NCBI GenBank assembly: GCA_002898215.1 | Contig: BEIF01000001.1 | Span: forward strand, 1,277,602-1,341,601 | Direction of reading: 5' to 3' | DNA length: 64,000 bases | DNA from: a bacterium HR29 | GTDB taxonomy: Bacteria > Chloroflexota > Dehalococcoidia > Tepidiformales > Tepidiformaceae | Shown here: in pieces, positions 1-64,000 of the stretch | How the letters are laid out: the number at the start of each line of letters is the position of its first letter | Numbering within the stretch: the stretch's first letter is position 1 | Translations under genes and position numbers: made by a program | The notes under the pieces: generated by a model | What the model saw: the letters and a program-made list of their open reading frames with translations, nothing else | Told to the model about the DNA's origin: nothing | Databases searched by the model: none

Positions 1-239
1 ATCGAGAGGATGCACACCCAGAAGGCGTTGATGGCGGTCGTCGTGGGGTCGACCCGCTCGAAATCGGAGGAGAAGAGGACGATGAGCGAGCCCAGCGTGA
101 CGAGGAGCGAGGCGATGATGAGGAGGACGAGTCCATCGAGCATGGCTGCGGCGACCCGCGCCTCGAACGAGGCGTACCGATAGCGCACCTCCCGACGGGG
201 CAGAGGCGCGCCGCTGAAGGCGGTGGTGCCAGCCGACAT
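1..239 (-). CDS. RDD family membrane protein (partial, N-terminal part)
   Basis: The minus strand is open from an ATG at 239 to the window edge (79 codons seen; the C-terminus lies outside). About 30 residues in, the protein reads ASFEARVAAAMLDGLVLLII and runs into a hydrophobic helix. An Arg followed by an Asp in the first membrane segment is the signature of RDD-family integral membrane proteins, whose transport or scaffold roles are poorly defined. A second hydrophobic stretch begins near residue 68, at the edge. The start is supported by a CTGACC-N16-TACAAT promoter (248-275) with only 8 bases between the -10 and the ATG, which suggests a leaderless message. The family call rests on the motif; substrate unknown. 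Confidence 0.7.
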   Translation of the reverse strand, partial: MSAGTTAFSGAPLPRREVRYRYASFEARVAAAMLDGLVLLIIASLLVTLGSLIVLFSSDFERVDPTTTAINAFWVCILS

Positions 240-247
240 CGAGGCGA

Positions 248-275
248 TTGTACGCCGCGCCGAGGCTAGGGTCAG
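248..275 (-). promoter_or_regulatory. Promoter of the RDD gene, leaderless type
   Basis: On the minus strand, -35 CTGACC (270-275), a 16-base spacer and -10 TACAAT (248-253) lie 8 bases before the ATG at 239. Transcription would begin at or next to the start codon. The same two hexamers precede the aminotransferase gene at 5355. Confidence 0.55.
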
Positions 276-329
276 ACGAACCCCCTTTCCGCGCCGTTCC
301 TCGCCGGTGCGGTAGGCTTCATTGGCGCC

Positions 330-1568
330 ATGGCTGCGACTGGCGAAGCCTCGGTCGTCGAGCTCCGCCCCTGGCACCCGCACGCCTGGGGGCTCGCCGC
401 CGTCGGCGCCGGCCTCGTCGGGGTGGTAGCTGGCTTGGTGATCGCGCTCTTCGTCCAGCGGGACGACCTGGGCCCATACCGCTACCACCTTTGGCGGTGG
501 CAGGCGGAGACGCTCCCCACCATGCTCGTCCAGGTCACCGGTCTCGAACGGCGGCCCTCCGAGGAGGAGCAACGGCGAGCCATCGAGGCGTACTTCGCGC
601 TCACCTCCCGCATCCGGGCCGAGCTCGACCGCCCCCAGCCCGACTTGACGCTCGTCGATGCTCTGGTCCGAGAGCGGGCAGCGTACGAAGGCACGGTCGA
701 ATTCGCCATCCGAGAGCGGGTGACGAAGGCCATCGAGGCTTCAGGGCTCCCCGAGCCCCTTCCTCTCTTCCGCGACGTTCGGGTCGTGTGGCCGCCGGTC
801 GCCTTCGAACTCACCTCACCTCCCCAGCTCCTGGTGGTCTCGCCCCGGGCGCGCATCGAACGGGAACGGAACGTGCTCCTCAAGGACGGGCTGACGCTGG
901 GGGAGATCGAGGCGATCGAGGCGAAGACGGACACGGCGGACCGCGTGTCGATCGTTGTCCCCCTCGGGGGCGTCGCTGCCTATCCGGCTATCGTCCGGGA
1001 CGACCGCAGCTACGCGTCGATGCTCGAGACCGCCGCTCACGAATGGGTCCACCACTACCTCGCCTTCTACCCGCTCGGCCTGTCGTGGCTGCGCGGCGCG
1101 GAAGGGGAGATCCTCAACGAGACGACGGCGAACATCGCGGGCGCGAAGCTGGCTCAGGTGGCGACTCAGCTCTTTCCGACCGAGCTTCCCCCGGGAGCCG
1201 ACGGCAGCGCGCCGATGCGGCCGCCGCCGGCGATCGATTTCCGTGCGGAGATGCGCGCCCTCCGGCTCGAGGTGGACCGGCTGCTGGAGGAGGGACGTAT
1301 CTCTGAAGCCGAGGCGGCGATGGAGGCGAAGCGCCGGTACTTCGTCGAGCACGGCATCTTCATCCGAAAGATCAACCAGGCCTACTTCGCCTTCTACGGC
1401 ACCTACGCGGACCAGCCGGCAGCTTCGAGCCCGATCGGGCCGAAGGTCGAGCGCGTGGCGGAGCTGTCGGGCGACGTGGGCACCTTCCTCCGCCTGATGC
1501 GCACGGTGCGGAGCGAACGGGACCTCGACACCCTGTTGGCGAAGCTGGAACGCGCGGCCGGCAGGTAG
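330..1568 (+). CDS. Membrane-anchored zinc metallopeptidase-like protein
   Basis: A 412-residue protein with one N-terminal transmembrane segment (about residues 19-43) and a large domain that would lie outside the membrane. At residues 237-242 it has HEWVHH, a match to the HExxH zinc-protease motif (two His ligands, catalytic Glu238). A second motif, NETTANIAG from 263, supplies Glu264 as a likely third ligand, the gluzincin pattern. Residues 310-340 are charged and probably helical. I do not recognise a named family; proteolytic function is inferred from the motif pair. A weak -10-like TAGGCT at 313-318 lies 11 bases before the ATG. The gene converges on tRNA-Gln and has no operon partner. 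Confidence 0.75.
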   Translation: MAATGEASVVELRPWHPHAWGLAAVGAGLVGVVAGLVIALFVQRDDLGPYRYHLWRWQAETLPTMLVQVTGLERRPSEEEQRRAIEAYFALTSRIRAELDRPQPDLTLVDALVRERAAYEGTVEFAIRERVTKAIEASGLPEPLPLFRDVRVVWPPVAFELTSPPQLLVVSPRARIERERNVLLKDGLTLGEIEAIEAKTDTADRVSIVVPLGGVAAYPAIVRDDRSYASMLETAAHEWVHHYLAFYPLGLSWLRGAEGEILNETTANIAGAKLAQVATQLFPTELPPGADGSAPMRPPPAIDFRAEMRALRLEVDRLLEEGRISEAEAAMEAKRRYFVEHGIFIRKINQAYFAFYGTYADQPAASSPIGPKVERVAELSGDVGTFLRLMRTVRSERDLDTLLAKLERAAGR

Positions 1569-1573
1569 AAAGC

Positions 1574-1647
1574 TGGCTGGGGACGGAGGATTCGAACCCC
1601 CACGTACGGATCCAGAGTCCGCTGTCCTACCGTTAGACGAGTCCCCA
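1574..1647 (-). tRNA. tRNA-Gln(CTG)
   Basis: The minus strand folds as a complete cloverleaf: acceptor TGGGGAC (1641-1647) pairs with GTCCCCA (1578-1584), the D arm contains TAACGGTAGGA, the T loop is GTTCGAATC, and the anticodon stem GCGGA/TCCGT encloses loop CTCTGGA. The anticodon CTG reads the Gln codon CAG. The discriminator is G and the 3' CCA is encoded in the DNA (1574-1576). Confidence 0.95.
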
Positions 1648-1694
1648 GCGCCCCTTCAAGGGTAGCATCGGCAGGTGCGAGCCTCCAGGGCGGG

Positions 1695-1723
1695 TTCGCC
1701 CCTGTCCGCGCAGATGCTACCGT
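1695..1723 (+). promoter_or_regulatory. Leaderless-type promoter of the phosphotransferase gene
   Basis: A -10-like TACCGT (1718-1723) lies 6 bases before the GTG start at 1730. TTCGCC (1695-1700) sits 17 bases upstream and is only a weak -35. There is no Shine-Dalgarno sequence. Confidence 0.35.
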
Positions 1724-1729
1724 GGTGGC

Positions 1730-4183
1730 GTGGGGGTCGTCTGGCTGGCGGAAGCCACGGCGGGTCGCGAGCTGCTCGGCGGGAAGGGAGCGAGCCTGGC
1801 TGCGCTGCGCCGTGCGGGGCTGCCCGTGCCCGATGGGTTCGTCGTCCCGCCCGAAGCCGCAGCGGCCGCGGCGGCAGGCGACCGCCCGACGAGGGCGGCC
1901 ATCGAGGTGGCGTGGAAGAAGCTCGCCCCCGCGGCCGAGCCGCTCGCCGTGCGCTCGTCGGCCATCGATGAGGACGGCGTCACGGCCTCCTTCGCGGGGC
2001 AATTCGAGACCGTGCTGGGCGTTCGGAGCCGGGAGGAGCTGTTCGCGGCCATCGAGCGGTGCGTCGCATCGGCCTCGGCCCAGCATGCGGAGAGCTACCG
2101 CGAACGGATGGGAAGCGTGGGCGGCGGGATGGCCGTCATTGTCCAGCGGTTGGTGGCGGCACGAGCAGCAGGTGTCGTTTTCACCTGCGACCCCGCGACG
2201 GCCGACGCATCGCGAATCGTCGTGGAAGCGGTGCCTGGGCTGGGCGACCGCCTCGTGAGCGGCGCCGAAGCGGGGGAGCGGTGGACCGTCTCGCGAGCGG
2301 GAGACGTGGTGGAACGGCCATCGCTGCCGGGGGCGCTCGACGATCACGAGGCCGCGGAGGCGGCACGGCTCGCGCTGGCAGCGGAGGAGGCGTTCGGGAC
2401 GCCGGTGGACGTCGAGTTCGCCGTGGACGCCGCAGGCCGCATCTGGCTGCTCCAGGCGCGCCCCATTACGGCGATGGGCAGCCCCCCGGGCGGGTTCGAA
2501 TTCGACACGGAAGCCTCCGAGGAGGATGAGTGGACGAGCGCGAACGTCCAGGAGGTGCTGCCTGGCCTGTTGACGCCGCTCACCATCACCCTGTTCGAAG
2601 AGACCTCCCACGAGGCCTACACCCGGAACTACCAACGGCTGCGGATCCTTCGAGCGCAGGAGTGGCCACGCTTCGTGGGGGTGTTCGGCTATCGAGCCTT
2701 CCTGAACGTGAGGGCGCTGCGCACGGTGGCCGAACGGACGCCGGGGGGCGACCCCGAAGCCCTGGAGCACCGGTATCTGGGCGGAAGCGGCGAACGTCGG
2801 CGCCTTCCGTTCCGGACCCGGCTAGGGCTCGCGGCGCACCGGCTCCGAAGCGCCACGCCGCTCCTAGCCGCCTTCCTCCGTCTCGAGCGCGCCGTCGAAC
2901 AGCTGGAACGGGACGTCGCCCGGTGGGAGAAGGCATTCCGGGCGCTGGACCCGGCCAGCCTCTCCGATGCGGAGCTCGAGCGTTGGCGGCAGCGGGCGCT
3001 ACTCTTCGCGGCCCGACGTTTCCACATCCATCTCGACGTGAGCGGGCTGGCTGGCAGCGCCTTCGACGCCGTGGGGCGGTTGCTACGGCCGGTCCTCGGG
3101 GCCGACACCGAATCGACGCTGCCGACGCTCTTCACTGGGCTACGGGAGGTGGAGAGCGCGCGGATCGCCCTGGATACCTGGGAGCTCGCCGAAGCTGCGC
3201 GGGCGTGTGGGCTGGAAGCATTGCTGCGGGACGGCGCGGTTCGTGACCCGCTCTCTCCGGAGCTGCCGCAGCCCTGGAGAGAGGCGGTCTTGCGCTTCCT
3301 CGAGCGCCATGGCCACCGCGCCGTGAACGAGATGGAGGCGTCGGCGGTCACTTGGCGGCGCGACCCCGCACCGGTGCTGGCGATGGTCCGGAGCTATCTC
3401 GACCTGCCTGCGGAGCAGGCGCCGCCGGCCGTGCTCGCCCGTCAGCAGGAGGCGCGGCTGCGGCTCACCGCCGAAGTGGAGGGGCGGATGCCCCCGCTGC
3501 AGCGCGCACTCTTCCGCTGGCTCCTGCCGCGGGCGCAGCGGTGGGTCGCCCTGCGCGAGCGCACGAAATCGCTGGTGGTGCGACAGGCGCGGCTCGCCGA
3601 CTACCTCGCGCCGGAAATCGCGAGGCGGCTGGTGAGCCGCGGGGTCATCGACCGGGAGGACGACGTCTACTTCCTCACCAACCTCGAAGTGAGCGAGCTG
3701 CTACTCGGGGCCGCGCGGCGCGACTACCGTTCCCTCGTCGCCCGGCGGCGAGCCGAACGGGAGCGCGCCCGGTATCTGGAGTACCCGGAGCGATTCCGTG
3801 GCCAGCCGGCACCACGCCCGCCCACTCCCCCGAACGACGCCCTCGAGCTGCAGGGTACGCCGGTGAGTGCGGGGTTCGCCGTCGGCCGGGCGCGGGTCAT
3901 CCTCGATCCGGAGCGCGACGGACCGCTGGAGCCGGGAGAGATACTGGTGGCGCCAGTCACCGACGCCGGCTGGACGCCGCTCTTCGCCCTCGCAGGAGGC
4001 ATGGTGGTCGATATCGGCAGCGCGCTCAGCCACGGCAGTACCGTAGCGCGCGAATACGGCCTGCCAGCCGTGACCAACGTCCGTGTCGGCACGCGCCTCA
4101 TCCGGACGGGTGACCTCGTCGAAGTCGACGGCCGCTCGGGCAGGGTACGGATCCTGGAGCGGGCCGGCGACTCCGCTCCCTAG
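1730..4183 (+). CDS. PEP synthase-like phosphotransferase, rifampicin phosphotransferase architecture
   Basis: 817 residues. The N-terminal part (about 1-250) is a PEP-synthase/PPDK ATP-grasp domain with GGKGASLA near 17, AVRSSA near 73 and WLLQARPIT at 239-247. A helical middle region (about 255-700) follows. A C-terminal swivelling His domain (about 705-817) has the phospho-histidine motif GSALSHGSTVAREYGLPAVT with His768. There is no PEP/pyruvate TIM barrel, so the order ATP domain, variable domain, His domain is that of rifampicin phosphotransferase rather than of PpsA or PPDK. The natural substrate cannot be read from sequence; rifamycin inactivation is possible but unproven. GTG start chosen from the preceding leaderless promoter. 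The 3' end overlaps the convergent aminotransferase by 4 bases. Confidence 0.85.
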   Translation: MGVVWLAEATAGRELLGGKGASLAALRRAGLPVPDGFVVPPEAAAAAAAGDRPTRAAIEVAWKKLAPAAEPLAVRSSAIDEDGVTASFAGQFETVLGVRSREELFAAIERCVASASAQHAESYRERMGSVGGGMAVIVQRLVAARAAGVVFTCDPATADASRIVVEAVPGLGDRLVSGAEAGERWTVSRAGDVVERPSLPGALDDHEAAEAARLALAAEEAFGTPVDVEFAVDAAGRIWLLQARPITAMGSPPGGFEFDTEASEEDEWTSANVQEVLPGLLTPLTITLFEETSHEAYTRNYQRLRILRAQEWPRFVGVFGYRAFLNVRALRTVAERTPGGDPEALEHRYLGGSGERRRLPFRTRLGLAAHRLRSATPLLAAFLRLERAVEQLERDVARWEKAFRALDPASLSDAELERWRQRALLFAARRFHIHLDVSGLAGSAFDAVGRLLRPVLGADTESTLPTLFTGLREVESARIALDTWELAEAARACGLEALLRDGAVRDPLSPELPQPWREAVLRFLERHGHRAVNEMEASAVTWRRDPAPVLAMVRSYLDLPAEQAPPAVLARQQEARLRLTAEVEGRMPPLQRALFRWLLPRAQRWVALRERTKSLVVRQARLADYLAPEIARRLVSRGVIDREDDVYFLTNLEVSELLLGAARRDYRSLVARRRAERERARYLEYPERFRGQPAPRPPTPPNDALELQGTPVSAGFAVGRARVILDPERDGPLEPGEILVAPVTDAGWTPLFALAGGMVVDIGSALSHGSTVAREYGLPAVTNVRVGTRLIRTGDLVEVDGRSGRVRILERAGDSAP

Positions 4184-5355
4184 GCGAACGCCCTGCGGAG
4201 CCTTCCGACCGCCTCCTCGAGCGTCGCGCGGGACTTCGAGAAGGTGAAACGGACCGAGGTTCGCCCAAATTCGCCGTGGCGGTAGAAGCTGGAGCCAGGG
4301 ACGGGTGCGACGCCGACCTTCTCCGTGAGGAAGCGGGCGAAGGCGACGTCGTCGCCCTCGAAGGCGAGCGGCGAGAAGTCGGCCATCACGTAGTAGGCGC
4401 CCTCGGGGGAGTGACACCGGAACCCGGCCGCGCGCAACCCCTCCACCAGGAGGTCGCGGTTGGCAGCGTACATGGCTTCGAGTTCCCGGTAGTATCCGCG
4501 GGCGTCCGCCTCCTCGATGGCCACGGCAGCGGCTTCCTGCAGTGGAGCGGGGGCACCCACGGTGAGGAAGTCGTGCACCTTCCGGATGGCCGCCGAGAGG
4601 TGCGCCGGAGCGAGCACGTAGCCGATGCGCCAGCCGGTGACGCTGAACGTCTTCGAGATGCCGGAGATGGCAACCGTTCGTTCGCGCATGCCCGGAAGGG
4701 ACGCGAGCGGCACGTGCCGGCGGCCGTCGAAGACAATGTGCTCGTAGATTTCGTCGGTGACGGCGAGGCAGTCGAACTCGTGGCATAGCGAAGCGATGAC
4801 GTCGAGTTCGGCCCGGGTGAAGACGCGGCCGCACGGGTTGTTGGGAGTGTTGACGATGACCGCCTTCGTGCGGCGCGAAAAGGCGGAGCGAAGCTCCGCT
4901 GGGTCGAAGGTGTACTCCGGGGGCCGCAGGGGAACGAACACCGGCACGGCACCGCTCATCGCCGCGTCGGGCACGTAGTTCTCGTAGAACGGCTCGAAGA
5001 CGACGACCTCATCGCCCGGCTCCACCAATGCGAGGAGCGAGGCCATCATCGCCTCGGTCGCACCGCAGGTGACCGTGATCTCGGTCTCCGGGTCGTAGGA
5101 GAGGCCGTAGTGGCGGGCCGTCTTTTCGGCGATGGCGCGACGCAGCCTGGGGGAGCCCCACGTGATGGCGTACTGGTTCAGGTCCGCCTCGATGGCCGCG
5201 ATGGCCGCGCGCTTCACGAACTCGGGCGCAGGGAAGTCCGGGAATCCCTGGGCCAAATTGATGGCGCCATGCTCCATGGCGAGGCGCGTCATTTCTCGGA
5301 TCACCGACTCGGTGAAGACAGCGGTGCGGCCGGCAACAACGCTTCGCTGCAGCAT
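4180..5355 (-). CDS. PLP-dependent aminotransferase, class I/II
   Basis: 391 residues of fold-type I aminotransferase. The N-terminus INLAQGFPDFPAP and the loop NTPNNPCGR (169-177) are typical of the group containing kynurenine, glutamine and methionine aminotransferases. Asp201 and Tyr204 (DEIY) contact the cofactor, and Lys235 in SGISKTFSVTGWRIG forms the Schiff base. The exact amino donor is not determinable. Transcription probably starts at the leaderless promoter at 5362-5390. Upstream on the same strand is the double CoA transferase, 53 bases away, but the separate promoter suggests independent expression. Confidence 0.9.
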   Translation of the reverse strand: MLQRSVVAGRTAVFTESVIREMTRLAMEHGAINLAQGFPDFPAPEFVKRAAIAAIEADLNQYAITWGSPRLRRAIAEKTARHYGLSYDPETEITVTCGATEAMMASLLALVEPGDEVVVFEPFYENYVPDAAMSGAVPVFVPLRPPEYTFDPAELRSAFSRRTKAVIVNTPNNPCGRVFTRAELDVIASLCHEFDCLAVTDEIYEHIVFDGRRHVPLASLPGMRERTVAISGISKTFSVTGWRIGYVLAPAHLSAAIRKVHDFLTVGAPAPLQEAAAVAIEEADARGYYRELEAMYAANRDLLVEGLRAAGFRCHSPEGAYYVMADFSPLAFEGDDVAFARFLTEKVGVAPVPGSSFYRHGEFGRTSVRFTFSKSRATLEEAVGRLRRAFA

Positions 5356-5361
5356 GGCGGG

Positions 5362-5390
5362 ATTGTACGCCCGCCGCGCGCCCCGGTCAG
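5362..5390 (-). promoter_or_regulatory. Leaderless-type promoter of the aminotransferase gene
   Basis: Minus-strand CTGACC (5385-5390), 17-base spacer, TACAAT (5362-5367), then 6 bases to the ATG at 5355. The hexamers are identical to those in front of the RDD gene at 239. Confidence 0.6.
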
Positions 5391-5408
5391 GTTCCGCGGT
5401 GCTTCGCG

Positions 5409-7862
5409 CTAGTCGAGCGCGCCCGAGGCGACGTACTCCACGACCTCGTCGTCGCTGAGGCCGAGGATCTCCCGGAGCACGAACTCGTTGTGCTGGCCGA
5501 AGGTCCCGCCCGGCCAGCGGACTTCGGGCGGCGTACGGCTCAGGAGCCAGCGGGCGTTCTCCACGGGAATCGGGCCTAGCTCGGGGTGGGTGACCGTTAC
5601 GAAATGCCCCCGGTGGGCCAGCTGCGGGTCGGCGAAAGCGTCGGCGCTGCTGGAAGCGCGGTGGGCCGGGACGCCCGCCGCGTTCAACAGCTCCTCGATC
5701 TCCGCCGGCTCCCGCTCGGCCGTCCAGGCGGCGATGCCCTCGTCAAGTTCGTTCCGGCGGGCAAGGCGGCCCTCCACCGACGCGAGCTGCACATCCGCCG
5801 CCCAGTCATCTCGCCCGAGGACACGGCAGAGCGCCTGCCATTGGACATCGGTGCGGCAGACGATCGCCACCCAGCGGTCGCTTCCGGCAGCGGGATACAC
5901 GCCATGGGGCGCGTACCAAGGAGAAGCGTTCCCCTGCCGCTGCCAGAGCCGCCCGTTCACAAGGTAGTCGAGGAGAGCAGGCCCGAGGAAGTGGATGGCG
6001 GCCTCCGCCTGCGAAAAGTCGATGTGGAGTCCCTCCCCCGTCCGGCGCCGGTAGTCGAGGGCAGCCATGATGGCTGCTACCTCGAACTTCGGCACCACGT
6101 AGTCGGTGTACGCACCGGCGGGACCCGCAGGCGGTCGGTCGGGCCAGCCGGCCAGCTCTCCGAACCCAGCGAGCTGGGCGCCCATGGTTCCGTATCCGGC
6201 CAGGGTCGCATACGGCCCGGTCTGCCCGTTGAGGCAGGAGCTGAGCATGATGATGTCGGGCTTCACCTTGCGGAGGTCGTCGTACGAGAGGCCCATCTTG
6301 GCCATCGACCCGGGCGTGAAGCTTTCGCAGACCACGTCGGCCCATTGCACCAGGCGCAAGGCAAGCTCGCGCCCCTTGGGATGCAACAGGTTCAGCGTCA
6401 TCGTGTACTTGTTGGCGTTCACCGTGTGGTGAGCACCGGTGCGCTCGGGGCCCGGCTGGCGGTCCTTGAAGGGCCCGATGGTGCGGACGGTGTCGACGCG
6501 CGTCGTGCTTTCCACCCGCACCACGGTCGCGCCGTAGTCCGCCAGGGCGCGGGTGGCCCACGGTCCGGCGACGACCCACATGAAATCGAGGATCTTCACC
6601 CCTTCCAGCGGCGGCCTGAGCGGGGTGGGTGAAGGCGGGTCGACCGCAGCGGCTGCTGGTACACGCTGAGCCTCGGCCTTCACCTCGGCGGTGTGTTCGC
6701 CAAGGAGGGGTGGGCGCCGCCGGGTCTCCATTGGCGCCTTCGAAAAGCGTGCCCAGGGGCCGTGATAGCGAACCTTCGTCCCGAGCTCAGGGTGTTCGAC
6801 GTCGACCCAGTAGTCGCGGGCCGCAAGCTGCTCCGAGTTGGCGAGGTCTTCCATGGTGGCCACGGGAACGATGAGCAGCCCCCGCTCGAAGGCGAGCTTG
6901 AAGAGCTCGGCTTTGGTGTGCCGTTTGGTGAACTCGCTGATGAGCTGGTTGCAGCGGATGAGCTCGCTGATCGGTTCCTGGCCGGAGAGGAGGAGGTTGG
7001 TGTAGCCGATCCAGTCCTTGTCGCGCGTCGCCTCGTCGACGATGCCCTCCTCGTACATCACCTCCATGAGCCGGCGGGAGAAGGGGCCCATGGCGTTGCC
7101 GAAAAGGAACGTCACCGAGACGTAGCCGTCGGCGGCGGGGTGTACGAACTTCAGCGGGAAGGGACCGAACCGCACGCCGCCAGCAAGGCGCTGCGTCTCC
7201 ACCTCGCCGAGACCGTGTGCGAGGACGGTCGCTTGCGTGGCGGCCATCGCCGAGGTCTGCGCGGAGACGTCCACGAACTGCCCCGCGCCATCGCGGACGG
7301 CGCCGGCGAGGGCCACGAGAGCGGCTGCCGCAGCATCGGCGCCCGCGTGCAGCATCGCCTGGGGAACGGCGAGCGCCACCGGAGGGCAGTCATCGTCCCC
7401 GGTCATCAGAAGCACGCACGAGGACGCGAGGGCGGTCAGGTCGGCCGCGGGCCAGCCAGCCTTGGGACCGGTCGAACCGTAGGGGGTTATCGCGACGTAG
7501 ACGAGCCGCGGGTTGATGCGGGAAAGGGCCTCGTAGCCGAGACCCCACGAATCCATCGTGCCGGGCGCGAACGACTCGATAAGGATGTCGGCCGTCGCGA
7601 CAAGGCGGCGGAACGTTTCGCGGTCGGCGTCGCTGTTGGCGAGGTCGAGCACGACGCTGCGCTTGTTGCGATTGAACGACCAGAAGTTCAGGCTGCGGTT
7701 CGGGTCCCGCTCGTCCCGAAACCAAGGCCCGATTCGGCGCAGCTCGGCCCCGCCCGGCGGCTCGACAAGGATGACGTCGGCGCCCAGATCGCCGAGCATC
7801 TGTCCGGCGATCATGGCGCCGTGATCCGTGAGATCGAGGACACGGTACGGCTGAAGAAGCAT
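5409..7862 (-). CDS. Tandem CaiB/BaiF (family III) CoA-transferase fusion
   Basis: An 817-residue protein made of two family III CoA-transferase units, about residues 1-400 and 415-817, each beginning with the characteristic (R/K)(V/I)LDL/F segment and the ADY/LGADVI..VE strand. Such enzymes move CoA between a CoA thioester and a free acid through an aspartyl-CoA anhydride. The first unit keeps the expected Asp (Asp141 in GWPAADLTALAS). At the equivalent place the second unit reads AGYGTMGAQLAG, with Gly558 where Asp is usual. Only one active site may therefore be competent, unlike a usual homodimer. Substrate unknown. A promoter and an upstream dyad (7899-7955) suggest its own regulation. 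Confidence 0.88.
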   Translation of the reverse strand: MLLQPYRVLDLTDHGAMIAGQMLGDLGADVILVEPPGGAELRRIGPWFRDERDPNRSLNFWSFNRNKRSVVLDLANSDADRETFRRLVATADILIESFAPGTMDSWGLGYEALSRINPRLVYVAITPYGSTGPKAGWPAADLTALASSCVLLMTGDDDCPPVALAVPQAMLHAGADAAAAALVALAGAVRDGAGQFVDVSAQTSAMAATQATVLAHGLGEVETQRLAGGVRFGPFPLKFVHPAADGYVSVTFLFGNAMGPFSRRLMEVMYEEGIVDEATRDKDWIGYTNLLLSGQEPISELIRCNQLISEFTKRHTKAELFKLAFERGLLIVPVATMEDLANSEQLAARDYWVDVEHPELGTKVRYHGPWARFSKAPMETRRRPPLLGEHTAEVKAEAQRVPAAAAVDPPSPTPLRPPLEGVKILDFMWVVAGPWATRALADYGATVVRVESTTRVDTVRTIGPFKDRQPGPERTGAHHTVNANKYTMTLNLLHPKGRELALRLVQWADVVCESFTPGSMAKMGLSYDDLRKVKPDIIMLSSCLNGQTGPYATLAGYGTMGAQLAGFGELAGWPDRPPAGPAGAYTDYVVPKFEVAAIMAALDYRRRTGEGLHIDFSQAEAAIHFLGPALLDYLVNGRLWQRQGNASPWYAPHGVYPAAGSDRWVAIVCRTDVQWQALCRVLGRDDWAADVQLASVEGRLARRNELDEGIAAWTAEREPAEIEELLNAAGVPAHRASSSADAFADPQLAHRGHFVTVTHPELGPIPVENARWLLSRTPPEVRWPGGTFGQHNEFVLREILGLSDDEVVEYVASGALD

Positions 7863-7898
7863 CGCGACCCCCCGGATGCAGACGCTGTGTGGCGTCCG

Positions 7899-7928
7899 AT
7901 TCTACGGGAGGGGCGAACGTCGCGTCAG
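7899..7928 (-). promoter_or_regulatory. Promoter of the CoA-transferase gene
   Basis: Minus-strand CTGACG (7923-7928), 18-base spacer, TAGAAT (7899-7904). The predicted start point is about 30 bases before the ATG at 7862. Confidence 0.5.
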
Positions 7929-7932
7929 GCTT

Positions 7933-7955
7933 CTGACACCAATGATTCGTGTCAG
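7933..7955. promoter_or_regulatory. Inverted repeat upstream of the CoA-transferase promoter
   Basis: Perfect 7-base arms CTGACAC (7933-7939) and GTGTCAG (7949-7955) around a 9-base centre. The repeat lies directly after the flavin-reductase stop codon and 4 bases upstream of the predicted -35 of the CoA-transferase gene. No T-run follows on either strand, so an operator is at least as likely as a terminator. Confidence 0.4.
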
Positions 7956-7956
7956 C

Positions 7957-8439
7957 CTAACCGCCGTAATCCCAGCCGAGCTCCTGGAGCGTCCAGGCGG
8001 GCTCCCCGCTGGGGACACCGCCGTTCACCACCTCGCCCACGTACTGGACGTGGTCACCCGTCTCCCGCTTCTCGACGACGCGGCACTCGAACCAGGCGAC
8101 GGCGCCGGCATAGACGGGCGCGCCCGTTTCGGGGCCGGGGAAGTACTCGTACTCTCCCAGCTTGTTGCCCACGACCTCCGCCGGCTTGGTGAAATGGGAA
8201 ACGACGTCTTCCGAGTCGGCAGGTAGCAGGCTGATGGAGAAGACGCCGCCATCGTCGATGAGGCGACGGGTGTAGGCGTCCCGCTCGATGAAGACCGTGT
8301 AGAGCTTCGGCTCGAAGGAGCATTGCGTGCCCCAGTTCGCCGTCATGAGGTTGAGGCGGTCGCCGGCGCGCGAACCGACCAGGAAGATGCCGTAGGGATG
8401 GCGCAGCAGGGCGGCGGAGGCCGCTTCGAGGTCGCCCAT
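7957..8439 (-). CDS. Flavin reductase-like (FMN-binding split-barrel) protein
   Basis: 160 residues matching the flavin-reductase-like/flavoredoxin family: an early segment YGIFLVGSRAGDRLNLMTAN, then QCSFEPKLYTVFIERDAYTRRLI and a later FECRVVEKRETGDHVQYVGEV strand. These proteins bind FMN and act as NAD(P)H:flavin oxidoreductases or electron carriers. Length is typical of the single-domain form. A Shine-Dalgarno-like GAGGAGC lies shortly before the ATG. It sits between sucD and the CoA transferase on the same strand, but gaps of 67 and 94 bases leave co-transcription open. Partner enzyme unknown. Confidence 0.82.
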   Translation of the reverse strand: MGDLEAASAALLRHPYGIFLVGSRAGDRLNLMTANWGTQCSFEPKLYTVFIERDAYTRRLIDDGGVFSISLLPADSEDVVSHFTKPAEVVGNKLGEYEYFPGPETGAPVYAGAVAWFECRVVEKRETGDHVQYVGEVVNGGVPSGEPAWTLQELGWDYGG

Positions 8440-8506
8440 CGGTGCACGCTCCTCGTGGGGTGTCAGCGTCAGTGTACCGCCCCCAGAGGCCCGTGCCGGA
8501 AGCTTG

Positions 8507-9391
8507 TCAGAGGAGACCCCGCTCCTCGAGGGCGCGCTTCATGGTGAGGCCGATTTCGGCCGGAGAATCAGCCACGTAGGCACCCGCTGCCCGGAGCGCG
8601 GCCTTCTTGTTCTCGGCACGCGCGTCGTCGCCCGAGATGATGGCGCCCGCGTGGCCCATCCGGCGTCCCTCGGGCGCGGTCGCGCCGGCGATGAACGCGA
8701 CAACCGGCTTCTTGACGTGTTCGCGGATGTAGGCCGCGGCTTCCTGCTCGGCGCTGCCACCGATTTCGCCCACGAGGACGATGGCATCGGTCTCCGGGTC
8801 TTCGTTCAGCATGCGGACGGCTTCCGCCTGGCGGGTGCCGATGACGGGGTCGCCGCCGACGCCGATGCAGGTGCTCTGACCGATGCCGAGCTTCGTGAGC
8901 TGGGCGACCACCTCGTACACGAGCGTTCCCGAACGGCTGACCACGCCGACGCGGCCCGGCATGAACACATCGACCGGCATGATGCCAGCGCGTGCCCGCG
9001 CGCGCGGCGTGATGACCCCGGGGCAGTTCGGGCCGATGAGCACGGTGGAGGAGCCGCGAAGCGCCGCCTTCACCTTCACCATGTCGAGGACCGGAATGCC
9101 CTCGGTAATGCAGACGATGAGCGGAAGCCCCGCCGCCGCTGCCTCGAGGATGGCGTCGGCCGCGAAGGGCGCCGGCACGAAGATCACGCTGGCGTTGGCG
9201 CCGGTCTTCCGCACCGCTTCGTCGACGGTGGTGAAGATGGGCACGCCGTCCTGCTCTTCGCCGCCCCGGCGGGGATGGATGGCAGCCACCACCTTCGTCC
9301 CATAAGCGATGGAGCGGCGCATGTGGTTCGTGCCTTCGGTTCCAATGCCCTGCACGAGCAAGCGGGTGTTCTCATCGAGGAGGACAGCCAT
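8507..9391 (-). CDS. sucD: Succinate-CoA ligase, alpha subunit
   Basis: 294 residues with the full SucD layout: an N-terminal CoA-binding Rossmann domain starting [16 protein letters not shown], the [10 protein letters not shown] loop, [10 protein letters not shown], and the phospho-histidine site [10 protein letters not shown] with His247. With a beta subunit it interconverts succinyl-CoA and succinate while making ATP or GTP in the TCA cycle. The beta subunit gene, usually directly upstream, is not in this window; the preceding gene is tgt, 78 bases away. Related acyl-CoA ligases such as malate-CoA ligase share the fold, so the substrate is inferred. Confidence 0.9.
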
Positions 9392-9469
9392 GGGGACTCC
9401 CGAGGAAGGATTGGTGGGCGAACGAGCGGATCGGCACCGCCCGGTGGCCCAGCATACCGCGCCGCTGCG

Positions 9470-13444
<3,975 letters not shown>

Positions 13445-13448
<4 letters not shown>

Positions 13449-14107
13449 CGCGCCTCCGGCGGGGGCGCGACCCCTTCGCTCGCTACCTCGGCAGGCGGCA
13501 CGCCCTCCGGTTCGGGCAGGTCGATGGGCAGCGGCTGGCCCGCGGGGCCGAGCCGCATCCTGGCCTCGAATCGCGCCAACACTTCGGCCGGAGTGAGCGA
13601 CTCCCAGGGCAGGCCTTCGGCTGCCCGACGGCTCGCTGTCACCGAAAGGATGGGCCGTTGGACCGGCACTCCGTCATCACCCGTGAATGTTGTGTAGACG
13701 TCGACGCGTACACGCGGCATTCGAAGGTTGGGAACATCGTACAGCATCATGTCGACAAGCCTGACCGCCACCCACTGGGCGACGTCGAGGAGGGGCGTGG
13801 CGAGCACGCGCTGGCCTCCCTCGCTCCGATACTCCGGCTCGGCTACGGCGGAGACCGTCGCGCACTCCGCGGATACGGCCACCAGCTCGGCAGAACAGAT
13901 GCCGGCCCAGACCGCAGCGGGCAGGTCGCGCGGCGGTCGACTTCGCCGCCATCCTGCCATGGCCTCGAGGATGAGGCCGGCGATGACGCGCAGGTCGCCC
14001 GATTCGACGCGCCGCCGCCACCAACGGTGACGGAACATCTCGACGGAGACGGCCCAGCCGACGAGGACGAAGAGGGCGAGCACGATCAGGCTTCCGACGA
14101 CGATCAT
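13445..14107 (-). CDS. Unknown membrane-anchored protein inside the aro operon
   Basis: 220 residues, family not recognised. One N-terminal transmembrane helix (about residues 2-22, MIVVGSLIVLALFVLVGWAV) is followed by a basic patch (FRHRWWRRR) that should remain cytoplasmic. After it comes a soluble domain of about 150 residues and a Pro/Glu-rich C-terminal tail. Both junctions are 4-base ATGA overlaps (aroE stop/start here, stop here/aroC start), so it is translationally locked into the shikimate operon. The soluble part carries no catalytic motif I can name. It could be a membrane tether or simply a hitch-hiking conserved gene. The ATG at 14107 is chosen by the overlap. Confidence 0.75.
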
Positions 14108-14955
14108 GGTCGGACGGAGGCGCGGAGTGCTGCGCGAGCAGCGGCGAACATCACCTCCACCGGTGCGGGCTTCCCCGTCCACAGCTCGAAGGCGAGCGCT
14201 CCCTGATAGATGAGCATGGGAAGCCCCCCGAGCACCGGCCTGCCCGCCGCCTCTGCCGCGCGGAGGAGGGGCGTCAGCTCGGGCTTGTAGACGATGTCGG
14301 CGATGAGGCAGTGCGATTCGGTCTCTTCGGGGTCGAACGGAAGCACCCCTTCGGTACCCGACCCCTCCATGCCTACCGAGGTGCAGTTCACCACCGCATC
14401 GAAGCCACGGAAGCGAGCAAGACTCGACTGGACCTCGCAGGTCGCGGCCGGGAATGCGCGCCGGAGGTCGGAGACCAGCGCTTCGGCCCGCTCGGGGGTG
14501 CGGTTCCAGACCGCGATGACCGCGGCGCCCGCCCGAGCCAGCGCGAAACCGATGCCGCGGGCCGCTCCTCCCGCCCCGACGAGGAGGAAGCGGCGACCGG
14601 CAGGCTCGAATGCCGCCGAATCCCGGAGAGCACGCAGAAATCCGGGGCCGTCGGTGTTCCAGCCGCTCAGGCGCCCATCACGGCCGACGATGGTGTTCAC
14701 CGCCCCCACGAGCCGGGCGAACGGGTCGAGCTCGTCCAGCAACGGCAGCACCGCTTCCTTGTGGGGGATGGTCACGTTCGCCCCGAGCACGTCCGGCGCA
14801 CGGAGGGAGCGGATCCGGTCGGCGAGCGCAGCGGGAGGAGTATCCCAGCGTTCGTAGCGGGCGTCGATGCCGCTGGCGTCGAAGGCTGCCTGCTGGAAGG
14901 CGGGCGAGAGCGAGTGAGCCACGGGGTGGCCGATGATGCCGAGGCGCAGCGTCAT
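14104..14955 (-). CDS. aroE: Shikimate dehydrogenase
   Basis: 283 residues; NADPH-dependent reduction of 3-dehydroshikimate. The shikimate-binding SLSPAFQQAAF occurs near 15, catalytic Lys and Asn in NVTIPHKEAV (about 60-69), and Asp in the following GWNTDGPGF. The nucleotide fold GAGGAARG lies near 128-135, with WNRTPERAEAL giving the Arg/Thr pair that favours NADP. The C-terminal LIYQGALAFELWTG is typical. The gene starts 3 bases after mltG ends and overlaps the next gene by 4 bases, so it leads the aro part of the operon. Confidence 0.95.
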   Translation of the reverse strand: MTLRLGIIGHPVAHSLSPAFQQAAFDASGIDARYERWDTPPAALADRIRSLRAPDVLGANVTIPHKEAVLPLLDELDPFARLVGAVNTIVGRDGRLSGWNTDGPGFLRALRDSAAFEPAGRRFLLVGAGGAARGIGFALARAGAAVIAVWNRTPERAEALVSDLRRAFPAATCEVQSSLARFRGFDAVVNCTSVGMEGSGTEGVLPFDPEETESHCLIADIVYKPELTPLLRAAEAAGRPVLGGLPMLIYQGALAFELWTGKPAPVEVMFAAARAALRASVRP

Positions 14956-14958
14956 CGT

Positions 14959-16074
14959 TCAGGGTGCTCCGTAAAGGATCTTGTTCCGCTCGTGTTCCGC
15001 CTCGGTCACGGCGAAGACGTGGGAACCGTCTCCGGCTTTCGCGTTGGCCACGAAGTAGTAGTAGTCGGTCTCGACCGCGTTGGCGACCGCCTCGATGGAG
15101 GCGAGGCCTGGGTTGGCGATAGGGCCGGGCGGGAGCCCAGGTACGAGCCTCGTGTTGTAGGGCGACTGGATTTCGAGGTCGTCGATGGTGAGCTCCCGCT
15201 TCCACCACCCCCAGCGGGCAACGTTGGCCGGGTCGAGGGCCACGGCGAACTGCACCGTCGGGTCCGCGCCGAGCAAGTCGTTGGCGCGAAGGCGATTGAG
15301 GAAGACGCCGGCGATGAGCGGGCGCTCCGCCGGGATGACAGCCTCGCGTTCCACGATGGAGGCGAGCGTCAACGCCTGGTGTGGGTTGAGTCCTTTCGCT
15401 GCGGCAGCCGCGCGAAGCTCCGGCGTGAACCGCTCATCGAGCGTGGTGATCATGAGGGCGACGAGGTCGTCCACTGTCGCGCCTTTCGGCAACAGGTATG
15501 TGTCGGGGAAGAGGTACCCCTGGAGGCGCTGTCCGGGCGGCAGTTGGTCGGCGGGAGGCAGGTATTCGGCCAGTCCGGGCGGGAGCTGGGCGCGCTCGAC
15601 CGCCTGCAGGAACTCCGCCGCGGTCGCGAAGCCGGATTCCTCCACGATGGCGGCCATCTCCTCGATACGGAGACCCTCGGGGAAGGTGAGGCGAATCACG
15701 GGCGGCGACGGCTTCACCCGGATAGCATCGAGCACGGTCAGCGGGCTGGAGCCCGTGCGGAGGGTGTACGTTCCCGGCGCGAGGCGATGGCCGAGCCCCA
15801 TCAGGGCCGCGAGCGTGGTGAACTGCTCGGCCGAGTGGATCACTTCGAGCCGCTCCAACTCGCGAGCGATGTCGTCCACGCTCGCTCCTTCGGGGACGAC
15901 GAGGGTCACTTCCCGCCCCGGGCTCGCGGGCGCCGGAAGGGACGGCGGGTCGCCGATGGTCGCCGCCGGCATCTTGGCGATCGCCACGGAAACCGCCACC
16001 ACCACGACGGCGGCCGCCGCCGATGCCGCCAGGTACCATCGCTCACGTCCCACGGGCGCCTCCCCGGCGCGCAT
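14959..16074 (-). CDS. mltG: Endolytic murein transglycosylase MltG
   Basis: 371 residues. A short cytoplasmic N-terminus and one transmembrane helix (about 14-34) precede a LysM-like segment (about 54-110) and the YceG catalytic domain. The domain shows the conserved LASIVEREA with Glu242, ADPTVQFA and the SPYNTRLVPGLPPGPIANPG block. MltG cleaves nascent glycan strands at the membrane and so ends their elongation. The ATG at 16074 lies inside the last 32 bases of ruvX. The alaS-ruvX-mltG-aroE order is a known conserved arrangement in several phyla, which supports all four calls. Confidence 0.93.
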   Translation of the reverse strand: MRAGEAPVGRERWYLAASAAAAVVVVAVSVAIAKMPAATIGDPPSLPAPASPGREVTLVVPEGASVDDIARELERLEVIHSAEQFTTLAALMGLGHRLAPGTYTLRTGSSPLTVLDAIRVKPSPPVIRLTFPEGLRIEEMAAIVEESGFATAAEFLQAVERAQLPPGLAEYLPPADQLPPGQRLQGYLFPDTYLLPKGATVDDLVALMITTLDERFTPELRAAAAAKGLNPHQALTLASIVEREAVIPAERPLIAGVFLNRLRANDLLGADPTVQFAVALDPANVARWGWWKRELTIDDLEIQSPYNTRLVPGLPPGPIANPGLASIEAVANAVETDYYYFVANAKAGDGSHVFAVTEAEHERNKILYGAP

Positions 16075-16483
16075 CGAGCACCGCCTGGAGCACGATCGCC
16101 GCGGCCTCCGAATCGAGGCAGCCGTCGCGTGCCCGGCGCGCCGGGGCACGCCGAGCCGCCTCGGCCGTCGAGAGGCGCTCGTCGGCTTCCAACACGGGAA
16201 CCCTCAGACGCGAGCGGAGCCGCTCGATGAAGGCACGAACCTCCCGCGTTTGGGCCGTTGCCTGGCCACCCATGCCCAACGGCACCCCAACCACCACTTC
16301 GACGGCGCCTTCCCGTTCAACGAGCTCGGCCACGGCCGCCACCGCGGCCTCGGACGAGCGAACGTTCAGCGCCGGCCGGGGGTGAGCGTAGAGCCCCAGC
16401 TCGTCGCTCACGGCCACGCCGATGCGCCTCGACCCGTAGTCGAGGGCGAGGGTCCTGCGGGAGTGCGGCACCGTCCGGCTCAT
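16043..16483 (-). CDS. ruvX: Putative pre-16S rRNA nuclease / Holliday junction resolvase-like YqgF
   Basis: 146 residues of RNase H-like fold. The first acidic residue is in LALDYGSRRIGVAVSD, the middle motif is VEVVVGVPLGMGG, the second is VPVLEADERLSTAEA, and the last acidic residue is in DGCLDSEAAAIVLQ. The family processes the 5' end of 16S rRNA. Start ATG at 16483 gives the usual length. It is overlapped by the mltG start and, unusually, by 167 bases of the preceding gene in another frame. Confidence 0.93.
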   Translation of the reverse strand: MSRTVPHSRRTLALDYGSRRIGVAVSDELGLYAHPRPALNVRSSEAAVAAVAELVEREGAVEVVVGVPLGMGGQATAQTREVRAFIERLRSRLRVPVLEADERLSTAEAARRAPARRARDGCLDSEAAAIVLQAVLDARRGGARGT

Positions 16484-18020
16484 CGTTCGCTTCGGGCGCG
16501 GCCGGCTCCTTCCCCGGCTCCAGCGCCGAAGGCGACCGGATCTCCACGTCGATGCGGAACCCGAACCGCGGAAGCCACGGCGCGAAGCCAGGAAAGAGCC
16601 GAACGTCGCTCTCGGAACTACCATACCGCTCGCGGAGGACCCGGCGCACCTCGTCGGGTGATTTTCCTCTCACTGCCTTTCGGATCTCGGCTTCGTCGAT
16701 GCCAGGGGCGAACTCGGCTTGAACCCGGAGTTCCGTGGTGACGACCTCGTTTTCGGGGTCGTATTGGCGTGCCCCTGTCTCCTCGGCCCGGACGGTGCCG
16801 GGAACGAACGCGCCCGCACCTTGGCCGAGGCGCAGGACCTCCCGAGCGAAGCGTTCGAGCGTCTCGGCGGGGATGGCCAGCGCGGAGATACGCACGGTAA
16901 CGGGCAGGAGCACGACCGCGGCGGGGGTGCCGACGGGCGGCTGGGGTTCGCCGACTTCCACGTCGACTTCCGCAGTTCCGAGGAAGACGGCGTCGTGTGG
17001 TCGATCCTCGGCGAGGAGCGCTCGGACCTCCGCGCTCTCCGAGAGGGAGTGTGCCAGTTCCCGGAGCGAGAGCACGTCCTGCTGGGCAACGGCGGGGCGA
17101 TCCTCGTTGGCACCCCCCTCGGCCGGCTCCGGGTTGGCGGCCTGTAACCCCGAGAACCGGGGGTCGGCGAAGCGGGAAATGGTCCCTGCGGGAACGTTGC
17201 CTGCGGTCCCGAGCACACGGGCCGTGACCGACCCCGTCGCTTGCCCGCCGGCGGGAACCTCGATGTCGGCGTCGAGGGTGAACTCGGTGCCCCCAGGCTC
17301 GCTGAGGAGGACGGTGCCCGCCGGGACGCGCACCGCGCTGGCGCCCGGATTCGTGAGGACGACCTGCGCTCGGGCAGCGGCGACCCCGACGGGAGCGAGG
17401 CCCGTCGTTCGCGCCGCAAGGGTCAAGGTCCGCGTCGTCGAGACCTCGACGGCGGGGACGCGCAGCCGTGTAGGGTCGATCGAATCGAAGTTCGGCGAGG
17501 CGGAAACGCTCACCGACTCCTCGAGCGTTTCCGTTGGGGGATAGAGGACCACCGTCGCCGATGGCCCCATGGTGAGCGCGAGGCCCACGGCCACGGCGGC
17601 CACGGCCAGAATGGCAGCGACCTGGAGATACCGTCCGATCGCCGGCAGGAGCAGCGTGACCGGCCCCAGTCGAAGGGCGATGCGGCCGGGAGCATCCCAG
17701 CGAACGTGTTCGGGGCGCCGGGCCACGGGGATCCGGGCTTGACGGGCGCGGGAAGCCAGCCCTACGGAGGCGGTGGCGATGGCGACCTGCTTCCCGCTCT
17801 CCTCGGCGTGGCGGAGGAGCCGGCGGATGCCGAGTTCGGTGGCCAGCGACCGATTCCCCGCGGGCGCCCACAGGATGACGGCAGACGTGGGCGCCATTTC
17901 GACCCTTCCGCAGATGCTGGCGATGTCCTCGCCCCGGTCGACGTGGAGAACCGTCGCCCGCTCCTCGGGGGCGAATTCATCGTCGTCGACGACGGATTCG
18001 AGGGGCGGCACGTCCGCCAC
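16317..18020 (-). CDS. Baseplate J-like membrane protein
   Basis: 567 residues as read. An N-terminal cytoplasmic domain (1 to about 115) precedes a transmembrane helix (about 130-152). The extracytoplasmic region contains a baseplate-J-like repeat area: VVLTNPGASAVRVPAGTVLL, then GTEFTLDADIEVPAGG and GTAGNVPAGTISRFADP. Proteins of this shape commonly sit near alaS/ruvX in Chloroflexota and are annotated baseplate J/gp47 family without known function; phage origin should not be assumed. The recognisable domain ends around FGFRIDVEIR (about base 16540). The final ~70 residues are low-complexity and Arg-rich and overlap ruvX by 167 bases, so the natural stop may have been lost. Confidence 0.75.
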   Translation of the reverse strand: MADVPPLESVVDDDEFAPEERATVLHVDRGEDIASICGRVEMAPTSAVILWAPAGNRSLATELGIRRLLRHAEESGKQVAIATASVGLASRARQARIPVARRPEHVRWDAPGRIALRLGPVTLLLPAIGRYLQVAAILAVAAVAVGLALTMGPSATVVLYPPTETLEESVSVSASPNFDSIDPTRLRVPAVEVSTTRTLTLAARTTGLAPVGVAAARAQVVLTNPGASAVRVPAGTVLLSEPGGTEFTLDADIEVPAGGQATGSVTARVLGTAGNVPAGTISRFADPRFSGLQAANPEPAEGGANEDRPAVAQQDVLSLRELAHSLSESAEVRALLAEDRPHDAVFLGTAEVDVEVGEPQPPVGTPAAVVLLPVTVRISALAIPAETLERFAREVLRLGQGAGAFVPGTVRAEETGARQYDPENEVVTTELRVQAEFAPGIDEAEIRKAVRGKSPDEVRRVLRERYGSSESDVRLFPGFAPWLPRFGFRIDVEIRSPSALEPGKEPAAPEANDEPDGAALPQDPRPRLRVEAHRRGRERRAGALRSPPAGAERSLVRGRGGGRGRAR

Positions 18021-18047
18021 GGCAACCCCCTTTCCCCGTGGAGGGCA

Positions 18048-20717
18048 CTATACCCGGGAAAGGGCCTGCCGTCCCAGGTGGCGAGCCTGTTCCAGGGCTG
18101 CCTCGAGCCGTGAGGCGTCCCGGGCGCCCGCCTGCGCGAGGTCAGGGCGGCCCCCGCCGCCGCCCCCCGCGGCCTTGGCGATCTCCCGCACCAGGTTCCC
18201 CGCATGGACACCGCGTTCGACCAGGTCGCGCGTCGCCGCGGCCAGGAAGGAGGGGCGCCCGTCGACCAGAGCAGCGAGGATGACGAGGGCCGAGCCGAGC
18301 CGCTGGCGAACCCGGTCGGCGACCTCCTTCAGCATGTCGTGGGAAGGGACATCGACCTGGGCCACGACGAGATGGCTGCCGTCGACCTCGACCGCCGCAC
18401 CGAGGGCCGCCTCGGTAACCGCCGCAGCCTGCGCCCGTTCCAACTGCTGGGCCTGTTTCCGGAGCCGCTCGAGCTCGACTTGGAGCGCCTCGATACGCGC
18501 TTCAAGCTCCGCCGGCGAGGCGGAGAGCTTCTCGGCTAGGCGCTGCAGCCGGTCCGTCTGCTCGACGAGGTACGCCTCGGCGGCGGGGCCCGCGAGCGCT
18601 TCGATGCGCCGGATGCCTGCGGCAACAGCGCCCTCGCGGACGATGTAGATGAACCCCAGCTCGCCCGTATGGTGGACGTGCGTTCCGCCACACAGTTCGG
18701 CGCTGAACCGTTCCCCGTCGTCGGAAATCTCGACCACGCGCACTTCCGTGCCGTACTTGTCGCCGAAGAAGGCGAGCGCTCCGCTGGCGATGGCCTGCTG
18801 GTAGGTCGTCGTCCGCCACCGTACCTCCAGGTCCCTCCGCACCTTCTCGTTCACGAGAGCCTGGACTTCGCGCAGCGCCTCGCGGGGCGTCTGTTCGAGA
18901 TGGGTGAAGTCGAAACGGAGGCGGTCCGGTGCGACGAGCGAGCCTTGTTGCCGGACGTGCGGGCCGAGCACCAGCCGGAGGCCGGCGTGAAGCATGTGAG
19001 TGGCGGTGTGGTGGTATGTCGCCCCCCGCCGCCAGGCGAGGTCCACCTCGGCATCGACGAGGTCCAGGACGCGGAGCTCGCCCTCCTCGACGTAGCCCCG
19101 ATGGACGATGGCACCACCGTGAGCCTGGGTGTCCTCCACGCGGAAGACGCCGTTTACCCCGCGAAGGACGCCCCGGTCGCCCAGCTGGCCGCCACCCTCG
19201 GGGTAGAAGGGCGTCGTGTCCAACACGACGTCGTAGTGGCCGTTGGGAACCGCGCGGTCGACCAGCTGCCCGCCGCTCAGGATGCCAACGACCCGCGCGT
19301 CGGTCTCGACGTGGGTGTAACCCACGAACGAGGAGTGGTCGCTGCCGAGCGCCTGCAGCGCCGGAGAGGGTTCGCCCTTCAGGAACGTCCCCTGCTGCCG
19401 AGCGCGCTGGCGCTGTCGCTCCAACGCTCGTTCGAAGCCGGTGCCGTCGACCAGGAACCCGCGCGATGCCGCGATCTCGCGGGTGAGCTCGAGGGGCAAG
19501 CCGAACGTGTCGTAGAGGACGAAGGCCTCCTCGCCCGGAATGGTGGTGCTGTCCGACGCCTCCAGCCGCTCGAGCAGAGCCTCGAGGCGCGCGGTCCCCG
19601 CCGCGATGGTGCGGAGGAAACGCTCCTCCTCCGTCTGGAGCGCGCGGAGGATGAAGTCTTGGTGCTGCGCGAGGTGCGGATACGCCCCTTTGAGCTTCCC
19701 GATGGCCGCCTCGGCCACGACGGCGGTGAAGGGGCGCTCGACGCCGATCCGGCGGGCGAAGTAGACCGCGCGCCGGATGACCCGCCGGAGGACGTAGCCG
19801 CGCCCTTCGTTGGAGGGCACGACGCCGTCGCCGATGAGCAGCGCAGCGGCGCGGCAGTGTTCGGCCATGGCCCGAACGGCGTACGCCTGTTCTTCGCTGC
19901 ATCCTCCGCCGAAGTACTCCACGCCGGCAACGCGGGCCGCCGCTTCGAGCACGGGCAGGAAGACGTCCGTTTCGAACACCGAGCGCTTGCCCTGCTGCAC
20001 CGCGGCCACCCGCTCCAGACCGCTGCCGGTGTCGATGTTCTTCGCGGGCAACGGCACACGGCTTCCGTCCGGCCGCTGGTACAGCTGCATGAAGACGAGG
20101 TTCCAGATTTCGAGGAAGCGCTCCGAATCGTTGGCGACGTCGATGCCCTCCAGGCCGCGCTCGGGGAAGTAGTCGAAGTAGATCTCGCTGTCCGGCCCGC
20201 AGGGTCCGCTGGCGCCGGGCGTATCGGTGGGGAAGCTGAACCAGTAGTTCTTCTCCTCGCCGTAGCGATGGATGTGGCTCTCCGGCAAGCCGACCTCCCG
20301 CCAGTACTGGTGGGCCTCGTCGTCGTCGAGGTAGATGGTGACGTGGAGGCGGTCGGGGTCGATGCGGTAGACCTCGGTGAGGAGCTCCCAGGCCCAGCGG
20401 ATGGCTTCGCGCTTGAAGTAGTCGCCGAAGCTGAAGTTGCCGAGCATTTCGAACGCCGTGCAGTGGTGCAGGTCGCCGACCTCCTCGATGTCCGTCGTGC
20501 GGAAGCAGCGCTGCACGGTGACCACCCGCCGGTGCTGCGGGGGTTCTTCACCCAGGAAGATGGGCTTGAACTGCTGCATCCCGGCGGAGGTGAAGAGCGA
20601 CGTCGGGTCGCCAATGGGGACGAGCGGCCACGGGGGGAGCTCGACGTGCCCGCGAGCCTTGAAGAATTCCACGAAGGCCGTGCGGATCTCGTCGGAGGTG
20701 CGAGGAGGTTCGCCCAT
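18048..20717 (-). CDS. alaS: Alanyl-tRNA synthetase
   Basis: 889 residues, normal length. The class II catalytic core starts TFSxAGMQQFKP-like (residues ~45-56) and includes CFRTTDIEEVGD and GNFSFGDYFK. The editing domain has HHTATHMLH, and the zinc/editing site CGGTHVHHTG. A C-terminal coiled coil (AELEARIEALQVELERLRKQ) and the DHHA1 domain end with a Gly-rich GGGGGGRPDLAQAG. The ATG at 20717 is chosen by family alignment; the frame is open further upstream without homology. A -10-like TAGCAT lies 11 bases before it. It heads the long minus-strand run and diverges from the RAM-domain gene. Confidence 0.95.
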   Translation of the reverse strand: MGEPPRTSDEIRTAFVEFFKARGHVELPPWPLVPIGDPTSLFTSAGMQQFKPIFLGEEPPQHRRVVTVQRCFRTTDIEEVGDLHHCTAFEMLGNFSFGDYFKREAIRWAWELLTEVYRIDPDRLHVTIYLDDDEAHQYWREVGLPESHIHRYGEEKNYWFSFPTDTPGASGPCGPDSEIYFDYFPERGLEGIDVANDSERFLEIWNLVFMQLYQRPDGSRVPLPAKNIDTGSGLERVAAVQQGKRSVFETDVFLPVLEAAARVAGVEYFGGGCSEEQAYAVRAMAEHCRAAALLIGDGVVPSNEGRGYVLRRVIRRAVYFARRIGVERPFTAVVAEAAIGKLKGAYPHLAQHQDFILRALQTEEERFLRTIAAGTARLEALLERLEASDSTTIPGEEAFVLYDTFGLPLELTREIAASRGFLVDGTGFERALERQRQRARQQGTFLKGEPSPALQALGSDHSSFVGYTHVETDARVVGILSGGQLVDRAVPNGHYDVVLDTTPFYPEGGGQLGDRGVLRGVNGVFRVEDTQAHGGAIVHRGYVEEGELRVLDLVDAEVDLAWRRGATYHHTATHMLHAGLRLVLGPHVRQQGSLVAPDRLRFDFTHLEQTPREALREVQALVNEKVRRDLEVRWRTTTYQQAIASGALAFFGDKYGTEVRVVEISDDGERFSAELCGGTHVHHTGELGFIYIVREGAVAAGIRRIEALAGPAAEAYLVEQTDRLQRLAEKLSASPAELEARIEALQVELERLRKQAQQLERAQAAAVTEAALGAAVEVDGSHLVVAQVDVPSHDMLKEVADRVRQRLGSALVILAALVDGRPSFLAAATRDLVERGVHAGNLVREIAKAAGGGGGGRPDLAQAGARDASRLEAALEQARHLGRQALSRV

Positions 20718-20766
20718 CGGTGGAATGCATGCTACGGAGGCGGCTTCCCCGCTGTCGAGCCGAGGG

Positions 20767-20796
20767 TTGACAGGGGCCGCGGCGCAGCGTTCGAAT
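20767..20796 (+). promoter_or_regulatory. Promoter of the RAM-domain gene
   Basis: TTGACA (20767-20772), an 18-base spacer and TCGAAT (20791-20796). A strong Shine-Dalgarno GAGGAGG (20812-20818) follows, 5 bases before the ATG at 20824. Confidence 0.45.
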
Positions 20797-20823
20797 GATG
20801 CCAGTTCTGTCGAGGAGGCGCAG

Positions 20824-21075
20824 ATGGCCGTCCGCGGATACGTCCTCATCGAGGCCGACGTGGGGAAGGCGAAGGCCGTGAGCTCCGCCATCGCGCAGCT
20901 CTCCTATCCGGGCAGCCGCGTGGCAGCGGTCGACACGGTGACCGGGCCCTACGACGTCATCGTCCAGCTCGAGGCGGACGACCTCGACACGCTGGGCAAC
21001 GCCATCACCGAGGCGATTCAGAAGGTACCGGGCGTCCAGCGGACGACGACGTGCCTCGCCGTCCGCCTCTCCTGA
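20824..21075 (+). CDS. Stand-alone Lrp/AsnC ligand-binding (RAM) domain protein
   Basis: 83 residues forming just the RAM (Lrp/AsnC effector-binding) domain: it begins MAVRGYVLIEADVGKAKAV, continues AVDTVTGPYDVIVQLEADD and ends VPGVQRTTTCLAV. The usual N-terminal helix-turn-helix is missing. Such small proteins oligomerise and bind amino acids; they may modulate full-length Lrp proteins or act as sensors. The start has a strong ribosome binding site at 5 bases. It diverges from alaS (106-base gap) and is followed 34 bases later by moeA, possibly in the same transcript. Confidence 0.85.
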   Translation: MAVRGYVLIEADVGKAKAVSSAIAQLSYPGSRVAAVDTVTGPYDVIVQLEADDLDTLGNAITEAIQKVPGVQRTTTCLAVRLS

Positions 21076-21109
21076 GTTACGAAGAGCCGCGCCGGGAGCG
21101 TACGCGACG

Positions 21110-22396
21110 ATGACCATCCCTGTCTCCGAGATGATCCCGGTCGAGGAGGCCCGGGACCGCATCCTCTCGTACGTCTCGCGGTTGGAGCCGGTGCGCGTGC
21201 CCATCCTCGAGGCGCTGCGTCAGGTGACGGCCGAAGACGTCGTCGCCCCGTTCGATATCCCACCCCTTGACAACACAGCCATGGACGGGTACGCGGTGCG
21301 CGCAGCGGATACGGCGGGCGCGAGCCCTGACAGCCCGCGCGAACTGCGCGTTGTGGCCGACCTCGCCGCAGGCGCTGTGCTCGACATGGTGGTCCAGCCC
21401 GGCGAGGCGGTGCGAATCATGACCGGCGCACCCGTCCCGCCCGGGGCCGACGCCATCGTGCCGTTCGAGGAAACGGACGAACCGCTTCGGGGACCGAACG
21501 AGGCCCCCCGACGCGGAAGCATCGTCCGCGTCTACAAAGAGGCGAGGCCGGGGGCGAACATCCGCCGACAAGGCGAGGACGTCCGCGCAGGGACGGTCGT
21601 CATCCCGGCAGGGCGCGTCATCCGGCCTGCGGAGGTCGGCGTGCTGGCCAGCCTGGGGCTGCGCGAGGTGACGGTCTTCCGGCGGCCAGTGGTTGCCATC
21701 CTCTCCACGGGCGACGAGGTCACCGAGCCCGGTGAGCCGCTCGAGCCCGGGCACATCTACGACTCGAACGCCTACAGCATCGCCGCCATGGTGAAGGCGA
21801 ACGGGGGCATCCCCCGCCTCCTCGGGGTCGCCCGCGATACCATCGAGGACCTGACGGCGAAGATTCGCGAGGGGCTGGATGCCGACATGCTGGTCACGAG
21901 CGCCGGCGTCTCGCGGGGCGACTTCGACGTCGTGAAAGACGTCCTCGCCCGAGAAGGAGAGATCGCCTTCTGGACCGTTCGCATGAAGCCCGGGAAGCCT
22001 TTGGCCTTCGGCGCCTTCACCGCACCTGACGGCCGGCGCGTGCCGCACCTCGGGCTTCCGGGAAATCCCGTCAGCTCCATGGTCTCGTTCGAGCTCTTCG
22101 GGCGCCCGGCCATCTTCAAGATGCTTGGACGCAGCGACTGGGAGCGTCCCACGGTCGAGGCGGTCCTGGAGGACACGGTCGCGAACGACGATGGGCGGCG
22201 GTTCTTCGCCCGCTGCATCGTGTGGCGGCACGAGGACGGCGAATGGCACGCCCGGCTCACCGGCCCGCAGGGGAGCGGGATCCTCACCAGCATGAGCGCC
22301 GCCAATGGGCTGGCCGTCCTCCCCGAGAACCGCCCCCTCGCACGGCCAGGAGAGCGAATCACCGTGATGATGCTGGACTGGGAGCACGCCCCCTGA
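21110..22396 (+). CDS. moeA: Molybdopterin molybdenumtransferase
   Basis: 428 residues; inserts molybdate into adenylyl-molybdopterin, the last step of molybdenum cofactor synthesis. Visible family motifs are PPLDNTAMDGYAVRA near the N-terminus, IMTGAPVPPGADAIVPFEET, AILSTGDEVTEPG and the MPT-binding region with TSAGVSRGDFDVVKD and GLPGNPVSSMVSFE. The C-terminal MoeA domain IV (about 350-428) is complete. A Shine-Dalgarno-like CGGGAGCG precedes the ATG. A second cofactor gene (MoaB/Mog family) lies at 30.7 kb, so this organism probably makes molybdoenzymes. Tungsten use cannot be excluded. Confidence 0.95.
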   Translation: MTIPVSEMIPVEEARDRILSYVSRLEPVRVPILEALRQVTAEDVVAPFDIPPLDNTAMDGYAVRAADTAGASPDSPRELRVVADLAAGAVLDMVVQPGEAVRIMTGAPVPPGADAIVPFEETDEPLRGPNEAPRRGSIVRVYKEARPGANIRRQGEDVRAGTVVIPAGRVIRPAEVGVLASLGLREVTVFRRPVVAILSTGDEVTEPGEPLEPGHIYDSNAYSIAAMVKANGGIPRLLGVARDTIEDLTAKIREGLDADMLVTSAGVSRGDFDVVKDVLAREGEIAFWTVRMKPGKPLAFGAFTAPDGRRVPHLGLPGNPVSSMVSFELFGRPAIFKMLGRSDWERPTVEAVLEDTVANDDGRRFFARCIVWRHEDGEWHARLTGPQGSGILTSMSAANGLAVLPENRPLARPGERITVMMLDWEHAP

Positions 22397-22405
22397 AGAA
22401 GGGCA

Positions 22406-23107
22406 CTACTCCATCGAAGCAGTCGGCGAGAGCTCCCGCAGAACGCCGTCGTGCATCTCCAAGATGCGATCGGTGAGGGCAGCCATCGCCATGTCGTGCG
22501 TGACCATGATGCCGAGCTTCTCCCGCGACTTGATTTCGGCCTTGAGCGATTCCACGACTTGGCGCCCACGCGCCGAATCGAGCGCGGCCGTCGGCTCATC
22601 AACAAGGATGAGCGCCGGATCGTTCATGAGGGCCCGGGCGATCGCGACGCGTTGACGCTCCCCGCCGCTCAGCTCGGTGGCGAGCGCGTTCGCGCGGTGG
22701 GTGAGGCCGAGCTCCTCCAGGAGGCGGCCGGCCCGCGCGCGGGCCGTCTTCCGGTCGACGCCCCCGATATCGGCCATCACGAGCAGGTTCTCCCGGGCAG
22801 TGAGGTAGGGGATGAGGTTGTTCGCCTGGAAGACGAAACCCACGCGCTCTCGCCGGAACGCGGCGAGCCTCCGGCGGTCCAGCCGGTCGATGGCGATGCC
22901 GTCGACGCGGATGGTGCCGCTAGTCGGGCTTAGGAGGCCGCCGATCATGGCGAGCAGGGTCGTCTTCCCCGAACCGCTGGGTCCGACCACGGCCAGGAAC
23001 TCACCCGCCGAGGCCGAGAACGTCGCGCCTTTCACAGCCTCCACCGGCTCGGCTGCACCGTAGTACGTCTTCGAAAGCGCGATCACTTCGAGGGCTGGCC
23101 TGCTCAT
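22406..23107 (-). CDS. ABC transporter ATP-binding protein (MacB/LolD/HrtA type)
   Basis: 233 residues with Walker A GPSGSGKT (42-49), Q-loop near 94, signature LSGGE (146-150), Walker B ILVDEP (167-172) and the switch His in VTHD. Its closest family resemblance is to ATPases paired with FtsX-like permeases (LolD, MacB, DevA, HrtA), which drive export or mechanotransmission rather than import. The ATG overlaps the permease stop by 4 bases, so the two form one exporter. Substrate unknown; haem, lipoprotein or glycolipid export are all known in the group. Confidence 0.9.
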   Translation of the reverse strand: MSRPALEVIALSKTYYGAAEPVEAVKGATFSASAGEFLAVVGPSGSGKTTLLAMIGGLLSPTSGTIRVDGIAIDRLDRRRLAAFRRERVGFVFQANNLIPYLTARENLLVMADIGGVDRKTARARAGRLLEELGLTHRANALATELSGGERQRVAIARALMNDPALILVDEPTAALDSARGRQVVESLKAEIKSREKLGIMVTHDMAMAALTDRILEMHDGVLRELSPTASME

Positions 23108-24204
23108 TGTTGCTGCCCCAGCGCGATGATCGGGTCGGTGCCGAGGATCCGTCGCAACGAGAACGCCGCCCCCACCAAGCTCGCCGTAAGGAGCAGGACC
23201 GCCGTGGTGACGACCGTCCGCGTGTTGAACGCGATGGGAACGGGGTCGGGTAGCCGCTGAATGGCGCTCCCGGTGAGGACCGCGAGCGGCAGCGCGATGG
23301 CCACGGCCGCGACCGAGATCGTCAGGACCTGGACGATAAGCTGGCGGAAGACGTAGCCGTTCGAGGCGCCGAGCGCCTTCAGGACCCCGATGTTCGGCAC
23401 CTTCTGCAGCGTGAGCACGTAGAAGAAGACGCCCACCACGAGGGACCCGATGAGATAGCCGAACGCTCGCAGCGCCGAGACCGTCGACTGCTGGCCCGCA
23501 ACCCCTTCGATGTTGGCGAAGGCGGTGTCCTTGTCGACGATCTCGTAGCCGCGGCCGCGCATCCCCGGCAGGCCTCGGCCTTTCAGCAGCACGATGCTCG
23601 CCTGCGGTGCGGAGGCAGCCTCCCCGTACCGGAGCGAGCGCCAGTCGGTACGCGAGATGTACACGGCCGGCTGGAAAAAGAAGTACCCCTCCTCGACCAC
23701 GCCGACGATGCGAAACTCGCGGGTTTGGAGCCGAAGGGAGACGGGCACCGAGTCGCCGAGGCGATACCCGGAGACGCGAAGGAAGGCGCGGTCGGCCAGC
23801 ATCGCCCCGCTCTCGCCCGGAGCGAGCGAACGGCCTTCGACGACTCTTGGTTCCGCGATGCTCCCAGGATCGAAGCCGAGGAACGCCGCGCTGTCGATGA
23901 CCCCATCGGCCGTCCGGATGTTCGCCGCCACGTAGCCGAGAGGAGCCCCTTCGCGCACCCCTGACGTCGCGAGGATGGCGTCGATCGTTTCCTGGGAGAG
24001 CTCGGAGCGGATGACGCTGAGCCCGGCCGTGTCCGAATAGGCGATGGCGTCAGCGTTGAAGTTGCGCAGGGCCGAACCGGCAAGCTCGTTCAAACCGAGG
24101 CCGAGGCCGTTGATCATCGCGACCAGGTACGAAATGAGCGTCACGATGAGCCCGATGAGGGCGAACTGGAGACGGCGGCGACGCAGTTCCAGGAGGCCGA
24201 GCAT
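23104..24204 (-). CDS. FtsX-like ABC transporter permease (DevC/HrtB type)
   Basis: 366 residues. One transmembrane helix near the N-terminus (about 15-38) is followed by a large periplasmic domain (about 40-250). Three C-terminal helices (about 262-284, 305-325 and 335-355) and the cytoplasmic ending ILGTDPIIALG complete the MacB/FtsX fold. The single-repeat topology with conserved LKALGASNGYVFRQL before the last helices fits DevC/HrtB. Partner ATPase directly downstream. I prefer the ATG at 24204 because the protein then starts MLGLLELRRRRLQF, the typical cytoplasmic N-terminus. A GTG at 24240 in the same frame is possible. Confidence 0.87.
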   Translation of the reverse strand: MLGLLELRRRRLQFALIGLIVTLISYLVAMINGLGLGLNELAGSALRNFNADAIAYSDTAGLSVIRSELSQETIDAILATSGVREGAPLGYVAANIRTADGVIDSAAFLGFDPGSIAEPRVVEGRSLAPGESGAMLADRAFLRVSGYRLGDSVPVSLRLQTREFRIVGVVEEGYFFFQPAVYISRTDWRSLRYGEAASAPQASIVLLKGRGLPGMRGRGYEIVDKDTAFANIEGVAGQQSTVSALRAFGYLIGSLVVGVFFYVLTLQKVPNIGVLKALGASNGYVFRQLIVQVLTISVAAVAIALPLAVLTGSAIQRLPDPVPIAFNTRTVVTTAVLLLTASLVGAAFSLRRILGTDPIIALGQQQ

Positions 24205-24246
24205 ACCTCCATGGTTGCATATGGTGGCCCCCCGGAGCACTGCGCC

Positions 24247-25269
24247 TCACCCCGACTCCCCCCCTTTTCCGGCGCCGAGGCGTTCCGCGTACTGGGCCAC
24301 GAACCACCGCCGGTACTCCTCTCGCTCGAGCCGCGAGCGCCCGTGGACGCGGTACCACTCCACCGTCCGCGCCAGCCCCTCCTCGAGAGGAACCTTCGGC
24401 GCCCATCCAAGCGCGCGGGCGGTGGAGGCATCGAGCGCGTAGCGCCGGTCGTGGCCCGGGCGGTCGGCCACGGGATGGATGAGCGACAGCGGAGCCCCCG
24501 TGAGGCCGCAGATGAGCTCGGCAATCCGACGGTTGGGCAACCGCTCGCCGGAGGCGACGTGGACGACCAGCGGCCCTCCATCCGGCGCGGCGAGGACGCG
24601 ACGGAAGGCATCCACGAAGTCATCGATGTACAGCCACTCGCGCTCCTGCAGTCCATCTCCGTACAGCGGCATCGGCTCGCGACGGAGCGCTTGGGTGATG
24701 AAGAGCGGGATGAACTTCTCCGGGTGTTGGCGTGGGCCGTAGAGGTTGCAGGCGCGGATTACCGTGATGGGGAGCCCGTAGGTATGACGGTAGGCGGCGA
24801 TGAGGAGCTCGGCGGCTGCTTTGCTGGCGGCGTACGGGCTCGCCGGGGCGAAGGGGCGATTCACGTCCGCCTCCACACCCGGCGGGAGCGAGCCGAAGAC
24901 CTCGTCGGTGGACATGTGGACGAGCCGCAAGCCCGGGCGGCGGCGGACAGCCTCCAAGAGCACAGCCACGCCTTCGACATCGGTACGGACGAACGGCACA
25001 GGGTCGTGCAGAGAGCGGTCCACGTGTGTCTCGGCGGCGAAATTCACCACCACGTCGACCTCGTTCACCAGGTCGGCCACCAGTGCGGCATCGCAGATGT
25101 TCCCGTGCACGAACCGGTAGCGGGGGCTCCCGGCGACCGCAGCGTTGTTCGCAGGGTCGGCGGCGTAAGTCAGGGCATCGAGATTGATGACCTCGTGACC
25201 GTCGAGGATGAGGGCGTCGATAACGTGGCTACCGATGAACCCGCAGCCACCGGTAACGAGCAGCTTCAT
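24247..25269 (-). CDS. rmlB: dTDP-glucose 4,6-dehydratase
   Basis: 340 residues of the extended SDR family. NAD-binding GGCGFIGSH lies at 8-16, MSTDEVFG carries the Thr-Asp-Glu active-site residues, and YAASKAAAE supplies the catalytic Tyr and Lys. NLYGPRQHPEKFIP and the later DGLQEREWLYIDD are also typical. It would make dTDP-4-keto-6-deoxyglucose, the precursor of dTDP-rhamnose. ATG at 25269 overlaps the rmlA stop by 4 bases. rmlC and rmlD are not in the window, so the final sugar could be rhamnose or another 6-deoxy sugar. Confidence 0.92.
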   Translation of the reverse strand: MKLLVTGGCGFIGSHVIDALILDGHEVINLDALTYAADPANNAAVAGSPRYRFVHGNICDAALVADLVNEVDVVVNFAAETHVDRSLHDPVPFVRTDVEGVAVLLEAVRRRPGLRLVHMSTDEVFGSLPPGVEADVNRPFAPASPYAASKAAAELLIAAYRHTYGLPITVIRACNLYGPRQHPEKFIPLFITQALRREPMPLYGDGLQEREWLYIDDFVDAFRRVLAAPDGGPLVVHVASGERLPNRRIAELICGLTGAPLSLIHPVADRPGHDRRYALDASTARALGWAPKVPLEEGLARTVEWYRVHGRSRLEREEYRRWFVAQYAERLGAGKGGESG

Positions 25270-26321
25270 GGGAGCTCGACTGCCGAGTGGTCGCCCAAGG
25301 TGACGGCCGCGCCGGCCGGTAGCCCCGCAACCCTCGCATCTCGCCCGATCATCGATGCGGAAAGGCCCATGCACCGCTCGACGCGAGCCCGCTCCATCAC
25401 GATGGCGTTCGAGACCTCCGAGGCGACGATCTCCGCTCCGGCGCCGACCGAGACGTACGGCCCGACACGGGAATCGCGAATCCGGGCTCCGACGCCGACC
25501 GCCACCGGACCGACGATTTCGGAGCGTTCGACGATGGCCCCTCGCTCGATGACGGCACGGCCGTCGATTCGGCAATCACGGAGCACGGCATCGGGAGCGA
25601 TGGAGGGCTCCATATCGTCGAGGACGATCCGGTTCGCCGCCAGCGTATCCTCCATCTTGCCGGTGTCCACCCACTCGGCGTCGGTGTGCGTCACATCGAC
25701 ACGGAGCCCGCGCTCGAGAAGGCCGTTGATGGTGTCCGCGATCTCCAGCTCGCCACGAGCGCTCGGACGCTGCGCTGCCACGACATCGAAGACGACCGGA
25801 CGGAAGGCGTAGATGCCGACGACGGCGAGGTCGGAGGGGGGCTCTGCGGGCTTTTCGACCACGCGCACGAGCCGGCCGCCTTCGAAGACGGCAACGCCAA
25901 AGGCGGAGGGGTTGGGGACACGACGGACGATCACGGCACCGGCAGCGTCGCTCTGTCGGAACCGCTCCACGAAGTCGCGAATGCCGCCCCGGAGCATGTT
26001 GTCGCCGAGGTAGAGGAGGACGGGCTCGCCGGCGGCGAAGTCGCGGGCGAGCCCCAGGGCGTGGGCGATCCCGAGCGGCGCCGGCTGGCGGAGGTAGGTG
26101 AATCGCGCGCCGAACGCCGAGCCGTCGCCCGCGGCGGCCATCACCTGGTCGGCTGTGTCTCCCACCACGATGGCGACGTCCACGATGTCAGCTTCCACAA
26201 TCTGGCGAAGGGCGAAGAAGAGCACCGGCGTGTTCCCGATGGGGAGGAGCTGCTTCGCGCCGGAATAGGTGAACGGGCGCAGGCGGCTCCCCTTGCCGCC
26301 CGCCAGCACGACTGCCTTCAC
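25266..26321 (-). CDS. rmlA: Glucose-1-phosphate thymidylyltransferase, long form with beta-helix
   Basis: 351 residues. The nucleotidyltransferase domain starts KAVVLAGGKGSRLRPFTYSG and has LPIGNTPVLFFAL, YLGDNMLRGG and EWVDTGKMEDTL. From about residue 245 a left-handed beta-helix made of hexapeptide-like repeats follows (for example DGRAVIERGAIVERSEIVGP). This long form is the RmlA type common in archaea, actinobacteria and Chloroflexota. It supplies dTDP-glucose to RmlB. The GTG at 26321 is preferred over an in-frame start at 26354 because it gives the canonical N-terminus and follows a -10 box by 8 bases. Confidence 0.9.
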   Translation of the reverse strand: MKAVVLAGGKGSRLRPFTYSGAKQLLPIGNTPVLFFALRQIVEADIVDVAIVVGDTADQVMAAAGDGSAFGARFTYLRQPAPLGIAHALGLARDFAAGEPVLLYLGDNMLRGGIRDFVERFRQSDAAGAVIVRRVPNPSAFGVAVFEGGRLVRVVEKPAEPPSDLAVVGIYAFRPVVFDVVAAQRPSARGELEIADTINGLLERGLRVDVTHTDAEWVDTGKMEDTLAANRIVLDDMEPSIAPDAVLRDCRIDGRAVIERGAIVERSEIVGPVAVGVGARIRDSRVGPYVSVGAGAEIVASEVSNAIVMERARVERCMGLSASMIGRDARVAGLPAGAAVTLGDHSAVELP

Positions 26322-26329
26322 GACGCGCG

Positions 26330-26358
26330 AGGATACGGGCCGATTCGCGGTCAAGCAA
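26330..26358 (-). promoter_or_regulatory. Leaderless-type promoter of rmlA
   Basis: Minus-strand TTGCTT (26353-26358), 17-base spacer, TATCCT (26330-26335), then 8 bases to the GTG at 26321. It overlaps the region needed for the divergent glycosyltransferase promoter. Confidence 0.45.
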
Positions 26359-26367
26359 CGCGCCGGG

Positions 26368-26373
26368 TACGAT
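26368..26373 (+). promoter_or_regulatory. -10 box of the GT4 gene, leaderless type
   Basis: TACGAT lies 8 bases before the GTG at 26382. The -35 area (near 26344) is weak and falls within the divergent rmlA promoter, so the two promoters overlap face to face. Confidence 0.4.
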
Positions 26374-26381
26374 CGCGGCTC

Positions 26382-27482
26382 GTGCTGACCGTCCTCGTGA
26401 ACGCGGTGTCAGTGCCTCCGCGACCGGCGGGCGCAGGCCGGTACGCTATCGAGCTCTTGCGGGCCCTCTCCGATACGGAGGGCGTGCGGGTGCTCGCTGC
26501 CGGTCCGCCGTGGCTGAGGGCCTACGGCATTCCTCTCGCCCTCGAAGCGCCGGCGGCGGGAGCCCCGGCGCGCACCGCTTGGGAACTTTCGGCCCTGCCC
26601 TGGCGCGTGCGGAAGATGGAGTACGACGTGTATCACGGCACCCACTTCACTGTTCCGCCCGGACTGGGAAGGCCGACGGTGGCCACCGTCCACGACCTCA
26701 CCTTCTATCTGCTGCCGCGGCGATACGACGCCGTTCACCGGTGGTATTACCGCGTGCTCGCCGAGTCCGCCGCCCGAGCGGACCGCATCATCGTGCCATC
26801 ACGGTCGGTGGCCGAGGCGTTCGCCGAGCGGTTCCCGCTGACCACCGGTCGCATCCGGGTGGTGCCCGAAGCGCCCTCGGCCGTGTTTCGGCCGGCGTCG
26901 GACGAAGAGGTCGCGGAGGCGCTCGCGCGGCACGGGGTCGAACCGCCGTACCTTCTCTGCGTCGGCACCGGGGAGCCGAACAAGCGGGCCGTCGATGCGG
27001 TGCGAGCGCTCCCCTTGCTCCTGGAGCAGGGGCTCGATTGCCGCCTAGCGCTGGCGGGCAATCCAGGTAGGCTGACCCTTCCGCTCGCGAGAGAAGCGGA
27101 GCGGCTGGGCGTCGGTGGCCGCGTCCGTTTCCTCGGCTACGTGACCGATGACGATCTCCGGGCGCTGTATACGGGCGCCGTGGCGCTCGTCTTTCCATCG
27201 CTCGTCGAAGGCTTCGGACTCCCGCCGCTCGAGGCGATGGCCTGCGGGACGCCGGTCATCAGCACGGATGCTCCGGCGATGAACGAGGTGCTCCGGGGCG
27301 CGGCCATCTTCGTGCCCCGCCGAAACCCGACTGCGATTGCCGAGGCCGCCGCCCGACTGCTGCGCGAGCCGTCCTGGCGCGAAGAATGGGCCGGACGCGC
27401 GCGCGACCACGCGGCAGCGTTCTCGTGGCAGCGAACGGCTGCGGAAACAGCGGCGGTGTACCGGGAGGTGGCAGGGCGATGA
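26382..27482 (+). CDS. Family 4 glycosyltransferase
   Basis: 366 residues of GT-B fold. The N-terminal half has the Gly-rich GAGRYAIELLRAL and HDLTFYLLP. The C-terminal half has LLCVGTGEPNKR, the nucleotide-binding region, and the Ex7E motif Glu276-Glu284 in EGFGLPPLEAM that defines retaining GT4 enzymes. It probably adds a sugar to a lipid-linked surface polysaccharide; donor and acceptor are unknown. GTG start at 26382 is chosen by the -10 box and by the family N-terminus. Its stop overlaps the next glycosyltransferase start by 4 bases. Confidence 0.88.
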   Translation: MLTVLVNAVSVPPRPAGAGRYAIELLRALSDTEGVRVLAAGPPWLRAYGIPLALEAPAAGAPARTAWELSALPWRVRKMEYDVYHGTHFTVPPGLGRPTVATVHDLTFYLLPRRYDAVHRWYYRVLAESAARADRIIVPSRSVAEAFAERFPLTTGRIRVVPEAPSAVFRPASDEEVAEALARHGVEPPYLLCVGTGEPNKRAVDAVRALPLLLEQGLDCRLALAGNPGRLTLPLAREAERLGVGGRVRFLGYVTDDDLRALYTGAVALVFPSLVEGFGLPPLEAMACGTPVISTDAPAMNEVLRGAAIFVPRRNPTAIAEAAARLLREPSWREEWAGRARDHAAAFSWQRTAAETAAVYREVAGR

Positions 27483-28399
27483 GCGCGGGCATCGTGGTGG
27501 TCACCTACCGGTGCAAGGACGAGGCCCTGGCCTGCCTCGCCTCGGTCGAGCGCCACGTTCCGCAACTGCTGCCGACGACCGTAGTGGTGGACAACGCCTC
27601 CGGCGACGGCACGCCGGAGGCCATCCGGAGGAGGTTCCCCGAGGTCCGAGTCGTCGAACACCGGCGGAACCTGGGGTTCGCAGCGGCGGCGAACGCCGGC
27701 ATCGGCCTGCTGGATGAGAGCGAGGCGGTGCTCCTCCTGAACCCGGACGCCGCCCTCGCCGACGCTGGCCTCCCGGCCGCAGTGGCGTTCGCGAACGAGC
27801 ACGAGGATATCGGTGTGCTCGGGCTGCGCGTCGAAAACCCCGATGGCAGCGTGCAGCTTTCGTGCCGCCGCTTCCCAAGCCACCGAACGGCGCTGTTCAA
27901 CCGCCACTCCTTCATCACCCGTCTCCTTCCCACCAACCGCTGGTCGCGCGACTACCTGATGAGCGATTGGGACCACAACGAGGTGCGGGACGTGGATTGG
28001 GTCTCGGGTGCGGCGATGCTCATCCACCGGCGGGCGCTCGAGCGGGTGGGCGTCCTCGACCCCGGCTTCTTCTTCAGCATCGAAGACGTGGACTACTGCC
28101 GGCGGGTTTGGAACGCGGGCCTCCGGGTGGTGTACTGGCCCCACGCGCGAGTCGTGCACCACATCGGGAGAAGCTCCGGCAAGGCGCCGATCCGGGCGAT
28201 GGCGGCACACCACGCGGGAATGTGGCGGTACTACCGGAAGCACCAACGGGGCCCCTGGTGGCTCGACGTGGCCACCGCAGCCGGCATCGCCGCCCGCTTC
28301 GGGGTGCACCTCGCCGCCCACGCGGTTCGGGAAGGGCGAAGACGCTGGCGCTCCGGCTCAGGAGGCTTCGCGGGGGCCGAGGTCGGCCGAACGCCGTAG
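27479..28399 (+). CDS. Family 2 glycosyltransferase, rhamnosyltransferase-like
   Basis: 306 residues of GT-A fold. IVVVTYRCKDEAL opens the nucleotide-binding domain, VVDNASGDGTPEA (Asp38) binds the sugar nucleotide, NLGFAAAANAGI follows, and LLNPDA (88-90 NPD) is the metal-binding DXD equivalent. GAAMLIHRRALERVGVLDPGFFF and EDVDYCRRVW are typical of the WbbL/rhamnosyltransferase group. Given the rml genes next door, a rhamnosyl or deoxysugar transfer is plausible. Its last 42 bases overlap the convergent WecA-like gene. Confidence 0.88.
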   Translation: MSAGIVVVTYRCKDEALACLASVERHVPQLLPTTVVVDNASGDGTPEAIRRRFPEVRVVEHRRNLGFAAAANAGIGLLDESEAVLLLNPDAALADAGLPAAVAFANEHEDIGVLGLRVENPDGSVQLSCRRFPSHRTALFNRHSFITRLLPTNRWSRDYLMSDWDHNEVRDVDWVSGAAMLIHRRALERVGVLDPGFFFSIEDVDYCRRVWNAGLRVVYWPHARVVHHIGRSSGKAPIRAMAAHHAGMWRYYRKHQRGPWWLDVATAAGIAARFGVHLAAHAVREGRRRWRSGSGGFAGAEVGRTP

Positions 28400-29449
28400 C
28401 CGCCACGAGAGGACGCGGCGCGAGTTCCAGAAGGTCGAGGCGTAGCCGAGGAGCACGATGAGGCCCACGGTGAAGGCGACGACGGCCCCGCCGACAACCG
28501 CCGAGCCGGCGGCCTTGTACCACTGGTGAAGTCCGAGCGCGGCGGCGCAGAAGATCGCCGTCAGCCCATAGATGACGAGGGCGACCAGCGACGAATCGCC
28601 GACGAGCCGGGCTATCCGGTCGTGTACGTGGTCCTGGTCCGGCTCGAAGGGGTTCCGCCGGTCGAGGAATCGGCGGAGGAAGGCCACACCGGTGTCGAGG
28701 ATGGGAAGTCCGAGCGCGACGAGAGGGATGTAGAGCGGCACACGGCCGGTGCTGTCGACGAACCCGGCTATGCTCAAGGCTCCGAGGGAGAAGCCGAGGA
28801 AGTAGGCACCCGAATCGCCGAGGAAGCGCCGCGCCCGTGGGAAGTTGAACGGGAGGAACCCGGCGGCAGCACCGGCCAGCGCGGCGAAGAGCATGGCGAT
28901 GAGGTCGTGGCCGAGGTCCCAGGCCACGTAGCTCATGGTGGCCGAGGCGAGGATCGCGACCCCCGCGGCGATCCCGTCCCGCCCGTCGATGAGGTTCATG
29001 GCGTTCGTGACGAGGACGAGCCAGAAGACCGTCACGAACGGGTCGGCGGGACCGAGGTGCAACACCGACCCGGTGGGCAGGGTTAGTTCGCCGACCCGGA
29101 AGCCTACGCCCCAAAGAGCAGCCGCTGCGCACACCTGGGCGCCCAGCTTTAGCCACCAGGGTCGGTCGCGGAAATCGTCCCAAGCGCCCACGGCGAAGAC
29201 GACGCCGCCGCAGAGGGCAAGGCCTACGTACGGCACCCAGTCCTCCGTCACGAAGCGCCGGGCCTCCGCCGAGACGAGCGCCGCACCGGCAGGGGCGATG
29301 AGGAAGGCGGCGGCGATGGCGAAGCCCCCGATCCGAGGGATGGCCACCGGGCCCACATGCCGGCCCTGCTTGGTCGGGAGTTCGAGGAGCGCGGTAACCG
29401 GGAGCGCCACGGCCGCGGCGATAAAGAACGTGGCGAGTTCCGGGGTCAT
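28358..29449 (-). CDS. WecA/MraY-like polyprenyl-phosphate sugar-1-phosphate transferase
   Basis: 363 residues, about ten hydrophobic helices. Conserved cytoplasmic motifs of the family are present: VGAWDDFRDRPWW (Asp-Asp), NAMNLIDGRDGIAAG, FLGDSGAYFLGF, and the later HVHDRIARL in the position of the family's His-rich loop. Enzymes of this group start cell-surface glycan synthesis by joining a sugar-1-phosphate to undecaprenyl phosphate. Since a true mraY exists at 36.4 kb, this is more likely WecA/TagO-like. A leader of about 30 bases and a GGAGTGGAG ribosome site precede the ATG at 29449. Confidence 0.87.
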   Translation of the reverse strand: MTPELATFFIAAAVALPVTALLELPTKQGRHVGPVAIPRIGGFAIAAAFLIAPAGAALVSAEARRFVTEDWVPYVGLALCGGVVFAVGAWDDFRDRPWWLKLGAQVCAAAALWGVGFRVGELTLPTGSVLHLGPADPFVTVFWLVLVTNAMNLIDGRDGIAAGVAILASATMSYVAWDLGHDLIAMLFAALAGAAAGFLPFNFPRARRFLGDSGAYFLGFSLGALSIAGFVDSTGRVPLYIPLVALGLPILDTGVAFLRRFLDRRNPFEPDQDHVHDRIARLVGDSSLVALVIYGLTAIFCAAALGLHQWYKAAGSAVVGGAVVAFTVGLIVLLGYASTFWNSRRVLSWRLRRSADLGPREAS

Positions 29450-29540
29450 CTCCACTCCCGACGTCGTCTGATGCGGGGAAGATACCGCGGAATCGGCTCT
29501 GCCGCGAGCCGCAATCGGCCGCGATACTGGGAAGGCGACT

Positions 29541-30035
29541 ATGCTGACGAACGCCGCCGCTTCGCACGCCGAACCGGAGCCTTGCGGGTGGCCCATCGAC
29601 CTCGCCGACGCGGGCTTGCGGTGGCGAGGACGGCTCTGGGTCGCCGGCGCCCACGCCCTCGGTGGCCAAGCCCTGGACGGCGTCGTCGACCAGGGTGCCT
29701 GGGTCCTCGACTGCGCGGGGCTGGTGAAGGAACGGTGGGAGGCCCGAGCGGGGCGATTCGCGCAGCATGTCTTCGAGGATCTGGAGCGGGTCCCCTCGGG
29801 CTTCGAGCGGCTCCTGGACCTCTGCCGTGCCTGGGCGGCGGACCTCCTCCGGGAGCAGCCGCCTCACCTGGTCGTGACCTGCGCCCACGGGATGAACCGG
29901 AGCGCGCTCGCAGCGGGGCTCATCCTGCGCGAAGCCGGCCTTTCGCCGGCAGAGGCCGTGACACGCATCCGAGCCGCCCGCCCCGGTGCCCTGAACAACC
30001 GCGTGTTCGAGTCGCTGCTCCTCGCGTCAGGATGA
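29541..30035 (+). CDS. Dual-specificity/tyrosine phosphatase-like protein
   Basis: 164 residues with the cysteine phosphatase P-loop CX5R in [16 protein letters not shown] (Cys114, Arg120, then Ser). That is the active site of dual-specificity and tyrosine phosphatases. The middle helix [20 protein letters not shown] and the C-terminal [19 protein letters not shown] match the DSP helices after the P-loop. It may remove phosphate from Tyr, Ser/Thr or a small molecule. It diverges from the WecA-like gene with a 91-base gap, and bacterial capsule loci often encode such phosphatases, but a link here is only inferred. Its end overlaps trmD by 9 bases. Confidence 0.8.
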
Positions 30036-30740
30036 GTCGCCGCCTTCCTCGGGGCCGCCGCGCCCGGCGAGGAGGTCGGGGCGCCGCTGCTGCGTGCGCA
30101 GAAGCCGCTGCTGCTTCCGCCACTCGGCGATGCGAGCATGGTGACCGCTCAGAAGGACCTCCGGCACACGCCAGCCCTTGTACTCCGCTGGGCGAGTGTA
30201 TTGGGGATGCTCGAGCAATCCGTCGGCGAAGGACTCGTCGAGGGAGGAGGCATCGTCGCCGAGCGCACCCGGAATGTGCCTGGTCACCGCATCGATGAGG
30301 ACCATGGCGGGGAGCTCACCACCGGTGAGGACGTAGTCGCCAATCGAGATTTCGCGGTCGACGCAGTGCTCGATGAATCGCTCGTCCACTCCTTCGTACC
30401 GACCGCACACAAGGATGAGCCGCGGCTCGCGGGCCAGCTCGCGGACGATGCGGTCGTTCAACCGTTCGCCCTGAGGGGAGAGGTAGATCACGAGCCCACG
30501 GGGCTCGGCCATCCCCTGGACCGCTTCGAGAGCGCGGTCGAGGACGTCGACGCGCATCACCATGCCGTGGCCGCCGCCGAACGGGTAATCGTCGACGGTT
30601 CGGTGCTTATCGAGGGCCCAATCGCGGATGTTGTGGACGTGGAGGTCGAGGATTCCCCGCTCCCTGGCCCGCTTGATGATCGATATGTCGAGTGGGCCGG
30701 TGAAGGCTTCGGGAAAGAGGGTGAGAACGTCGACTCTCAT
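30027..30740 (-). CDS. trmD: tRNA (guanine37-N1)-methyltransferase
   Basis: 237 residues. The SPOUT trefoil-knot enzyme that makes m1G37 and prevents frameshifting. It begins [12 protein letters not shown] and shows [41 protein letters not shown], the SAM-knot [18 protein letters not shown] and [20 protein letters not shown] near the C-terminus. Start overlaps the MoaB/Mog stop by 4 bases. It is unusual only in lying apart from rpsP, rimM and rplS, its common partners. Confidence 0.95.
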
Positions 30741-31279
30741 GGCGCCCGGACATCGTGGTCGACCGGGCCGGCGAGGAGCTCGGCCGCGTGGTCGAGGAGA
30801 GGGAGTAGCACGGCGAGCCCATCCTCCACCGCCTTGGGGCTGCCTGGCAGGTTCACGATGAGCGTGCGACCCCGGATGACGGCCACGCCGCGGGAGAGGG
30901 CGGCGTACGGGGTGTGGCGAAGGCCCTCGAGGGCGATCGCGAGCGGGAGAGCCGGGACGAGACGCTCCGCGACCTCGAGGGTCGCCTCGGGTGTGACATC
31001 GCGGGGGGTGAGCCCGGTTCCCCCCGTGGTAATGACCACGTCACACCCGCCGGCGTCGCACCACTGACGGAGCAGGGCAGCGATCGCCTCCCGTTCGTCG
31101 GGCAGCACGCTCCGCGCCACGACGTGGTGCCCGGCAGCCGCGAGCCGCTCGGCGAGCAGATCCCCTGAGCGGTCAGTCCTGGTTCCGGCGGCCGCGGAAT
31201 CGGAGACGGTGAGGACGGCGACGCGTGCCACGTCTCCATGGTACGGCGGGGCGGCGTGGTCGGCGGGAGTGAAATTCAT
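30737..31279 (-). CDS. MoaB/Mog family molybdenum cofactor protein
   Basis: 180 residues. The MoCF-biosynthesis fold: [20 protein letters not shown] at the start, then [20 protein letters not shown], the MPT-binding loop, and [16 protein letters not shown]. Proteins of this family adenylate molybdopterin before MoeA inserts the metal, so it probably works with the moeA at 21.1 kb. An ATG at 31279 is used. A later GTG at the start of the conserved VARVAVLTV would shorten it by about 15 residues. It forms a two-gene unit with trmD and diverges from mraZ. Confidence 0.88.
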
Positions 31280-31291
31280 TGCGGGGATGTA

Positions 31292-31320
31292 TTGACACCT
31301 CGGGTGGGCGACGCTAGAGT
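31292..31320 (+). promoter_or_regulatory. Main promoter of the division and cell-wall cluster
   Basis: TTGACA (31292-31297), exactly 17 bases, then TAGAGT (31315-31320). The predicted transcription start, about 31327, falls at the MraZ box. This is the best sigma-70-type promoter in the window and leaves an mRNA leader of about 90 bases before mraZ. Confidence 0.75.
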
Positions 31321-31325
31321 CCCGG

Positions 31326-31350
31326 TGTGGAGTTGTGGGGAGAAATGGGG
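31326..31350 (+). promoter_or_regulatory. MraZ-binding box
   Basis: Three G-rich direct repeats with an exact 10-base period: TGTGG (31326-31330), TGGGG (31336-31340) and TGGGG (31346-31350), each separated by 5 bases. MraZ is known to bind TGGGN repeats with 5-base spacers upstream of its own operon. Here the box starts at the predicted transcription start, so binding should repress the cluster. Confidence 0.7.
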
Positions 31351-31416
31351 AATCACCCCATGCAAGTGGCAGAGACACCCTCCCACGCTCCTCCTGGAAG
31401 CGAGGGCGAATGAGGC

Positions 31417-31863
31417 ATGCGGTTTCGGGGCCGGTTCGAGTACACGGTGGACGACAAGGCGAGGGTCGCCTTGCCGCCCCGCTACCGTGCCGCCTTCGAG
31501 GCAGGCGCGGTGCTCCTTCCCGGCGCCGAGCCGTGCATCCAGGTGTACACGCAGGAGGGCTTCGACCAGCGGGCGGCGGTCATCGAGCGCCTGCCGTTCG
31601 AGACCGCCGAAGGACGGCTGGCGCGTCGCGCCTTCTGGGGGTCGGCCTTCGACGTGGCCAAGGACGCGCAAGGCCGCATCCTGCTTCCGGAGAAGCTGCT
31701 GCAGCACGCCGGGATTCGGCGAGGGGCGGAGGTGGTGATCGTCGGCGTGAACGAGTGCCTCGAGATTTGGGACCGCGAGCGTTGGGAGGAGCAGGAGGCA
31801 CAGCAGTGGGCGGCGATCCCGGCCGTGATGGAGCGGACCGCGCAGCGGGGCGAGGGGGGCTAA
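31417..31863 (+). CDS. mraZ: Transcriptional regulator MraZ
   Basis: 148 residues with two AbrB-like (SpoVT/MraZ) half domains: an N-terminal RGRFEYTVDDKARVALPPRYR and a second DVAKDAQGRILLPEKL, the expected duplicated swapped-hairpin motif with its two DxK/QGRxxLP cores. MraZ forms rings that bind the TGGG-repeat box in front of its operon, and that box is visible at 31326-31350, so self-repression of the dcw cluster is likely. The stop is 1 base before the rsmH GTG. It opens the conserved mraZ-rsmH-ftsL-ftsI order. Confidence 0.95.
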   Translation: MRFRGRFEYTVDDKARVALPPRYRAAFEAGAVLLPGAEPCIQVYTQEGFDQRAAVIERLPFETAEGRLARRAFWGSAFDVAKDAQGRILLPEKLLQHAGIRRGAEVVIVGVNECLEIWDRERWEEQEAQQWAAIPAVMERTAQRGEGG

Positions 31864-31864
31864 C

Positions 31865-32863
31865 GTGGCAGTGATGACGCAGCCGCCCGTGCACGTCCCG
31901 GTGATGAGGGAGGAGGTGCTCCGGTTCCTCGACGTTCGTCCCGGAGGCCGCTACATCGACGCGACCCTCGGGTTGGGCGGCCATGCCGAGGCGATCCTGC
32001 GGGCGAGCGCGCCCGATGGGGAGCTGCTCGGCATCGACCAGGACCCCGAGGCGCTGGAGTTCGCGCGCACGAGGTTGGCGCCGTTTGGGAGGCGGGCCAA
32101 CCTCGTGCACGGGAACTTCCGCGACCTCGGGGCGATCGCCCGGGCATACGGGTTCGAGGGGGTCGACGGCATCCTCTTCGACTTGGGGGTGTCGTCGCTC
32201 CAGCTCGGCGAAGCCAAGCGGGGGTTCGCCTTCGGGCTCGAGGGGCCCCTCGACATGCGGATGGACCCTTCGAGCGGGGGTCTGACAGCAGCGGACATCG
32301 TCAACACGTGGAGCGAGACGGAACTCGCCGACGTGCTCGCTCGCTACGGCGAGGTGCGCGGTGCACGCCAGATCGCCCGGGCGATCATCCGGGCGAGGCC
32401 GCTGCGCACCACCTGGGAGCTTGCCAGAGCCGTCGAGCAGGCTGTGGGGAGCGCGAGAGGCCAAACCAAAATCCACCCCGCCACCAAGGTCTTTCTCGCG
32501 CTTCGGATTTGCGTCAACGGTGAACTCGACAGCCTTGACGCAGCCCTTCCGCAAGCCCACAGCCTGCTCGGCTTTGGGCCAGACGGCCGCCACGGCGGCC
32601 GCCTGGTTATCATCGCATTTCACTCGCTGGAAGACCGGTTGGTGAAGCAGTACTTCCAGCGAGAGTCACGGGACTGTCTCTGTCCGCCTGGGCTGCCCGT
32701 GTGCCGGTGCGGTCATCGGGCCACGCTCCGGGTGCTCACCCCGAGAGCCGTGCGTCCGAGCGCCGAGGAGATAGCGCGAAACCCGCGCGCGCGCAGCGCC
32801 GTGCTGCGTGCGGCCGAGCGGCTCCCGGAGCAGCGCGAGTCCGGCGTTGTCGGAGGGGCGTGA
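31865..32863 (+). CDS. rsmH: 16S rRNA (cytosine1402-N4)-methyltransferase
   Basis: 332 residues. It starts PVHVPVMREEVLRFL and has the SAM motif IDATLGLGGHAEAIL, the acidic GIDQDPEAL, LFDLGVSSLQL, and FAFGLEGPLDMRMD, all typical of RsmH (MraW). The C-terminal IIAFHSLEDRLVKQYF and a Cys-rich CLCPPGLPVCRCGH segment complete the family pattern. It methylates C1402 in the ribosomal P site. The GTG at 31865 is the first start; an ATG three codons later is equally possible. The stop overlaps the ftsL-like start by one base (TGATG). Confidence 0.95.
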   Translation: MAVMTQPPVHVPVMREEVLRFLDVRPGGRYIDATLGLGGHAEAILRASAPDGELLGIDQDPEALEFARTRLAPFGRRANLVHGNFRDLGAIARAYGFEGVDGILFDLGVSSLQLGEAKRGFAFGLEGPLDMRMDPSSGGLTAADIVNTWSETELADVLARYGEVRGARQIARAIIRARPLRTTWELARAVEQAVGSARGQTKIHPATKVFLALRICVNGELDSLDAALPQAHSLLGFGPDGRHGGRLVIIAFHSLEDRLVKQYFQRESRDCLCPPGLPVCRCGHRATLRVLTPRAVRPSAEEIARNPRARSAVLRAAERLPEQRESGVVGGA

Positions 32864-33309
32864 TGGCTTCTCTGGGCCGGCCGATCGCCCAGGGTGGTAC
32901 CGCGGGGGCACGACGCCAGGGGCTACGCCTCCCGGCGGTGAACTGGTGGCTGGTGGCGGCCATCGCCGTCTTCGCCATCGGCGCAGCCCTCCCCGTTCTG
33001 CAGAGCAGCGCGACCACGAGCCGCGGCTTCGACATTCGCGCCGTCGAACAGCGCCAGGCGGAGCTGCGGGGCGAGATCGCCACCCTCGAAGCCCAGATCG
33101 CCGCCCAGAGCTCGCTGGAGCGGGTCCGGCAGCGGGCCGAAGCGATGGGCCTGCGCCCATCGAGCGAGCCGATCGTCGTAAGTGTGGACGTCCCGGGCCC
33201 TGAGCCCGCGAGGATTCCGGCCGAGTATCTCCCCGAGGCCGTTCCGACCCCGGAGCGGCCCGACTCGTGGTGGCGGTCGCTGCTGAAGTGGCTGCCCCTG
33301 CCGGAGTAG
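32863..33309 (+). CDS. ftsL: FtsL/DivIC-like cell division protein
   Basis: 148 residues with the bitopic FtsL plan: a basic cytoplasmic N-terminus (about 1-25), one transmembrane helix (about 28-47), then a coiled coil RAVEQRQAELRGEIATLEAQ and a Pro-rich periplasmic tail. FtsL links FtsQ/DivIB to the FtsW-FtsI synthase at the division site. Sequence similarity in this family is weak, so the call leans on topology and on the fixed position between rsmH and ftsI. Starts within the rsmH stop codon region. Confidence 0.8.
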   Translation: MASLGRPIAQGGTAGARRQGLRLPAVNWWLVAAIAVFAIGAALPVLQSSATTSRGFDIRAVEQRQAELRGEIATLEAQIAAQSSLERVRQRAEAMGLRPSSEPIVVSVDVPGPEPARIPAEYLPEAVPTPERPDSWWRSLLKWLPLPE

Positions 33310-33355
33310 GACACCGCCGGGGGCTCACCGCCACCCGGCAGGAGGCGCGTTCGGA

Positions 33356-35083
33356 ATGGCGTTCGAACCGGCGCAGCGCACTGGCCGCGTCTGGCTGCCC
33401 GCAGCCGGCTTCGGGCTGTTCGGGCTGCTCGTGCTGGCGCGGCTCGTACAGCTCCAGGTGCTCGACCACCCGGAGTTCGCAGCGAAGGCCGCTTCCGAAA
33501 TGGTGGCCGCCGACACGCTGTACGCTCGCCGAGGCGCCATCCTCGACCGCAACGGCCACCCCCTGGCCCTGACCGTGGACACATGGGACGTGTACGTGAG
33601 CGCCCGCGCCTGGCGGAACGAATCCGCCGCCGTGCGCGCGTCCGAAGCGCTGGCGAAGGCGATCGGCGGCGATGCCTTCACCATCCGCCAGCGCGTCCGC
33701 GAGCACGAGTCGGGGGACATCCTGGTGGCGCGGGACATCCCGTTCGAAGTCGGGCGCGAGCTGGAGCGCCAAGGCATCCCCGGCGTGACGCTGCTGCCGA
33801 ACATCGGCCGAGCTCATCCAGAGGGCGACCTGGGAGCGTCGGTCATCGGCTTCATCGGAGCGGACAACAGCGGCCTGGCGGGCATCGAAGCCGCACTCGA
33901 TTCCCTCCTCGGCGGAACGCCCGGCCGCGCGATCTTCGAACGGGACAGCGCGGGCCGGCCGATTCCTCTCGGACGGTACGTGGCCCGTCAGCCCGTGCCC
34001 GGCGCGGACGTGGTGCTCACCATCGACCGGCGGCTCCAGGAGCTCGCGGAGCGGGAGCTGCGCAACGCCATCGAGGAGCACCGGGCGACGGGAGGGGCGC
34101 TCATCATCATGGACCCGAACACCGGCGAGATCCTGGCCCTCGCCTCGGAACCGTCCTTCCGCTACTCCACGCTCGACCTCTCCCGCGAGGACCAGCTCGA
34201 GCTGTTACGGAACCGGGCCGTCACCGACCTCTACGAGCCCGGGAGCGTGATGAAGGTTATCACCGCGGCAGCGGCACTCGATGCGGGGGTCGTGACCCCC
34301 AATACGTCGTACGTGGACACGGGCGTCGCCTGGGTCGCCGGGGTGCCGATTCGGAACTGGGACTACAACGTCTACGGGACGCAGACGATGACCGGCGTGC
34401 TCCAGCACAGCATCAACACCGGCGCGATCTTCATGGCGGAACGCTTGGGCGCGGAGCGGTTCCACCAGTACCTCGACGCCTTCGGCTTCGGTCGCCGCAC
34501 GGGCGTCGAGCTGCAAGGGGAGACGCCCGGCATCTTCCGCCGCCCATCGGACCCCGATTGGTCGCCCGTCGACCTCGCCACACAGTCCTTCGGACAAGCC
34601 ATCAGCGTCACGCCGCTACAGATGGCCGTCGCCTTCGCCGCCGCCATCAACGGGGGGAGGCTGCTGGAACCGCACGTCGTCAGGGGATACGTGCTCCCCG
34701 ACGGCACGTGGCGCCCGGTCGAGCCGAAGGTTATCGACCAGGCGATATCGCCTCAGACGAGCGCCACGTTGCGGCAGATGCTCGGCGCCGTCGTCGACCC
34801 CGGTTGGTACCACCCGGCCAACCCCCGGTACTACACGGCGGGCGGCAAATCGGGAACGGCGAACGTTCCCGTCGTGAACGGGTACAACGACCGCCAGATC
34901 GCTTCGTTCGTGGGCTTTGCGCCGCTCCAGAATCCCCGCATCCTCGTGATGGTGAAACTCGACGATAATGCCGACCTCCAGACGGGCACCCAAGCGGCAG
35001 GCCCCGTGTTCGCGCGCGTCGTCGACGAGGCGCTCCGCTACCTCGGCGTGCCGCCCGAGAAGGAGCCGGAGGGAGGCCGATGA
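33356..35083 (+). CDS. ftsI: Division-specific penicillin-binding protein (peptidoglycan transpeptidase)
   Basis: 575 residues. One N-terminal transmembrane helix (about 13-36) precedes the pedestal domain with ARRGAILDRNGHPLA and a transpeptidase domain. The catalytic Ser297 lies in YEPGSVMK (SxxK, Lys300), the second motif is S352-I-N354 and the third K498-S-G-T in GGKSGTANV. It cross-links septal peptidoglycan with FtsW. There is no PASTA domain, unlike some Gram-positive homologues. Its stop overlaps the murF start; the usual murE is missing between them. Confidence 0.94.
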   Translation: MAFEPAQRTGRVWLPAAGFGLFGLLVLARLVQLQVLDHPEFAAKAASEMVAADTLYARRGAILDRNGHPLALTVDTWDVYVSARAWRNESAAVRASEALAKAIGGDAFTIRQRVREHESGDILVARDIPFEVGRELERQGIPGVTLLPNIGRAHPEGDLGASVIGFIGADNSGLAGIEAALDSLLGGTPGRAIFERDSAGRPIPLGRYVARQPVPGADVVLTIDRRLQELAERELRNAIEEHRATGGALIIMDPNTGEILALASEPSFRYSTLDLSREDQLELLRNRAVTDLYEPGSVMKVITAAAALDAGVVTPNTSYVDTGVAWVAGVPIRNWDYNVYGTQTMTGVLQHSINTGAIFMAERLGAERFHQYLDAFGFGRRTGVELQGETPGIFRRPSDPDWSPVDLATQSFGQAISVTPLQMAVAFAAAINGGRLLEPHVVRGYVLPDGTWRPVEPKVIDQAISPQTSATLRQMLGAVVDPGWYHPANPRYYTAGGKSGTANVPVVNGYNDRQIASFVGFAPLQNPRILVMVKLDDNADLQTGTQAAGPVFARVVDEALRYLGVPPEKEPEGGR

Positions 35084-36453
35084 CGGACCACTTGCAGACC
35101 GACTTCGTGCGCGATGTCCTCTCGGCAGCGGGGGCGGAGGTCCGCTTCGGCGGGAGCGCCGACATCCGCGACGGTGTGGCCGATTCGCGCCAGGCGAAGC
35201 CTGGCGACCTGTTCGCCGCCTTCCGGGGCGAGCATCTCGACGGGAACGAATTCGTCGCCGACGCCCTCGAGCGGGGAGCGACCGCGGTCGTGTGCGAGCG
35301 TGCCGATGCCCTATCGCCGCCGGGACGCACCGTAGCCATCGCGCCCGACACGCGCGCCGCCATGGCAGCGCTTGCGCAGGCCTGGCGTCGGGCGTGCGGC
35401 GTCACGGTCGTGGGGATCACCGGAACGGTGGGCAAGACCTCCGCCAAGGAGCTCACTGCCGCGACGCTTGCCGGGCGGTTCCGCACCCATCGGAGCAAGG
35501 AGAACTTCAACTCGTACGAGGGACTCCCCCTGGCGCTCATGAGTCTGCGCCGGGACCACGAGGTGTCGGTGCTGGAGATGGCCATGGACCGCCGGGGTGA
35601 GATTGCCCAGCTCTGCGGGATCGCCGAACCGCGCATCGGTGCCGTGCTCAACATCGGGGTGACCCACGCCGAGAAGGTGGGCACCATCGACGACATCGCC
35701 CGGGAGAAGCTGTCGCTCGTCCGCTCCTTGCCGCCTGACGGGATCGCTCTCCTGAACGCCGACGACCCCCGGGTCGCGGCGGCACGGGAATCGCTGGCGT
35801 GCCGCGTGATCACCTTCGGCACCGGCTCCGAAGCCGACCTCCGCGCCGTTGCCGTGCGCGACCTCGGGCTCGAAGGCGTGGGGTTCGAGGTCCGCTTCGG
35901 AGGACAATGTGCGGCGGCACGCTCGCCGTTGCCGGGAGTTCACACGCTCGCGGCGGCCCTCACCGCCCTGGGCGTGTGCCTCGCCCTCGGCCTCAGCCTC
36001 TCGGAGGGTGCCGCGCTTCTGGGACGCGCGCGGCCTCCTGGGCGCATGGTGCCCCGCCGGGGGCGAGGCGGCTGGCTCATCCTCGACGACCGGTACAACG
36101 CCAGCCCGGCCTCGATGGAAGGAGCGCTCCGTTTCCTGGCGGCCCGCGAGGGCCGGCGCATCGCCTTCCTGGGCGGAATGGCCGAGCTCGGGGTCTACTC
36201 CGAATCGGAGCACCGTCGCATCGGTCGCGTCGCCGCCGAGTGCTGCGACCTGCTGGTAGCCTCCGGCGAGCTCGCCAGGCCGCTCGCCGACGAGGCGGAG
36301 CTGGCCGGTGCCCAGGTGGTGTGGTTCGCCAGCAAGGAGGAGGCGGCGGCGTGGCTCGCGCCGAAGCTCCGCTCCGGCGACGTCGTGCTGGTGAAGGCGT
36401 CGCGCGGCCAGGCGTTCGAGACCGTCATCCCCCGACTGGAGGAAGGCGCGTGA
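35080..36453 (+). CDS. murF: UDP-MurNAc-tripeptide--D-Ala-D-Ala ligase
   Basis: 457 residues. The N-terminal domain has DSRQAKPGDLFAAFRGEHLDGNEF. The ATP site is GITGTVGKTSAKE, a variant of GTNGKTTTKE, followed by NFNSYEGLPLALMSL, VLEMAMDRRGEIAQL and NIGVTHAEKVG. The C-terminal domain has the typical DRYNASPASMEGAL and FLGGMAELG. These features separate MurF from MurE, which lacks the YNA(N/S)P motif in this place. Cytoplasmic; completes the UDP-MurNAc-pentapeptide. Overlaps both neighbours by 4 bases. Confidence 0.9.
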   Translation: MTDHLQTDFVRDVLSAAGAEVRFGGSADIRDGVADSRQAKPGDLFAAFRGEHLDGNEFVADALERGATAVVCERADALSPPGRTVAIAPDTRAAMAALAQAWRRACGVTVVGITGTVGKTSAKELTAATLAGRFRTHRSKENFNSYEGLPLALMSLRRDHEVSVLEMAMDRRGEIAQLCGIAEPRIGAVLNIGVTHAEKVGTIDDIAREKLSLVRSLPPDGIALLNADDPRVAAARESLACRVITFGTGSEADLRAVAVRDLGLEGVGFEVRFGGQCAAARSPLPGVHTLAAALTALGVCLALGLSLSEGAALLGRARPPGRMVPRRGRGGWLILDDRYNASPASMEGALRFLAAREGRRIAFLGGMAELGVYSESEHRRIGRVAAECCDLLVASGELARPLADEAELAGAQVVWFASKEEAAAWLAPKLRSGDVVLVKASRGQAFETVIPRLEEGA

Positions 36454-37421
36454 TCCACGCCCTCATCTCGGGTGCAATCGCCTTCCTCGTATCCGTAGCG
36501 CTCGGTTGGCCTATCGTGCGCTACCTGCGGGAGCGGGGAATCGGCAAAGAAATCAGCGAGTACCAACCCGCCACGCATCAGAAGAAGGCCGGGACTCCGA
36601 CCTTCGGCGGTTTCATCATCTGGGTCCCGACCTTCCTGGTCGCGGCCGTCGCCGTCGACTGGTGGAACCACCGCTCGATCCTGTTGCCCGTGGCGATGAT
36701 CAGCGCCACCGGTGCGGCCGGGTTCATCGACGATTTGGGCAGCCTGCGGGGTCGCCGCTGGGGCCGAGGGCTCTCCTGGCGGTTCAAGCTCGCGTATCTG
36801 ACGCTGCTTGGCGGCGCCGCTTCGTGGTTGCTCTACGACCAGATCGGCGTGGAGTCGATCAACGTACCCTGGCTGGGACAGTACGCCCTGGGCCCGGCGT
36901 ATATAGCCATCGCCCTGGCCACCATCGTGGCGACCACCAGCGCGGTCGCGGTCACGGATGGGCTCGACGCCCTCGCCGGCGGGACGACCCTCATCGCCTT
37001 CGTGGCGTACGGCATCATCGCCTTCGCCCAGGGCCAGGAGTTCGTCGCTACCTTCGCCATGATCGTCGCCGGGGCGAACCTCGGCTTCCTGTGGTACAAC
37101 GCCCACCCGGCGCAAATCATCATGGGCGACACGGGCGCCCTGGCGCTGGGTTCGAGCCTGGCCATCGTCGCGCTCATGACGGGCCATTGGCTCCTCCTGC
37201 CGGTCATCGGTGTCGTCTTCGTGGCCGAAGCGGCAAGCAACCTCATCCAGATTTCCTACTTCAAGCTCACCGGGGGGAGGCGCGTCTTCCGCCGGGCCCC
37301 CCTCCACCACCACTTCGAAGAGATCGGCTGGGCCGAGACGCAGATCGTCACGCGATTCTGGGTTGTGGCGATCGCGGCGGCTTTCCTCGGCGTGGCCCTC
37401 GCGCTGGCGGTGCCAGAATGA
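36450..37421 (+). CDS. mraY: Phospho-MurNAc-pentapeptide translocase
   Basis: 323 residues with about ten transmembrane helices. Family motifs: HQKKAGTPTFGGFIIW near 43-58, GFIDDLGSLRGRRWGRGLSWRFK (split here: GFIDDLG and LSWRFK) and AVTDGLDALAGG. Further on are LGFLWYNAHPAQIIMGDTGA and the His triad PLHHHFEE. It forms lipid I from UDP-MurNAc-pentapeptide and undecaprenyl phosphate. GTG start at 36450 overlaps the murF stop (GTGA); the stop overlaps murD (ATGA). Confidence 0.95.
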   Translation: MIHALISGAIAFLVSVALGWPIVRYLRERGIGKEISEYQPATHQKKAGTPTFGGFIIWVPTFLVAAVAVDWWNHRSILLPVAMISATGAAGFIDDLGSLRGRRWGRGLSWRFKLAYLTLLGGAASWLLYDQIGVESINVPWLGQYALGPAYIAIALATIVATTSAVAVTDGLDALAGGTTLIAFVAYGIIAFAQGQEFVATFAMIVAGANLGFLWYNAHPAQIIMGDTGALALGSSLAIVALMTGHWLLLPVIGVVFVAEAASNLIQISYFKLTGGRRVFRRAPLHHHFEEIGWAETQIVTRFWVVAIAAAFLGVALALAVPE

Positions 37422-38827
37422 TGACGGGCGAACGGACATCGCTGGAGCGGCTGCTAGCCGACCTTCAAGGACGGCGAGTCGTCGTGTACTCCCTCGGCAT
37501 CGAGGGGCGCGACCTCGCCCGTTGGCTCCTGGCGCGCGGAGCTCGGGTGACGATGTCGGACACCCGCACGGCGGAGCAGCTCGAAGCCGCCGGAGCGGAG
37601 CCGCCGCCCGGCATCGAGCGCGCGGTCATCGGCCAACCACTCGTCGACCCCGAGGGGTTCGACCTCGTCGCGGTCTCCCAATCCGTCCTGCGGTCCGACC
37701 GCGCTATCGAGCGTGCAAGGAAACTCGGCATCCCGGTCATCTCCCAGATGCAGCTCCTCTTGCGGTTGGCGCCGCCGCGTCGCGTCATCGGCATCACGGG
37801 CTCGAGCGGGAAATCGACCACAACCGCTCTCGTCGGGGAGATCGCGCGCCGTAGCCGGTCGACGGTGCTCGTCGGCGGGAACCTCGGTGAACCCTTGCTC
37901 GAGCGGATTGAAGCGTCGCCGCTCGACGCCGACGTGGTCCTGGAAATCAGCCACACCCAGCTCCAGTACACGGACCGGTCCCCGGCCATCGCAGCGGTGA
38001 CGAACGTGACGCCGAACCACCTCGACCAGTTCACTTGGGAGGAGTACGTCGAGCTGAAGCGTCACATCGCCGTTTTCCAGAGCCGCGACGATGTCGCCAT
38101 CCTCAACGCCGACGACCCCGTGAGCTCGGCCTTCGCCGGGACGTACGCCAGCAGCGTGTGGTGGACGTCCGTGCGGGGCCCTGTGCGCGGCCCGGGCGCC
38201 TGGTGCGCCGAAGGGGAGATCGTCGTGCGCACGGAGGACGGCAGCGTTCAGCCGATCGTTCCTGCCAGCGAGCTCCGGCTCCGCGGCGCCCACAACCTGG
38301 CGAACGCCGTGATGGCGGCGGCTATCGCCGCCGCAGCGGGATATCGGGCCGAGGCAACGGCGGATGTGCTCCGAACGTTCCGCGGGCTTCCCCACCGGCT
38401 GCAGGTGGTGGGGATGGTGAGAGGTGCACGCTTCGTGGACGACAGCATCGCCACCACGCCCGAGCGCACCATCGCCGCCATCCGGTCGTTCGCGGGGCCG
38501 GTCGTGCTGCTGCTCGGTGGCCGAGAGAAGCATTTGCCGCTGGAGGGGCTGCGCAGCGAGGCGGCGGCGCGCTGCCGCGCCGCCGTTTGCTTCGGCGAAG
38601 CAGGGCCGCTCTTCGCCGAGGCGCTTCGCGGAGCGCTGCCGACCGAGGTCGCTCCAGACCTCCCCTCCGCGGTGGAGCGGGCAGCGGCCATCGCCCGGCC
38701 GGGAGACACCGTTCTCCTTTCGCCGGCGGCGACGAGCTTCGACGCCTACCCGAACTTCGCGGCCCGCGGCGACGCCTTCGCGGCCTTGGTCCGCGCGCTC
38801 CCGGGCTTCGAGGAGGTCGAGGAATGA
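37418..38827 (+). CDS. murD: UDP-N-acetylmuramoylalanine--D-glutamate ligase
   Basis: 469 residues. An N-terminal Rossmann domain (SLGIEGRDLARWLLARG) precedes the central ATPase with GITGSSGKSTTTALVGE and VTNVTPNHLDQFTWEEY, and a C-terminal domain with VDDSIATTPERTIAAI, LLLGGREKHLPLEGL and LLSPAATSFDAYPNF. The last two motifs are diagnostic for MurD. It adds D-Glu to UDP-MurNAc-L-Ala. Two consecutive ATG codons (37418, 37421) could serve as start; the first overlaps the mraY stop. Confidence 0.94.
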   Translation: MMTGERTSLERLLADLQGRRVVVYSLGIEGRDLARWLLARGARVTMSDTRTAEQLEAAGAEPPPGIERAVIGQPLVDPEGFDLVAVSQSVLRSDRAIERARKLGIPVISQMQLLLRLAPPRRVIGITGSSGKSTTTALVGEIARRSRSTVLVGGNLGEPLLERIEASPLDADVVLEISHTQLQYTDRSPAIAAVTNVTPNHLDQFTWEEYVELKRHIAVFQSRDDVAILNADDPVSSAFAGTYASSVWWTSVRGPVRGPGAWCAEGEIVVRTEDGSVQPIVPASELRLRGAHNLANAVMAAAIAAAAGYRAEATADVLRTFRGLPHRLQVVGMVRGARFVDDSIATTPERTIAAIRSFAGPVVLLLGGREKHLPLEGLRSEAAARCRAAVCFGEAGPLFAEALRGALPTEVAPDLPSAVERAAAIARPGDTVLLSPAATSFDAYPNFAARGDAFAALVRALPGFEEVEE

Positions 38828-40008
38828 CCGCCATCGAGCGGACAGGCGAGTGGCGTCCGGGCCGACCCGAATATGCCATCGTGGTGGTGGCGGGCGTCCT
38901 CACCGCCCTGGGGCTGGTGATGGTCTACAGCTCCAGCTTCGTCATCGGGCTCGCCCGCTTCGGCGACGGCCAGTACTACGCCGTTCGCCAGGCGATGTGG
39001 GCAGCGCTCGGCCTCGTGCTCATGGTGGCAGCGATGCGTACCGATTACCGCGTCTACCGGACGCTGGCACTGCCGATCATGGGCGGCACGATTGCGGCGC
39101 TGCTGGCCGTCCTGCTGGCGGGCCAGGAGGCGGGCGGAGCGAAGCGCTGGCTCGGCTTCGGCGAGTTCTCGGTCCAGCCGGCGGAATTCGCCAAGTTGAC
39201 GGTGATCATCTACGTGGCCGCTTGGCTGGCTGCGAAAGGCAGCAGCATCCGCAGCATGCAGAACGGACTGCTGCCGTTCGTGTTCATCGTCGGCGGGGTC
39301 GGCGTGCTCATCATGATGCAGCCGAACCTGGGTACCACCGCCATCATCGTCATCACCACCGTGGTGATGTTCTGGGTGGCGGGCGCCACGCTGGCGCAGA
39401 TGGCTACCCTCGGCGCGACCGTCGTTGCGGCCTTGGCGTTCTTGGCCACCACCGAGGGATACCGAATGAACCGCATCCTGGCGTTCCTCGACGCGGAGCG
39501 GGACCCGCTCGGCCACGGCTTCCAGACGCTGCAAGCGCTCATCGCCCTCGGCAACGGCGGGCCCACAGGCGTCGGGCTGGGCGCCAGCCGCGGGAAGTTC
39601 TTCTACATCCCCGAAAGCCACACCGACGGCGTCTTCGCCGTGCTCGGGGAGGAGCTCGGCCTGGTGGGCACGGCGAGCGTGCTCCTGCTCCTGCTCCTGC
39701 TGATGGTGTTGGGGTACCAGGCTGCCCGTCGCGCCCGGGACCAGTTCGGGCTGCTGGTGGCGACGGGCATCACGACGTGGCTCACGGCGCAGGCGCTGGT
39801 GAACATCGGCGGCATCGTGCGGCTCATCCCTCTCACAGGAGTCCCGCTCCCGTTCCTCAGCTACGGAGGAAGTGCCCTGGCCGCCGAGCTGCTCGCGCTC
39901 GGCGTGCTCGTGAACATCTCCCGCTTCGGCCGCGACCGCGGAGGATACCTCGACCGCGAGCACGAGCCGACATCGCGGCGGCAGGTCATCAGGAGGCGCC
40001 CCGGATGA
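38824..40008 (+). CDS. ftsW: SEDS-family peptidoglycan polymerase FtsW
   Basis: 394 residues, about ten transmembrane helices. SEDS signatures: VMVYSSSFVIG early, GAKRWLGFGEFSVQPAEFAKL in the catalytic region (two parts, GGAKRWLG and SVQPAEFAKL), YRMNRILAFLD, YIPESHTDGVFAVLGEELG with the catalytic-loop acidic residues, and GVPLPFLSYGGSALAAELLALG near the end. It polymerises lipid II at the septum together with the FtsI product upstream. Operon position between murD and murG supports FtsW rather than RodA. Confidence 0.94.
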   Translation: MTAIERTGEWRPGRPEYAIVVVAGVLTALGLVMVYSSSFVIGLARFGDGQYYAVRQAMWAALGLVLMVAAMRTDYRVYRTLALPIMGGTIAALLAVLLAGQEAGGAKRWLGFGEFSVQPAEFAKLTVIIYVAAWLAAKGSSIRSMQNGLLPFVFIVGGVGVLIMMQPNLGTTAIIVITTVVMFWVAGATLAQMATLGATVVAALAFLATTEGYRMNRILAFLDAERDPLGHGFQTLQALIALGNGGPTGVGLGASRGKFFYIPESHTDGVFAVLGEELGLVGTASVLLLLLLLMVLGYQAARRARDQFGLLVATGITTWLTAQALVNIGGIVRLIPLTGVPLPFLSYGGSALAAELLALGVLVNISRFGRDRGGYLDREHEPTSRRQVIRRRPG

Positions 40009-41093
40009 GGGTCGCGCTGGCGGCTGGCGGCACCGGCGGCCACATCCTCCCCGCAGCGGCGGTGTGGGAGGCGCTCCGCACCCTTCGGCCCGACGCCGAA
40101 GCCCGTTTCTTCGGGCCGGACGACCGCGGCGAGCGAGCGCTCGCGGAGCGTACCGGCCTCGCCTTCGAACGGGTGCCGGCAGCGCCGGTGCGAGGCCGGC
40201 GCCCGGTAGCGCTGGCCCGCAATCTGCTCACCGTCGCGAAGGGGACGGCGACCGCCGCCGCTGCCCTTTGGCGGTTCGACCCCCACGTCGTCTTCAGCAC
40301 AGGCGGCTACGGGAGCTTCCCGACAGCCCTCGCCGCCCGCCTCCTCCGTCGGCCGCTGGTCGTCTACCTGCCCGACGTCGAGCCCGGACTCGCCGTACGT
40401 GTGGAGCGATGGCTGGCAACTCGCATCGCGACCGCGACCGAGGCAGCGTTGCGCCACCTGCCGGCGAAGAAGACGCGGGTGACAGGCTACCCGGTGCGGG
40501 CTGCGTTCTTCGCCTTCGACCGCGCTTCGGCTCGACGGGCGCTCGGCGTCGCCGAAGGAGAACGGGTGCTGCTCGTCGCTGGGGCCACGCAGGGAGCGCA
40601 GGCCATCAACCGCGCGGTGTTCGATGGCCTCGAGACGCTCTGCCGGGCTGCGTTCGTTTTCCACGTCACCGGCCCGCGCGACATCGAAGCCGCCCACGCC
40701 GCCCGGGAGGCGCTGCCTCCTGCACTCCGGCAGCGCTACCTGCCGGCATCGTACCGGGAGGACCTCCCAGTGGTGATGCGGGCCGCTGACCTGGCGGTGA
40801 TGCGGGCCGGAGCATCCGTGCTCGGCGAGCTTCCGGCAGCGGCGCTCCCGGCGGTGCTCGTACCCGGGACGTATGCGGGCGGCCACCAGCGGGCGAACGC
40901 CCGATGGCTCGCCGAAGCCGGAGCGGCCGTCGTCCTCGAGGAGCGAGAGCTGGGGCGGCTCGTTCCCACCGTCCTCGAGCTGTTGGGGGACGAGGAGCGG
41001 CGCCGGGCGATGGCCTCGGCCGCCGCGAGGCTCGCCCGCCCGGACGCGGCCGAGGCCATCGCCCGGCTCGTGTTGGAGGTGGCGCGGCGATGA
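40005..41093 (+). CDS. murG: UDP-GlcNAc--lipid I GlcNAc transferase
   Basis: 362 residues of GT-B (GT28) fold. The N-terminus LAAGGTGGHILPA holds the Gly-rich loop, STGGYGSFP the second loop, and the C-terminal domain has VAGATQGAQAINRAV (in place of the common GGSQGA) and MRAGASVLGELPAAALPAVLVP. It adds GlcNAc to lipid I on the cytoplasmic face to give lipid II. ATG overlaps the ftsW stop; the stop overlaps murC. Confidence 0.93.
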   Translation: MRVALAAGGTGGHILPAAAVWEALRTLRPDAEARFFGPDDRGERALAERTGLAFERVPAAPVRGRRPVALARNLLTVAKGTATAAAALWRFDPHVVFSTGGYGSFPTALAARLLRRPLVVYLPDVEPGLAVRVERWLATRIATATEAALRHLPAKKTRVTGYPVRAAFFAFDRASARRALGVAEGERVLLVAGATQGAQAINRAVFDGLETLCRAAFVFHVTGPRDIEAAHAAREALPPALRQRYLPASYREDLPVVMRAADLAVMRAGASVLGELPAAALPAVLVPGTYAGGHQRANARWLAEAGAAVVLEERELGRLVPTVLELLGDEERRRAMASAAARLARPDAAEAIARLVLEVARR

Positions 41094-42454
41094 GCGAGCA
41101 GCAAGCCGTCCACGTGATGGGCATCGGGGGGATCCACATGTCGGCCATCGCGCTCCTGCTGCACGAGCGGGGCGTTCCGGTGAGCGGCTGTGACCTGCAA
41201 ACCACCCAGCTCATCGAGAGGCTCGCCGCTCGCGGCATCCCCGTCACGCAGGGCCACGACCCCTCCCACGTCGAGGGCGTAACGATGCTAGTGCGCACCG
41301 CGGCGGTGCCGGACGACCATCCGGAGATCGCCGCCGCCTCCCGACGCGGAATCCCCGTTCGGGGACGGGCCGAGATGGTGGCCGAACTCATCGCCGGCAA
41401 ACGGGTGGCGGCGGTCGCCGGCTCCCACGGGAAGACCACGACCTCGAGCCTCCTGGCCTTCCTCCTCCGGCAGGCGGGACGAACGCCCATGTACCTTCTC
41501 GGGGGCGAGTCCCGCGACCTCGGCAGCCACGCCGCCTGGGGCGGACCGGAGTGCGTCGTGGAGGCGGACGAATACAAGAACGCCTTCCTCGCCTACGAGC
41601 CCGCCGTCGCTGTCGTCACGAACGTCGAGCCGGACCACCTCGACTTTTTCCGAACAGAGGCCGCGTACCGCGAGGCCTTCACCGCCTTCGTGCGGCGGGT
41701 CCAACCGGGTGGGACGCTGATTTGGTGCGCCGACGATCCTGGCGCACGCGCCGCGGTGGAGGCGGCGGGGCGGGCTGATATCGCCAGTGAGGCGTACGGC
41801 TTCGACCCTTCGGCCCGCTGGCAAATCGGCGCGTTCCGGCCCGAGCCAACCGGCGCGCGCTTCACGCTCACGACGCCGGCGGGCGAGCGCATCGACTTCA
41901 CCTGTCGGATTCCGGGGGAGCACTTCGCGCGCAATGTCGCAGCGGCCGTCGCAGCGGCCGCGGCCTTCGGCGTCGACCCGAGGGAGTGTGTGGCGTCCGT
42001 CGCTGCCTTCGCGGGGGCGAAGCGGCGGCTCGAGCTTCTCGGCGAGCGCGATGGCGTCCGCATCGTCGACGACTACGCGCACCACCCGGCCGAGGTGCGC
42101 GCCACGCTCACGGCTGCGCGACGGATGTTCCCGAACGCGAAGCTCATCGGCGTGCACCAGCCGCACACGTACTCCCGCATCGCCTACTTGTGGGAGTCGT
42201 GGCTCGACTGTTGGGACGGGCTCGACCTCCTCGTCGTCCTCGAGACGTACGCCGCGCGCGAGCAGCCGCGGCCTGGCCGGGGCGCCCGCGACCTGGCTGC
42301 CGCGATCCGACGGCCGCCCGCCCACTACGCGCCCGATTTCGAGACCGCGGCCAAGCTCGCCTGGTCCGTCGCGCGGCCGGGCGACGTCATCCTCACCATC
42401 GGGGCCGGAGACGTGTTCGAAGTGGGAAGGCGAATCCTGGAGGGCGCGCCGTGA
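41090..42454 (+). CDS. murC: UDP-N-acetylmuramate--L-alanine ligase
   Basis: 454 residues. VHVMGIGGIHMSAIALLL is the N-terminal UDP-MurNAc-binding Rossmann loop, VAGSHGKTTTSSLLAFLL the ATP site, and VTNVEPDHLDFF the Mg-binding His motif. DDYAHHPAEVRATLTAAR and HQPHTYSRIAYL mark the C-terminal domain. The segment VEADEYKNAFL resembles the Mpl paralogue in part, but operon position and the N-terminus favour MurC. It attaches the first amino acid of the stem peptide. 4-base overlaps on both sides. Confidence 0.92.
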   Translation: MSEQQAVHVMGIGGIHMSAIALLLHERGVPVSGCDLQTTQLIERLAARGIPVTQGHDPSHVEGVTMLVRTAAVPDDHPEIAAASRRGIPVRGRAEMVAELIAGKRVAAVAGSHGKTTTSSLLAFLLRQAGRTPMYLLGGESRDLGSHAAWGGPECVVEADEYKNAFLAYEPAVAVVTNVEPDHLDFFRTEAAYREAFTAFVRRVQPGGTLIWCADDPGARAAVEAAGRADIASEAYGFDPSARWQIGAFRPEPTGARFTLTTPAGERIDFTCRIPGEHFARNVAAAVAAAAAFGVDPRECVASVAAFAGAKRRLELLGERDGVRIVDDYAHHPAEVRATLTAARRMFPNAKLIGVHQPHTYSRIAYLWESWLDCWDGLDLLVVLETYAAREQPRPGRGARDLAAAIRRPPAHYAPDFETAAKLAWSVARPGDVILTIGAGDVFEVGRRILEGAP

Positions 42455-43365
42455 GCACTTTCGAGGCTCTGGCACGAACCTTCGCGTCGTTCGGCGAGGT
42501 TCGCCTGAACGAACCCCTGGCCCGGCACACGACCTTCGGCATTGGCGGACCAGCCGACCTCTTCGTCACCGTTCGGAGCGCCGAGGCGCTCGCCGGCGCG
42601 ATGGCAGCTGCCGCGCAGGAAGGCCTGCCGGTCTTCGTCCTCGGCAGCGGCTCGAACATCTTGGTGAGCGACAAGGGCATCCGAGGCATCGTCATCGACA
42701 ACCGCGCCCGGGCCGAGCGGAGCGCCGGCGACTTCCGGTTTCGACTGGAGAGCGGTGTGCCCTTCGCTGCCTTCGCGCGCCGAGCCTGCCGCCAGGGTAT
42801 CGCCGGGCTTGCCTGGGCCGTTGGGATCCCGGGGACGCTCGGCGGAGCGGTCGTCTACAACGCCGGAGCCTACGGCGGCTGCCTGGCCGACGTGCTCACG
42901 GCCGTCCGCATCTACGCCCCAGGTGAAGGCGAGGATTGGGTGCCGGCCGAGCGGCTGGGCCTGGTGTATCGCGGCAGCGTGTTCACGCGCGGGGCGTTCG
43001 CGGGAAAGGCCGTTCTCGAGGTGGAGCTGGCGCTCGAACCGGGGGACGCACGCGAGCTCACCGCCCTCGCCGCCGAGTACGACCGCCGGCGGCTGGCAGC
43101 GCAGCCCCGGGGCCGGAACGCCGGTTCCATGTTCAAGAACCCGGCGAACGCCCCCGCCTGGAAGCTCATCGAGGCCGTGGGCCTTCGGGGCATGCGGCGC
43201 GGCGACGCGGCGATCTCCGAACGGCACTGCAACTTCTTCGTCAACCTGGGCCAGGCCACGGCAGCGGACGTCGCCTGGCTCGTGGAGGAGGCCGAGCGCC
43301 GGGTCTTCGAGCAGTTCGGTATTCGCCTCGAACGAGAAGTCGCCTTCGTGGGGGAGTGGGGATGA
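42451..43365 (+). CDS. murB: UDP-N-acetylenolpyruvoylglucosamine reductase
   Basis: 304 residues. FAD-binding motifs: LARHTTFGIGGPADLFV near the N-terminus, VLGSGSNILVSDKGI, GIPGTLGGAVVYNAGAYG, and the catalytic-Ser region RGRNAGSMFKNP, with a final Glu-containing stretch. The arrangement lacking an extra loop suggests a type II enzyme. It reduces UDP-GlcNAc-enolpyruvate to UDP-MurNAc with NADPH. The MurA partner is not in the window. GTG start overlaps the murC stop. Confidence 0.95.
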   Translation: MSTFEALARTFASFGEVRLNEPLARHTTFGIGGPADLFVTVRSAEALAGAMAAAAQEGLPVFVLGSGSNILVSDKGIRGIVIDNRARAERSAGDFRFRLESGVPFAAFARRACRQGIAGLAWAVGIPGTLGGAVVYNAGAYGGCLADVLTAVRIYAPGEGEDWVPAERLGLVYRGSVFTRGAFAGKAVLEVELALEPGDARELTALAAEYDRRRLAAQPRGRNAGSMFKNPANAPAWKLIEAVGLRGMRRGDAAISERHCNFFVNLGQATAADVAWLVEEAERRVFEQFGIRLEREVAFVGEWG

Positions 43366-44399
43366 GGAGACGCGTCGCGGTGATCTTCGGCGGCAAGTCG
43401 GGCGAGCACGAAGTGAGCGTCGTGAGCGCCCGGAACGTGATGGCGGCTTTCGACCGTGAACGTTGGGAACCGGTGCCGTTCGGCATCTCGCGCGACGGCC
43501 GCTGGCTCACTCCCGAGGAGACTGCATCGCAGCTCGCGGCGGGCGTCCGCACCCTCCAGGGCGGCCATCCGCTGCCGGCAGCGGCGGAGGCGCTGGCCGA
43601 ACTGGGCCGGTGCGACCTCGCCTTTCCCTTGGTGCACGGCACGTACGGCGAAGACGGGACGCTGCAAGGCTTTCTGGAGCTGTGCGGCCTGCCCTTCGCC
43701 GGCTGCGGCGTTGCCGCGAGCGCTATCGGCATGGACAAAGCGCTCATGAAACAGCTCTTCGAAGCGAACGGAATCCCTGTCCCCCGGTACGTCATCGTCC
43801 GGGCCTGGGAAGCGGAGGACACGGCGGCCGCCTGCGAGGCGGTGGAGCGGGCTATCGGCTACCCCTGCTTCGTGAAGCCGGCGAACGGAGGGTCCAGCGT
43901 GGGCGTGAGCCTGGTCCGCTCTCGGGAGGAGCTGCCGGAGGCGTTCCGGGCCGCTTTCGCCTACGGAGAGACAGCCCTCGTGGAGGAGCGTATCGCCGGG
44001 CAGGAGGTGGAGTGCTCCCTGCTCGGCGACATCGACCCGCAAGCGAGTCTTCCCGGCGAGATCGTTCCCGACCGGGAGTTCTACGACTACGAGAGCAAGT
44101 ACGCGCCCGATTCGAAATCCGAGCTCCACATCCCTGCCCGCGTTTCGCCCGCGGTCGCAGAGCGCGTGCGCGAGCTGGCCGTGAGGATGTTCCGGGCCAT
44201 CGGCGGTGAGGGGTACGCGCGGGCGGACTTCTTCGTGCGGGGCGAGGAGGTCTTCGCGAACGAGATCAACACGATTCCGGGTTTCACGAACATCAGCATG
44301 TTCCCGAAGCTCTGGGAGGCGTCGGGAATTCCGTACACCCAGCTCATCAGCCGAATCCTCGAGCTGGCGCTCGCGCGCCACGAACGGAGGCGGCGATGA
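43362..44399 (+). CDS. ddl: D-alanine--D-alanine ligase
   Basis: 345 residues with the ATP-grasp fold. RRVAVIFGGKSGEHEVSVVS carries the N-terminal signature and Glu of the active site, LVHGTYGEDGTLQGFLELCG follows, CFVKPANGGSSVGVSLV is the ATP-binding region and NEINTIPGFTNISMFPKL the metal-binding C-terminal part. It supplies the dipeptide used by MurF. I see nothing that would favour D-lactate over D-Ala. 4-base overlaps with murB and ftsQ. Confidence 0.94.
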   Translation: MRRRVAVIFGGKSGEHEVSVVSARNVMAAFDRERWEPVPFGISRDGRWLTPEETASQLAAGVRTLQGGHPLPAAAEALAELGRCDLAFPLVHGTYGEDGTLQGFLELCGLPFAGCGVAASAIGMDKALMKQLFEANGIPVPRYVIVRAWEAEDTAAACEAVERAIGYPCFVKPANGGSSVGVSLVRSREELPEAFRAAFAYGETALVEERIAGQEVECSLLGDIDPQASLPGEIVPDREFYDYESKYAPDSKSELHIPARVSPAVAERVRELAVRMFRAIGGEGYARADFFVRGEEVFANEINTIPGFTNISMFPKLWEASGIPYTQLISRILELALARHERRRR

Positions 44400-45244
44400 T
44401 CGTGCGGCGCCAGGGCGGACCGAACCGAAGCTGGCCGCGACGCATCGTTCGGCGCACGCGCCCCGCCGTCGGCCAGCGGCGCCCCCGGGCTATCGTCCGC
44501 CGCACCCCGACGGAGCCGCCCTCCAACCCGCCCTCCCCGCGAGCGCTGCCTCGGTGGGCGGCAGCGGCCGCGGCTACCGTGGCCGCCGCTGCACTCGCCT
44601 GGGGCGGCTGGTGGCTCTGGCACTCGCCCTTGGTCGAAATCGCGGACGTCGAGGTCGTGGGGGCGCGCCGCCTCTCCCCCGAGACGATTGCCGACCGAAG
44701 CGGGCTCCGAGGGGAGAACATCTTCACGGTCGACCTCGCGGCCGCCCAGGACGCTATCCTCACGCTCCCCCTCGTCGGCGCCGTGCGGGTCGAGCGGGCC
44801 TGGCCCCGCGGGGTCCGTATCCTCATCGAAGAGCGCGCTCCCTGGGGCACGTGGGAGCAAGCGGGCTTCCGCTACACCATCGACCGCGAGGGCGTGGTCC
44901 TCGGTACGATGCCGCCCCCCGAAGGGGCGCTCGTCATCCGCAGCTCCCAGCCTGGAACCCTCCGCGTGGGCGACCGGGTCGACCCGGAAGCGGTCCAGGC
45001 GGCTGCCGCCCTGGCCGATCTGCTACCGGGGAAGCTCGGGGTCCGCGTTGCCGAGGTGGCTTTCGAAGCGGGGAAGGGCGTCGTCGTGACGACCGCGGAG
45101 GGCACGCGGGCCTACTTCGGCGATTCGAGCGGGCTCGATTACAAGGTGGCCGTGTGGGCAGCGGTCGCACGCGAAGCGGCCGAGCGGGGAATCCAGTACT
45201 CGGTCATCGACCTGCGCTTCGGCAACCGGCCGGTGGTGCAGTGA
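44396..45244 (+). CDS. ftsQ: Cell division protein FtsQ/DivIB
   Basis: 282 residues. A strongly basic, Pro-rich cytoplasmic N-terminus of about 50 residues precedes one transmembrane helix (about 54-75). The POTRA domain then begins LVEIADVEVVGARRLSPETI and ENIFTVDLAAAQDAI, and the beta domain contains RVERAWPRGVRILIEERAPWGTW (parts of about 20 residues or fewer are conserved). FtsQ connects early and late divisome proteins outside the membrane. The start overlaps the ddl stop, and the stop is the first junction in ten genes without an overlap. Confidence 0.88.
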   Translation: MIVRRQGGPNRSWPRRIVRRTRPAVGQRRPRAIVRRTPTEPPSNPPSPRALPRWAAAAAATVAAAALAWGGWWLWHSPLVEIADVEVVGARRLSPETIADRSGLRGENIFTVDLAAAQDAILTLPLVGAVRVERAWPRGVRILIEERAPWGTWEQAGFRYTIDREGVVLGTMPPPEGALVIRSSQPGTLRVGDRVDPEAVQAAAALADLLPGKLGVRVAEVAFEAGKGVVVTTAEGTRAYFGDSSGLDYKVAVWAAVAREAAERGIQYSVIDLRFGNRPVVQ

Positions 45245-45264
45245 CGGTGCGAGGAGGACATGCG

Positions 45265-46506
45265 ATGCGACGACGGAACACGGTAGCAGCCATCGACGTG
45301 GGCACGACGAAGGTGGCCGTCATCGTGAGCGACCTCGGCGAGCGTGGAGAGCTCCGCGTGCTGGGCTTCGGGGTCGCGCCGGCGAGCGGGCTGTCGAGAG
45401 GGGTCATCGACAACATCCAGTCGGCCCGGCAGGCGATCGCGACCGCGGTGGAGAAGGCGGAGCAGTCGTGCGGGATGCGCATCCTGAGCGCGGTCGTCGG
45501 GATCTCGGGGGCCCACATCGCCTCGCAGAACAATCGGGGAATCATCGCCATCCCCGACCGCAGCCGACCCATCTCCGTCGACGACCGGGCAAGGGTGCTG
45601 GAGGCGGCGGGGCAGATCGCCATCCCCACGAACCGGCAGATCCTGCACGTGATTCCGCGGGGGTACTGGGTGGAGGGTACCGACCCGGTGAGCGACCCCG
45701 TGGGGATGTACGGAAGCCGTCTCGACGCGGAGACCCACATCATCACCGCGGCCACATCGGCGGTGCAGAACCTCACCAAGTGCGTGGAGGGCGCGGGCGT
45801 CCAGGTGGACGAGGTCATCGTCGAGCCGCTCGCCTCGGCTGCTTGCGTGCTCACCGAGCAGGAGCGGCTGCAGGGCGCCGCCGTAGTGGACATCGGCGGG
45901 GGCACGACGTCGATCGCCGTGTACGACGAAGGCGCGGTGGCCCACACCGCCTGCCTTCCCATCGCGGGCTCCCATCTGACCCACGACCTCGCCCGCGTGC
46001 TGCGCTGCCCGTGGGAGAGCGCGGAACGGGTGAAGTGCGAGCGCGGCGCCGCCTGGGTGATGCCCGACCTCGAGCACGAAACGGTGGAGATCGCGGCCTT
46101 CGGCACGCAGTCCCAGAAGATCGTGCCGCTACGACACGTGTGCGAAATCCTCCAGGCCCGCAGCGAAGAGATCCTCGAGATGGTGGCCATCGAGCTGAAG
46201 CGGGCCGGTTACTTCGACCGCATCGCCGCGGGGCTCGTGCTCACGGGAGGTGGAGCGCAGCTCCGCGGGCTGGCGGAACTGGCCGAGGCGCGGCTCGGGA
46301 TCCCCGCCCGCGTGGGTCGCCCGGAGGGGTACACGGGGCTGCGGGACCTCATCGGTACGCCGGCCTTCGCCACCGCCATCGGCTTGGCGGCGTTCGCGCT
46401 CGCCGAACGCGAACACGCCGCCGAACCAGTCGCGAGCTTCGAGATGCCCGGGACGGGCATCTTCAAGCGCTTGCTGTCGTTGGGGCGGGCCCTCATGCCC
46501 CAGTAG
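45265..46506 (+). CDS. ftsA: Cell division protein FtsA
   Basis: 413 residues of actin fold. VAAIDVGTTKVAVIVSDLG is the phosphate-1 motif, the inserted 1C (SHS2) domain follows with VVGISGAHIASQNNRG, the second phosphate loop is VVDIGGGTTSIAVYDEG and the adenosine motif LVLTGGGAQLRGLAEL. The C-terminal GIFKRLLSLGRAL is the amphipathic helix that tethers FtsA to the membrane. It polymerises and anchors FtsZ. The start is fixed by a strong Shine-Dalgarno GAGGAGG (45251-45257), 7 bases before the ATG. Confidence 0.95.
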   Translation: MRRRNTVAAIDVGTTKVAVIVSDLGERGELRVLGFGVAPASGLSRGVIDNIQSARQAIATAVEKAEQSCGMRILSAVVGISGAHIASQNNRGIIAIPDRSRPISVDDRARVLEAAGQIAIPTNRQILHVIPRGYWVEGTDPVSDPVGMYGSRLDAETHIITAATSAVQNLTKCVEGAGVQVDEVIVEPLASAACVLTEQERLQGAAVVDIGGGTTSIAVYDEGAVAHTACLPIAGSHLTHDLARVLRCPWESAERVKCERGAAWVMPDLEHETVEIAAFGTQSQKIVPLRHVCEILQARSEEILEMVAIELKRAGYFDRIAAGLVLTGGGAQLRGLAELAEARLGIPARVGRPEGYTGLRDLIGTPAFATAIGLAAFALAEREHAAEPVASFEMPGTGIFKRLLSLGRALMPQ

Positions 46507-46585
46507 ACCACGCGAGGGAGGGATGCGTTTCGAAGAGTTCCGAAGCCGAGAACGTCACCGCCGATACCACACGGGAGGAGAGCCC

Positions 46586-47719
46586 ATGAGCATCCGGTAC
46601 GATTCGGACCTGCTGCCCGACATCAAGGTCGTTGGCGTCGGCGGGGGCGGCTGCAACGCCGTTACCCGCATGGTCCGCGCCAAAATCCCCGGCGTCACCT
46701 TCGTCGCCTGCAACACCGACGCCCAGGCGCTGATGTCCTGCGAGGCGACCACGAAGATCCGCATCGGTGAGAAACTGACCAAAGGCCTCGGCGTGGGCGG
46801 CGACCCGACCCGGGGCGAGCGCGCTGCCGACGAGAGCCGCGACGAGCTGTACGAGCTCCTGCGCGGGACGGAGATGGTGTTCGTGACGGCGGGGATGGGC
46901 GGCGGAACGGGTACCGGCGCTGCCCCGGTGGTCGCCGAAATCGCCAAGGACTGCGGCGCGCTCACCATCGGGGTGGTGACGAAGCCGTTCCCCTGGGAAG
47001 GCGCCCGCCGCATGAAGCAGGCGGAGGAGGGCATCGCCCGGCTCCGCGACAAGGTGGATACGCTCATCGTCATCCCGAACGGACGGCTGCTGGAGATCTG
47101 CCCACCCGATGCGACCGTGGAGCAGGCCTTCGAGACCGCCGACGACGTCCTGCGCCAGGCCATCCAGTCGATCTCGAACATCATCAGCCAGAACGGCTCC
47201 ATCAACCTCGATTTCAACGACGTCCGGGCGATCATGAGCGAGGCCGGGCCGGCCCTCCTGGCCGTCGGCAAGGGAAGCGGCGAGCAGCGGGCGATGGAGG
47301 CGGCCCGGGCAGCCACGCAGAGCCCGCTGCTGGACCAGTCGATCGAAGGGGCCACGAACGTGCTCTTCAACGTGACGCACAGCGGCAACCTCCAGCTTCG
47401 CGAGCTGGACATGGCCGCGCGCGTCATCGCCGAAGTCGTCGACCCTTCGGCCAACATCATCTTCGGCACGGTCGTCGACCCGCGTGTGGGCGACGAGGTG
47501 CACATCACCGTCATCGCTACCGGGTTCCCGCCGAAGCCGTCGCGGATGTACCCCGACCCGCAGGAGTCCGCCCGGCGGCTCACCGACTTCAACCTGCCCG
47601 GAGTGGCGACGCCCGAAGACGCTGAACTGCCCGCGTTCCTGAGGCGGAACATCCGCTCGCTCGGTGCGCTGAACCTCGGGGGCGAAGGGGCAGCAGCGAA
47701 ACTGGCTGAAAGGAGGTAG
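46586..47719 (+). CDS. ftsZ: Cell division GTPase FtsZ
   Basis: 377 residues. GTP-binding GVGGGGCNAVTRM near 17-29, the tubulin signature GGGTGTG at 105-111, PFPWEGARRM and the T7 loop NLDFNDVRAIM (207-217) with catalytic Asp. After the GTPase core (about 316) the linker is short, about 28 residues, and the FtsA-binding tail appears as ELPAFLRRN (347-355). Unusually, about 22 further residues follow that tail. A Shine-Dalgarno GGGAGGAG lies 5 bases before the ATG. The 79-base gap after ftsA could allow extra control. A terminator follows at 47778. Confidence 0.96.
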   Translation: MSIRYDSDLLPDIKVVGVGGGGCNAVTRMVRAKIPGVTFVACNTDAQALMSCEATTKIRIGEKLTKGLGVGGDPTRGERAADESRDELYELLRGTEMVFVTAGMGGGTGTGAAPVVAEIAKDCGALTIGVVTKPFPWEGARRMKQAEEGIARLRDKVDTLIVIPNGRLLEICPPDATVEQAFETADDVLRQAIQSISNIISQNGSINLDFNDVRAIMSEAGPALLAVGKGSGEQRAMEAARAATQSPLLDQSIEGATNVLFNVTHSGNLQLRELDMAARVIAEVVDPSANIIFGTVVDPRVGDEVHITVIATGFPPKPSRMYPDPQESARRLTDFNLPGVATPEDAELPAFLRRNIRSLGALNLGGEGAAAKLAERR

Positions 47720-47743
47720 CAGCCTAGCCGAGCGCGCCTATCA

Positions 47744-47775
47744 GGTCCGCAGGACCGAGCTTGCCTCAGGCAAGC
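47744..47775 (+). other. Two small hairpins between ftsZ and its terminator
   Basis: GGTCC-GCA-GGACC (47744-47756) and GCTTGCC-TCA-GGCAAGC (47759-47775) are perfect hairpins with three-base loops directly before the terminator stem. Three helices in a row suggest a structured 3' end, such as an RNase barrier or a small RNA released from the dcw mRNA. No known RNA family recognised. Confidence 0.4.
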
Positions 47776-47777
47776 GG

Positions 47778-47820
47778 GGGCTTGGTGCTTTGGGAGAGAG
47801 CATCAAGCCCTCTTTCTTCG
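47778..47820 (+). terminator. Rho-independent terminator after ftsZ
   Basis: A 12-pair stem, GGGCTTGGTGCT (47778-47789) with AGCATCAAGCCC (47799-47810), includes one G-T pair and encloses a 9-base loop. It is followed by TCTTTCTTC on the plus strand only. It should end the mraZ-ftsZ transcript. Confidence 0.75.
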
Positions 47821-47950
47821 TTCGGCGAGCCCAGCTACCCCGCCAGCCGCCACCTCGCTTTCAGCCGGACCCGTACAGTAGCACACCGTGGGCGATTCGC
47901 GCCAGCCCGGCGGATTGGGTGTCGTCACGCGCAGGCAGAACACGCCGCCG

Positions 47951-48934
47951 TTAAAAATACACCGGATCGACATAGACGCCGCGTTGGGCGGCGTCCTCGG
48001 GCACGGGAAGCTGTGGCGTCCAGAAGTCGAAGACTTCGATTCGCTCAGCGAGCCCTCGGAGGAGGCCTTCGAGAGGCGCCCCCGGCCAGGTGAAGACGCC
48101 GAGGCTATCGAAGCCGCGGCAGGCGAGCTCACCGGCCCAGGAGCGAAGGAGGAGGACCAGTTCCTCTTCGCCCCCGGGGAGACAGCCGTAGTCGAGGACC
48201 GCCGCCCCGCGCTGCTCCACGACGCTTCCGTCGAAGCGTCGGAGTCTGGTGACGATGCGCTCCCCTTGGAGCCACACGCCAACGACGGCCCGCTCCGTGC
48301 GCCACAGGTTCGGCCATCCGTACTGTGCAGGGTCACGCGCGAGCCTCCGGTGCAACCTCTCCGGAGTGGCAGGAACGAACATGTGCTCCCGACCGTGGAG
48401 GGCGTTCAGCATCGCCGCGATGTCGGTCGCATCGGCGGGAGCACACGGCCGACCGAAAGCCGGGCCGGCAATCGCCTCCGCACGGCAGTGGAGCCAAAGC
48501 GGCGTTACCGGCCAGCGATTCGGGGCGCGACGGGCGAATCCCTGGGATGGTCCGTTCGCCTGGGAGATGTACCAGTACTGCGTATCGAAGCGGCCTTCGT
48601 ATCGCCGGGCCAGCTCGGCTGCCATGCGGTGACCGAGCCCCTGGCGCTGATGCTCGGGCGGAATGCGCGCGTGGTGGATGTAGAGCACCCGGCGGGGCAC
48701 GTCGGCGATGACGGCGTCGTGGAGGGCCCCGCAGAAGACGCCGAGCGGCTCACCCTCTCGCTCGGCGATGAGCACGGTGACGTCCTCCTGGAGGCGCGCA
48801 GCGGCGAAGTAGTCGTCCCCTCGGTCGATGGTGAGCCACCCACCGCTGGTGAGGATGGGGCTGCGCCGCTCCAGGTCGCTGAGAACTGGTGCGTCGGCGA
48901 GCGTCGCCTCGCGAATGGTGATGCGGTCGCTCAT
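47951..48934 (-). CDS. GNAT family acetyltransferase with C-terminal extension
   Basis: 327 residues. Residues 1 to about 150 form a GNAT domain: ITIREATLADAPVLSDLERR, the VLYIHHARIPPEHQ strand and the acetyl-CoA loop QRQGLG (96-101). The rest, about 160-327, looks like a second, degenerate GNAT-like unit that starts again with PCAPADATDIAAMLNALHG but lacks a clear CoA loop. Substrate unknown. It starts 9 bases after the alpha/beta-hydrolase gene ends and shares its transcript. Confidence 0.8.
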   Translation of the reverse strand: MSDRITIREATLADAPVLSDLERRSPILTSGGWLTIDRGDDYFAAARLQEDVTVLIAEREGEPLGVFCGALHDAVIADVPRRVLYIHHARIPPEHQRQGLGHRMAAELARRYEGRFDTQYWYISQANGPSQGFARRAPNRWPVTPLWLHCRAEAIAGPAFGRPCAPADATDIAAMLNALHGREHMFVPATPERLHRRLARDPAQYGWPNLWRTERAVVGVWLQGERIVTRLRRFDGSVVEQRGAAVLDYGCLPGGEEELVLLLRSWAGELACRGFDSLGVFTWPGAPLEGLLRGLAERIEVFDFWTPQLPVPEDAAQRGVYVDPVYF

Positions 48935-48943
48935 GGCGCGTTC

Positions 48944-49669
48944 CTAGCGGGGCGGAGCATCCATCGGGCGTCCCGAGAGGTGCGCGGGGATCCATTCGAG
49001 GAGAAGGTCGAACAACTCGTCCTTCGCCTGGAAGAGCGAATGCCCCGCCTCGGCGTACAGCACCAGCCTCTTCGGCTCGGCCGCCCGGCGGTAGATCTCC
49101 TCGCTCGCCTCGTACGAAAGCACCGTGTCCTCCATACCGTGGACGAGGAGGAGCGGCTTCCCCAGTTGTTGAACCTCGCGGGTGCCGTACAGCTGCGAGG
49201 AGAGCGCAGCTACGGCGCGAACGATGGGAGCGAGCTGGCCGGCCTTGATGACGACAGCGCCGCCGAAGCTGTGTCCGACGAGGGCGACATCGAGGGCGCC
49301 GAGCCCCTTGAGGAAGGAGCAGCCTGCCAGCACGTCGAGCACGCACTCGTCGAACTCGTTCGGCCGGCGGTAGTCGAGGCGGAGCGTGGTGACGCCTCCC
49401 GCGGCGAGAGCTGGCGCGAGCCGGCGATAGATGGAATCGGCGGGGCCATCGAGGCCGCCCAGGGCCCCGGAAACGCAGACGACCGCACCGGTGCCCCCTT
49501 CCACCGGGGTGAGCATACCGGGGATCTCGCCGCGGCTGGTGTGGATGAGGACCCGGAGCGCTCCCGGCTCCTCGGCGTAGGCCGCGGACACCCGCCGGAT
49601 GCTCAGGGTGAGCTCCTCGGCCGGTTCGCCCTCGTCCGGGTCGTCGTCCCAGAAGTACGGGCTCGTCAT
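48944..49669 (-). CDS. Alpha/beta-hydrolase (dienelactone hydrolase-like)
   Basis: About 241 residues. An acidic N-terminus of some 20 residues precedes the hydrolase fold with nucleophile elbow VALVGHSFGG. The triad is Ser, Asp in LLVHGMEDTVL and His in AEAGHSLF (Ser128, Asp175 and His204 counted from the second in-frame ATG region, or about nine higher from the upstream GTG at 49678). No lid domain is evident, so a small ester or peptide-like substrate is likely. The ATG at 49669 is preferred since TATAGT ends 7 bases upstream of it. Confidence 0.82.
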   Translation of the reverse strand: MTSPYFWDDDPDEGEPAEELTLSIRRVSAAYAEEPGALRVLIHTSRGEIPGMLTPVEGGTGAVVCVSGALGGLDGPADSIYRRLAPALAAGGVTTLRLDYRRPNEFDECVLDVLAGCSFLKGLGALDVALVGHSFGGAVVIKAGQLAPIVRAVAALSSQLYGTREVQQLGKPLLLVHGMEDTVLSYEASEEIYRRAAEPKRLVLYAEAGHSLFQAKDELFDLLLEWIPAHLSGRPMDAPPR

Positions 49670-49676
49670 CGCGCTC

Positions 49677-49705
49677 ACTATACGCGGTCGCGGGGCCCGT
49701 GTCCC
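49677..49705 (-). promoter_or_regulatory. Leaderless-type promoter of the hydrolase-GNAT unit
   Basis: Minus-strand GGGACA (49700-49705), 17-base spacer, TATAGT (49677-49682), then 7 bases to the ATG at 49669. Confidence 0.55.
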
Positions 49706-49736
49706 CGAGGACGGGATGGAGTACCCTCGTTGGCGT

Positions 49737-49813
49737 CGGGGTGTAGCTCAGCCTGGTAGAGCACACGGTTTGGGGCCGTGGGGTCCCCGGTTCGAATCCG
49801 GGCACCCCGACCA
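49737..49813 (+). tRNA. tRNA-Pro(TGG)
   Basis: Complete cloverleaf: acceptor CGGGGTG (49737-49743) pairs with CACCCCG (49803-49809), the D arm has TAGCTCAGCCTGGTAGAGC, the anticodon stem CACGG/CCGTG encloses TTTGGGG, and the T arm is CCCGGTTCGAATCCGGG. Anticodon TGG reads Pro codons. Discriminator A and encoded CCA (49811-49813). Confidence 0.96.
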
Positions 49814-49890
49814 GTGCCGGCTCCTTTGCCGGCCCCGAGGGGGTACCCTACCATGCGAGAAGCCGCCAGCCACCCGCAGGACGCCCGCGC

Positions 49891-50334
49891 ATGAGCGACG
49901 AGTTCGGCATCGACCGTGAGGAGGTCTTCCGAGTCATCGATGCCGCCGAGGTGCTGGTGGTGCGGTTCCACCTCATCCAGAAGCGGCTGCTCGTCGACTT
50001 CCGTTCGAATGCGGCGGCAGGCCCGCTGGTCGCCGTCGTCCCCCGGGCCGAATCCATCGAGGAGCGGTTCCGCTCGATCCGGCGCTTGCGCCCTCAGTTC
50101 CCCATGCCCGAGCGGGTGATGTCGTTCCAGTGGCCGCGAACCATCGGCACGCTCCTGGCCAGCGGCGTGTGGCAACACATCGTCGACCGCATCGGCTCCA
50201 TCGGCGGGCCGGAGGCCGTCGAGGCGTGCGGGAAGGCGATGCAGGAGCTGTTGGCCGAGGAGCGCCGCGAAGTCGTCGCGGCCATCCGCGGCGGGGGACA
50301 TTACCAAACGCTGTGGGCGCGCGAGGAGCCATGA
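49891..50334 (+). CDS. Conserved-looking protein of unknown function, coupled to threonine aldolase
   Basis: 147 residues, not recognised. The N-terminal half alternates beta strands (AEVLVVRFHLIQKRLLVDF) with the fragment GPLVAVVPRAESIEERF. The second half is helical, rich in Glu/Arg and ends AAIRGGGHYQTLWAREE. There is no signal peptide, membrane helix or obvious catalytic motif. The stop overlaps the threonine aldolase start (ATGA), so the two are translated together, but a functional link is unproven. No clear ribosome site at the ATG; the gene follows tRNA-Pro by 77 bases and may share its promoter. Confidence 0.7.
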   Translation: MSDEFGIDREEVFRVIDAAEVLVVRFHLIQKRLLVDFRSNAAAGPLVAVVPRAESIEERFRSIRRLRPQFPMPERVMSFQWPRTIGTLLASGVWQHIVDRIGSIGGPEAVEACGKAMQELLAEERREVVAAIRGGGHYQTLWAREEP

Positions 50335-51377
50335 CAGCCGACCGGATCATCGACTTGCGGAGCGACACGGTGACCAAGCCGACCGCTGGCATGCGCGCCG
50401 CCATGGCCGCCGCCGACGTGGGCGACGACGTCTTCGGCGACGACCCGACGGTGAACCGGCTCGAGGAAATGGCCGCCGAGCGGGTGGGGAAGGAAGCGGC
50501 GATGTTCGTCCCCAGCGGCACGATGGGAAACCTCTGTGCCCTCTTGGCACACACCCAGCCGGGTGACGAGGTGCTGCTGGGCAGCGAGTGCCACATCTAC
50601 CACTACGAGGTGGGCGGCATGGCCCGAATCGGAGGCCTTCTCGCTCACCCGCTTCCCAACCGCGAAGACGGCTCCATCGCTCCGGAGGACGTTCGGGCCG
50701 CCATCCGACCGCAGAACATCCACTCACCGAGAGTGACGCTGCTCTGCCTCGAGAACACGCACAACCGCTGCGGCGGGGCCGCGCTTCGCGTCGAGACCAC
50801 GGACGCACTCTGCGCCGCCGCCCACGAGGCGGGGCTGCGCGTGCATCTCGATGGAGCGCGCATCTTCAACGCCTCCGTCGCCCTCGGCGTTCCGGTCGAG
50901 CGGTTGGCCCGAGGGGCCGACTCGGTGATGTTCTGTTTCTCGAAGGGGCTCGGCGCACCGGTCGGGTCCATCCTCTGCGGGGAGCGTGACTTCATCGAGC
51001 GGGCACGCCGCTTCCGGAAGATGCTCGGCGGCGGGATGCGGCAAGCGGGGGTGCTCGCCGCGGCGGCCATCTACGCGCTCGAACACCACGTGGGGCGTCT
51101 GGCCGAGGACCACGAGAACGCCAAGCTCCTCGCCGAGGGCCTGCGGCAGTTCGAGGCCTTCCTCCCCAACGAACCGGAAACGAACATCGTCGTCGCCGAG
51201 GTGCGCCGAGGCACCGTGGAAGGGTGGCTGCGCGCCTTCGCCGAAGAGGGCGTGCTGGCGGTGCCCTTCGGTCCAGGCCGGTTTCGCATGGTGACGCACC
51301 TCGATGTGTCGAGAGCGGACATCGAGGAAGCGCTGCGGCGCATCGGGCGGGCGGTGCACTCCGTATCGACGACGTGA
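50331..51377 (+). CDS. ltaE: Low-specificity L-threonine aldolase
   Basis: 348 residues of fold-type I PLP enzyme. DLRSDTVTKPTAGMR and GDDVFGDDPTVNRLEE at the N-terminus, FVPSGTMGNLCALL binding the phosphate, and HLDGARIFNA holding the cofactor-stacking Asp. Lys205 in FCFSKGLGAPVGS forms the Schiff base. It splits threonine or allo-threonine to glycine and acetaldehyde and could feed the glycine/serine pool. Start overlaps the upstream unknown gene by 4 bases, and the lipoprotein gene follows after 8 bases. Confidence 0.93.
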   Translation: MTADRIIDLRSDTVTKPTAGMRAAMAAADVGDDVFGDDPTVNRLEEMAAERVGKEAAMFVPSGTMGNLCALLAHTQPGDEVLLGSECHIYHYEVGGMARIGGLLAHPLPNREDGSIAPEDVRAAIRPQNIHSPRVTLLCLENTHNRCGGAALRVETTDALCAAAHEAGLRVHLDGARIFNASVALGVPVERLARGADSVMFCFSKGLGAPVGSILCGERDFIERARRFRKMLGGGMRQAGVLAAAAIYALEHHVGRLAEDHENAKLLAEGLRQFEAFLPNEPETNIVVAEVRRGTVEGWLRAFAEEGVLAVPFGPGRFRMVTHLDVSRADIEEALRRIGRAVHSVSTT

Positions 51378-51385
51378 GGAGCAGC

Positions 51386-52141
51386 ATGGCAGCAAACCGC
51401 AGATGGCGGCTCCCTCTGGGGAGCCTGGTGGGGAGCCTGGCGCTCGTCGTCCTCGCAGCCTGCGGAGGGGGCACGACCCCCACCAGCAAGATCTTCCGGG
51501 CGCCGCCTTGGAACGGGCCGGAAACGTACCGGTACCAGCTCGTCCAGCGCGAGCACCTGTACGGGTACTGCGAGCTGAAGACGCTCCCCGACGCCGAACC
51601 TGGGAAGACGAAGCTCGAGCGCCGCTGCTACGACGAAGAGGGCTTCCGCGACGACGGGTCGGCGCTCGTCGATTCCGCAACCCTGCAGCCCTTCGCCTCG
51701 ACCCGGGTGAACTTCGATCCGCGACGGAATCGGACCGCGACCCGCACCGCCGTCTACGGACCCGAGGAGGTGACCCTGACGCTCGACCTAGACGGCGAGC
51801 TCCGCACAGCGACCAGGAAGCTGCCGAAGCCGGACGAGGCGAGCCCCGACCCCGGCTGGTACGACGACGAGTCGATGCTGTGGCTGGTACGAGGGATACC
51901 GCTGGAGGAAGGGTGGAAGGGGGCGTACCACAACGTGAGCGTGGGCACCGCCCAGGTCGCTGTCGCCGAGGTGACCGTCCTGCGCAAGACCCGCGTCACC
52001 GTGCCAGCAGGAGCGTTCGACGCGTGGGAGGTGCTGGTGCGGTCGAGCATCACCAACCGCATCTGGGTGAACGCGAGTGCACCGCACCAGATCGTGAAAG
52101 CGCAAATCGAACAGATTACGTACGAGCTTCTGCCGGATTGA
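51386..52141 (+). CDS. Putative lipoprotein
   Basis: 251 residues. A basic N-terminus (NRRWR), a hydrophobic stretch and the lipobox LAAC with Cys26 mark a type II signal peptide, so the mature protein should be lipid-anchored outside the cell. The following Gly/Thr-rich GGGTTPTSK linker is common. The body is beta-rich (TYRYQLVQREHLYGYCEL, TRVNFDPRRNRTATRT, VTLTLDLDGE) and recalls DUF3108-like barrel proteins, but I cannot assign a family firmly. Two extra Cys near residues 63 and 81 may pair. Start has a GAGGAG ribosome site. Confidence 0.78.
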   Translation: MAANRRWRLPLGSLVGSLALVVLAACGGGTTPTSKIFRAPPWNGPETYRYQLVQREHLYGYCELKTLPDAEPGKTKLERRCYDEEGFRDDGSALVDSATLQPFASTRVNFDPRRNRTATRTAVYGPEEVTLTLDLDGELRTATRKLPKPDEASPDPGWYDDESMLWLVRGIPLEEGWKGAYHNVSVGTAQVAVAEVTVLRKTRVTVPAGAFDAWEVLVRSSITNRIWVNASAPHQIVKAQIEQITYELLPD

Positions 52142-52277
52142 CACCATTCGCGAGGGCGGTGGCAGCGAAACCTTAACGCTCCTTATGTCAGTTGTAGGCG
52201 GGCGGTTCCTTGACACCAGCGCCAACCCGCGGGGAAGATGCTGCATCGCCCCGAGCTCTCACGAGGCGGCCAAACGT

Positions 52278-52949
52278 ATGCCACTGGTCTACGTTGTCTC
52301 GCGCGAGCCCCGGCTGCGCAGCACGGTTGCCGAGTATCTCCGCGGGCGGGGGTACGACACCCGCACCGGCGCCAACTACGACGAGGCGATGGAGACGCTG
52401 CCCGGGCTGGACGCCGATGCGCTCGTGGTGGATATCCAGGGGGTCCCGCGAGGGGAGACGGGGGCGAGCTTCGCTGTGTTCGGTCATTGGCTCGCCGCCC
52501 ATCGCGATGGCACCCGCCCAGCCGTCGTCTACCTCTTGCGAAAGGGGGCGCGCCGGCCCAGCCTTCGCGTCGAGGGGCCGATCATCAAGAAGCCGTTCCC
52601 CCTCGAGGCGCTCGGCGAGGCGCTCCGCGAACAGCTCGGAGCCAGCAGCGCGCGGCCCGACCGGCGAGGTATCGACCTGGACCTCACCACCAATACCGTC
52701 AGGGGCCCTCAGGGCGCGGTCCATCTCACGAACCTGGAGGCGAACCTCCTCGCCTACCTGATGCAGCACGAGGGCCAGGTGCTCCACCCGCGCGACCTGC
52801 TGGTGGACGTCTGGCAGTTCCGCGATGCGACGGGCGCCAGCACGCTCGTGCGCGCCCACGTGAGCAACCTGCGCCGGAAGCTGCGGGCCGCGGGCACGCC
52901 CGACTGCATCCAGACTATCCGCGGCAAGGGGTACCGCTTCAGCGCCTGA
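52278..52949 (+). CDS. OmpR-type regulator with a degenerate receiver domain
   Basis: 223 residues. The C-terminal domain (about 125-223) is a clear winged helix of the OmpR/PhoB class: LTNLEANLLAYLMQHEGQVL, LLVDVWQF, HVSNLRRKLR and IQTIRGKGYRF. The N-terminal 110 residues follow the receiver fold, with Asp52 in ALVVDIQG and Lys104/105 in IIKKPF. The acidic pair that holds Mg near residue 10 is replaced by SRE, so normal phosphorylation is doubtful. No histidine kinase is nearby. The ATG at 52278 matches the receiver start; an earlier in-frame start has no homology. Confidence 0.87.
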   Translation: MPLVYVVSREPRLRSTVAEYLRGRGYDTRTGANYDEAMETLPGLDADALVVDIQGVPRGETGASFAVFGHWLAAHRDGTRPAVVYLLRKGARRPSLRVEGPIIKKPFPLEALGEALREQLGASSARPDRRGIDLDLTTNTVRGPQGAVHLTNLEANLLAYLMQHEGQVLHPRDLLVDVWQFRDATGASTLVRAHVSNLRRKLRAAGTPDCIQTIRGKGYRFSA

Positions 52950-52961
52950 GCGCCGAGCTCC

Positions 52962-53381
52962 TTACGCCGGTTCGAACATCGGCAGCGAGATGCCGCTCTC
53001 CTGGTCATCCCAGCGCACCTTCACCCGCATGCCGATGCGCACATCCTTCACAGGGTCGGCGACGCCGACGATGTTCGTGAGCATGCGGAAGCCCTCGTCG
53101 AGGTCAACGTAGGCCACCGCATACGGCCCGAGGTCGGCGAAGGCGGGATGCCGGTTCAAACGCACGACGCTGTAGGTGTAGACCGTCCCGAAGCCCTTCG
53201 AGTCGTGCCACTCGAGGTCGCGGCCGCCGCAGTGGGGACAGTGCCTCCGAGGGTAAAAGACCACTTTCGAGCAGGTTCGACACGTCTGGTAGGTGAGGCG
53301 GTGCTCCTTCGTGGCCTCCCAGAACGGCTGCGTATCGGGTTCGGGGAATCGCGGTTGGGGCCTTGGGGCAGGCATCGTCAA
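52962..53381 (-). CDS. DUF35 (Zn-ribbon/OB-fold) acyl-CoA-binding partner protein
   Basis: 139 residues. A rubredoxin-like zinc ribbon with Cys34, Cys37, Cys48 and Cys51 is followed by an OB fold (GFGTVYTYSVV, YAVAYVDLDEGFRMLTNI, MRVKVRWDD). DUF35 proteins form complexes with thiolase-like enzymes and help hold or pass acyl-CoA intermediates. The start overlaps the thiolase-like gene stop by 4 bases, which supports an obligate pair. Confidence 0.92.
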   Translation of the reverse strand: MTMPAPRPQPRFPEPDTQPFWEATKEHRLTYQTCRTCSKVVFYPRRHCPHCGGRDLEWHDSKGFGTVYTYSVVRLNRHPAFADLGPYAVAYVDLDEGFRMLTNIVGVADPVKDVRIGMRVKVRWDDQESGISLPMFEPA

Positions 53382-54574
53382 TCCCTCGCCAGGATGATGG
53401 TGCCGGCAGTGTGGTTGCCGCCGAGCTGGCCGCCGTTGCCGTGGGCCACGGCGAGTTTCGCGTCGGGCACCTGCGACGTCGACTGACCCCGAAGCTGGCG
53501 AGTCGCCTCGATGAGGAGAAAGATGCCGCGCATCCCGGGATGGTTCGAGGAGAGCCCGCCGCCGTCGGTGTTGAGCGCAGGCTTCAGCTTCGCCTGGAAA
53601 TGGAGCCGGTCCTCGGAAACGAACTGCCCGCCTTCGCCCTTCTTACAGAAGCCGAGGTCCTCCAGGCAGACGAGCACCGTGATCGTGAACGAGTCGTAGA
53701 TCATGGCGACGTCGATCTCGTCGGGGCGGACGCCAGCCTCGCCGAAGGCGACGGGACCGGATTGCGCGGCGGCGCTCACCGTGATGTCGCCATCGTTCTC
53801 GACGTACTTCGTCGCTTCCCCCGCGCCGATGATCCACACCGGCTTCTGGCGCGTGTCGCGAGCGACCTCGCGGGACGCGATGACGACCGCTCCCCCACCA
53901 TCCGAGATCATGCAGCAGTCGAGGAGGTGCAGCGGGTCCGCGATCATCCGCGAGTTGAGGACGTCCTCGACGGTGATCTCGCGGATGTTTTCGAACTCGA
54001 GGTCCTTCATCGCCTGGACCGCTTCGGGGTTCCGCATGGCGTGGGCGCGGGTGGCTACGGCGATGCGCGCGAGCTGCTCCGAGGTGGTCCCGTACTGGTA
54101 CATGTGGCGATGAGCCACCATCGCGTAGTTCGAGATCAGCGTCATGCCCCAGGGCTCGGTCATGTTCGAAAGGGGACTCGGGGCGCCCCAACCGGCCATG
54201 CCGCCACCCGTTCCGATCCGGCGGGCATCACTGGCAGCGGTCGAGCCGTAGGTGAGGAGAGCGACCTTCACCTTACCCCGCTGGATGTCGCGCAGCGCAT
54301 GAGACGCGTGGAATTCGTAGGACGACCCCCCGACGGCGGTGGTGTCGATGACCTTCGGCTTGAAACCGAAGTACTCCGCGAGGGAAAGCCCCGCCATGCC
54401 CGGCCCATCCTGGGCGTCGTACAAGCCGTCGACGTCCTTCCACGTGAGCCCCGCATCCTCCAGTGCTCGGGCGGCACATTCGGCCTTGATCTGGAGCACC
54501 GAAACGCCTGGCGCACGCCGGCGCGGGTACTCGTAGATGCCCACGATGGCGGCATCGCGAGACTGGACGGCCAT
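53378..54574 (-). CDS. Thiolase-like (SCP-x/Ltp2 type) protein
   Basis: 398 residues of thiolase fold. Conserved features: AAIVGIYEYPRR at the start, ISDGGGAVVIASREVA in the middle, DVAMIYDSFTITVL, a SSNHPGMRG loop and the C-terminal AHGNGGQLGGNH (His378). At the place where condensing thiolases have their nucleophilic Cys, the motif is AVGGSSYEFHASHA with no Cys. That is the pattern of the lipid-transfer-protein group, which includes Ltp2-type retro-aldolases acting with DUF35 partners. It is therefore more likely an aldolase or lyase on acyl-CoA than a classical thiolase; substrate unknown. Confidence 0.88.
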   Translation of the reverse strand: MAVQSRDAAIVGIYEYPRRRAPGVSVLQIKAECAARALEDAGLTWKDVDGLYDAQDGPGMAGLSLAEYFGFKPKVIDTTAVGGSSYEFHASHALRDIQRGKVKVALLTYGSTAASDARRIGTGGGMAGWGAPSPLSNMTEPWGMTLISNYAMVAHRHMYQYGTTSEQLARIAVATRAHAMRNPEAVQAMKDLEFENIREITVEDVLNSRMIADPLHLLDCCMISDGGGAVVIASREVARDTRQKPVWIIGAGEATKYVENDGDITVSAAAQSGPVAFGEAGVRPDEIDVAMIYDSFTITVLVCLEDLGFCKKGEGGQFVSEDRLHFQAKLKPALNTDGGGLSSNHPGMRGIFLLIEATRQLRGQSTSQVPDAKLAVAHGNGGQLGGNHTAGTIILARD

Positions 54575-54669
54575 GCTCGACCCTCGGAATCGAAATTCGG
54601 ACGCCGGCCAGCGTCCGCCGGGAACGATACGGAGGCCGTGAGGAGCCGTCAAACGACTTTCGTCTTTGC

Positions 54670-54675
54670 TACGCT
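54670..54675 (+). promoter_or_regulatory. -10 box of comEC, leaderless type
   Basis: TACGCT lies exactly 8 bases before the in-frame GTG at 54684 and helps to choose that start over a TTG at 54666. No good -35. Confidence 0.4.
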
Positions 54676-54683
54676 CCGCGGTC

Positions 54684-57062
54684 GTGACGCTCCTCGTCCT
54701 CGCCGCGGGCTGGTTTCTGGGGGCGGGCCTCGCCGCCTACGCCGCGGCTCCATGGTGGAGCGGAGCGCTCGCCGCCTACGCCGCGGCTCCATGGTGGAGC
54801 GGAGCGCTCGCCGCCGCCGCTGGGGCACCCTGGGCAGCGAGCCGTTGGGGCCGCTGGGGCACCGTGCTCGCCCTCGCCGCGGCCGGAGCCGCGCTGGCCG
54901 GAGGTCTCCGAGTCGCCGCCTGGCAGGCCGAAGCCCCGCCGGAGCTGCTCGCCTACCGCGGCCAGCGGATCACCGTCGAGGGAACCGCAGAGCCCGACCC
55001 CGGATACGGCGAGACGACCCGTCGCTACACGATTCGCGCCGAGCGGCTCGTGGCGCCCGAGGACCGGCCCATCTCCGGGCGGCTGGTCGCCATCGTCGAC
55101 CAGTACACCCACTTCGCACCCGGCGAGCGACTGCGCATCACCGGCGAGCTGCGAGCCCCCCGCTCGAGTCCCACGTTCGATTACGAGGGGTACCTCCTCG
55201 AGCGCGGCATCGTGGGCGAGATGGTTCGGCCTAGGGTCGAGCGTTTGGGAAGCCGCGAAGGGGCGGCCTGGGCCATCATGGCCGCGGAGGCTCGCGCCGC
55301 CATCGAAACGGCTCTGGGGGCCGCCGTTCCCGAACCGGAGGCATCGCTTGCGGCCGGGATCCTCGTCGGGCGTGACGAGGGGATGGGACGCGAGCTCCGG
55401 GAGCGCTTCCGACGCAGCGGCCTCGCCCACCTCGTTGCGGTCTCCGGCTCGAACGTTGCGCTGGTGACGGGGGCGGTGTTCGCCCTGCTCGTGCCGCTGG
55501 CCGGCCGCCGGCGAGCCGTCGTGCCAGCAGCCATCGCAGCCCTCGCTTACGCGGCAGCCGCCGGCGGAGACCCCTCCGCCATCCGAGCGACGATCATGGC
55601 AGGGGTCTTCCTTGCCGGCCTGACGATCGGCCGTCCCCAGGCCGGGCTTCCCGCACTCGCTCTGGCAGCCGTCGCCATGACGCTGGCGCAGCCCCGGCTC
55701 CTGAACGACGTCGGCTTCCAGTTGAGCTGCGCGGCGACGGCGGGCCTCATCGTCTGGTACCCCTGGGCGGACACCCTGCTCGCCCGCGCCCTCGCGGCGC
55801 TCCGTTTGGAATGGGCCGTACCGAGGTCCCTCCGGAGCATCGCCGCCTTGACCCTCTGCGCGACCGTCGCCACCGCGCCTATAAGCTGGGCAGCGTTCGG
55901 CACGGTATCGTTCGCCAGCCTGGCGGCGAACATCATCGCCCAGCCCTTGTTCGTGCCGGCCTTCGCCCTCTCGGCAGCCGCCGCAGCGGCAGCGCTGGCC
56001 TGGGAGCCTGCAGGCCAAGCGCTGGGGCTCGCGGCGTACGTCCCCCTGCGAGCCATCGTCTGGACTGCTGAGCTCTTCGGCTCGCAGCCCTGGTCCGCAG
56101 CCGAGCTCTCCCCTCCTGGGGAATTGGCCACGCTGGGCATCGTCGCCGGCCTCGTCGCGCTCGGTTGGTGGGCCGCACGCCGCCGGCCCCTGGCGAGCGA
56201 GGGACGCGCCCCCAGCCGGTCCCAGCGAACGCTGCGCCGGGCGGCCATCGGAGGCCTCGCGGGGGCGGTCTGCGCGGGAGCCGCCTTCACTGCGGCCGAC
56301 CTCGCGCCCGGACCGGGCAGGCTCCGGGTAGCGTTCCTCGACGTCGGCCAAGGGGACGCGATTCTCGTCACCACGCCGAACGGATACGACCTGCTCGTCG
56401 ACTGCGGCCCGAGCGGCCTCGTCCTGCTGCGGGAGCTCGGGGCGGTGCTTCCCCCTTGGGACCGAACCATCGACCGACTCGTGGTGACCCATCCGCAGGC
56501 CGACCACGCCGGCGGGTGCGCGGCCGCATCCGGGCGCTACCGGATTCGCGACGGGGCCGCCTGGAACGGCCAGCCTTCGACCTCGGACGCGTGGCGAGCC
56601 CTGGCCGGGGCGGTCCCGCCGCCCACTCCGCTCGCCGCCGGGGCATCCTGGAGCAGGGACGGCGTCACCTTCAGGGTGGTGTGGCCGCCCGCCGAGGTCG
56701 ACTTCGAGGACCCGAACGACGCCTCCATCGTGCTCGAGATCAGCTTTGGAGCGACGCGCGTGCTGCTGACAGGAGACATCGAAAGCGCCGCCCAGGCAGC
56801 GCTCACGGACTCCGTCGGGGCCGTCGACGTCCTGAAGGTGCCTCACCACGGCAGCGCGACCTCCCGCTCCTCCTTCTTCGCGGGAACGGCCCCGAAGGTC
56901 GCGGTGATTTCGGTCGGTGAAGGGAATCCGTACGGCCACCCGGCCGAAGCGACCCTGCGGGCGCTCGCCCGCATCGGCTCGGCGGTCTACCGCACCGATG
57001 CCCACGGTCGTGTGGTCGTCTACAGCGACGGCCGCCGGGTGTGGGTCGAAACCGAGCGCTGA
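54684..57062 (+). CDS. comEC: DNA uptake channel ComEC
   Basis: About 792 residues. Hydrophobic N-terminal helices contain a perfect 13-residue duplication, followed by an OB-like domain ([28 protein letters not shown]). The competence membrane domain then shows [20 protein letters not shown] and the hallmark [12 protein letters not shown] with further helices. A C-terminal metallo-beta-lactamase-like domain has [22 protein letters not shown] and [10 protein letters not shown]. ComEC carries single-stranded DNA across the membrane and may degrade the other strand. No comEA is beside it. Start by family and by the -10 box. Confidence 0.93.
54731..54808 (+). repeat. Perfect 39-bp tandem duplication in comEC
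   Basis: Two identical 39-base units, 54731-54769 and 54770-54808, with a partial third of 7 bases. In frame they encode the 13-residue unit [13 protein letters not shown] twice. Perfect identity implies a recent event or an assembly artefact. Confidence 0.95.
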
Positions 57063-57141
57063 GCGACGGGCGGCTTTGCCTGGGCGAGAGCGAAGGGGTA
57101 CCCTCGGAGCCACGACCCCGAATCCGACGGAGCGACCGACT

Positions 57142-57864
57142 GTGGAGCGACGCGACGGGCGCCGGCCCGACCAGATTCGCCCCGTGCGCATCGTGCCGAA
57201 CGTGCTCGATTACGCCGAGGGAAGCTGCATCATCGAGTGCGGGCGGACCCGGGTGCTTTGCGCCGCCAGCGTCGAGGACCGCCAGCCGCCGTTCCTGCGC
57301 GGAACGGAAAGCGGCTGGGTGACGGCGGAGTACGCCATGCTGCCGCGTTCGACCCACACCCGCACCCCCCGCGAGGTGGAGCGGGGCCGCCCGACCGGTC
57401 GAACGCAAGAAATCCAGCGGCTCATCGGCCGGGCGCTTCGTGGCGTGGTGGACCTGGAGCTGCTCGGGCCGCGCACGATCACCATCGACTGCGATGTCCT
57501 GCAGGCCGACGGCGGCACGCGAACGGCGTCGATCACCGGCGGCTACGTTGCGCTGGCCCTCGCCATCGGGCGCCTCGTGGAGCAGGGTGCCATCCCACAC
57601 GTGCTCCGCGGCCAAGTCGCCGCTGTCTCGGTGGGAATCGTGGGCGGCGTGCCCATGGTCGACCTGTGCTACGAAGAGGACGCCGCCGCCGAGGTAGACT
57701 GCAACATCGTGATGACGAGCGGGGGTGAATTCGTCGAAGTGCAAGGCACGGCGGAGCGGAAGCCCTTCACCCGGCAGGAGCTCGAGAGCATGCTCGCCCT
57801 CGCCGAAGCGGGGATCGCCGAGCTGCTGGCTGCCCAGCGCGCCGCGCTCGGGATTCAGGCGTAG
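57142..57864 (+). CDS. rph: Ribonuclease PH
   Basis: 240 residues. It starts [15 protein letters not shown], a family hallmark, and has [19 protein letters not shown], then [32 protein letters not shown] with the conserved Arg, the phosphate-binding [20 protein letters not shown] (20 residues) and [14 protein letters not shown]. It trims tRNA 3' ends phosphorolytically. GTG start chosen by family alignment, 79 bases after comEC. The end overlaps the convergent HIT gene by 10 bases. Confidence 0.94.
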
Positions 57865-58178
57865 GGGCCGAGATGCGTACCGCCGACGATGTGCAGGTGG
57901 CCGTGCTCCTGGCTCTGCATCGCGTCGTAGCCGAAGTTCGACAGGAGCCGGAAGCCGCGCGGGCAGAGCGCCTGCCCCAACTCCACCGCCACGCGGCCCA
58001 CCCGCCCGATGTCCTGCCACAGCTCCGCCTGGGTCCGGTGCTCTTTCGGCATCGCCAGCAGCATGACCGGAGCCCATCGGAGGATGTTCTGGATGACGAT
58101 GACCTCGTCGTCTTCGTAGACGATCGTCGCCGGCTCGCGGCCGGCCACGATGTTGCAGAAAACGCAGTAGGAGCGCAT
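57855..58178 (-). CDS. HIT family protein
   Basis: 107 residues. N-terminal CVFC (Cys5, Cys8) begins [20 protein letters not shown], then LAMPKEH, and the histidine triad HGHLHI in [13 protein letters not shown] near the C-terminus. HIT proteins hydrolyse nucleotides linked to small groups, for example AMP-lysine or Ap4A. The usual fourth His-containing x after the triad is Val-Gly here (HGHLHIVGG) rather than HxHxHxx with a final polar residue, within family range. A GAGGAAG ribosome site precedes the ATG. Diverges from DUF1015. Confidence 0.9.
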
Positions 58179-58241
58179 ACGGCTTCCTCGATGGTACGGA
58201 GCGCCCACCCCTCCCACAAACTGCGACCGGCGGAGCCGTAG

Positions 58242-59522
58242 ATGCCGCAGATGCTGCCGCTCCGAGGCCTGCGCTATACCGCGAAGGCGGGCGACCTGGG
58301 AGCCCTGCTCGCCCCGCCCTACGACGTCATCGGGCCCGAGCTGCAGCAGAAGCTGGCCCTTGCGAGCCCCTACAACGCCGTCCACCTCGAGCTCTCGGCC
58401 GGGGGCGACGAGCGGTACGACGCCGTGGCCAAGCGCATTCGTGATTGGATGCGAGCGGGGATCGTGGCCCAAGACGAGGAGCCGACACTCTACTGCTACG
58501 AGCAGGAGTTCGAGTACGAGGGGCGACTGCTCCGGCGGCGCGCGCTCATCGTCGGGGTGGAGGCGCAGCCGTGGGAAACGGGCGCGGTGCGCCCTCACGA
58601 ATACACGATGACCGGCCCGAAGGAGGACCGTCTCCGGCTCCTCCAGGCAGCCGGAGTCCAGTTCAGCCCCGTCTTCCTCTTGGCCCGGGACCGGGCGGGA
58701 GCGCTGCGCTCCCTGCTGGCTGAGGCGTGCGAAGGCGGTCCCCCGGGTGTCGAGGGGCGCAGCATCGACGGCGATGTCCACCGGCTCTGGCTCCTGCCCG
58801 CTACCCGGACGGCGATGCGCGCCCTCGCGCCGCTCATCACGGAGACGTTCTACGTCGCCGACGGCCACCACCGGTACGAGACGGCCGTGGCCTACAAGCG
58901 CTGGGTCGAGGAGCGGGAAGGCCCCCTCCCCGAAGGTCATCCCGCTCGCTACGCGATGGCGGCGGTCGTGGCGCTCGACGACCCTGGGCTGTTGGTCCGG
59001 CCCATCCACCGCCGCGTTCCGCGTCCTGCGCCCGCGGATTGGGAACAAAGGCTCGCCAGGTGGTGGGAAGCCGAGCGCTTGCCCAGCTCCGAACTGGCCG
59101 CCATCGAGTCGAGCCTCGCCCGAGGCAAGGGAACGGTCGTCGCCGTGGGGCTGGAGCGGCGGCCCGTGGTTCTAACCCTCCGCGATGCCGCTGCGCTCGC
59201 ACAGGATTCGGGAAGCGGCCGCAGCGCAGAGTGGATGTCGGTTCCGCCGAACGCCGTGTACTGGGGCATCATCCGCCCGCTGTGGAACCTCACGGAGCAC
59301 GACTTGCGGGCCGGGGCCGTCCAGTACCACCACACGGTTCCCGAGGCGCTGGAGGAGCAGCGCCGTGACGGTGGGGTCGTCATCCTCCTCAACCCCGTGG
59401 ACGTACGGGACGTCGTCGCGCTCGCCGACCGGGGCGAGCGCCTCCCCCAGAAGTCGACCTTCTTCCACCCGAAGCTGGCGACGGGCGTGGTATTCCACGC
59501 CTTGCGCGACCTGGGGTTCTAG
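58242..59522 (+). CDS. DUF1015 family protein
   Basis: 426 residues. Hallmarks of the family are LLAPPYDVIGPELQQ near the N-terminus, SPYNAVHLEL, HEYTMTGPKEDRLRLL and the strongly conserved ETFYVADGHHRYETAVAYK region (parts of 20 or fewer residues). Biochemical function is unsettled; the DGHHRYE motif suggests a nucleotide or phosphate enzyme, and the family is often found beside serA and a class V aminotransferase, exactly as here. A role in serine or phosphoserine metabolism is therefore plausible but inferred. Its stop overlaps the convergent serA stop by 4 bases. Confidence 0.88.
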   Translation: MPQMLPLRGLRYTAKAGDLGALLAPPYDVIGPELQQKLALASPYNAVHLELSAGGDERYDAVAKRIRDWMRAGIVAQDEEPTLYCYEQEFEYEGRLLRRRALIVGVEAQPWETGAVRPHEYTMTGPKEDRLRLLQAAGVQFSPVFLLARDRAGALRSLLAEACEGGPPGVEGRSIDGDVHRLWLLPATRTAMRALAPLITETFYVADGHHRYETAVAYKRWVEEREGPLPEGHPARYAMAAVVALDDPGLLVRPIHRRVPRPAPADWEQRLARWWEAERLPSSELAAIESSLARGKGTVVAVGLERRPVVLTLRDAAALAQDSGSGRSAEWMSVPPNAVYWGIIRPLWNLTEHDLRAGAVQYHHTVPEALEEQRRDGGVVILLNPVDVRDVVALADRGERLPQKSTFFHPKLATGVVFHALRDLGF

Positions 59523-61291
59523 AGCTCCACGAGCCGAACGTTGTAGATGCCGTCGATGGCTTCGATCTGGGCGAGCTGCTCGTCGGTGGGCCGCTCGTCG
59601 AGGCCGACCACCATCACCGCCCGGCCGCGGCGCTCGCGGCGACCGACCTGCATCGAGCTGATGTTGATGTCGAACTGGCCGAGCATGGTGCCAAGCCGAC
59701 CGATCATCCCCGGCCGGTCCTCGTTGTCGCACACCAACAGGTAGCTGCCGGGTTCGGGGACGAGGTCGATATCCATCCCCATGAGCTTCACCAGGTTGAG
59801 CTGGCCCCGGTGGGTGGTGCCTGCCACATCCACGACCGAGTCGCTGGTATGAACACTGAGATGGATGAGGTTCACGTAGACCTCGTGGGAGCTGTTGAGG
59901 CGCTCCTGGATGACCCAGCCGCGGCTCTGTGCCACCAGGCTTGCGTTGACGATGTTCACGTTCTCTTCGCTGATGGGCTTGAGCAGGCCCTTGATGACGG
60001 AGGCCTTGATGGGGGTGGTATCGTGCTCCGCGACCTCCCCGTAAAGGTCGATCTCGATGCGGGAGATCGTCCCGCGCACGAGCTGGGTGGCGATAGCGCC
60101 GATGGCCTCGCCCACGCGCATGTACGGGCCGAGCACGCGCAGGGTCTCCGGGGGAAGGGCAGGAGCGTTGACCGCGTAGCGGGCGGGCCGGCCGGCGAGT
60201 ACCTCGACGATCTGTTCCGCCACATCCAAGGCGACCCGCTCCTGGGCCTCGGCCGTGGAGGCGCCCAGGTGAGGCGTGAGGATGGCATTCGGCGCATGCC
60301 GGAGCGGATGGTCGGGAGGGGGCGGCTCCTGGGTGAAAACGTCGACCGCCGCGCCGGCCACTCTCCCATCCCGAAGCGCTTCGGCGAGCGCCGCCTCGTC
60401 GACGATGCCGCCCCGGGCGACGTTGATGATGCGCACACCCGGCTTCATCCGCGCGAGCTCGGCCGCACCGATGAGCCCTTGCGTCTGCTGCGTCATGGGA
60501 GCATGGAGGGAGATGAAGTCGGACTCCCGCAGCAGCGTGTCGAAGTCGACCGATTGCACCCCCAACTGCTCGGCCCGCTCGACAGGGACGTAGGGGTCGT
60601 AAGCGAGCACCCGCATCTCGAGGGCGATGGCGCGCCGCGCAACCTCGGTGCCAATTTTCCCCAAGCCGACGATGCCGAGGACCTTGCCTCGCACTTCGGT
60701 GCCGATGAAGCGGCTCCGCTCCCAGCGACCCTCGTGCATCGAAGCGTCGGCGGCGGGAATGTGACGGGCCAAGGCAAGGAGGAGGGCGATGGTGTGCTCG
60801 GCAGCTGCGATGGTGTTGCCCTGCGGCGCGTTCACGACGATCACGCCCCGTTCGGTAGCCGCTTCGAGGTCGATGTTGTCGACGCCGACACCGGCGCGGC
60901 CGATGACGACGAGGTTGCGGCCTGCCTCGATGATGCGGCGGGTAACCTTCGTCTCGCTGCGGACGACGAGGGCGGCGAAATCGGGGATGATGGCCGCCAG
61001 CTCGTCTTCACGCAATCCGGTTCGCACCTCCACCGTTCCCACGGAGCGGAGCAGCTCGATGCCTTCGGCGGCAATGGGGTCGGCGACAAGGATTGCGGGG
61101 CGGCCGTTCGCTGGCATGGGAAAGAGCGACTCCTTCAGCTTCTGCAACGCCAGTTCCACCGTGCCCGGAATGCGCGCCTTCCCCGACTCCCACCGGCTCA
61201 CGGTCGCTTGGTCCACGCCGAGGGCCTGGGCCAAGGCTGCCTGCGAGAGGCCGAGGGCGCGACGGGCGGCAAGGAACTCTCGAGCGTCCAT
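59519..61291 (-). CDS. serA: 3-phosphoglycerate dehydrogenase with N-terminal XRE helix-turn-helix
   Basis: 590 residues. Residues 1-55 are a Cro/CI-type helix-turn-helix: FLAARRALGLSQAALAQALG and VDQATVSRWESGKARIPG. SerA begins near residue 59. Its NAD-binding loop GLGKIG is at 209-214, active-site Arg293 in NVARGGIVDE, Glu322 in FTQEPP and His341 in LTPHLGAS. The intervening ASB domain and a C-terminal ACT domain (about 515-590, from LLVCDNEDRPGMIGRLGTML) complete the long-form enzyme of serine synthesis. The frame is continuous, with no stop between the domains. The ATG at 61291 abuts a perfect dyad covering its own -10 box. Such a fusion is not the standard SerA layout; a self-repressing, serine-sensing enzyme is my inference. 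Confidence 0.93.
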   Translation of the reverse strand: MDAREFLAARRALGLSQAALAQALGVDQATVSRWESGKARIPGTVELALQKLKESLFPMPANGRPAILVADPIAAEGIELLRSVGTVEVRTGLREDELAAIIPDFAALVVRSETKVTRRIIEAGRNLVVIGRAGVGVDNIDLEAATERGVIVVNAPQGNTIAAAEHTIALLLALARHIPAADASMHEGRWERSRFIGTEVRGKVLGIVGLGKIGTEVARRAIALEMRVLAYDPYVPVERAEQLGVQSVDFDTLLRESDFISLHAPMTQQTQGLIGAAELARMKPGVRIINVARGGIVDEAALAEALRDGRVAGAAVDVFTQEPPPPDHPLRHAPNAILTPHLGASTAEAQERVALDVAEQIVEVLAGRPARYAVNAPALPPETLRVLGPYMRVGEAIGAIATQLVRGTISRIEIDLYGEVAEHDTTPIKASVIKGLLKPISEENVNIVNASLVAQSRGWVIQERLNSSHEVYVNLIHLSVHTSDSVVDVAGTTHRGQLNLVKLMGMDIDLVPEPGSYLLVCDNEDRPGMIGRLGTMLGQFDINISSMQVGRRERRGRAVMVVGLDERPTDEQLAQIEAIDGIYNVRLVEL

Positions 61292-61310
61292 GCCATGCAG
61301 TATGCATGGC
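61292..61310. promoter_or_regulatory. Operator-like dyad O1 over the serA -10
   Basis: GCCATGCA (61292-61299), GTA, TGCATGGC (61303-61310): a perfect 8-base inverted repeat that ends at the base before the serA ATG and covers the -10 box CATACT. Confidence 0.75.
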
Positions 61311-61327
61311 CTCCACCGTTCATGCAA
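61299..61327 (-). promoter_or_regulatory. Leaderless-type promoter of serA
   Basis: Minus-strand TTGCAT (61322-61327), exactly 17 bases, CATACT (61299-61304), then 7 bases to the ATG at 61291. A GGAGG at 61310-61314 lies 18 bases from the ATG, too far for normal use, which fits leaderless initiation. Confidence 0.5.
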
Positions 61328-61336
61328 ACTGCATGA
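61320..61336. promoter_or_regulatory. Operator-like dyad O2 over the serA -35
   Basis: TCATGCA (61320-61326), AAC, TGCATGA (61330-61336): a perfect 7-base inverted repeat with the same CATGCA-N3-TGCATG core as O1. The centres are 27 bases apart. It covers the predicted -35. Confidence 0.75.
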
Positions 61337-61348
61337 CGGCGCGGGGGT

Positions 61349-62443
61349 TCAGGCGGAGGCCGCGGCCCGCGCTTCGGTCAAGAGCCGCTCCACCACGTCG
61401 AGGGCTTCGCGGACGTCCTCCCGGTTCACCCAGCCCATGTGGCCGACGCGGAAGATCTTCCCTTCGAGCTTTCCCTGGCCGCCGCCCAGTACCACGCCGA
61501 ACTCCTCACGCGCGCGGCGGGCGAGAGCACGTCCGTCGACGCCCTCCGGCCACCACACGGCGGTCACGGTGTCGGACGCGAACCGCTCGTCGACCGGGAC
61601 CAGCTTCAGCCCCATCGCCTTGACGCGCTCGCGGGTGTAGGCGGCCACTTCCCGGTGCCGGGCGTAGATGCGCTCCAGCCCTTCGGCGCGCATGAGTTCG
61701 AACGCCTTGTCGAGGGCGAAGTACACGGAGACGGCGGGCGTCCACGGGTTCTGGTTCCGTTCGAGCGAGTCGCGGTGGCGCTTCGCATCGAAGTAGAACT
61801 TCGGCATGCGCGACCGCTCGTACGCGGCCCAGGCGCGGTCGCTCATGTACAGGAAGGCGAGCCCCGGAGGAACCATCCATCCCTTCTGGGAGCCGCTGAC
61901 CACCACGTCGAGGCCCCACTCCTCGACCGGGCAGGGAATGGAGCTCACGCTGCTCACGCCATCCACGAGGATGAGGCGGTTCCGCTTCCGGACTTCGTCC
62001 GCGATCGCCTGAAGCGGGTTCGTCACGCCCGTCGAGGTTTCGTTGTGAGTGACGAGCACGGCGACGATCCCTGGGTCGGCGTCGAGCCGGCGGCCGATCT
62101 CCGCCGGGTCGGCGGCCTCACCCCATTCAGTCTTGTACCACTGCACATCGGCACCATACGCCGCGGCGATGTTTCCGAAGCGGTCGCCGAAGGAGCCGAT
62201 GGACACGGCGAGCACGCGGTCGCCCGGGCTCAAGGTGTTCACGATGGCGGCCTCCAGCCCGCCCGTGCCCGAGGTCGTGATGGAGAGGACGTCGCGAGAA
62301 GCGCCGAAGACCCAGTTCAGTCCGTCGGTGACGCGGCGGAGGATAGCGCCGAACTCCGGCCCGCGGTGGTTGAGCATCTGCCCTGCGGCAGCCTGAAGGA
62401 CCTCGGGGGGACAGGGGGTGGGACCAGGGATGCGAAGGTTCAC
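61349..62443 (-). CDS. Class V aminotransferase (alanine-glyoxylate/serine-pyruvate type)
   Basis: 364 residues of fold-type I PLP enzyme. It starts RIPGPTPCPPEVL, has TTSGTGGLEAAIVNTL for cofactor binding, LVTHNETSTGVTNPL, LVDGVSSVSS with the cofactor Asp, and Lys187 in VVSGSQKGWMVPPGLAF. Enzymes of this subgroup move the amino group among serine, alanine, glyoxylate and pyruvate; a phosphoserine role is also proposed in organisms that lack classical SerC. Lying 57 bases before serA on the same strand, it is probably part of serine/glycine metabolism. GTG start with a CGGGAG ribosome site. Confidence 0.9.
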   Translation of the reverse strand: MNLRIPGPTPCPPEVLQAAAGQMLNHRGPEFGAILRRVTDGLNWVFGASRDVLSITTSGTGGLEAAIVNTLSPGDRVLAVSIGSFGDRFGNIAAAYGADVQWYKTEWGEAADPAEIGRRLDADPGIVAVLVTHNETSTGVTNPLQAIADEVRKRNRLILVDGVSSVSSIPCPVEEWGLDVVVSGSQKGWMVPPGLAFLYMSDRAWAAYERSRMPKFYFDAKRHRDSLERNQNPWTPAVSVYFALDKAFELMRAEGLERIYARHREVAAYTRERVKAMGLKLVPVDERFASDTVTAVWWPEGVDGRALARRAREEFGVVLGGGQGKLEGKIFRVGHMGWVNREDVREALDVVERLLTEARAAASA

Positions 62444-62481
62444 GTTGCGACTCCCGACCGATGGAAGAGGGTGGCGGCAAG

Positions 62482-62513
62482 GTTATGGTCGAGCCTGGCC
62501 AGGCTGCGGTCAA
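62482..62513 (-). promoter_or_regulatory. Candidate promoter with spacer dyad, aminotransferase gene
   Basis: Minus-strand TTGACC (62508-62513) and CATAAC (62482-62487) are 20 bases apart. A perfect 14-base palindrome AGCCTGGCCAGGCT (62492-62505) fills the spacer. Long spacers with a central dyad are typical of MerR-type control; no such regulator is nearby. Confidence 0.35.
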
Positions 62514-62555
62514 CGACAGAGCGGCCGTCCATACCACGACGGCAACGTCCGATTG

Positions 62556-62585
62556 TTGACCAACTCACTCCGAAGGCCGTATAGT
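62556..62585 (+). promoter_or_regulatory. Promoter of rex
   Basis: TTGACC (62556-62561), 18-base spacer, TATAGT (62580-62585). Predicted start about 62592, about 35 bases before the ATG. Confidence 0.65.
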
Positions 62586-62589
62586 GCGC

Positions 62590-62607
62590 AAGTTACGATT
62601 TTCACAA
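62590..62607 (+). promoter_or_regulatory. Candidate Rex operator
   Basis: The right half TTCACAA (62601-62607) matches the Rex half site exactly; the left half at 62590-62596 (AAGTTAC) matches TTGTGAA at only three positions. It lies at the predicted transcription start of rex, where self-repression would act. Confidence 0.35.
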
Positions 62608-62626
62608 GATCCGACGGGCTCGTGCG

Positions 62627-63268
62627 ATGCCGCTGGAGATTCCCGAAGTCGTGATCAACCGATTACCGCTCTACGCGCGAGCACTGGCCGAGCTGGCCGC
62701 GCGCGGTGAGCAAGTGGTGAGCTCCCAAACGCTGGGCGAGATGCTGGAGGTGACGCCGGCCCAGATCCGGAAGGACTTGAGCTACTTCGGGCGCTTCGGC
62801 AAGCAAGGGCGTGGCTATAACGTCCAGCTCCTCCTGGCGAAACTCCGGGAGATCCTCGGCCTCGACCGGCAATGGCGGGTCATCGTGGTCGGTGTCGGCC
62901 GCCTGGGCCAGGCCATCGTCGAGTACGGCGGCTTCGAGCCGCAAGGGTTCCACATCGTCGCCGCCTTCGATGCCGACCCGGCACTCGTGGGCAAGCAAGT
63001 CGGGCGGATCCGCATCCGCAGCGTCGACGAGCTGGATGAATTCCTTCGGCGGGAACCCGTGGATATCGGCATCGTGGCCGTCCCCGCTCGAGCCGCGCAG
63101 GAGGTGATCGACCGCCTGGTGGCAGCGGGCGTTCGCGCCATCCTGAACTACGCACCGACGACGGCACACGTCCCGCCCGATGTCGCGATTCGCCACATCG
63201 ACCCTGTCATCGCGATGCAGAGCATGACGTACCACCTGAAGCTCCGTCAGGGCACGTCGGCGAAGTAG
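62627..63268 (+). CDS. rex: Redox-sensing transcriptional repressor Rex
   Basis: 213 residues. An N-terminal winged helix (about 1-75: VINRLPLYARALAELAARGE, VVSSQTLGEMLEVTPAQIRK, DLSYFGRFGKQGRGYNV) is followed by a Rossmann domain with VVGVGRLGQAIVEYGGF and a C-terminal swapped helix including NYAPTTAHVP and MQSMTYHL. Rex leaves its operators when NADH is high and so controls fermentation and respiration genes. Promoter and a candidate self-operator lie just upstream. It converges on mreB with a 19-base gap. Confidence 0.95.
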   Translation: MPLEIPEVVINRLPLYARALAELAARGEQVVSSQTLGEMLEVTPAQIRKDLSYFGRFGKQGRGYNVQLLLAKLREILGLDRQWRVIVVGVGRLGQAIVEYGGFEPQGFHIVAAFDADPALVGKQVGRIRIRSVDELDEFLRREPVDIGIVAVPARAAQEVIDRLVAAGVRAILNYAPTTAHVPPDVAIRHIDPVIAMQSMTYHLKLRQGTSAK

Positions 63269-63287
63269 GGGGCCGCCGAAACACCCC

Positions 63288-64000
63288 TTAGGGCTGCTCC
63301 GCGTGTGGGAAGAGGCCGACGAGCGTCTCCTCCTCGGTAGGAAGGCTGCGCTCGATGATGTCGAGGTGGTCAAGGGCGATACCGGCGCCGATCGCCACGC
63401 ACTCGAGAGGGTTGTCGGCGACGTAACAGGGCACGCCTGTCTCCTCGGTAAGGAGCTCGTCGAGGTGGCGGAGCAGCGCGCCGCCGCCTGTGAGCACGAT
63501 GCCACGGTCGATGATGTCGGCCGCCAGCTCTGGGGGCGTCTTCTCGAGCACCGCGCGGACGGTCTGGACGATGACGCCGAGGCAATCCTGAATGGCCTGG
63601 GCGATCTCCACGCTCGACAGCGTGATCGTTTTGGGAAGGCCCGAAAGCTGATCCCGCCCCCGGACTTGCGTCTTCAGCCCCTCCTCGATGGGCAGGGCGG
63701 AGCCGATGGCGATCTTCACCTCTTCGGCCGTCTTCTCGCCGATGATGAGGTTATGTCGCCGTCGAACGTAGGCCATGATCGCCTCGTCGATGCGGTCTCC
63801 CGCCATCCGCACCGATTCGGAAACGACGATGCCGAAGAGGGAGATGACCGCCGCTTCGGTGCGGCCGCCGCCGATGTTGACCACCATGTTGCCGCGCGCC
63901 GAGGCGATGGGAATTTGCGCGCCGATTGCGGCCGCCAACGGCTCGGGGATGAGGTGCGCCGGTTTGCGGGCCCCCGCTTGCTCGGCTGCGTCGCGGACCG
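63288..64000 (-). CDS. mreB: Rod-shape determining protein MreB (partial, C-terminal part)
   Basis: About 237 residues are visible; the N-terminus lies beyond the window. Actin-fold motifs: [12 protein letters not shown] near the edge, [17 protein letters not shown] (second phosphate loop), [20 protein letters not shown], the [10 protein letters not shown] segment and the adenosine loop [17 protein letters not shown]. The last residues [14 protein letters not shown] match the MreB C-terminus. MreB filaments direct side-wall synthesis, which together with the dcw cluster points to a rod-shaped, walled cell. Confidence 0.95.

Follow-up and report, generated by a model that had tools for sequence, protein, structure and literature searches.

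Among family III CoA-transferases, BbsEF, a benzylsuccinate CoA-transferase that takes its CoA from succinyl-CoA, is the described system closest to the protein reported here. As compared from PDB titles and aligned sequences, both associate two different family III subunits, of which only the BbsF-like one carries an Asp in the nucleophile column (D178 in BbsEF), but BbsEF consists of two separate chains whereas the protein described here is a single one. According to the title of PDB entry 9fol, BbsEF bears a CoA adduct on D178; this position is occupied by Asp (motif YTDH) in one chain and by Ala in the other, the names BbsF and BbsE being those that we presumptively assign to these chains. 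DddD, a DMSP CoA-transferase/lyase, differs by combining transferase and lyase activities; we take its active Asp to be Asp602, in the second domain, and a literature search on Asp602 in a CoA-transferase context found no paper, as judged by title. In Endozoicomonas, residues 1-416 and 439-821 of DddD form two CaiB-type domains (PMC7174347). Another report (PMC6006322) regards DddD as an outgroup relative to the one-domain and two-domain enzymes and describes PtmU4, in which two tandem domains form one chain and Asp430 of the C-terminal domain is required. PtmU4, likened here by its description, differs in catalysing sulfur transfer for thiocarboxylic acids. One-sided pairs are already known, therefore, as a heterodimer (BbsEF) and as fused two-domain enzymes (PtmU4 and DddD).

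By contrast, formyl-CoA transferase (Frc), CaiB and YfdE, which have the same fold and the same nucleophile column, are homodimers of identical subunits with an Asp in each, whereas only one domain of the pair carries it in the fused protein. For YfdE, the published study indicates that D173 is the point of covalent attachment and that a loop of the partner subunit, opposite the Asp, appears to set the specificity (PMC3720670). Furthermore, SAR202 bacteria are described (PMC5395668) as carrying many CaiB/BaiF paralogues, including a DddD-like subset. A search for literature on fused, heterodimeric class III enzymes found no paper, and a presentation of fused proteins as joined BbsE and BbsF with reciprocal Asp/Gly was not found in print, which says little as subscription papers were mostly beyond reach.

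The window, i.e. the whole stretch of 64,000 nucleotides that was analysed, carries on its minus strand a gene that forms one frame, intact over 817 codons and organized as follows:

5409..7862, minus strand: fused two-domain family III CoA-transferase of 817 amino acids (ATG at 7862, stop codon at 5409-5411)
6672..7862, minus strand: first (BbsE-like) half, residues 1-397, without catalytic Asp (domain limits, 9fn0_A match, tree)
6630..6671, minus strand: linker, about residues 398-411, Ala/Pro rich and unconserved by eye (domain limits)
5412..6629, minus strand: second (BbsF-like) catalytic half, residues 412-817 (domain limits, 9fn0_B match, VIA-align)

The domain PF02515 (CoA_transf_3) is found twice in the protein (630 bits for a Pfam cut-off of 23.3, E 1.6e-189), as expected from a family III CoA-transferase, and NCBIfam equivalog models of succinyl-CoA enzymes leave it far under their cut-offs (397.1 vs 750). 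Taking together the data presented below, the protein is very likely a BbsEF-type family III CoA-transferase whose different subunits are joined in one chain, with a single active site on the second half.

The position of this site was examined in an alignment of 240 domains, comprising those cut from the loci as well as E. coli CaiB, YfdE and Frc and both 9fn0 chains, after removal of the duplicate loci L001-L020, of identical rows and of domains that were short or weak. CaiB D169, Frc D169 and YfdE D173 share one column, in which the fused protein has D587 in its second half and M170 in its first; the catalytic Asp typical of family III enzymes is thus present in the second half only. A HMMER alignment likewise pairs D178 of the BbsF-like chain with D587. 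In the column of Met170, the first halves of relatives mostly have F, W or Y, and BbsE has Tyr171. The residues involved are:

6102..6104, minus strand: Asp587, predicted nucleophile, forming the aspartyl-CoA intermediate (column of CaiB D169, Frc D169, YfdE D173 and BbsF D178; 59 of 59 rows)
7353..7355, minus strand: Met170, first-half residue in the nucleophile column (240-domain alignment)
7440..7442, minus strand: Asp141, earlier proposed nucleophile, in the column of Frc Glu140, at a helix start (alignment, AF2; invariant in 59 of 59 rows)
6189..6191, minus strand: Gly558, second half, in the column of Frc Glu140 (alignment; invariant in 59 of 59 rows)

The original prediction had correctly read residue 141 as Asp and residue 558 as Gly, but had proposed Asp141 as the aspartyl-CoA site and the second half as the altered one owing to Gly558. 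The alignment with formyl-CoA transferase that it recommended overturns both proposals: Asp141 and Gly558 share the column of E. coli Frc Glu140, 29 residues before the nucleophile column, and another Asp of the second half, D587, aligns with the nucleophiles of CaiB, Frc, YfdE and BbsF. The idea of an asymmetric fused pseudo-heterodimer in which one half carries the nucleophile is retained, with the roles exchanged, as the altered site is that of the first half (M170). The residue to mutate in order to test the nucleophile is therefore Asp587, and an Asp141 mutant would not test it.

This asymmetry is conserved well beyond the window. In a set of 59 fused rows (the protein of the window and 58 relatives that are 40-63% identical to it), D141, G558 and D587 are each invariant. 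The nucleophile column holds Asp in all 74 second halves of fused orthologues and in none of 76 first halves (one of which is truncated there), in 13/13 second and 0/13 first chains of split orthologues, and in 16/16 second and 0/17 first domains of more distant pairs, these counts not being independent as the sets compared here include near-copies. Single-domain proteins have Asp in 19 cases out of 19, as do all ten rows left out of the tables (nine single-domain proteins and one fragment). Three of the 17 distant first domains (L105, L122 and L063_1619m) have Glu in the nucleophile column; this suggests that first domains are not all necessarily dead and that these three might be partly active.

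The column of Frc Glu140 holds Gly in 74/74 second halves and Asp in 75/76 first halves of fused orthologues, and Asp or Glu in 17 of 19 single-domain proteins; it is looser in the second domains of distant pairs (Gly in 10, Asp in 3 and Ala in 3 of 16). The Gly thus travels with the catalytic BbsF-like lineage and is no mark of a dead site. A further difference between the halves concerns the column of Frc Phe97, which corresponds to the following residue:

6318..6320, minus strand: Phe515, aromatic position that should pack against the adenine of CoA (alignment)

This column, in which we infer that Phe101 of mesaconyl-CoA transferase also falls, a residue reported to stack on the CoA adenine (PMC9196870), is aromatic in 74/74 second halves but in only 15/76 first halves of fused orthologues. 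Outside the fused orthologues, first and second domains are less clearly distinguished (split first chains 7/13, distant first domains 6/17, distant second domains 12/16, single-domain proteins 14/19). At two of the canonical CoA-contact positions, Frc 96 and 98, the second halves have Ser, and Ser, Thr or Ala, respectively, so that their contacts with CoA must partly differ from those of Frc. Within the 59 rows, 21 of 390 columns are invariant in the first half and 35 of 390 in the second, and the mean pairwise identity is 47% and 51%, respectively; in 1436 of 1711 row pairs, the resemblance is closer over the second half. Judging from these sequences, the first half is under selection and not decaying.

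The two halves have distinct closest relatives among solved structures, which are the two chains of BbsEF. Indeed, phmmer gives 9fn0_A as the best solved relative of the first half (E 2.3e-65) and 9fn0_B as that of the second (E 1.9e-80). In a 103-row tree obtained by a quick search with SH-aLRT only, which includes some long rows and leaves 44 of 100 inner branches open, 42 of 44 first-type rows, including BbsE, group together with a support of 94 (not starred), and 42 of 44 second-type rows, including BbsF, fall in one starred group along with one single-domain row. The protein therefore combines one BbsE-like and one BbsF-like domain, with the nucleophile confined to the latter (D587 vs M170), as in BbsEF; it departs from BbsEF in being encoded by a single 817-amino-acid ORF, although its relatives include split versions.

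A fold model, also recommended by the original prediction, was computed by AF2 on the 59-row alignment and is confident (mean pLDDT 94.2, pTM 0.95); the high pTM suggests that the halves would be held in a fixed arrangement. Helices start at 586 and 141 in this model, and a coil spans 400-422, around the linker. The top three Foldseek rows are BbsEF chains, with 36-39% identity in BbsEF rows; Foldseek also gives 9fn0_A and 9fol_A at 37% identity, the matched half not being specified. VIA-align, the list of which is filled by one domain, superposes the second half on 9fol_D with a Z of 31.1 and an rmsd of 1.4 over 403 residues. The next match of this half after BbsEF is human SUGCT (succinyl-CoA:glutarate CoA-transferase, 9br6; Z 29.2, rmsd 1.8 over 399 residues), a single-domain protein whose dimer is presumably symmetric, unlike the two fused domains found here.

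By comparison with these enzymes, the halves are predicted to interlock like the two subunits of an ordinary dimer. Asp587, as sole nucleophile, would attack the acyl-CoA donor, probably succinyl-CoA, giving an acyl-aspartyl anhydride and then an aspartyl-CoA; the CoA would finally be handed to another carboxylic acid. The first half, whose own vestigial site would be inactive, would complete the one active site of the chain by a small-domain loop around the following residue, and so probably shape the acid pocket:

7188..7190, minus strand: Arg225, start of the first-half small-domain loop expected to face Asp587, its position being deduced (59 of 59 rows)

This role of the loop is proposed by analogy with the partner-subunit loop of YfdE, according to which the first-half loop starting from Arg225 should line the Asp587 site. 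The chemistry, the presence of one active site per chain, the donor and the role of the loop are likewise what we would expect from the enzymes compared.

Three other explanations were considered. That Asp141 is the nucleophile and that Gly558 makes the second half dead is now very improbable: the invariance of both residues in the 59 rows indicates that the asymmetry at that column is real, but the column is that of Frc Glu140 and not of Asp169, and BbsE too has an Asp there (Asp142, aligned with Gly149 of BbsF), yet the adduct of 9fol is on residue 178, an Asp of the BbsF-like chain that is replaced by Ala in the BbsE-like one. It is more conceivable, albeit still unlikely, that the same Asp chemistry leads to another outcome, either a CoA-transferase/lyase reaction like that of DddD or a transfer involving sulfur or another acceptor like that of PtmU4. 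PtmU4 is likewise fused with its Asp in the C-terminal domain (PMC6006322), and PMC5395668 mentions a subset of SAR202 paralogues that have DddD as top Swiss-Prot match, a lyase role being suggested for some. However, the best structural and sequence matches of the protein are the BbsEF chains, DddD and PtmU4 being set apart by their descriptions only. Lastly, the 26 PF02515 matches found in this 2.3-Mb genome make redundancy possible, and the gene might be a decaying or non-functional paralogue; this hardly fits with the intact 817-codon frame or with the invariance of D587 and of 35 second-half and 21 first-half columns in 59 rows whose identity goes down to 40%, and is scarcely credible. 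A BbsEF-type transferase with its single active site on the second half is thus the reading adopted below.

The genes located upstream point to a possible source of the CoA donor:

8507..9391, minus strand: sucD (succinyl-CoA ligase alpha), second gene upstream, which may supply the CoA donor (NCBIfam NF004230, 415.3 bits vs a cut-off of 336)
7957..8439, minus strand: flavin reductase-like gene separating sucD from the CoA-transferase gene (PF01613, E 1.6e-32)

The genes for SucD, flavin reductase, CoA-transferase and an aminotransferase follow one another in this order on the same strand, separated by 67, 94 and 53 bases. Among the 37 genomes of the family, 36 have one sucD match each and one (G027) has none at E 1e-60. 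In at least five of the 37 (G000, G005, G011, G019 and G024), the own genome included, the gene for such a CoA-transferase is found no more than 3.2 kb from sucD; in G005 the flavin reductase and aminotransferase genes are kept as well, and G024 has only the first half of the CoA-transferase, at a contig end. By analogy with BbsEF, this linkage makes succinyl-CoA a plausible donor, but it could also be inherited rather than functional. The sole SucC-type match over the cut-off in the own genome is at C1:894549-895247, about 390 kb from sucD. No benzylsuccinate-pathway family stood out in the Pfam matches of seven ORFs of the window, including the CoA-transferase.

A conserved neighbourhood was also considered as a guide to the substrate and was rejected, as shadow ORFs and near-identical Acidimicrobiia prevailed when flanking ORFs were clustered. 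Pfam was run on 114 of 235 candidate neighbour ORFs, namely the one or two closest on either side, the six of the window being excluded; two loci (L070 and L085) dropped out of this survey, their core ORF not having been picked. No constant partner was found among these 114 ORFs, no family having more than five members; the commonest are luciferase-like monooxygenase (5), enoyl-CoA hydratase (5) and acyl-CoA dehydrogenase (4). In a DNA search of window positions 4000-9500 against plasmids, four of the matches listed cover the sucD region and one the aminotransferase. On plasmid 2 of Aromatoleum aromaticum EbN1, typed as conjugative, a split pair (L119, 7741-12405) follows UbiX- and UbiD-like genes, which suggests that the substrate of this pair is an aromatic acid.

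The own genome carries many other copies. By position, its 26 PF02515 matches correspond to nine single-domain genes, eight pairs and one fragment. The Asp is present in all nine single-domain copies, and in all eight pairs it is absent from the first domain and present in the second. Four pairs are fused (the gene of the window, L104, L105 and L107) and four are split (L103, L106, L108 and L109). Two fused pairs, L104 (1485-3800, on C2 of the own genome) and L063 (1619-4366), which are the two that fall outside the BbsE and BbsF groups of the 103-row tree, have no Asp in the first domain and an Asp in the second, and the tree places both halves of each among single-domain enzymes; they probably represent a separate origin of the same asymmetry. 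Another protein of L063 (17154-18593) is a single-domain protein that lies inside the BbsF-like group and has the Gly and the Asp, as catalytic halves do.

The relationships between fused and split forms were analysed in a tree of 67 of the 83 pairs, 16 near-copies being dropped and the truncated split loci L041 and L090 being absent. The fused/split label changes at least three times on this tree. With L051 set aside, a helix-like tail, recognized by eye, ends the first chain in 13 of 13 split orthologous loci, whereas the fused linkers are devoid of it; among related split pairs, the tail is present in L109 and L119 but not in L103. The shared tail favours the split form being the older one, with several fusions, whereas a split clade of 10 rows nested among fused rows favours fission.

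The analysis ties a set of fused family III CoA-transferases to the BbsEF heterodimer, for which a structure with a covalent CoA adduct is deposited. BbsEF thus offers a concrete template for asking how specificity is set by the first half, in a genome with 25 such domains and a fragment. A more general scheme can be put forward tentatively, although it is rather doubtful as a whole. The labour would be divided for good, the second half being in charge of the chemistry and the first, evolving faster, providing specificity through a loop that lines the sole active site. In bacteria with many pairs, fusion would occur repeatedly and independently, ensuring that each catalytic half meets only the specificity half that belongs to it. 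A second mark of the division, reciprocal in nature, would be the column of Asp141 and Gly558, where the first half keeps an acidic residue and the second has a fixed Gly.

At three loci, the two halves are divided by a single in-frame stop (TAG or TGA), with a start codon directly after it or close to it (L029, 2737-2739; L041, 2749-2751; L053, 9240-9242). In L051, an orthologue that is open elsewhere, the second half contains an in-frame TAG (9429-9431), which may reflect a broken gene, an error of assembly or readthrough. Finally, L091, a record labelled as a Klebsiella pneumoniae MAG, carries a fused copy that is 59% identical, a label that looks doubtful for that gene.

Follow-up and report, generated by a model that had tools for sequence, protein, structure and literature searches.

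XRE-SerA, a phosphoglycerate dehydrogenase with a DNA-binding head, and its predicted operators across the serA promoter in Tepidiformaceae

The fusion protein and its closest described systems

Few enzymes are known to repress their own gene through a DNA-binding domain of their own. PutA carries such a domain at its N-terminus, represses its own gene and, in E. coli, binds its own promoter region only (PMC5293562); it is classed as a single-target trigger enzyme, trigger enzymes in E. coli numbering five by one count (PMC8249747). The window, by which we mean the whole 64,000-nucleotide stretch of the bacterium HR29 genome analysed here, encodes a protein that resembles PutA in that a metabolic enzyme is joined to an N-terminal DNA-binding domain, likewise with predicted operators at its own promoter: by sequence, two dyads lie on the -35 and -10 hexamers in 21/21 genomes that carry the fusion. 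PutA, however, is catabolic, membrane-switching and equipped with a ribbon-helix-helix domain, whereas this protein, XRE-SerA, is biosynthetic and has an XRE head; the two are not homologous, and Pfam places XRE-SerA outside the PutA family, giving phosphoglycerate dehydrogenase (PGDH) domains and HTH_3 instead of proline dehydrogenase and P5C dehydrogenase. In the open-access papers searched we found neither an HTH-SerA fusion nor a DNA-binding SerA described.

The head itself is alike in sequence and fold to the 434 and P22 c2 repressors (PDB 1sq8, 1r63, 1adr, 3jxb), which also have short dyad operators, but the C-terminal part of XRE-SerA is an enzyme and the operator core ATGCA-N3-TGCAT is not theirs; no phage context was seen around the gene. 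HTH_3 (PF01381) matched residues 8–42 at 40.2 bits against a gathering cut-off of 23, assigning the head to the XRE/HTH_3 family. An AlphaFold model showed a compact XRE domain with helices at residues 3–13, 17–24, 28–36 and 43–56 (pLDDT 89), followed by a linker with pLDDT <50 in the full-protein model. Foldseek returned XRE-type domains as the best matches to the head, with probabilities near 1 and E-values of 0.02–0.08, the latter because the domain is short. Within the head, V26, D27, Q28, T30, S32, R33 and W34 are invariant.

The remainder of the protein is a type 1 phosphoglycerate dehydrogenase (TIGR01327, 663.9 bits; cut-off 454) in which R293, H341 and E322 are invariant in the SerA alignment, so that one open reading frame encodes a complete enzyme, with the full PGDH domains, together with a DNA-binding domain. 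Residues 65–589 align end to end with M. tuberculosis SerA1 (1ygy, 3dc2), to which XRE-SerA adds a 56-residue HTH head and a flexible linker. SerA of M. tuberculosis, which is of the same type, is a tetramer with serine bound at the ACT domain (PMC6630544). Three of its four reported serine contacts are kept (D463, R464 and N481, here D525, R526 and N543), the fourth having changed from Y461 to N523. An effect of serine on DNA binding by XRE-SerA is plausible but may be altered, and the sequence does not allow its direction to be predicted.

Table 1. Features of the serC–serA region, in window coordinates
Feature	Position	Strand	Description
XRE-SerA fusion gene, 590 aa	59519..61291	-	HTH_3, 2-hydroxyacid dehydrogenase, PGDH intervening domain, ACT (Pfam, NCBIfam TIGR01327)
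XRE head, residues 1–56	61124..61291	-	Recognition helix VDQATVSRWE; flexible linker at residues 57–62
Proximal operator dyad O1 (predicted)	61292..61310	.	GCCATGCA-GTA-TGCATGGC; perfect 8+3+8; overlaps -10, abuts start codon
-10 hexamer CATACT	61299..61304	-	Ends 7 nt before ATG; CANNNT in relatives
RNA hairpin around O2	61314..61341	-	Stem with one bulge in the window genome; outer stem covaries in relatives; probable serC terminator
Distal operator dyad O2 (predicted)	61320..61336	.	TCATGCA-AAC-TGCATGA; perfect 7+3+7; overlaps -35
-35 hexamer TTGCAT	61322..61327	-	17 bp from -10; TTG invariant in 21/21 though O2 N3 varies
serC-like class V aminotransferase gene	61349..62443	-	Pfam Aminotran_5; upstream of serA, same strand

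Two dyads and a promoter in the same bases

The initial annotation had described two perfect dyads, 27 bases apart in a 57-base gap, coinciding with hexamers spaced by 17 bases, and each of these details was confirmed when measured. The dyad centres lie at 61301 and 61328, 27 bp apart, and the 57-bp gap runs on the minus strand from the serC-like stop at 61349 to the serA ATG at 61291, reading TCATGCAGTTTGCATGA ACGGTGGAG GCCATGCATACTGCATGGC ATG. A search of the 2.34-Mb genome for the core CATGCA-N3-TGCATG gave exactly two occurrences, both within this gap, compared to 0 in the control. When one mismatch was allowed in ATGCA-N3-TGCAT, the same genome yielded 10 sites against 10 for a reversed-pattern control, a count at control level that leaves the exact pair standing alone in the genome. 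The dyad pair at serA is more than chance.

The wider CATGCA-N3-TGCATG regulon that had been proposed was not found in these counts, the only exact genomic cores being those at serA. Few exact sites lay away from serA in the fused genomes, and those that we read were mostly within coding sequence; a search at the 27-bp spacing found no second double operator except for a 3-mismatch match in one genome (G022). The operator thus looks private to serA. At three loci (L086, L088 and L089, in G022, G020 and G025, respectively) a PadR-family gene and a small divergent gene are separated by an ATGCA-N3-TGCAT dyad, which also occurs in genomes without a SerA head and is probably a PadR operator with the same core. 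The 3-mismatch match in G022, like the ATGCAAATTGCAT sites found in G020 and G025, has this position; we rejected all of these as SerA operators and regard them as probable PadR sites.

Column counts across the 21 fused genomes, including the window genome, revealed two patterns of conservation overlaid on each other. The ATGC(A) and TGCAT arms are fixed in both dyads, with the 5-bp arms nearly invariant. At the same time, A at -11 and T at -7 are invariant despite the variable N3 of the proximal dyad, whose variants all read CANNNT (CATACT, CAGAAT, CAAAAT, CACAAT, CATAAT, CATTCT), and the last base of the distal N3 is T in all 21, yielding TTGCAT. In 14 genomes the hexamer spacer, derived from the dyad centre spacings, measures 17 bp; five genomes have 18 bp and two have 16 bp. 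The match to consensus is weak (TTGCAT, 3/6 to TTGACA; CATACT, 4/6 to TATAAT), and a consensus promoter scanner made no call on these hexamers; we accepted the promoter as real because the hexamers are conserved in relatives. Judged by this conservation, the serA promoter is overlaid on the two predicted operators, with two constraints superimposed. The -10 ends 6–10 nt from the ATG among fused genomes, so that the serA transcript probably has little or no leader. Two other readings of the gap were set aside: the 8-bp arms of the proximal dyad as the operator unit, of which relatives conserve the inner 5 bp only, the remainder being local, and a TTG at 61327 as an alternative serA start, conservation beginning from the ATG at 61291.

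Relatives with and without the head, and the probable reader of the dyads

We searched 37 relatives from the same family, which is placed in the class Dehalococcoidia of the Chloroflexota (PMC10284905). Twenty have the fused serA, 16 a headless one, and one (G024) is without a full serA. Close relatives with the fusion but no dyads, named at the outset as evidence that would count against the proposal, were not seen, the dyads being kept in 20/20 fused relatives and absent at serA in 16/16 headless ones. Counting the window genome, the fused head is found in 21 genomes of 11 genera, and in 21/21 both dyads stand directly before the ATG with centres 26–28 bp apart; the core of O1 is exact throughout, and O2 is present in all, with one mismatch in three (G001, G004 and G022). 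In the headless genomes, which represent seven genera, there was no dyad at serA (0/16) and no exact site on the serA contig. Upstream of most fused genes lies serC, but in three genomes (G003, G014 and G015) the neighbour is another gene, by eye a HicB-like gene, a response regulator and another gene, respectively, and the dyads are still present, showing that they belong to serA and not to the end of serC. In G003 (locus L012) it is the HicB-like gene that separates serC from the fused serA, and the dyads are unchanged. Heads on other long SerA frames in the class (e.g. G230, G277, G055, G059) were rejected, the upstream extensions being either noise or serC sequence read out of frame.

When a maximum-likelihood tree was built from SerA without its head, the fused and headless states had to interchange five times, two of these changes being forced by well-supported branches; fused G004, for instance, stands beside headless G009 with a branch support of 100/98. 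A single clade of fused serA was rejected (AU p=0.0005, lnL 57 lower), which means that there was more than one joint change of head and dyads. This repeated joint change, through loss or transfer, is supporting evidence for a link between the two, not proof, and with two well-supported independent pairs only, a sign test is powerless.

A second HTH-SerA was observed in another family of the same class, f59 (L065:135-1928, minus strand, in G190; L066:81-1874, minus strand, in G200). Its N-terminal HTH differs in sequence (GWKFKALAERIGVTNRHLSEVLNGRARLT) and scores just under the HTH_3 cut-off; a candidate dyad, TCTGTA-CTAA-TACAGA, lies ahead of a TTGACT hexamer in G190 and recurs with one mismatch in G200. 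The sister genera are headless, and the f59 gene looks like an independent fusion.

The headless serA mostly begins directly at the serC stop or no more than a few bases from it (10 genomes read directly). Such genomes are without the entire intergenic promoter, so joint loss alone cannot identify the binding protein, and this leaves a little room for the dyads being operators of another serine-metabolism regulator, with the SerA head having another role or being a relic. XRE paralogs that might take this part are present in the window genome. We compared recognition helices with the dyads found beside their genes. The stand-alone XRE paralogs of the family, including the one nearest to the head, have the helix VRQQTVSEWE, and upstream of their genes we found a different dyad, TACACGG-N2-CCGTGTA and variants of it, in 9/11 family genomes read, with no ATGCA dyad there in those genomes. 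At the loci of these small paralogs (L197 in the window genome, contig C2 168200-169300, and L199–L207) the conserved dyad is apparently their own operator, and stand-alone XRE paralogs in the family seem as a rule to regulate themselves.

An independent specificity test, which is the sole use that we make of the comparison, came from plasmid partition proteins. When about 85,000 genomes were scanned with a profile of the head, the hits included ParB proteins of Mycobacterium, Rhodococcus and Nocardia that are unrelated to SerA and share the core SQxAIAxxLGVDQATVSR. ATGCA-N3-TGCAT palindromes were present at 8/8 of these ParB loci, in 2–23 copies of the form GTGATGCA-N3-TGCATCAC. These ParBs thus have the same helix and the same 13-bp core as XRE-SerA, but belong to another protein family, serve plasmid partition and sit in arrays rather than at two promoter sites. 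Up to 23 copies flank parB on actinobacterial plasmids or contigs, L164, L176 and L188 among these loci, and from their position the arrays are probably parS.

Nine further plasmids were added to the comparison. ParB helices of the form LGV[DN]Q[AS]TVSR go with the ATGCA palindrome, FHQSTVSR (pGD21-2) with GATGCG-N3-CGCATC, MSQTTVHR with GATTC and LSQPTVSR with TATTC; a partial exception is the Gordonia pPAE01 ParB (L193), which has the same helix, mostly TTATGC-N5-GCATAA and one exact site only. Upstream of about a dozen, mostly alphaproteobacterial, XREs with the helix VDQ[AG]T[IV]SRWE no ATGCA dyad was found, and these proteins need not be autoregulated. That another helix goes with another dyad points to the SerA head as the reader of ATGCA-N3-TGCAT. 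A separate regulator is accordingly improbable: serA would be its sole target, as the genome holds no other site; the nearest paralog goes with a different dyad; ParBs that share the helix of the head sit in arrays of this very core; and a relic head is contradicted by the conservation of its helix residues.

Predicted autorepression by SerA

We consider it very probable, on the strength of these comparisons, that O1 and O2 are operators for SerA's own XRE head, and that SerA acts as an autogenous, single-target repressor. This is what the initial annotation had suggested in reading the dyads as operators of the head with negative feedback, and both the co-occurrence of head and dyads and the helix-motif match in ParBs and paralogs lend it support. 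Repression is proposed because the dyads cover the -35 and the -10. Dimers, or head pairs of the SerA tetramer, would occupy each dyad and block RNA polymerase at the serA promoter when SerA is abundant, such that excess SerA represses serA and the serine pathway receives no more of its first enzyme than is needed. More weakly, the ACT and intervening domains, which bind serine in related enzymes, may modulate DNA binding, and one protein would then exert feedback on both enzyme activity and transcription; for a biosynthetic gene, a pathway product in the role of co-repressor would make sense. The centre spacing of 26–28 bp corresponds to about 2.6 turns, placing the dyads on roughly opposite faces of the DNA. 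Rigid bridging by a tetramer as the reason for this spacing is not favoured, because the dyads are out of phase and because 26, 27 and 28 bp equal promoter spacers of 16, 17 and 18 bp.

That XRE-SerA sits on the dyads as an activator or a structural factor rather than as a repressor is very unlikely: the weak hexamers do recall promoters that depend on an activator, but the dyads lie right over the -35 and -10, with bases that the polymerase needs among those covered, and activators usually bind at the -35 or upstream of it.

The distal dyad also lies within an RNA hairpin. RNA folding of the gap in four genomes gave structures better than all shuffles in three of them (z -3.5 to -6.2, the window genome having z = -3.5), with the fourth at z -1.95. 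In many genomes, the distal dyad grows to a 13–16-bp stem, the outer part of which has eight covarying pairs, with 50 doubly changed cells compared to 21.5 in shuffles, and 85% of its cells paired compared to at most 44% in slid controls. Covariation is absent from the inner 5 bp, whose sequence is fixed in both dyads. A sequence-fixed core inside a covarying stem allows protein recognition to be told apart from RNA pairing, and the outer stem is probably a hairpin ending the serC transcript, with the protein site nested inside. Genomes without the extended stem often have, by eye, a separate hairpin just upstream. The folding scores and the eight-pair covariation do point to a hairpin selected in several genera, but that the dyads act as RNA without any protein, as a distal terminator or attenuator and a proximal start-codon hairpin, is highly improbable, with an inner 5 bp fixed beyond what pairing demands, a proximal dyad that sits on the -10, ahead of most if not all of the transcribed sequence, with no covarying extension, and an identical core that comes twice at promoter spacing; RNA pairing is best kept as an addition to the protein sites, a terminator around the distal operator.

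In many relatives the upstream operator is nested in the hairpin that probably terminates serC, so that serA would have its own promoter, with no read-through from serC. A more far-reaching combination can be put forward only tentatively, as somewhat less probable than its converse: SerA may be a serine-sensing DNA-binding enzyme, one ACT-controlled oligomer that both carries out the first step of serine synthesis and shuts off its own promoter; HTH-SerA fusion may have arisen more than once in the Chloroflexota, the f59 protein having another head and another candidate dyad; and the distal operator may be part of the terminator of the upstream gene.

The pairing of an LGVDQATVSR helix with the ATGCA half-site, found also in the unrelated ParB family, offers a usable piece of the HTH recognition code. 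The repeated joint change of head and operator is a natural experiment, and since the family has a cultured member, Tepidiforma flava, the proposal is directly testable. If it is true, serine synthesis across much of the family would be controlled by the first enzyme of the pathway, without a separate regulator.
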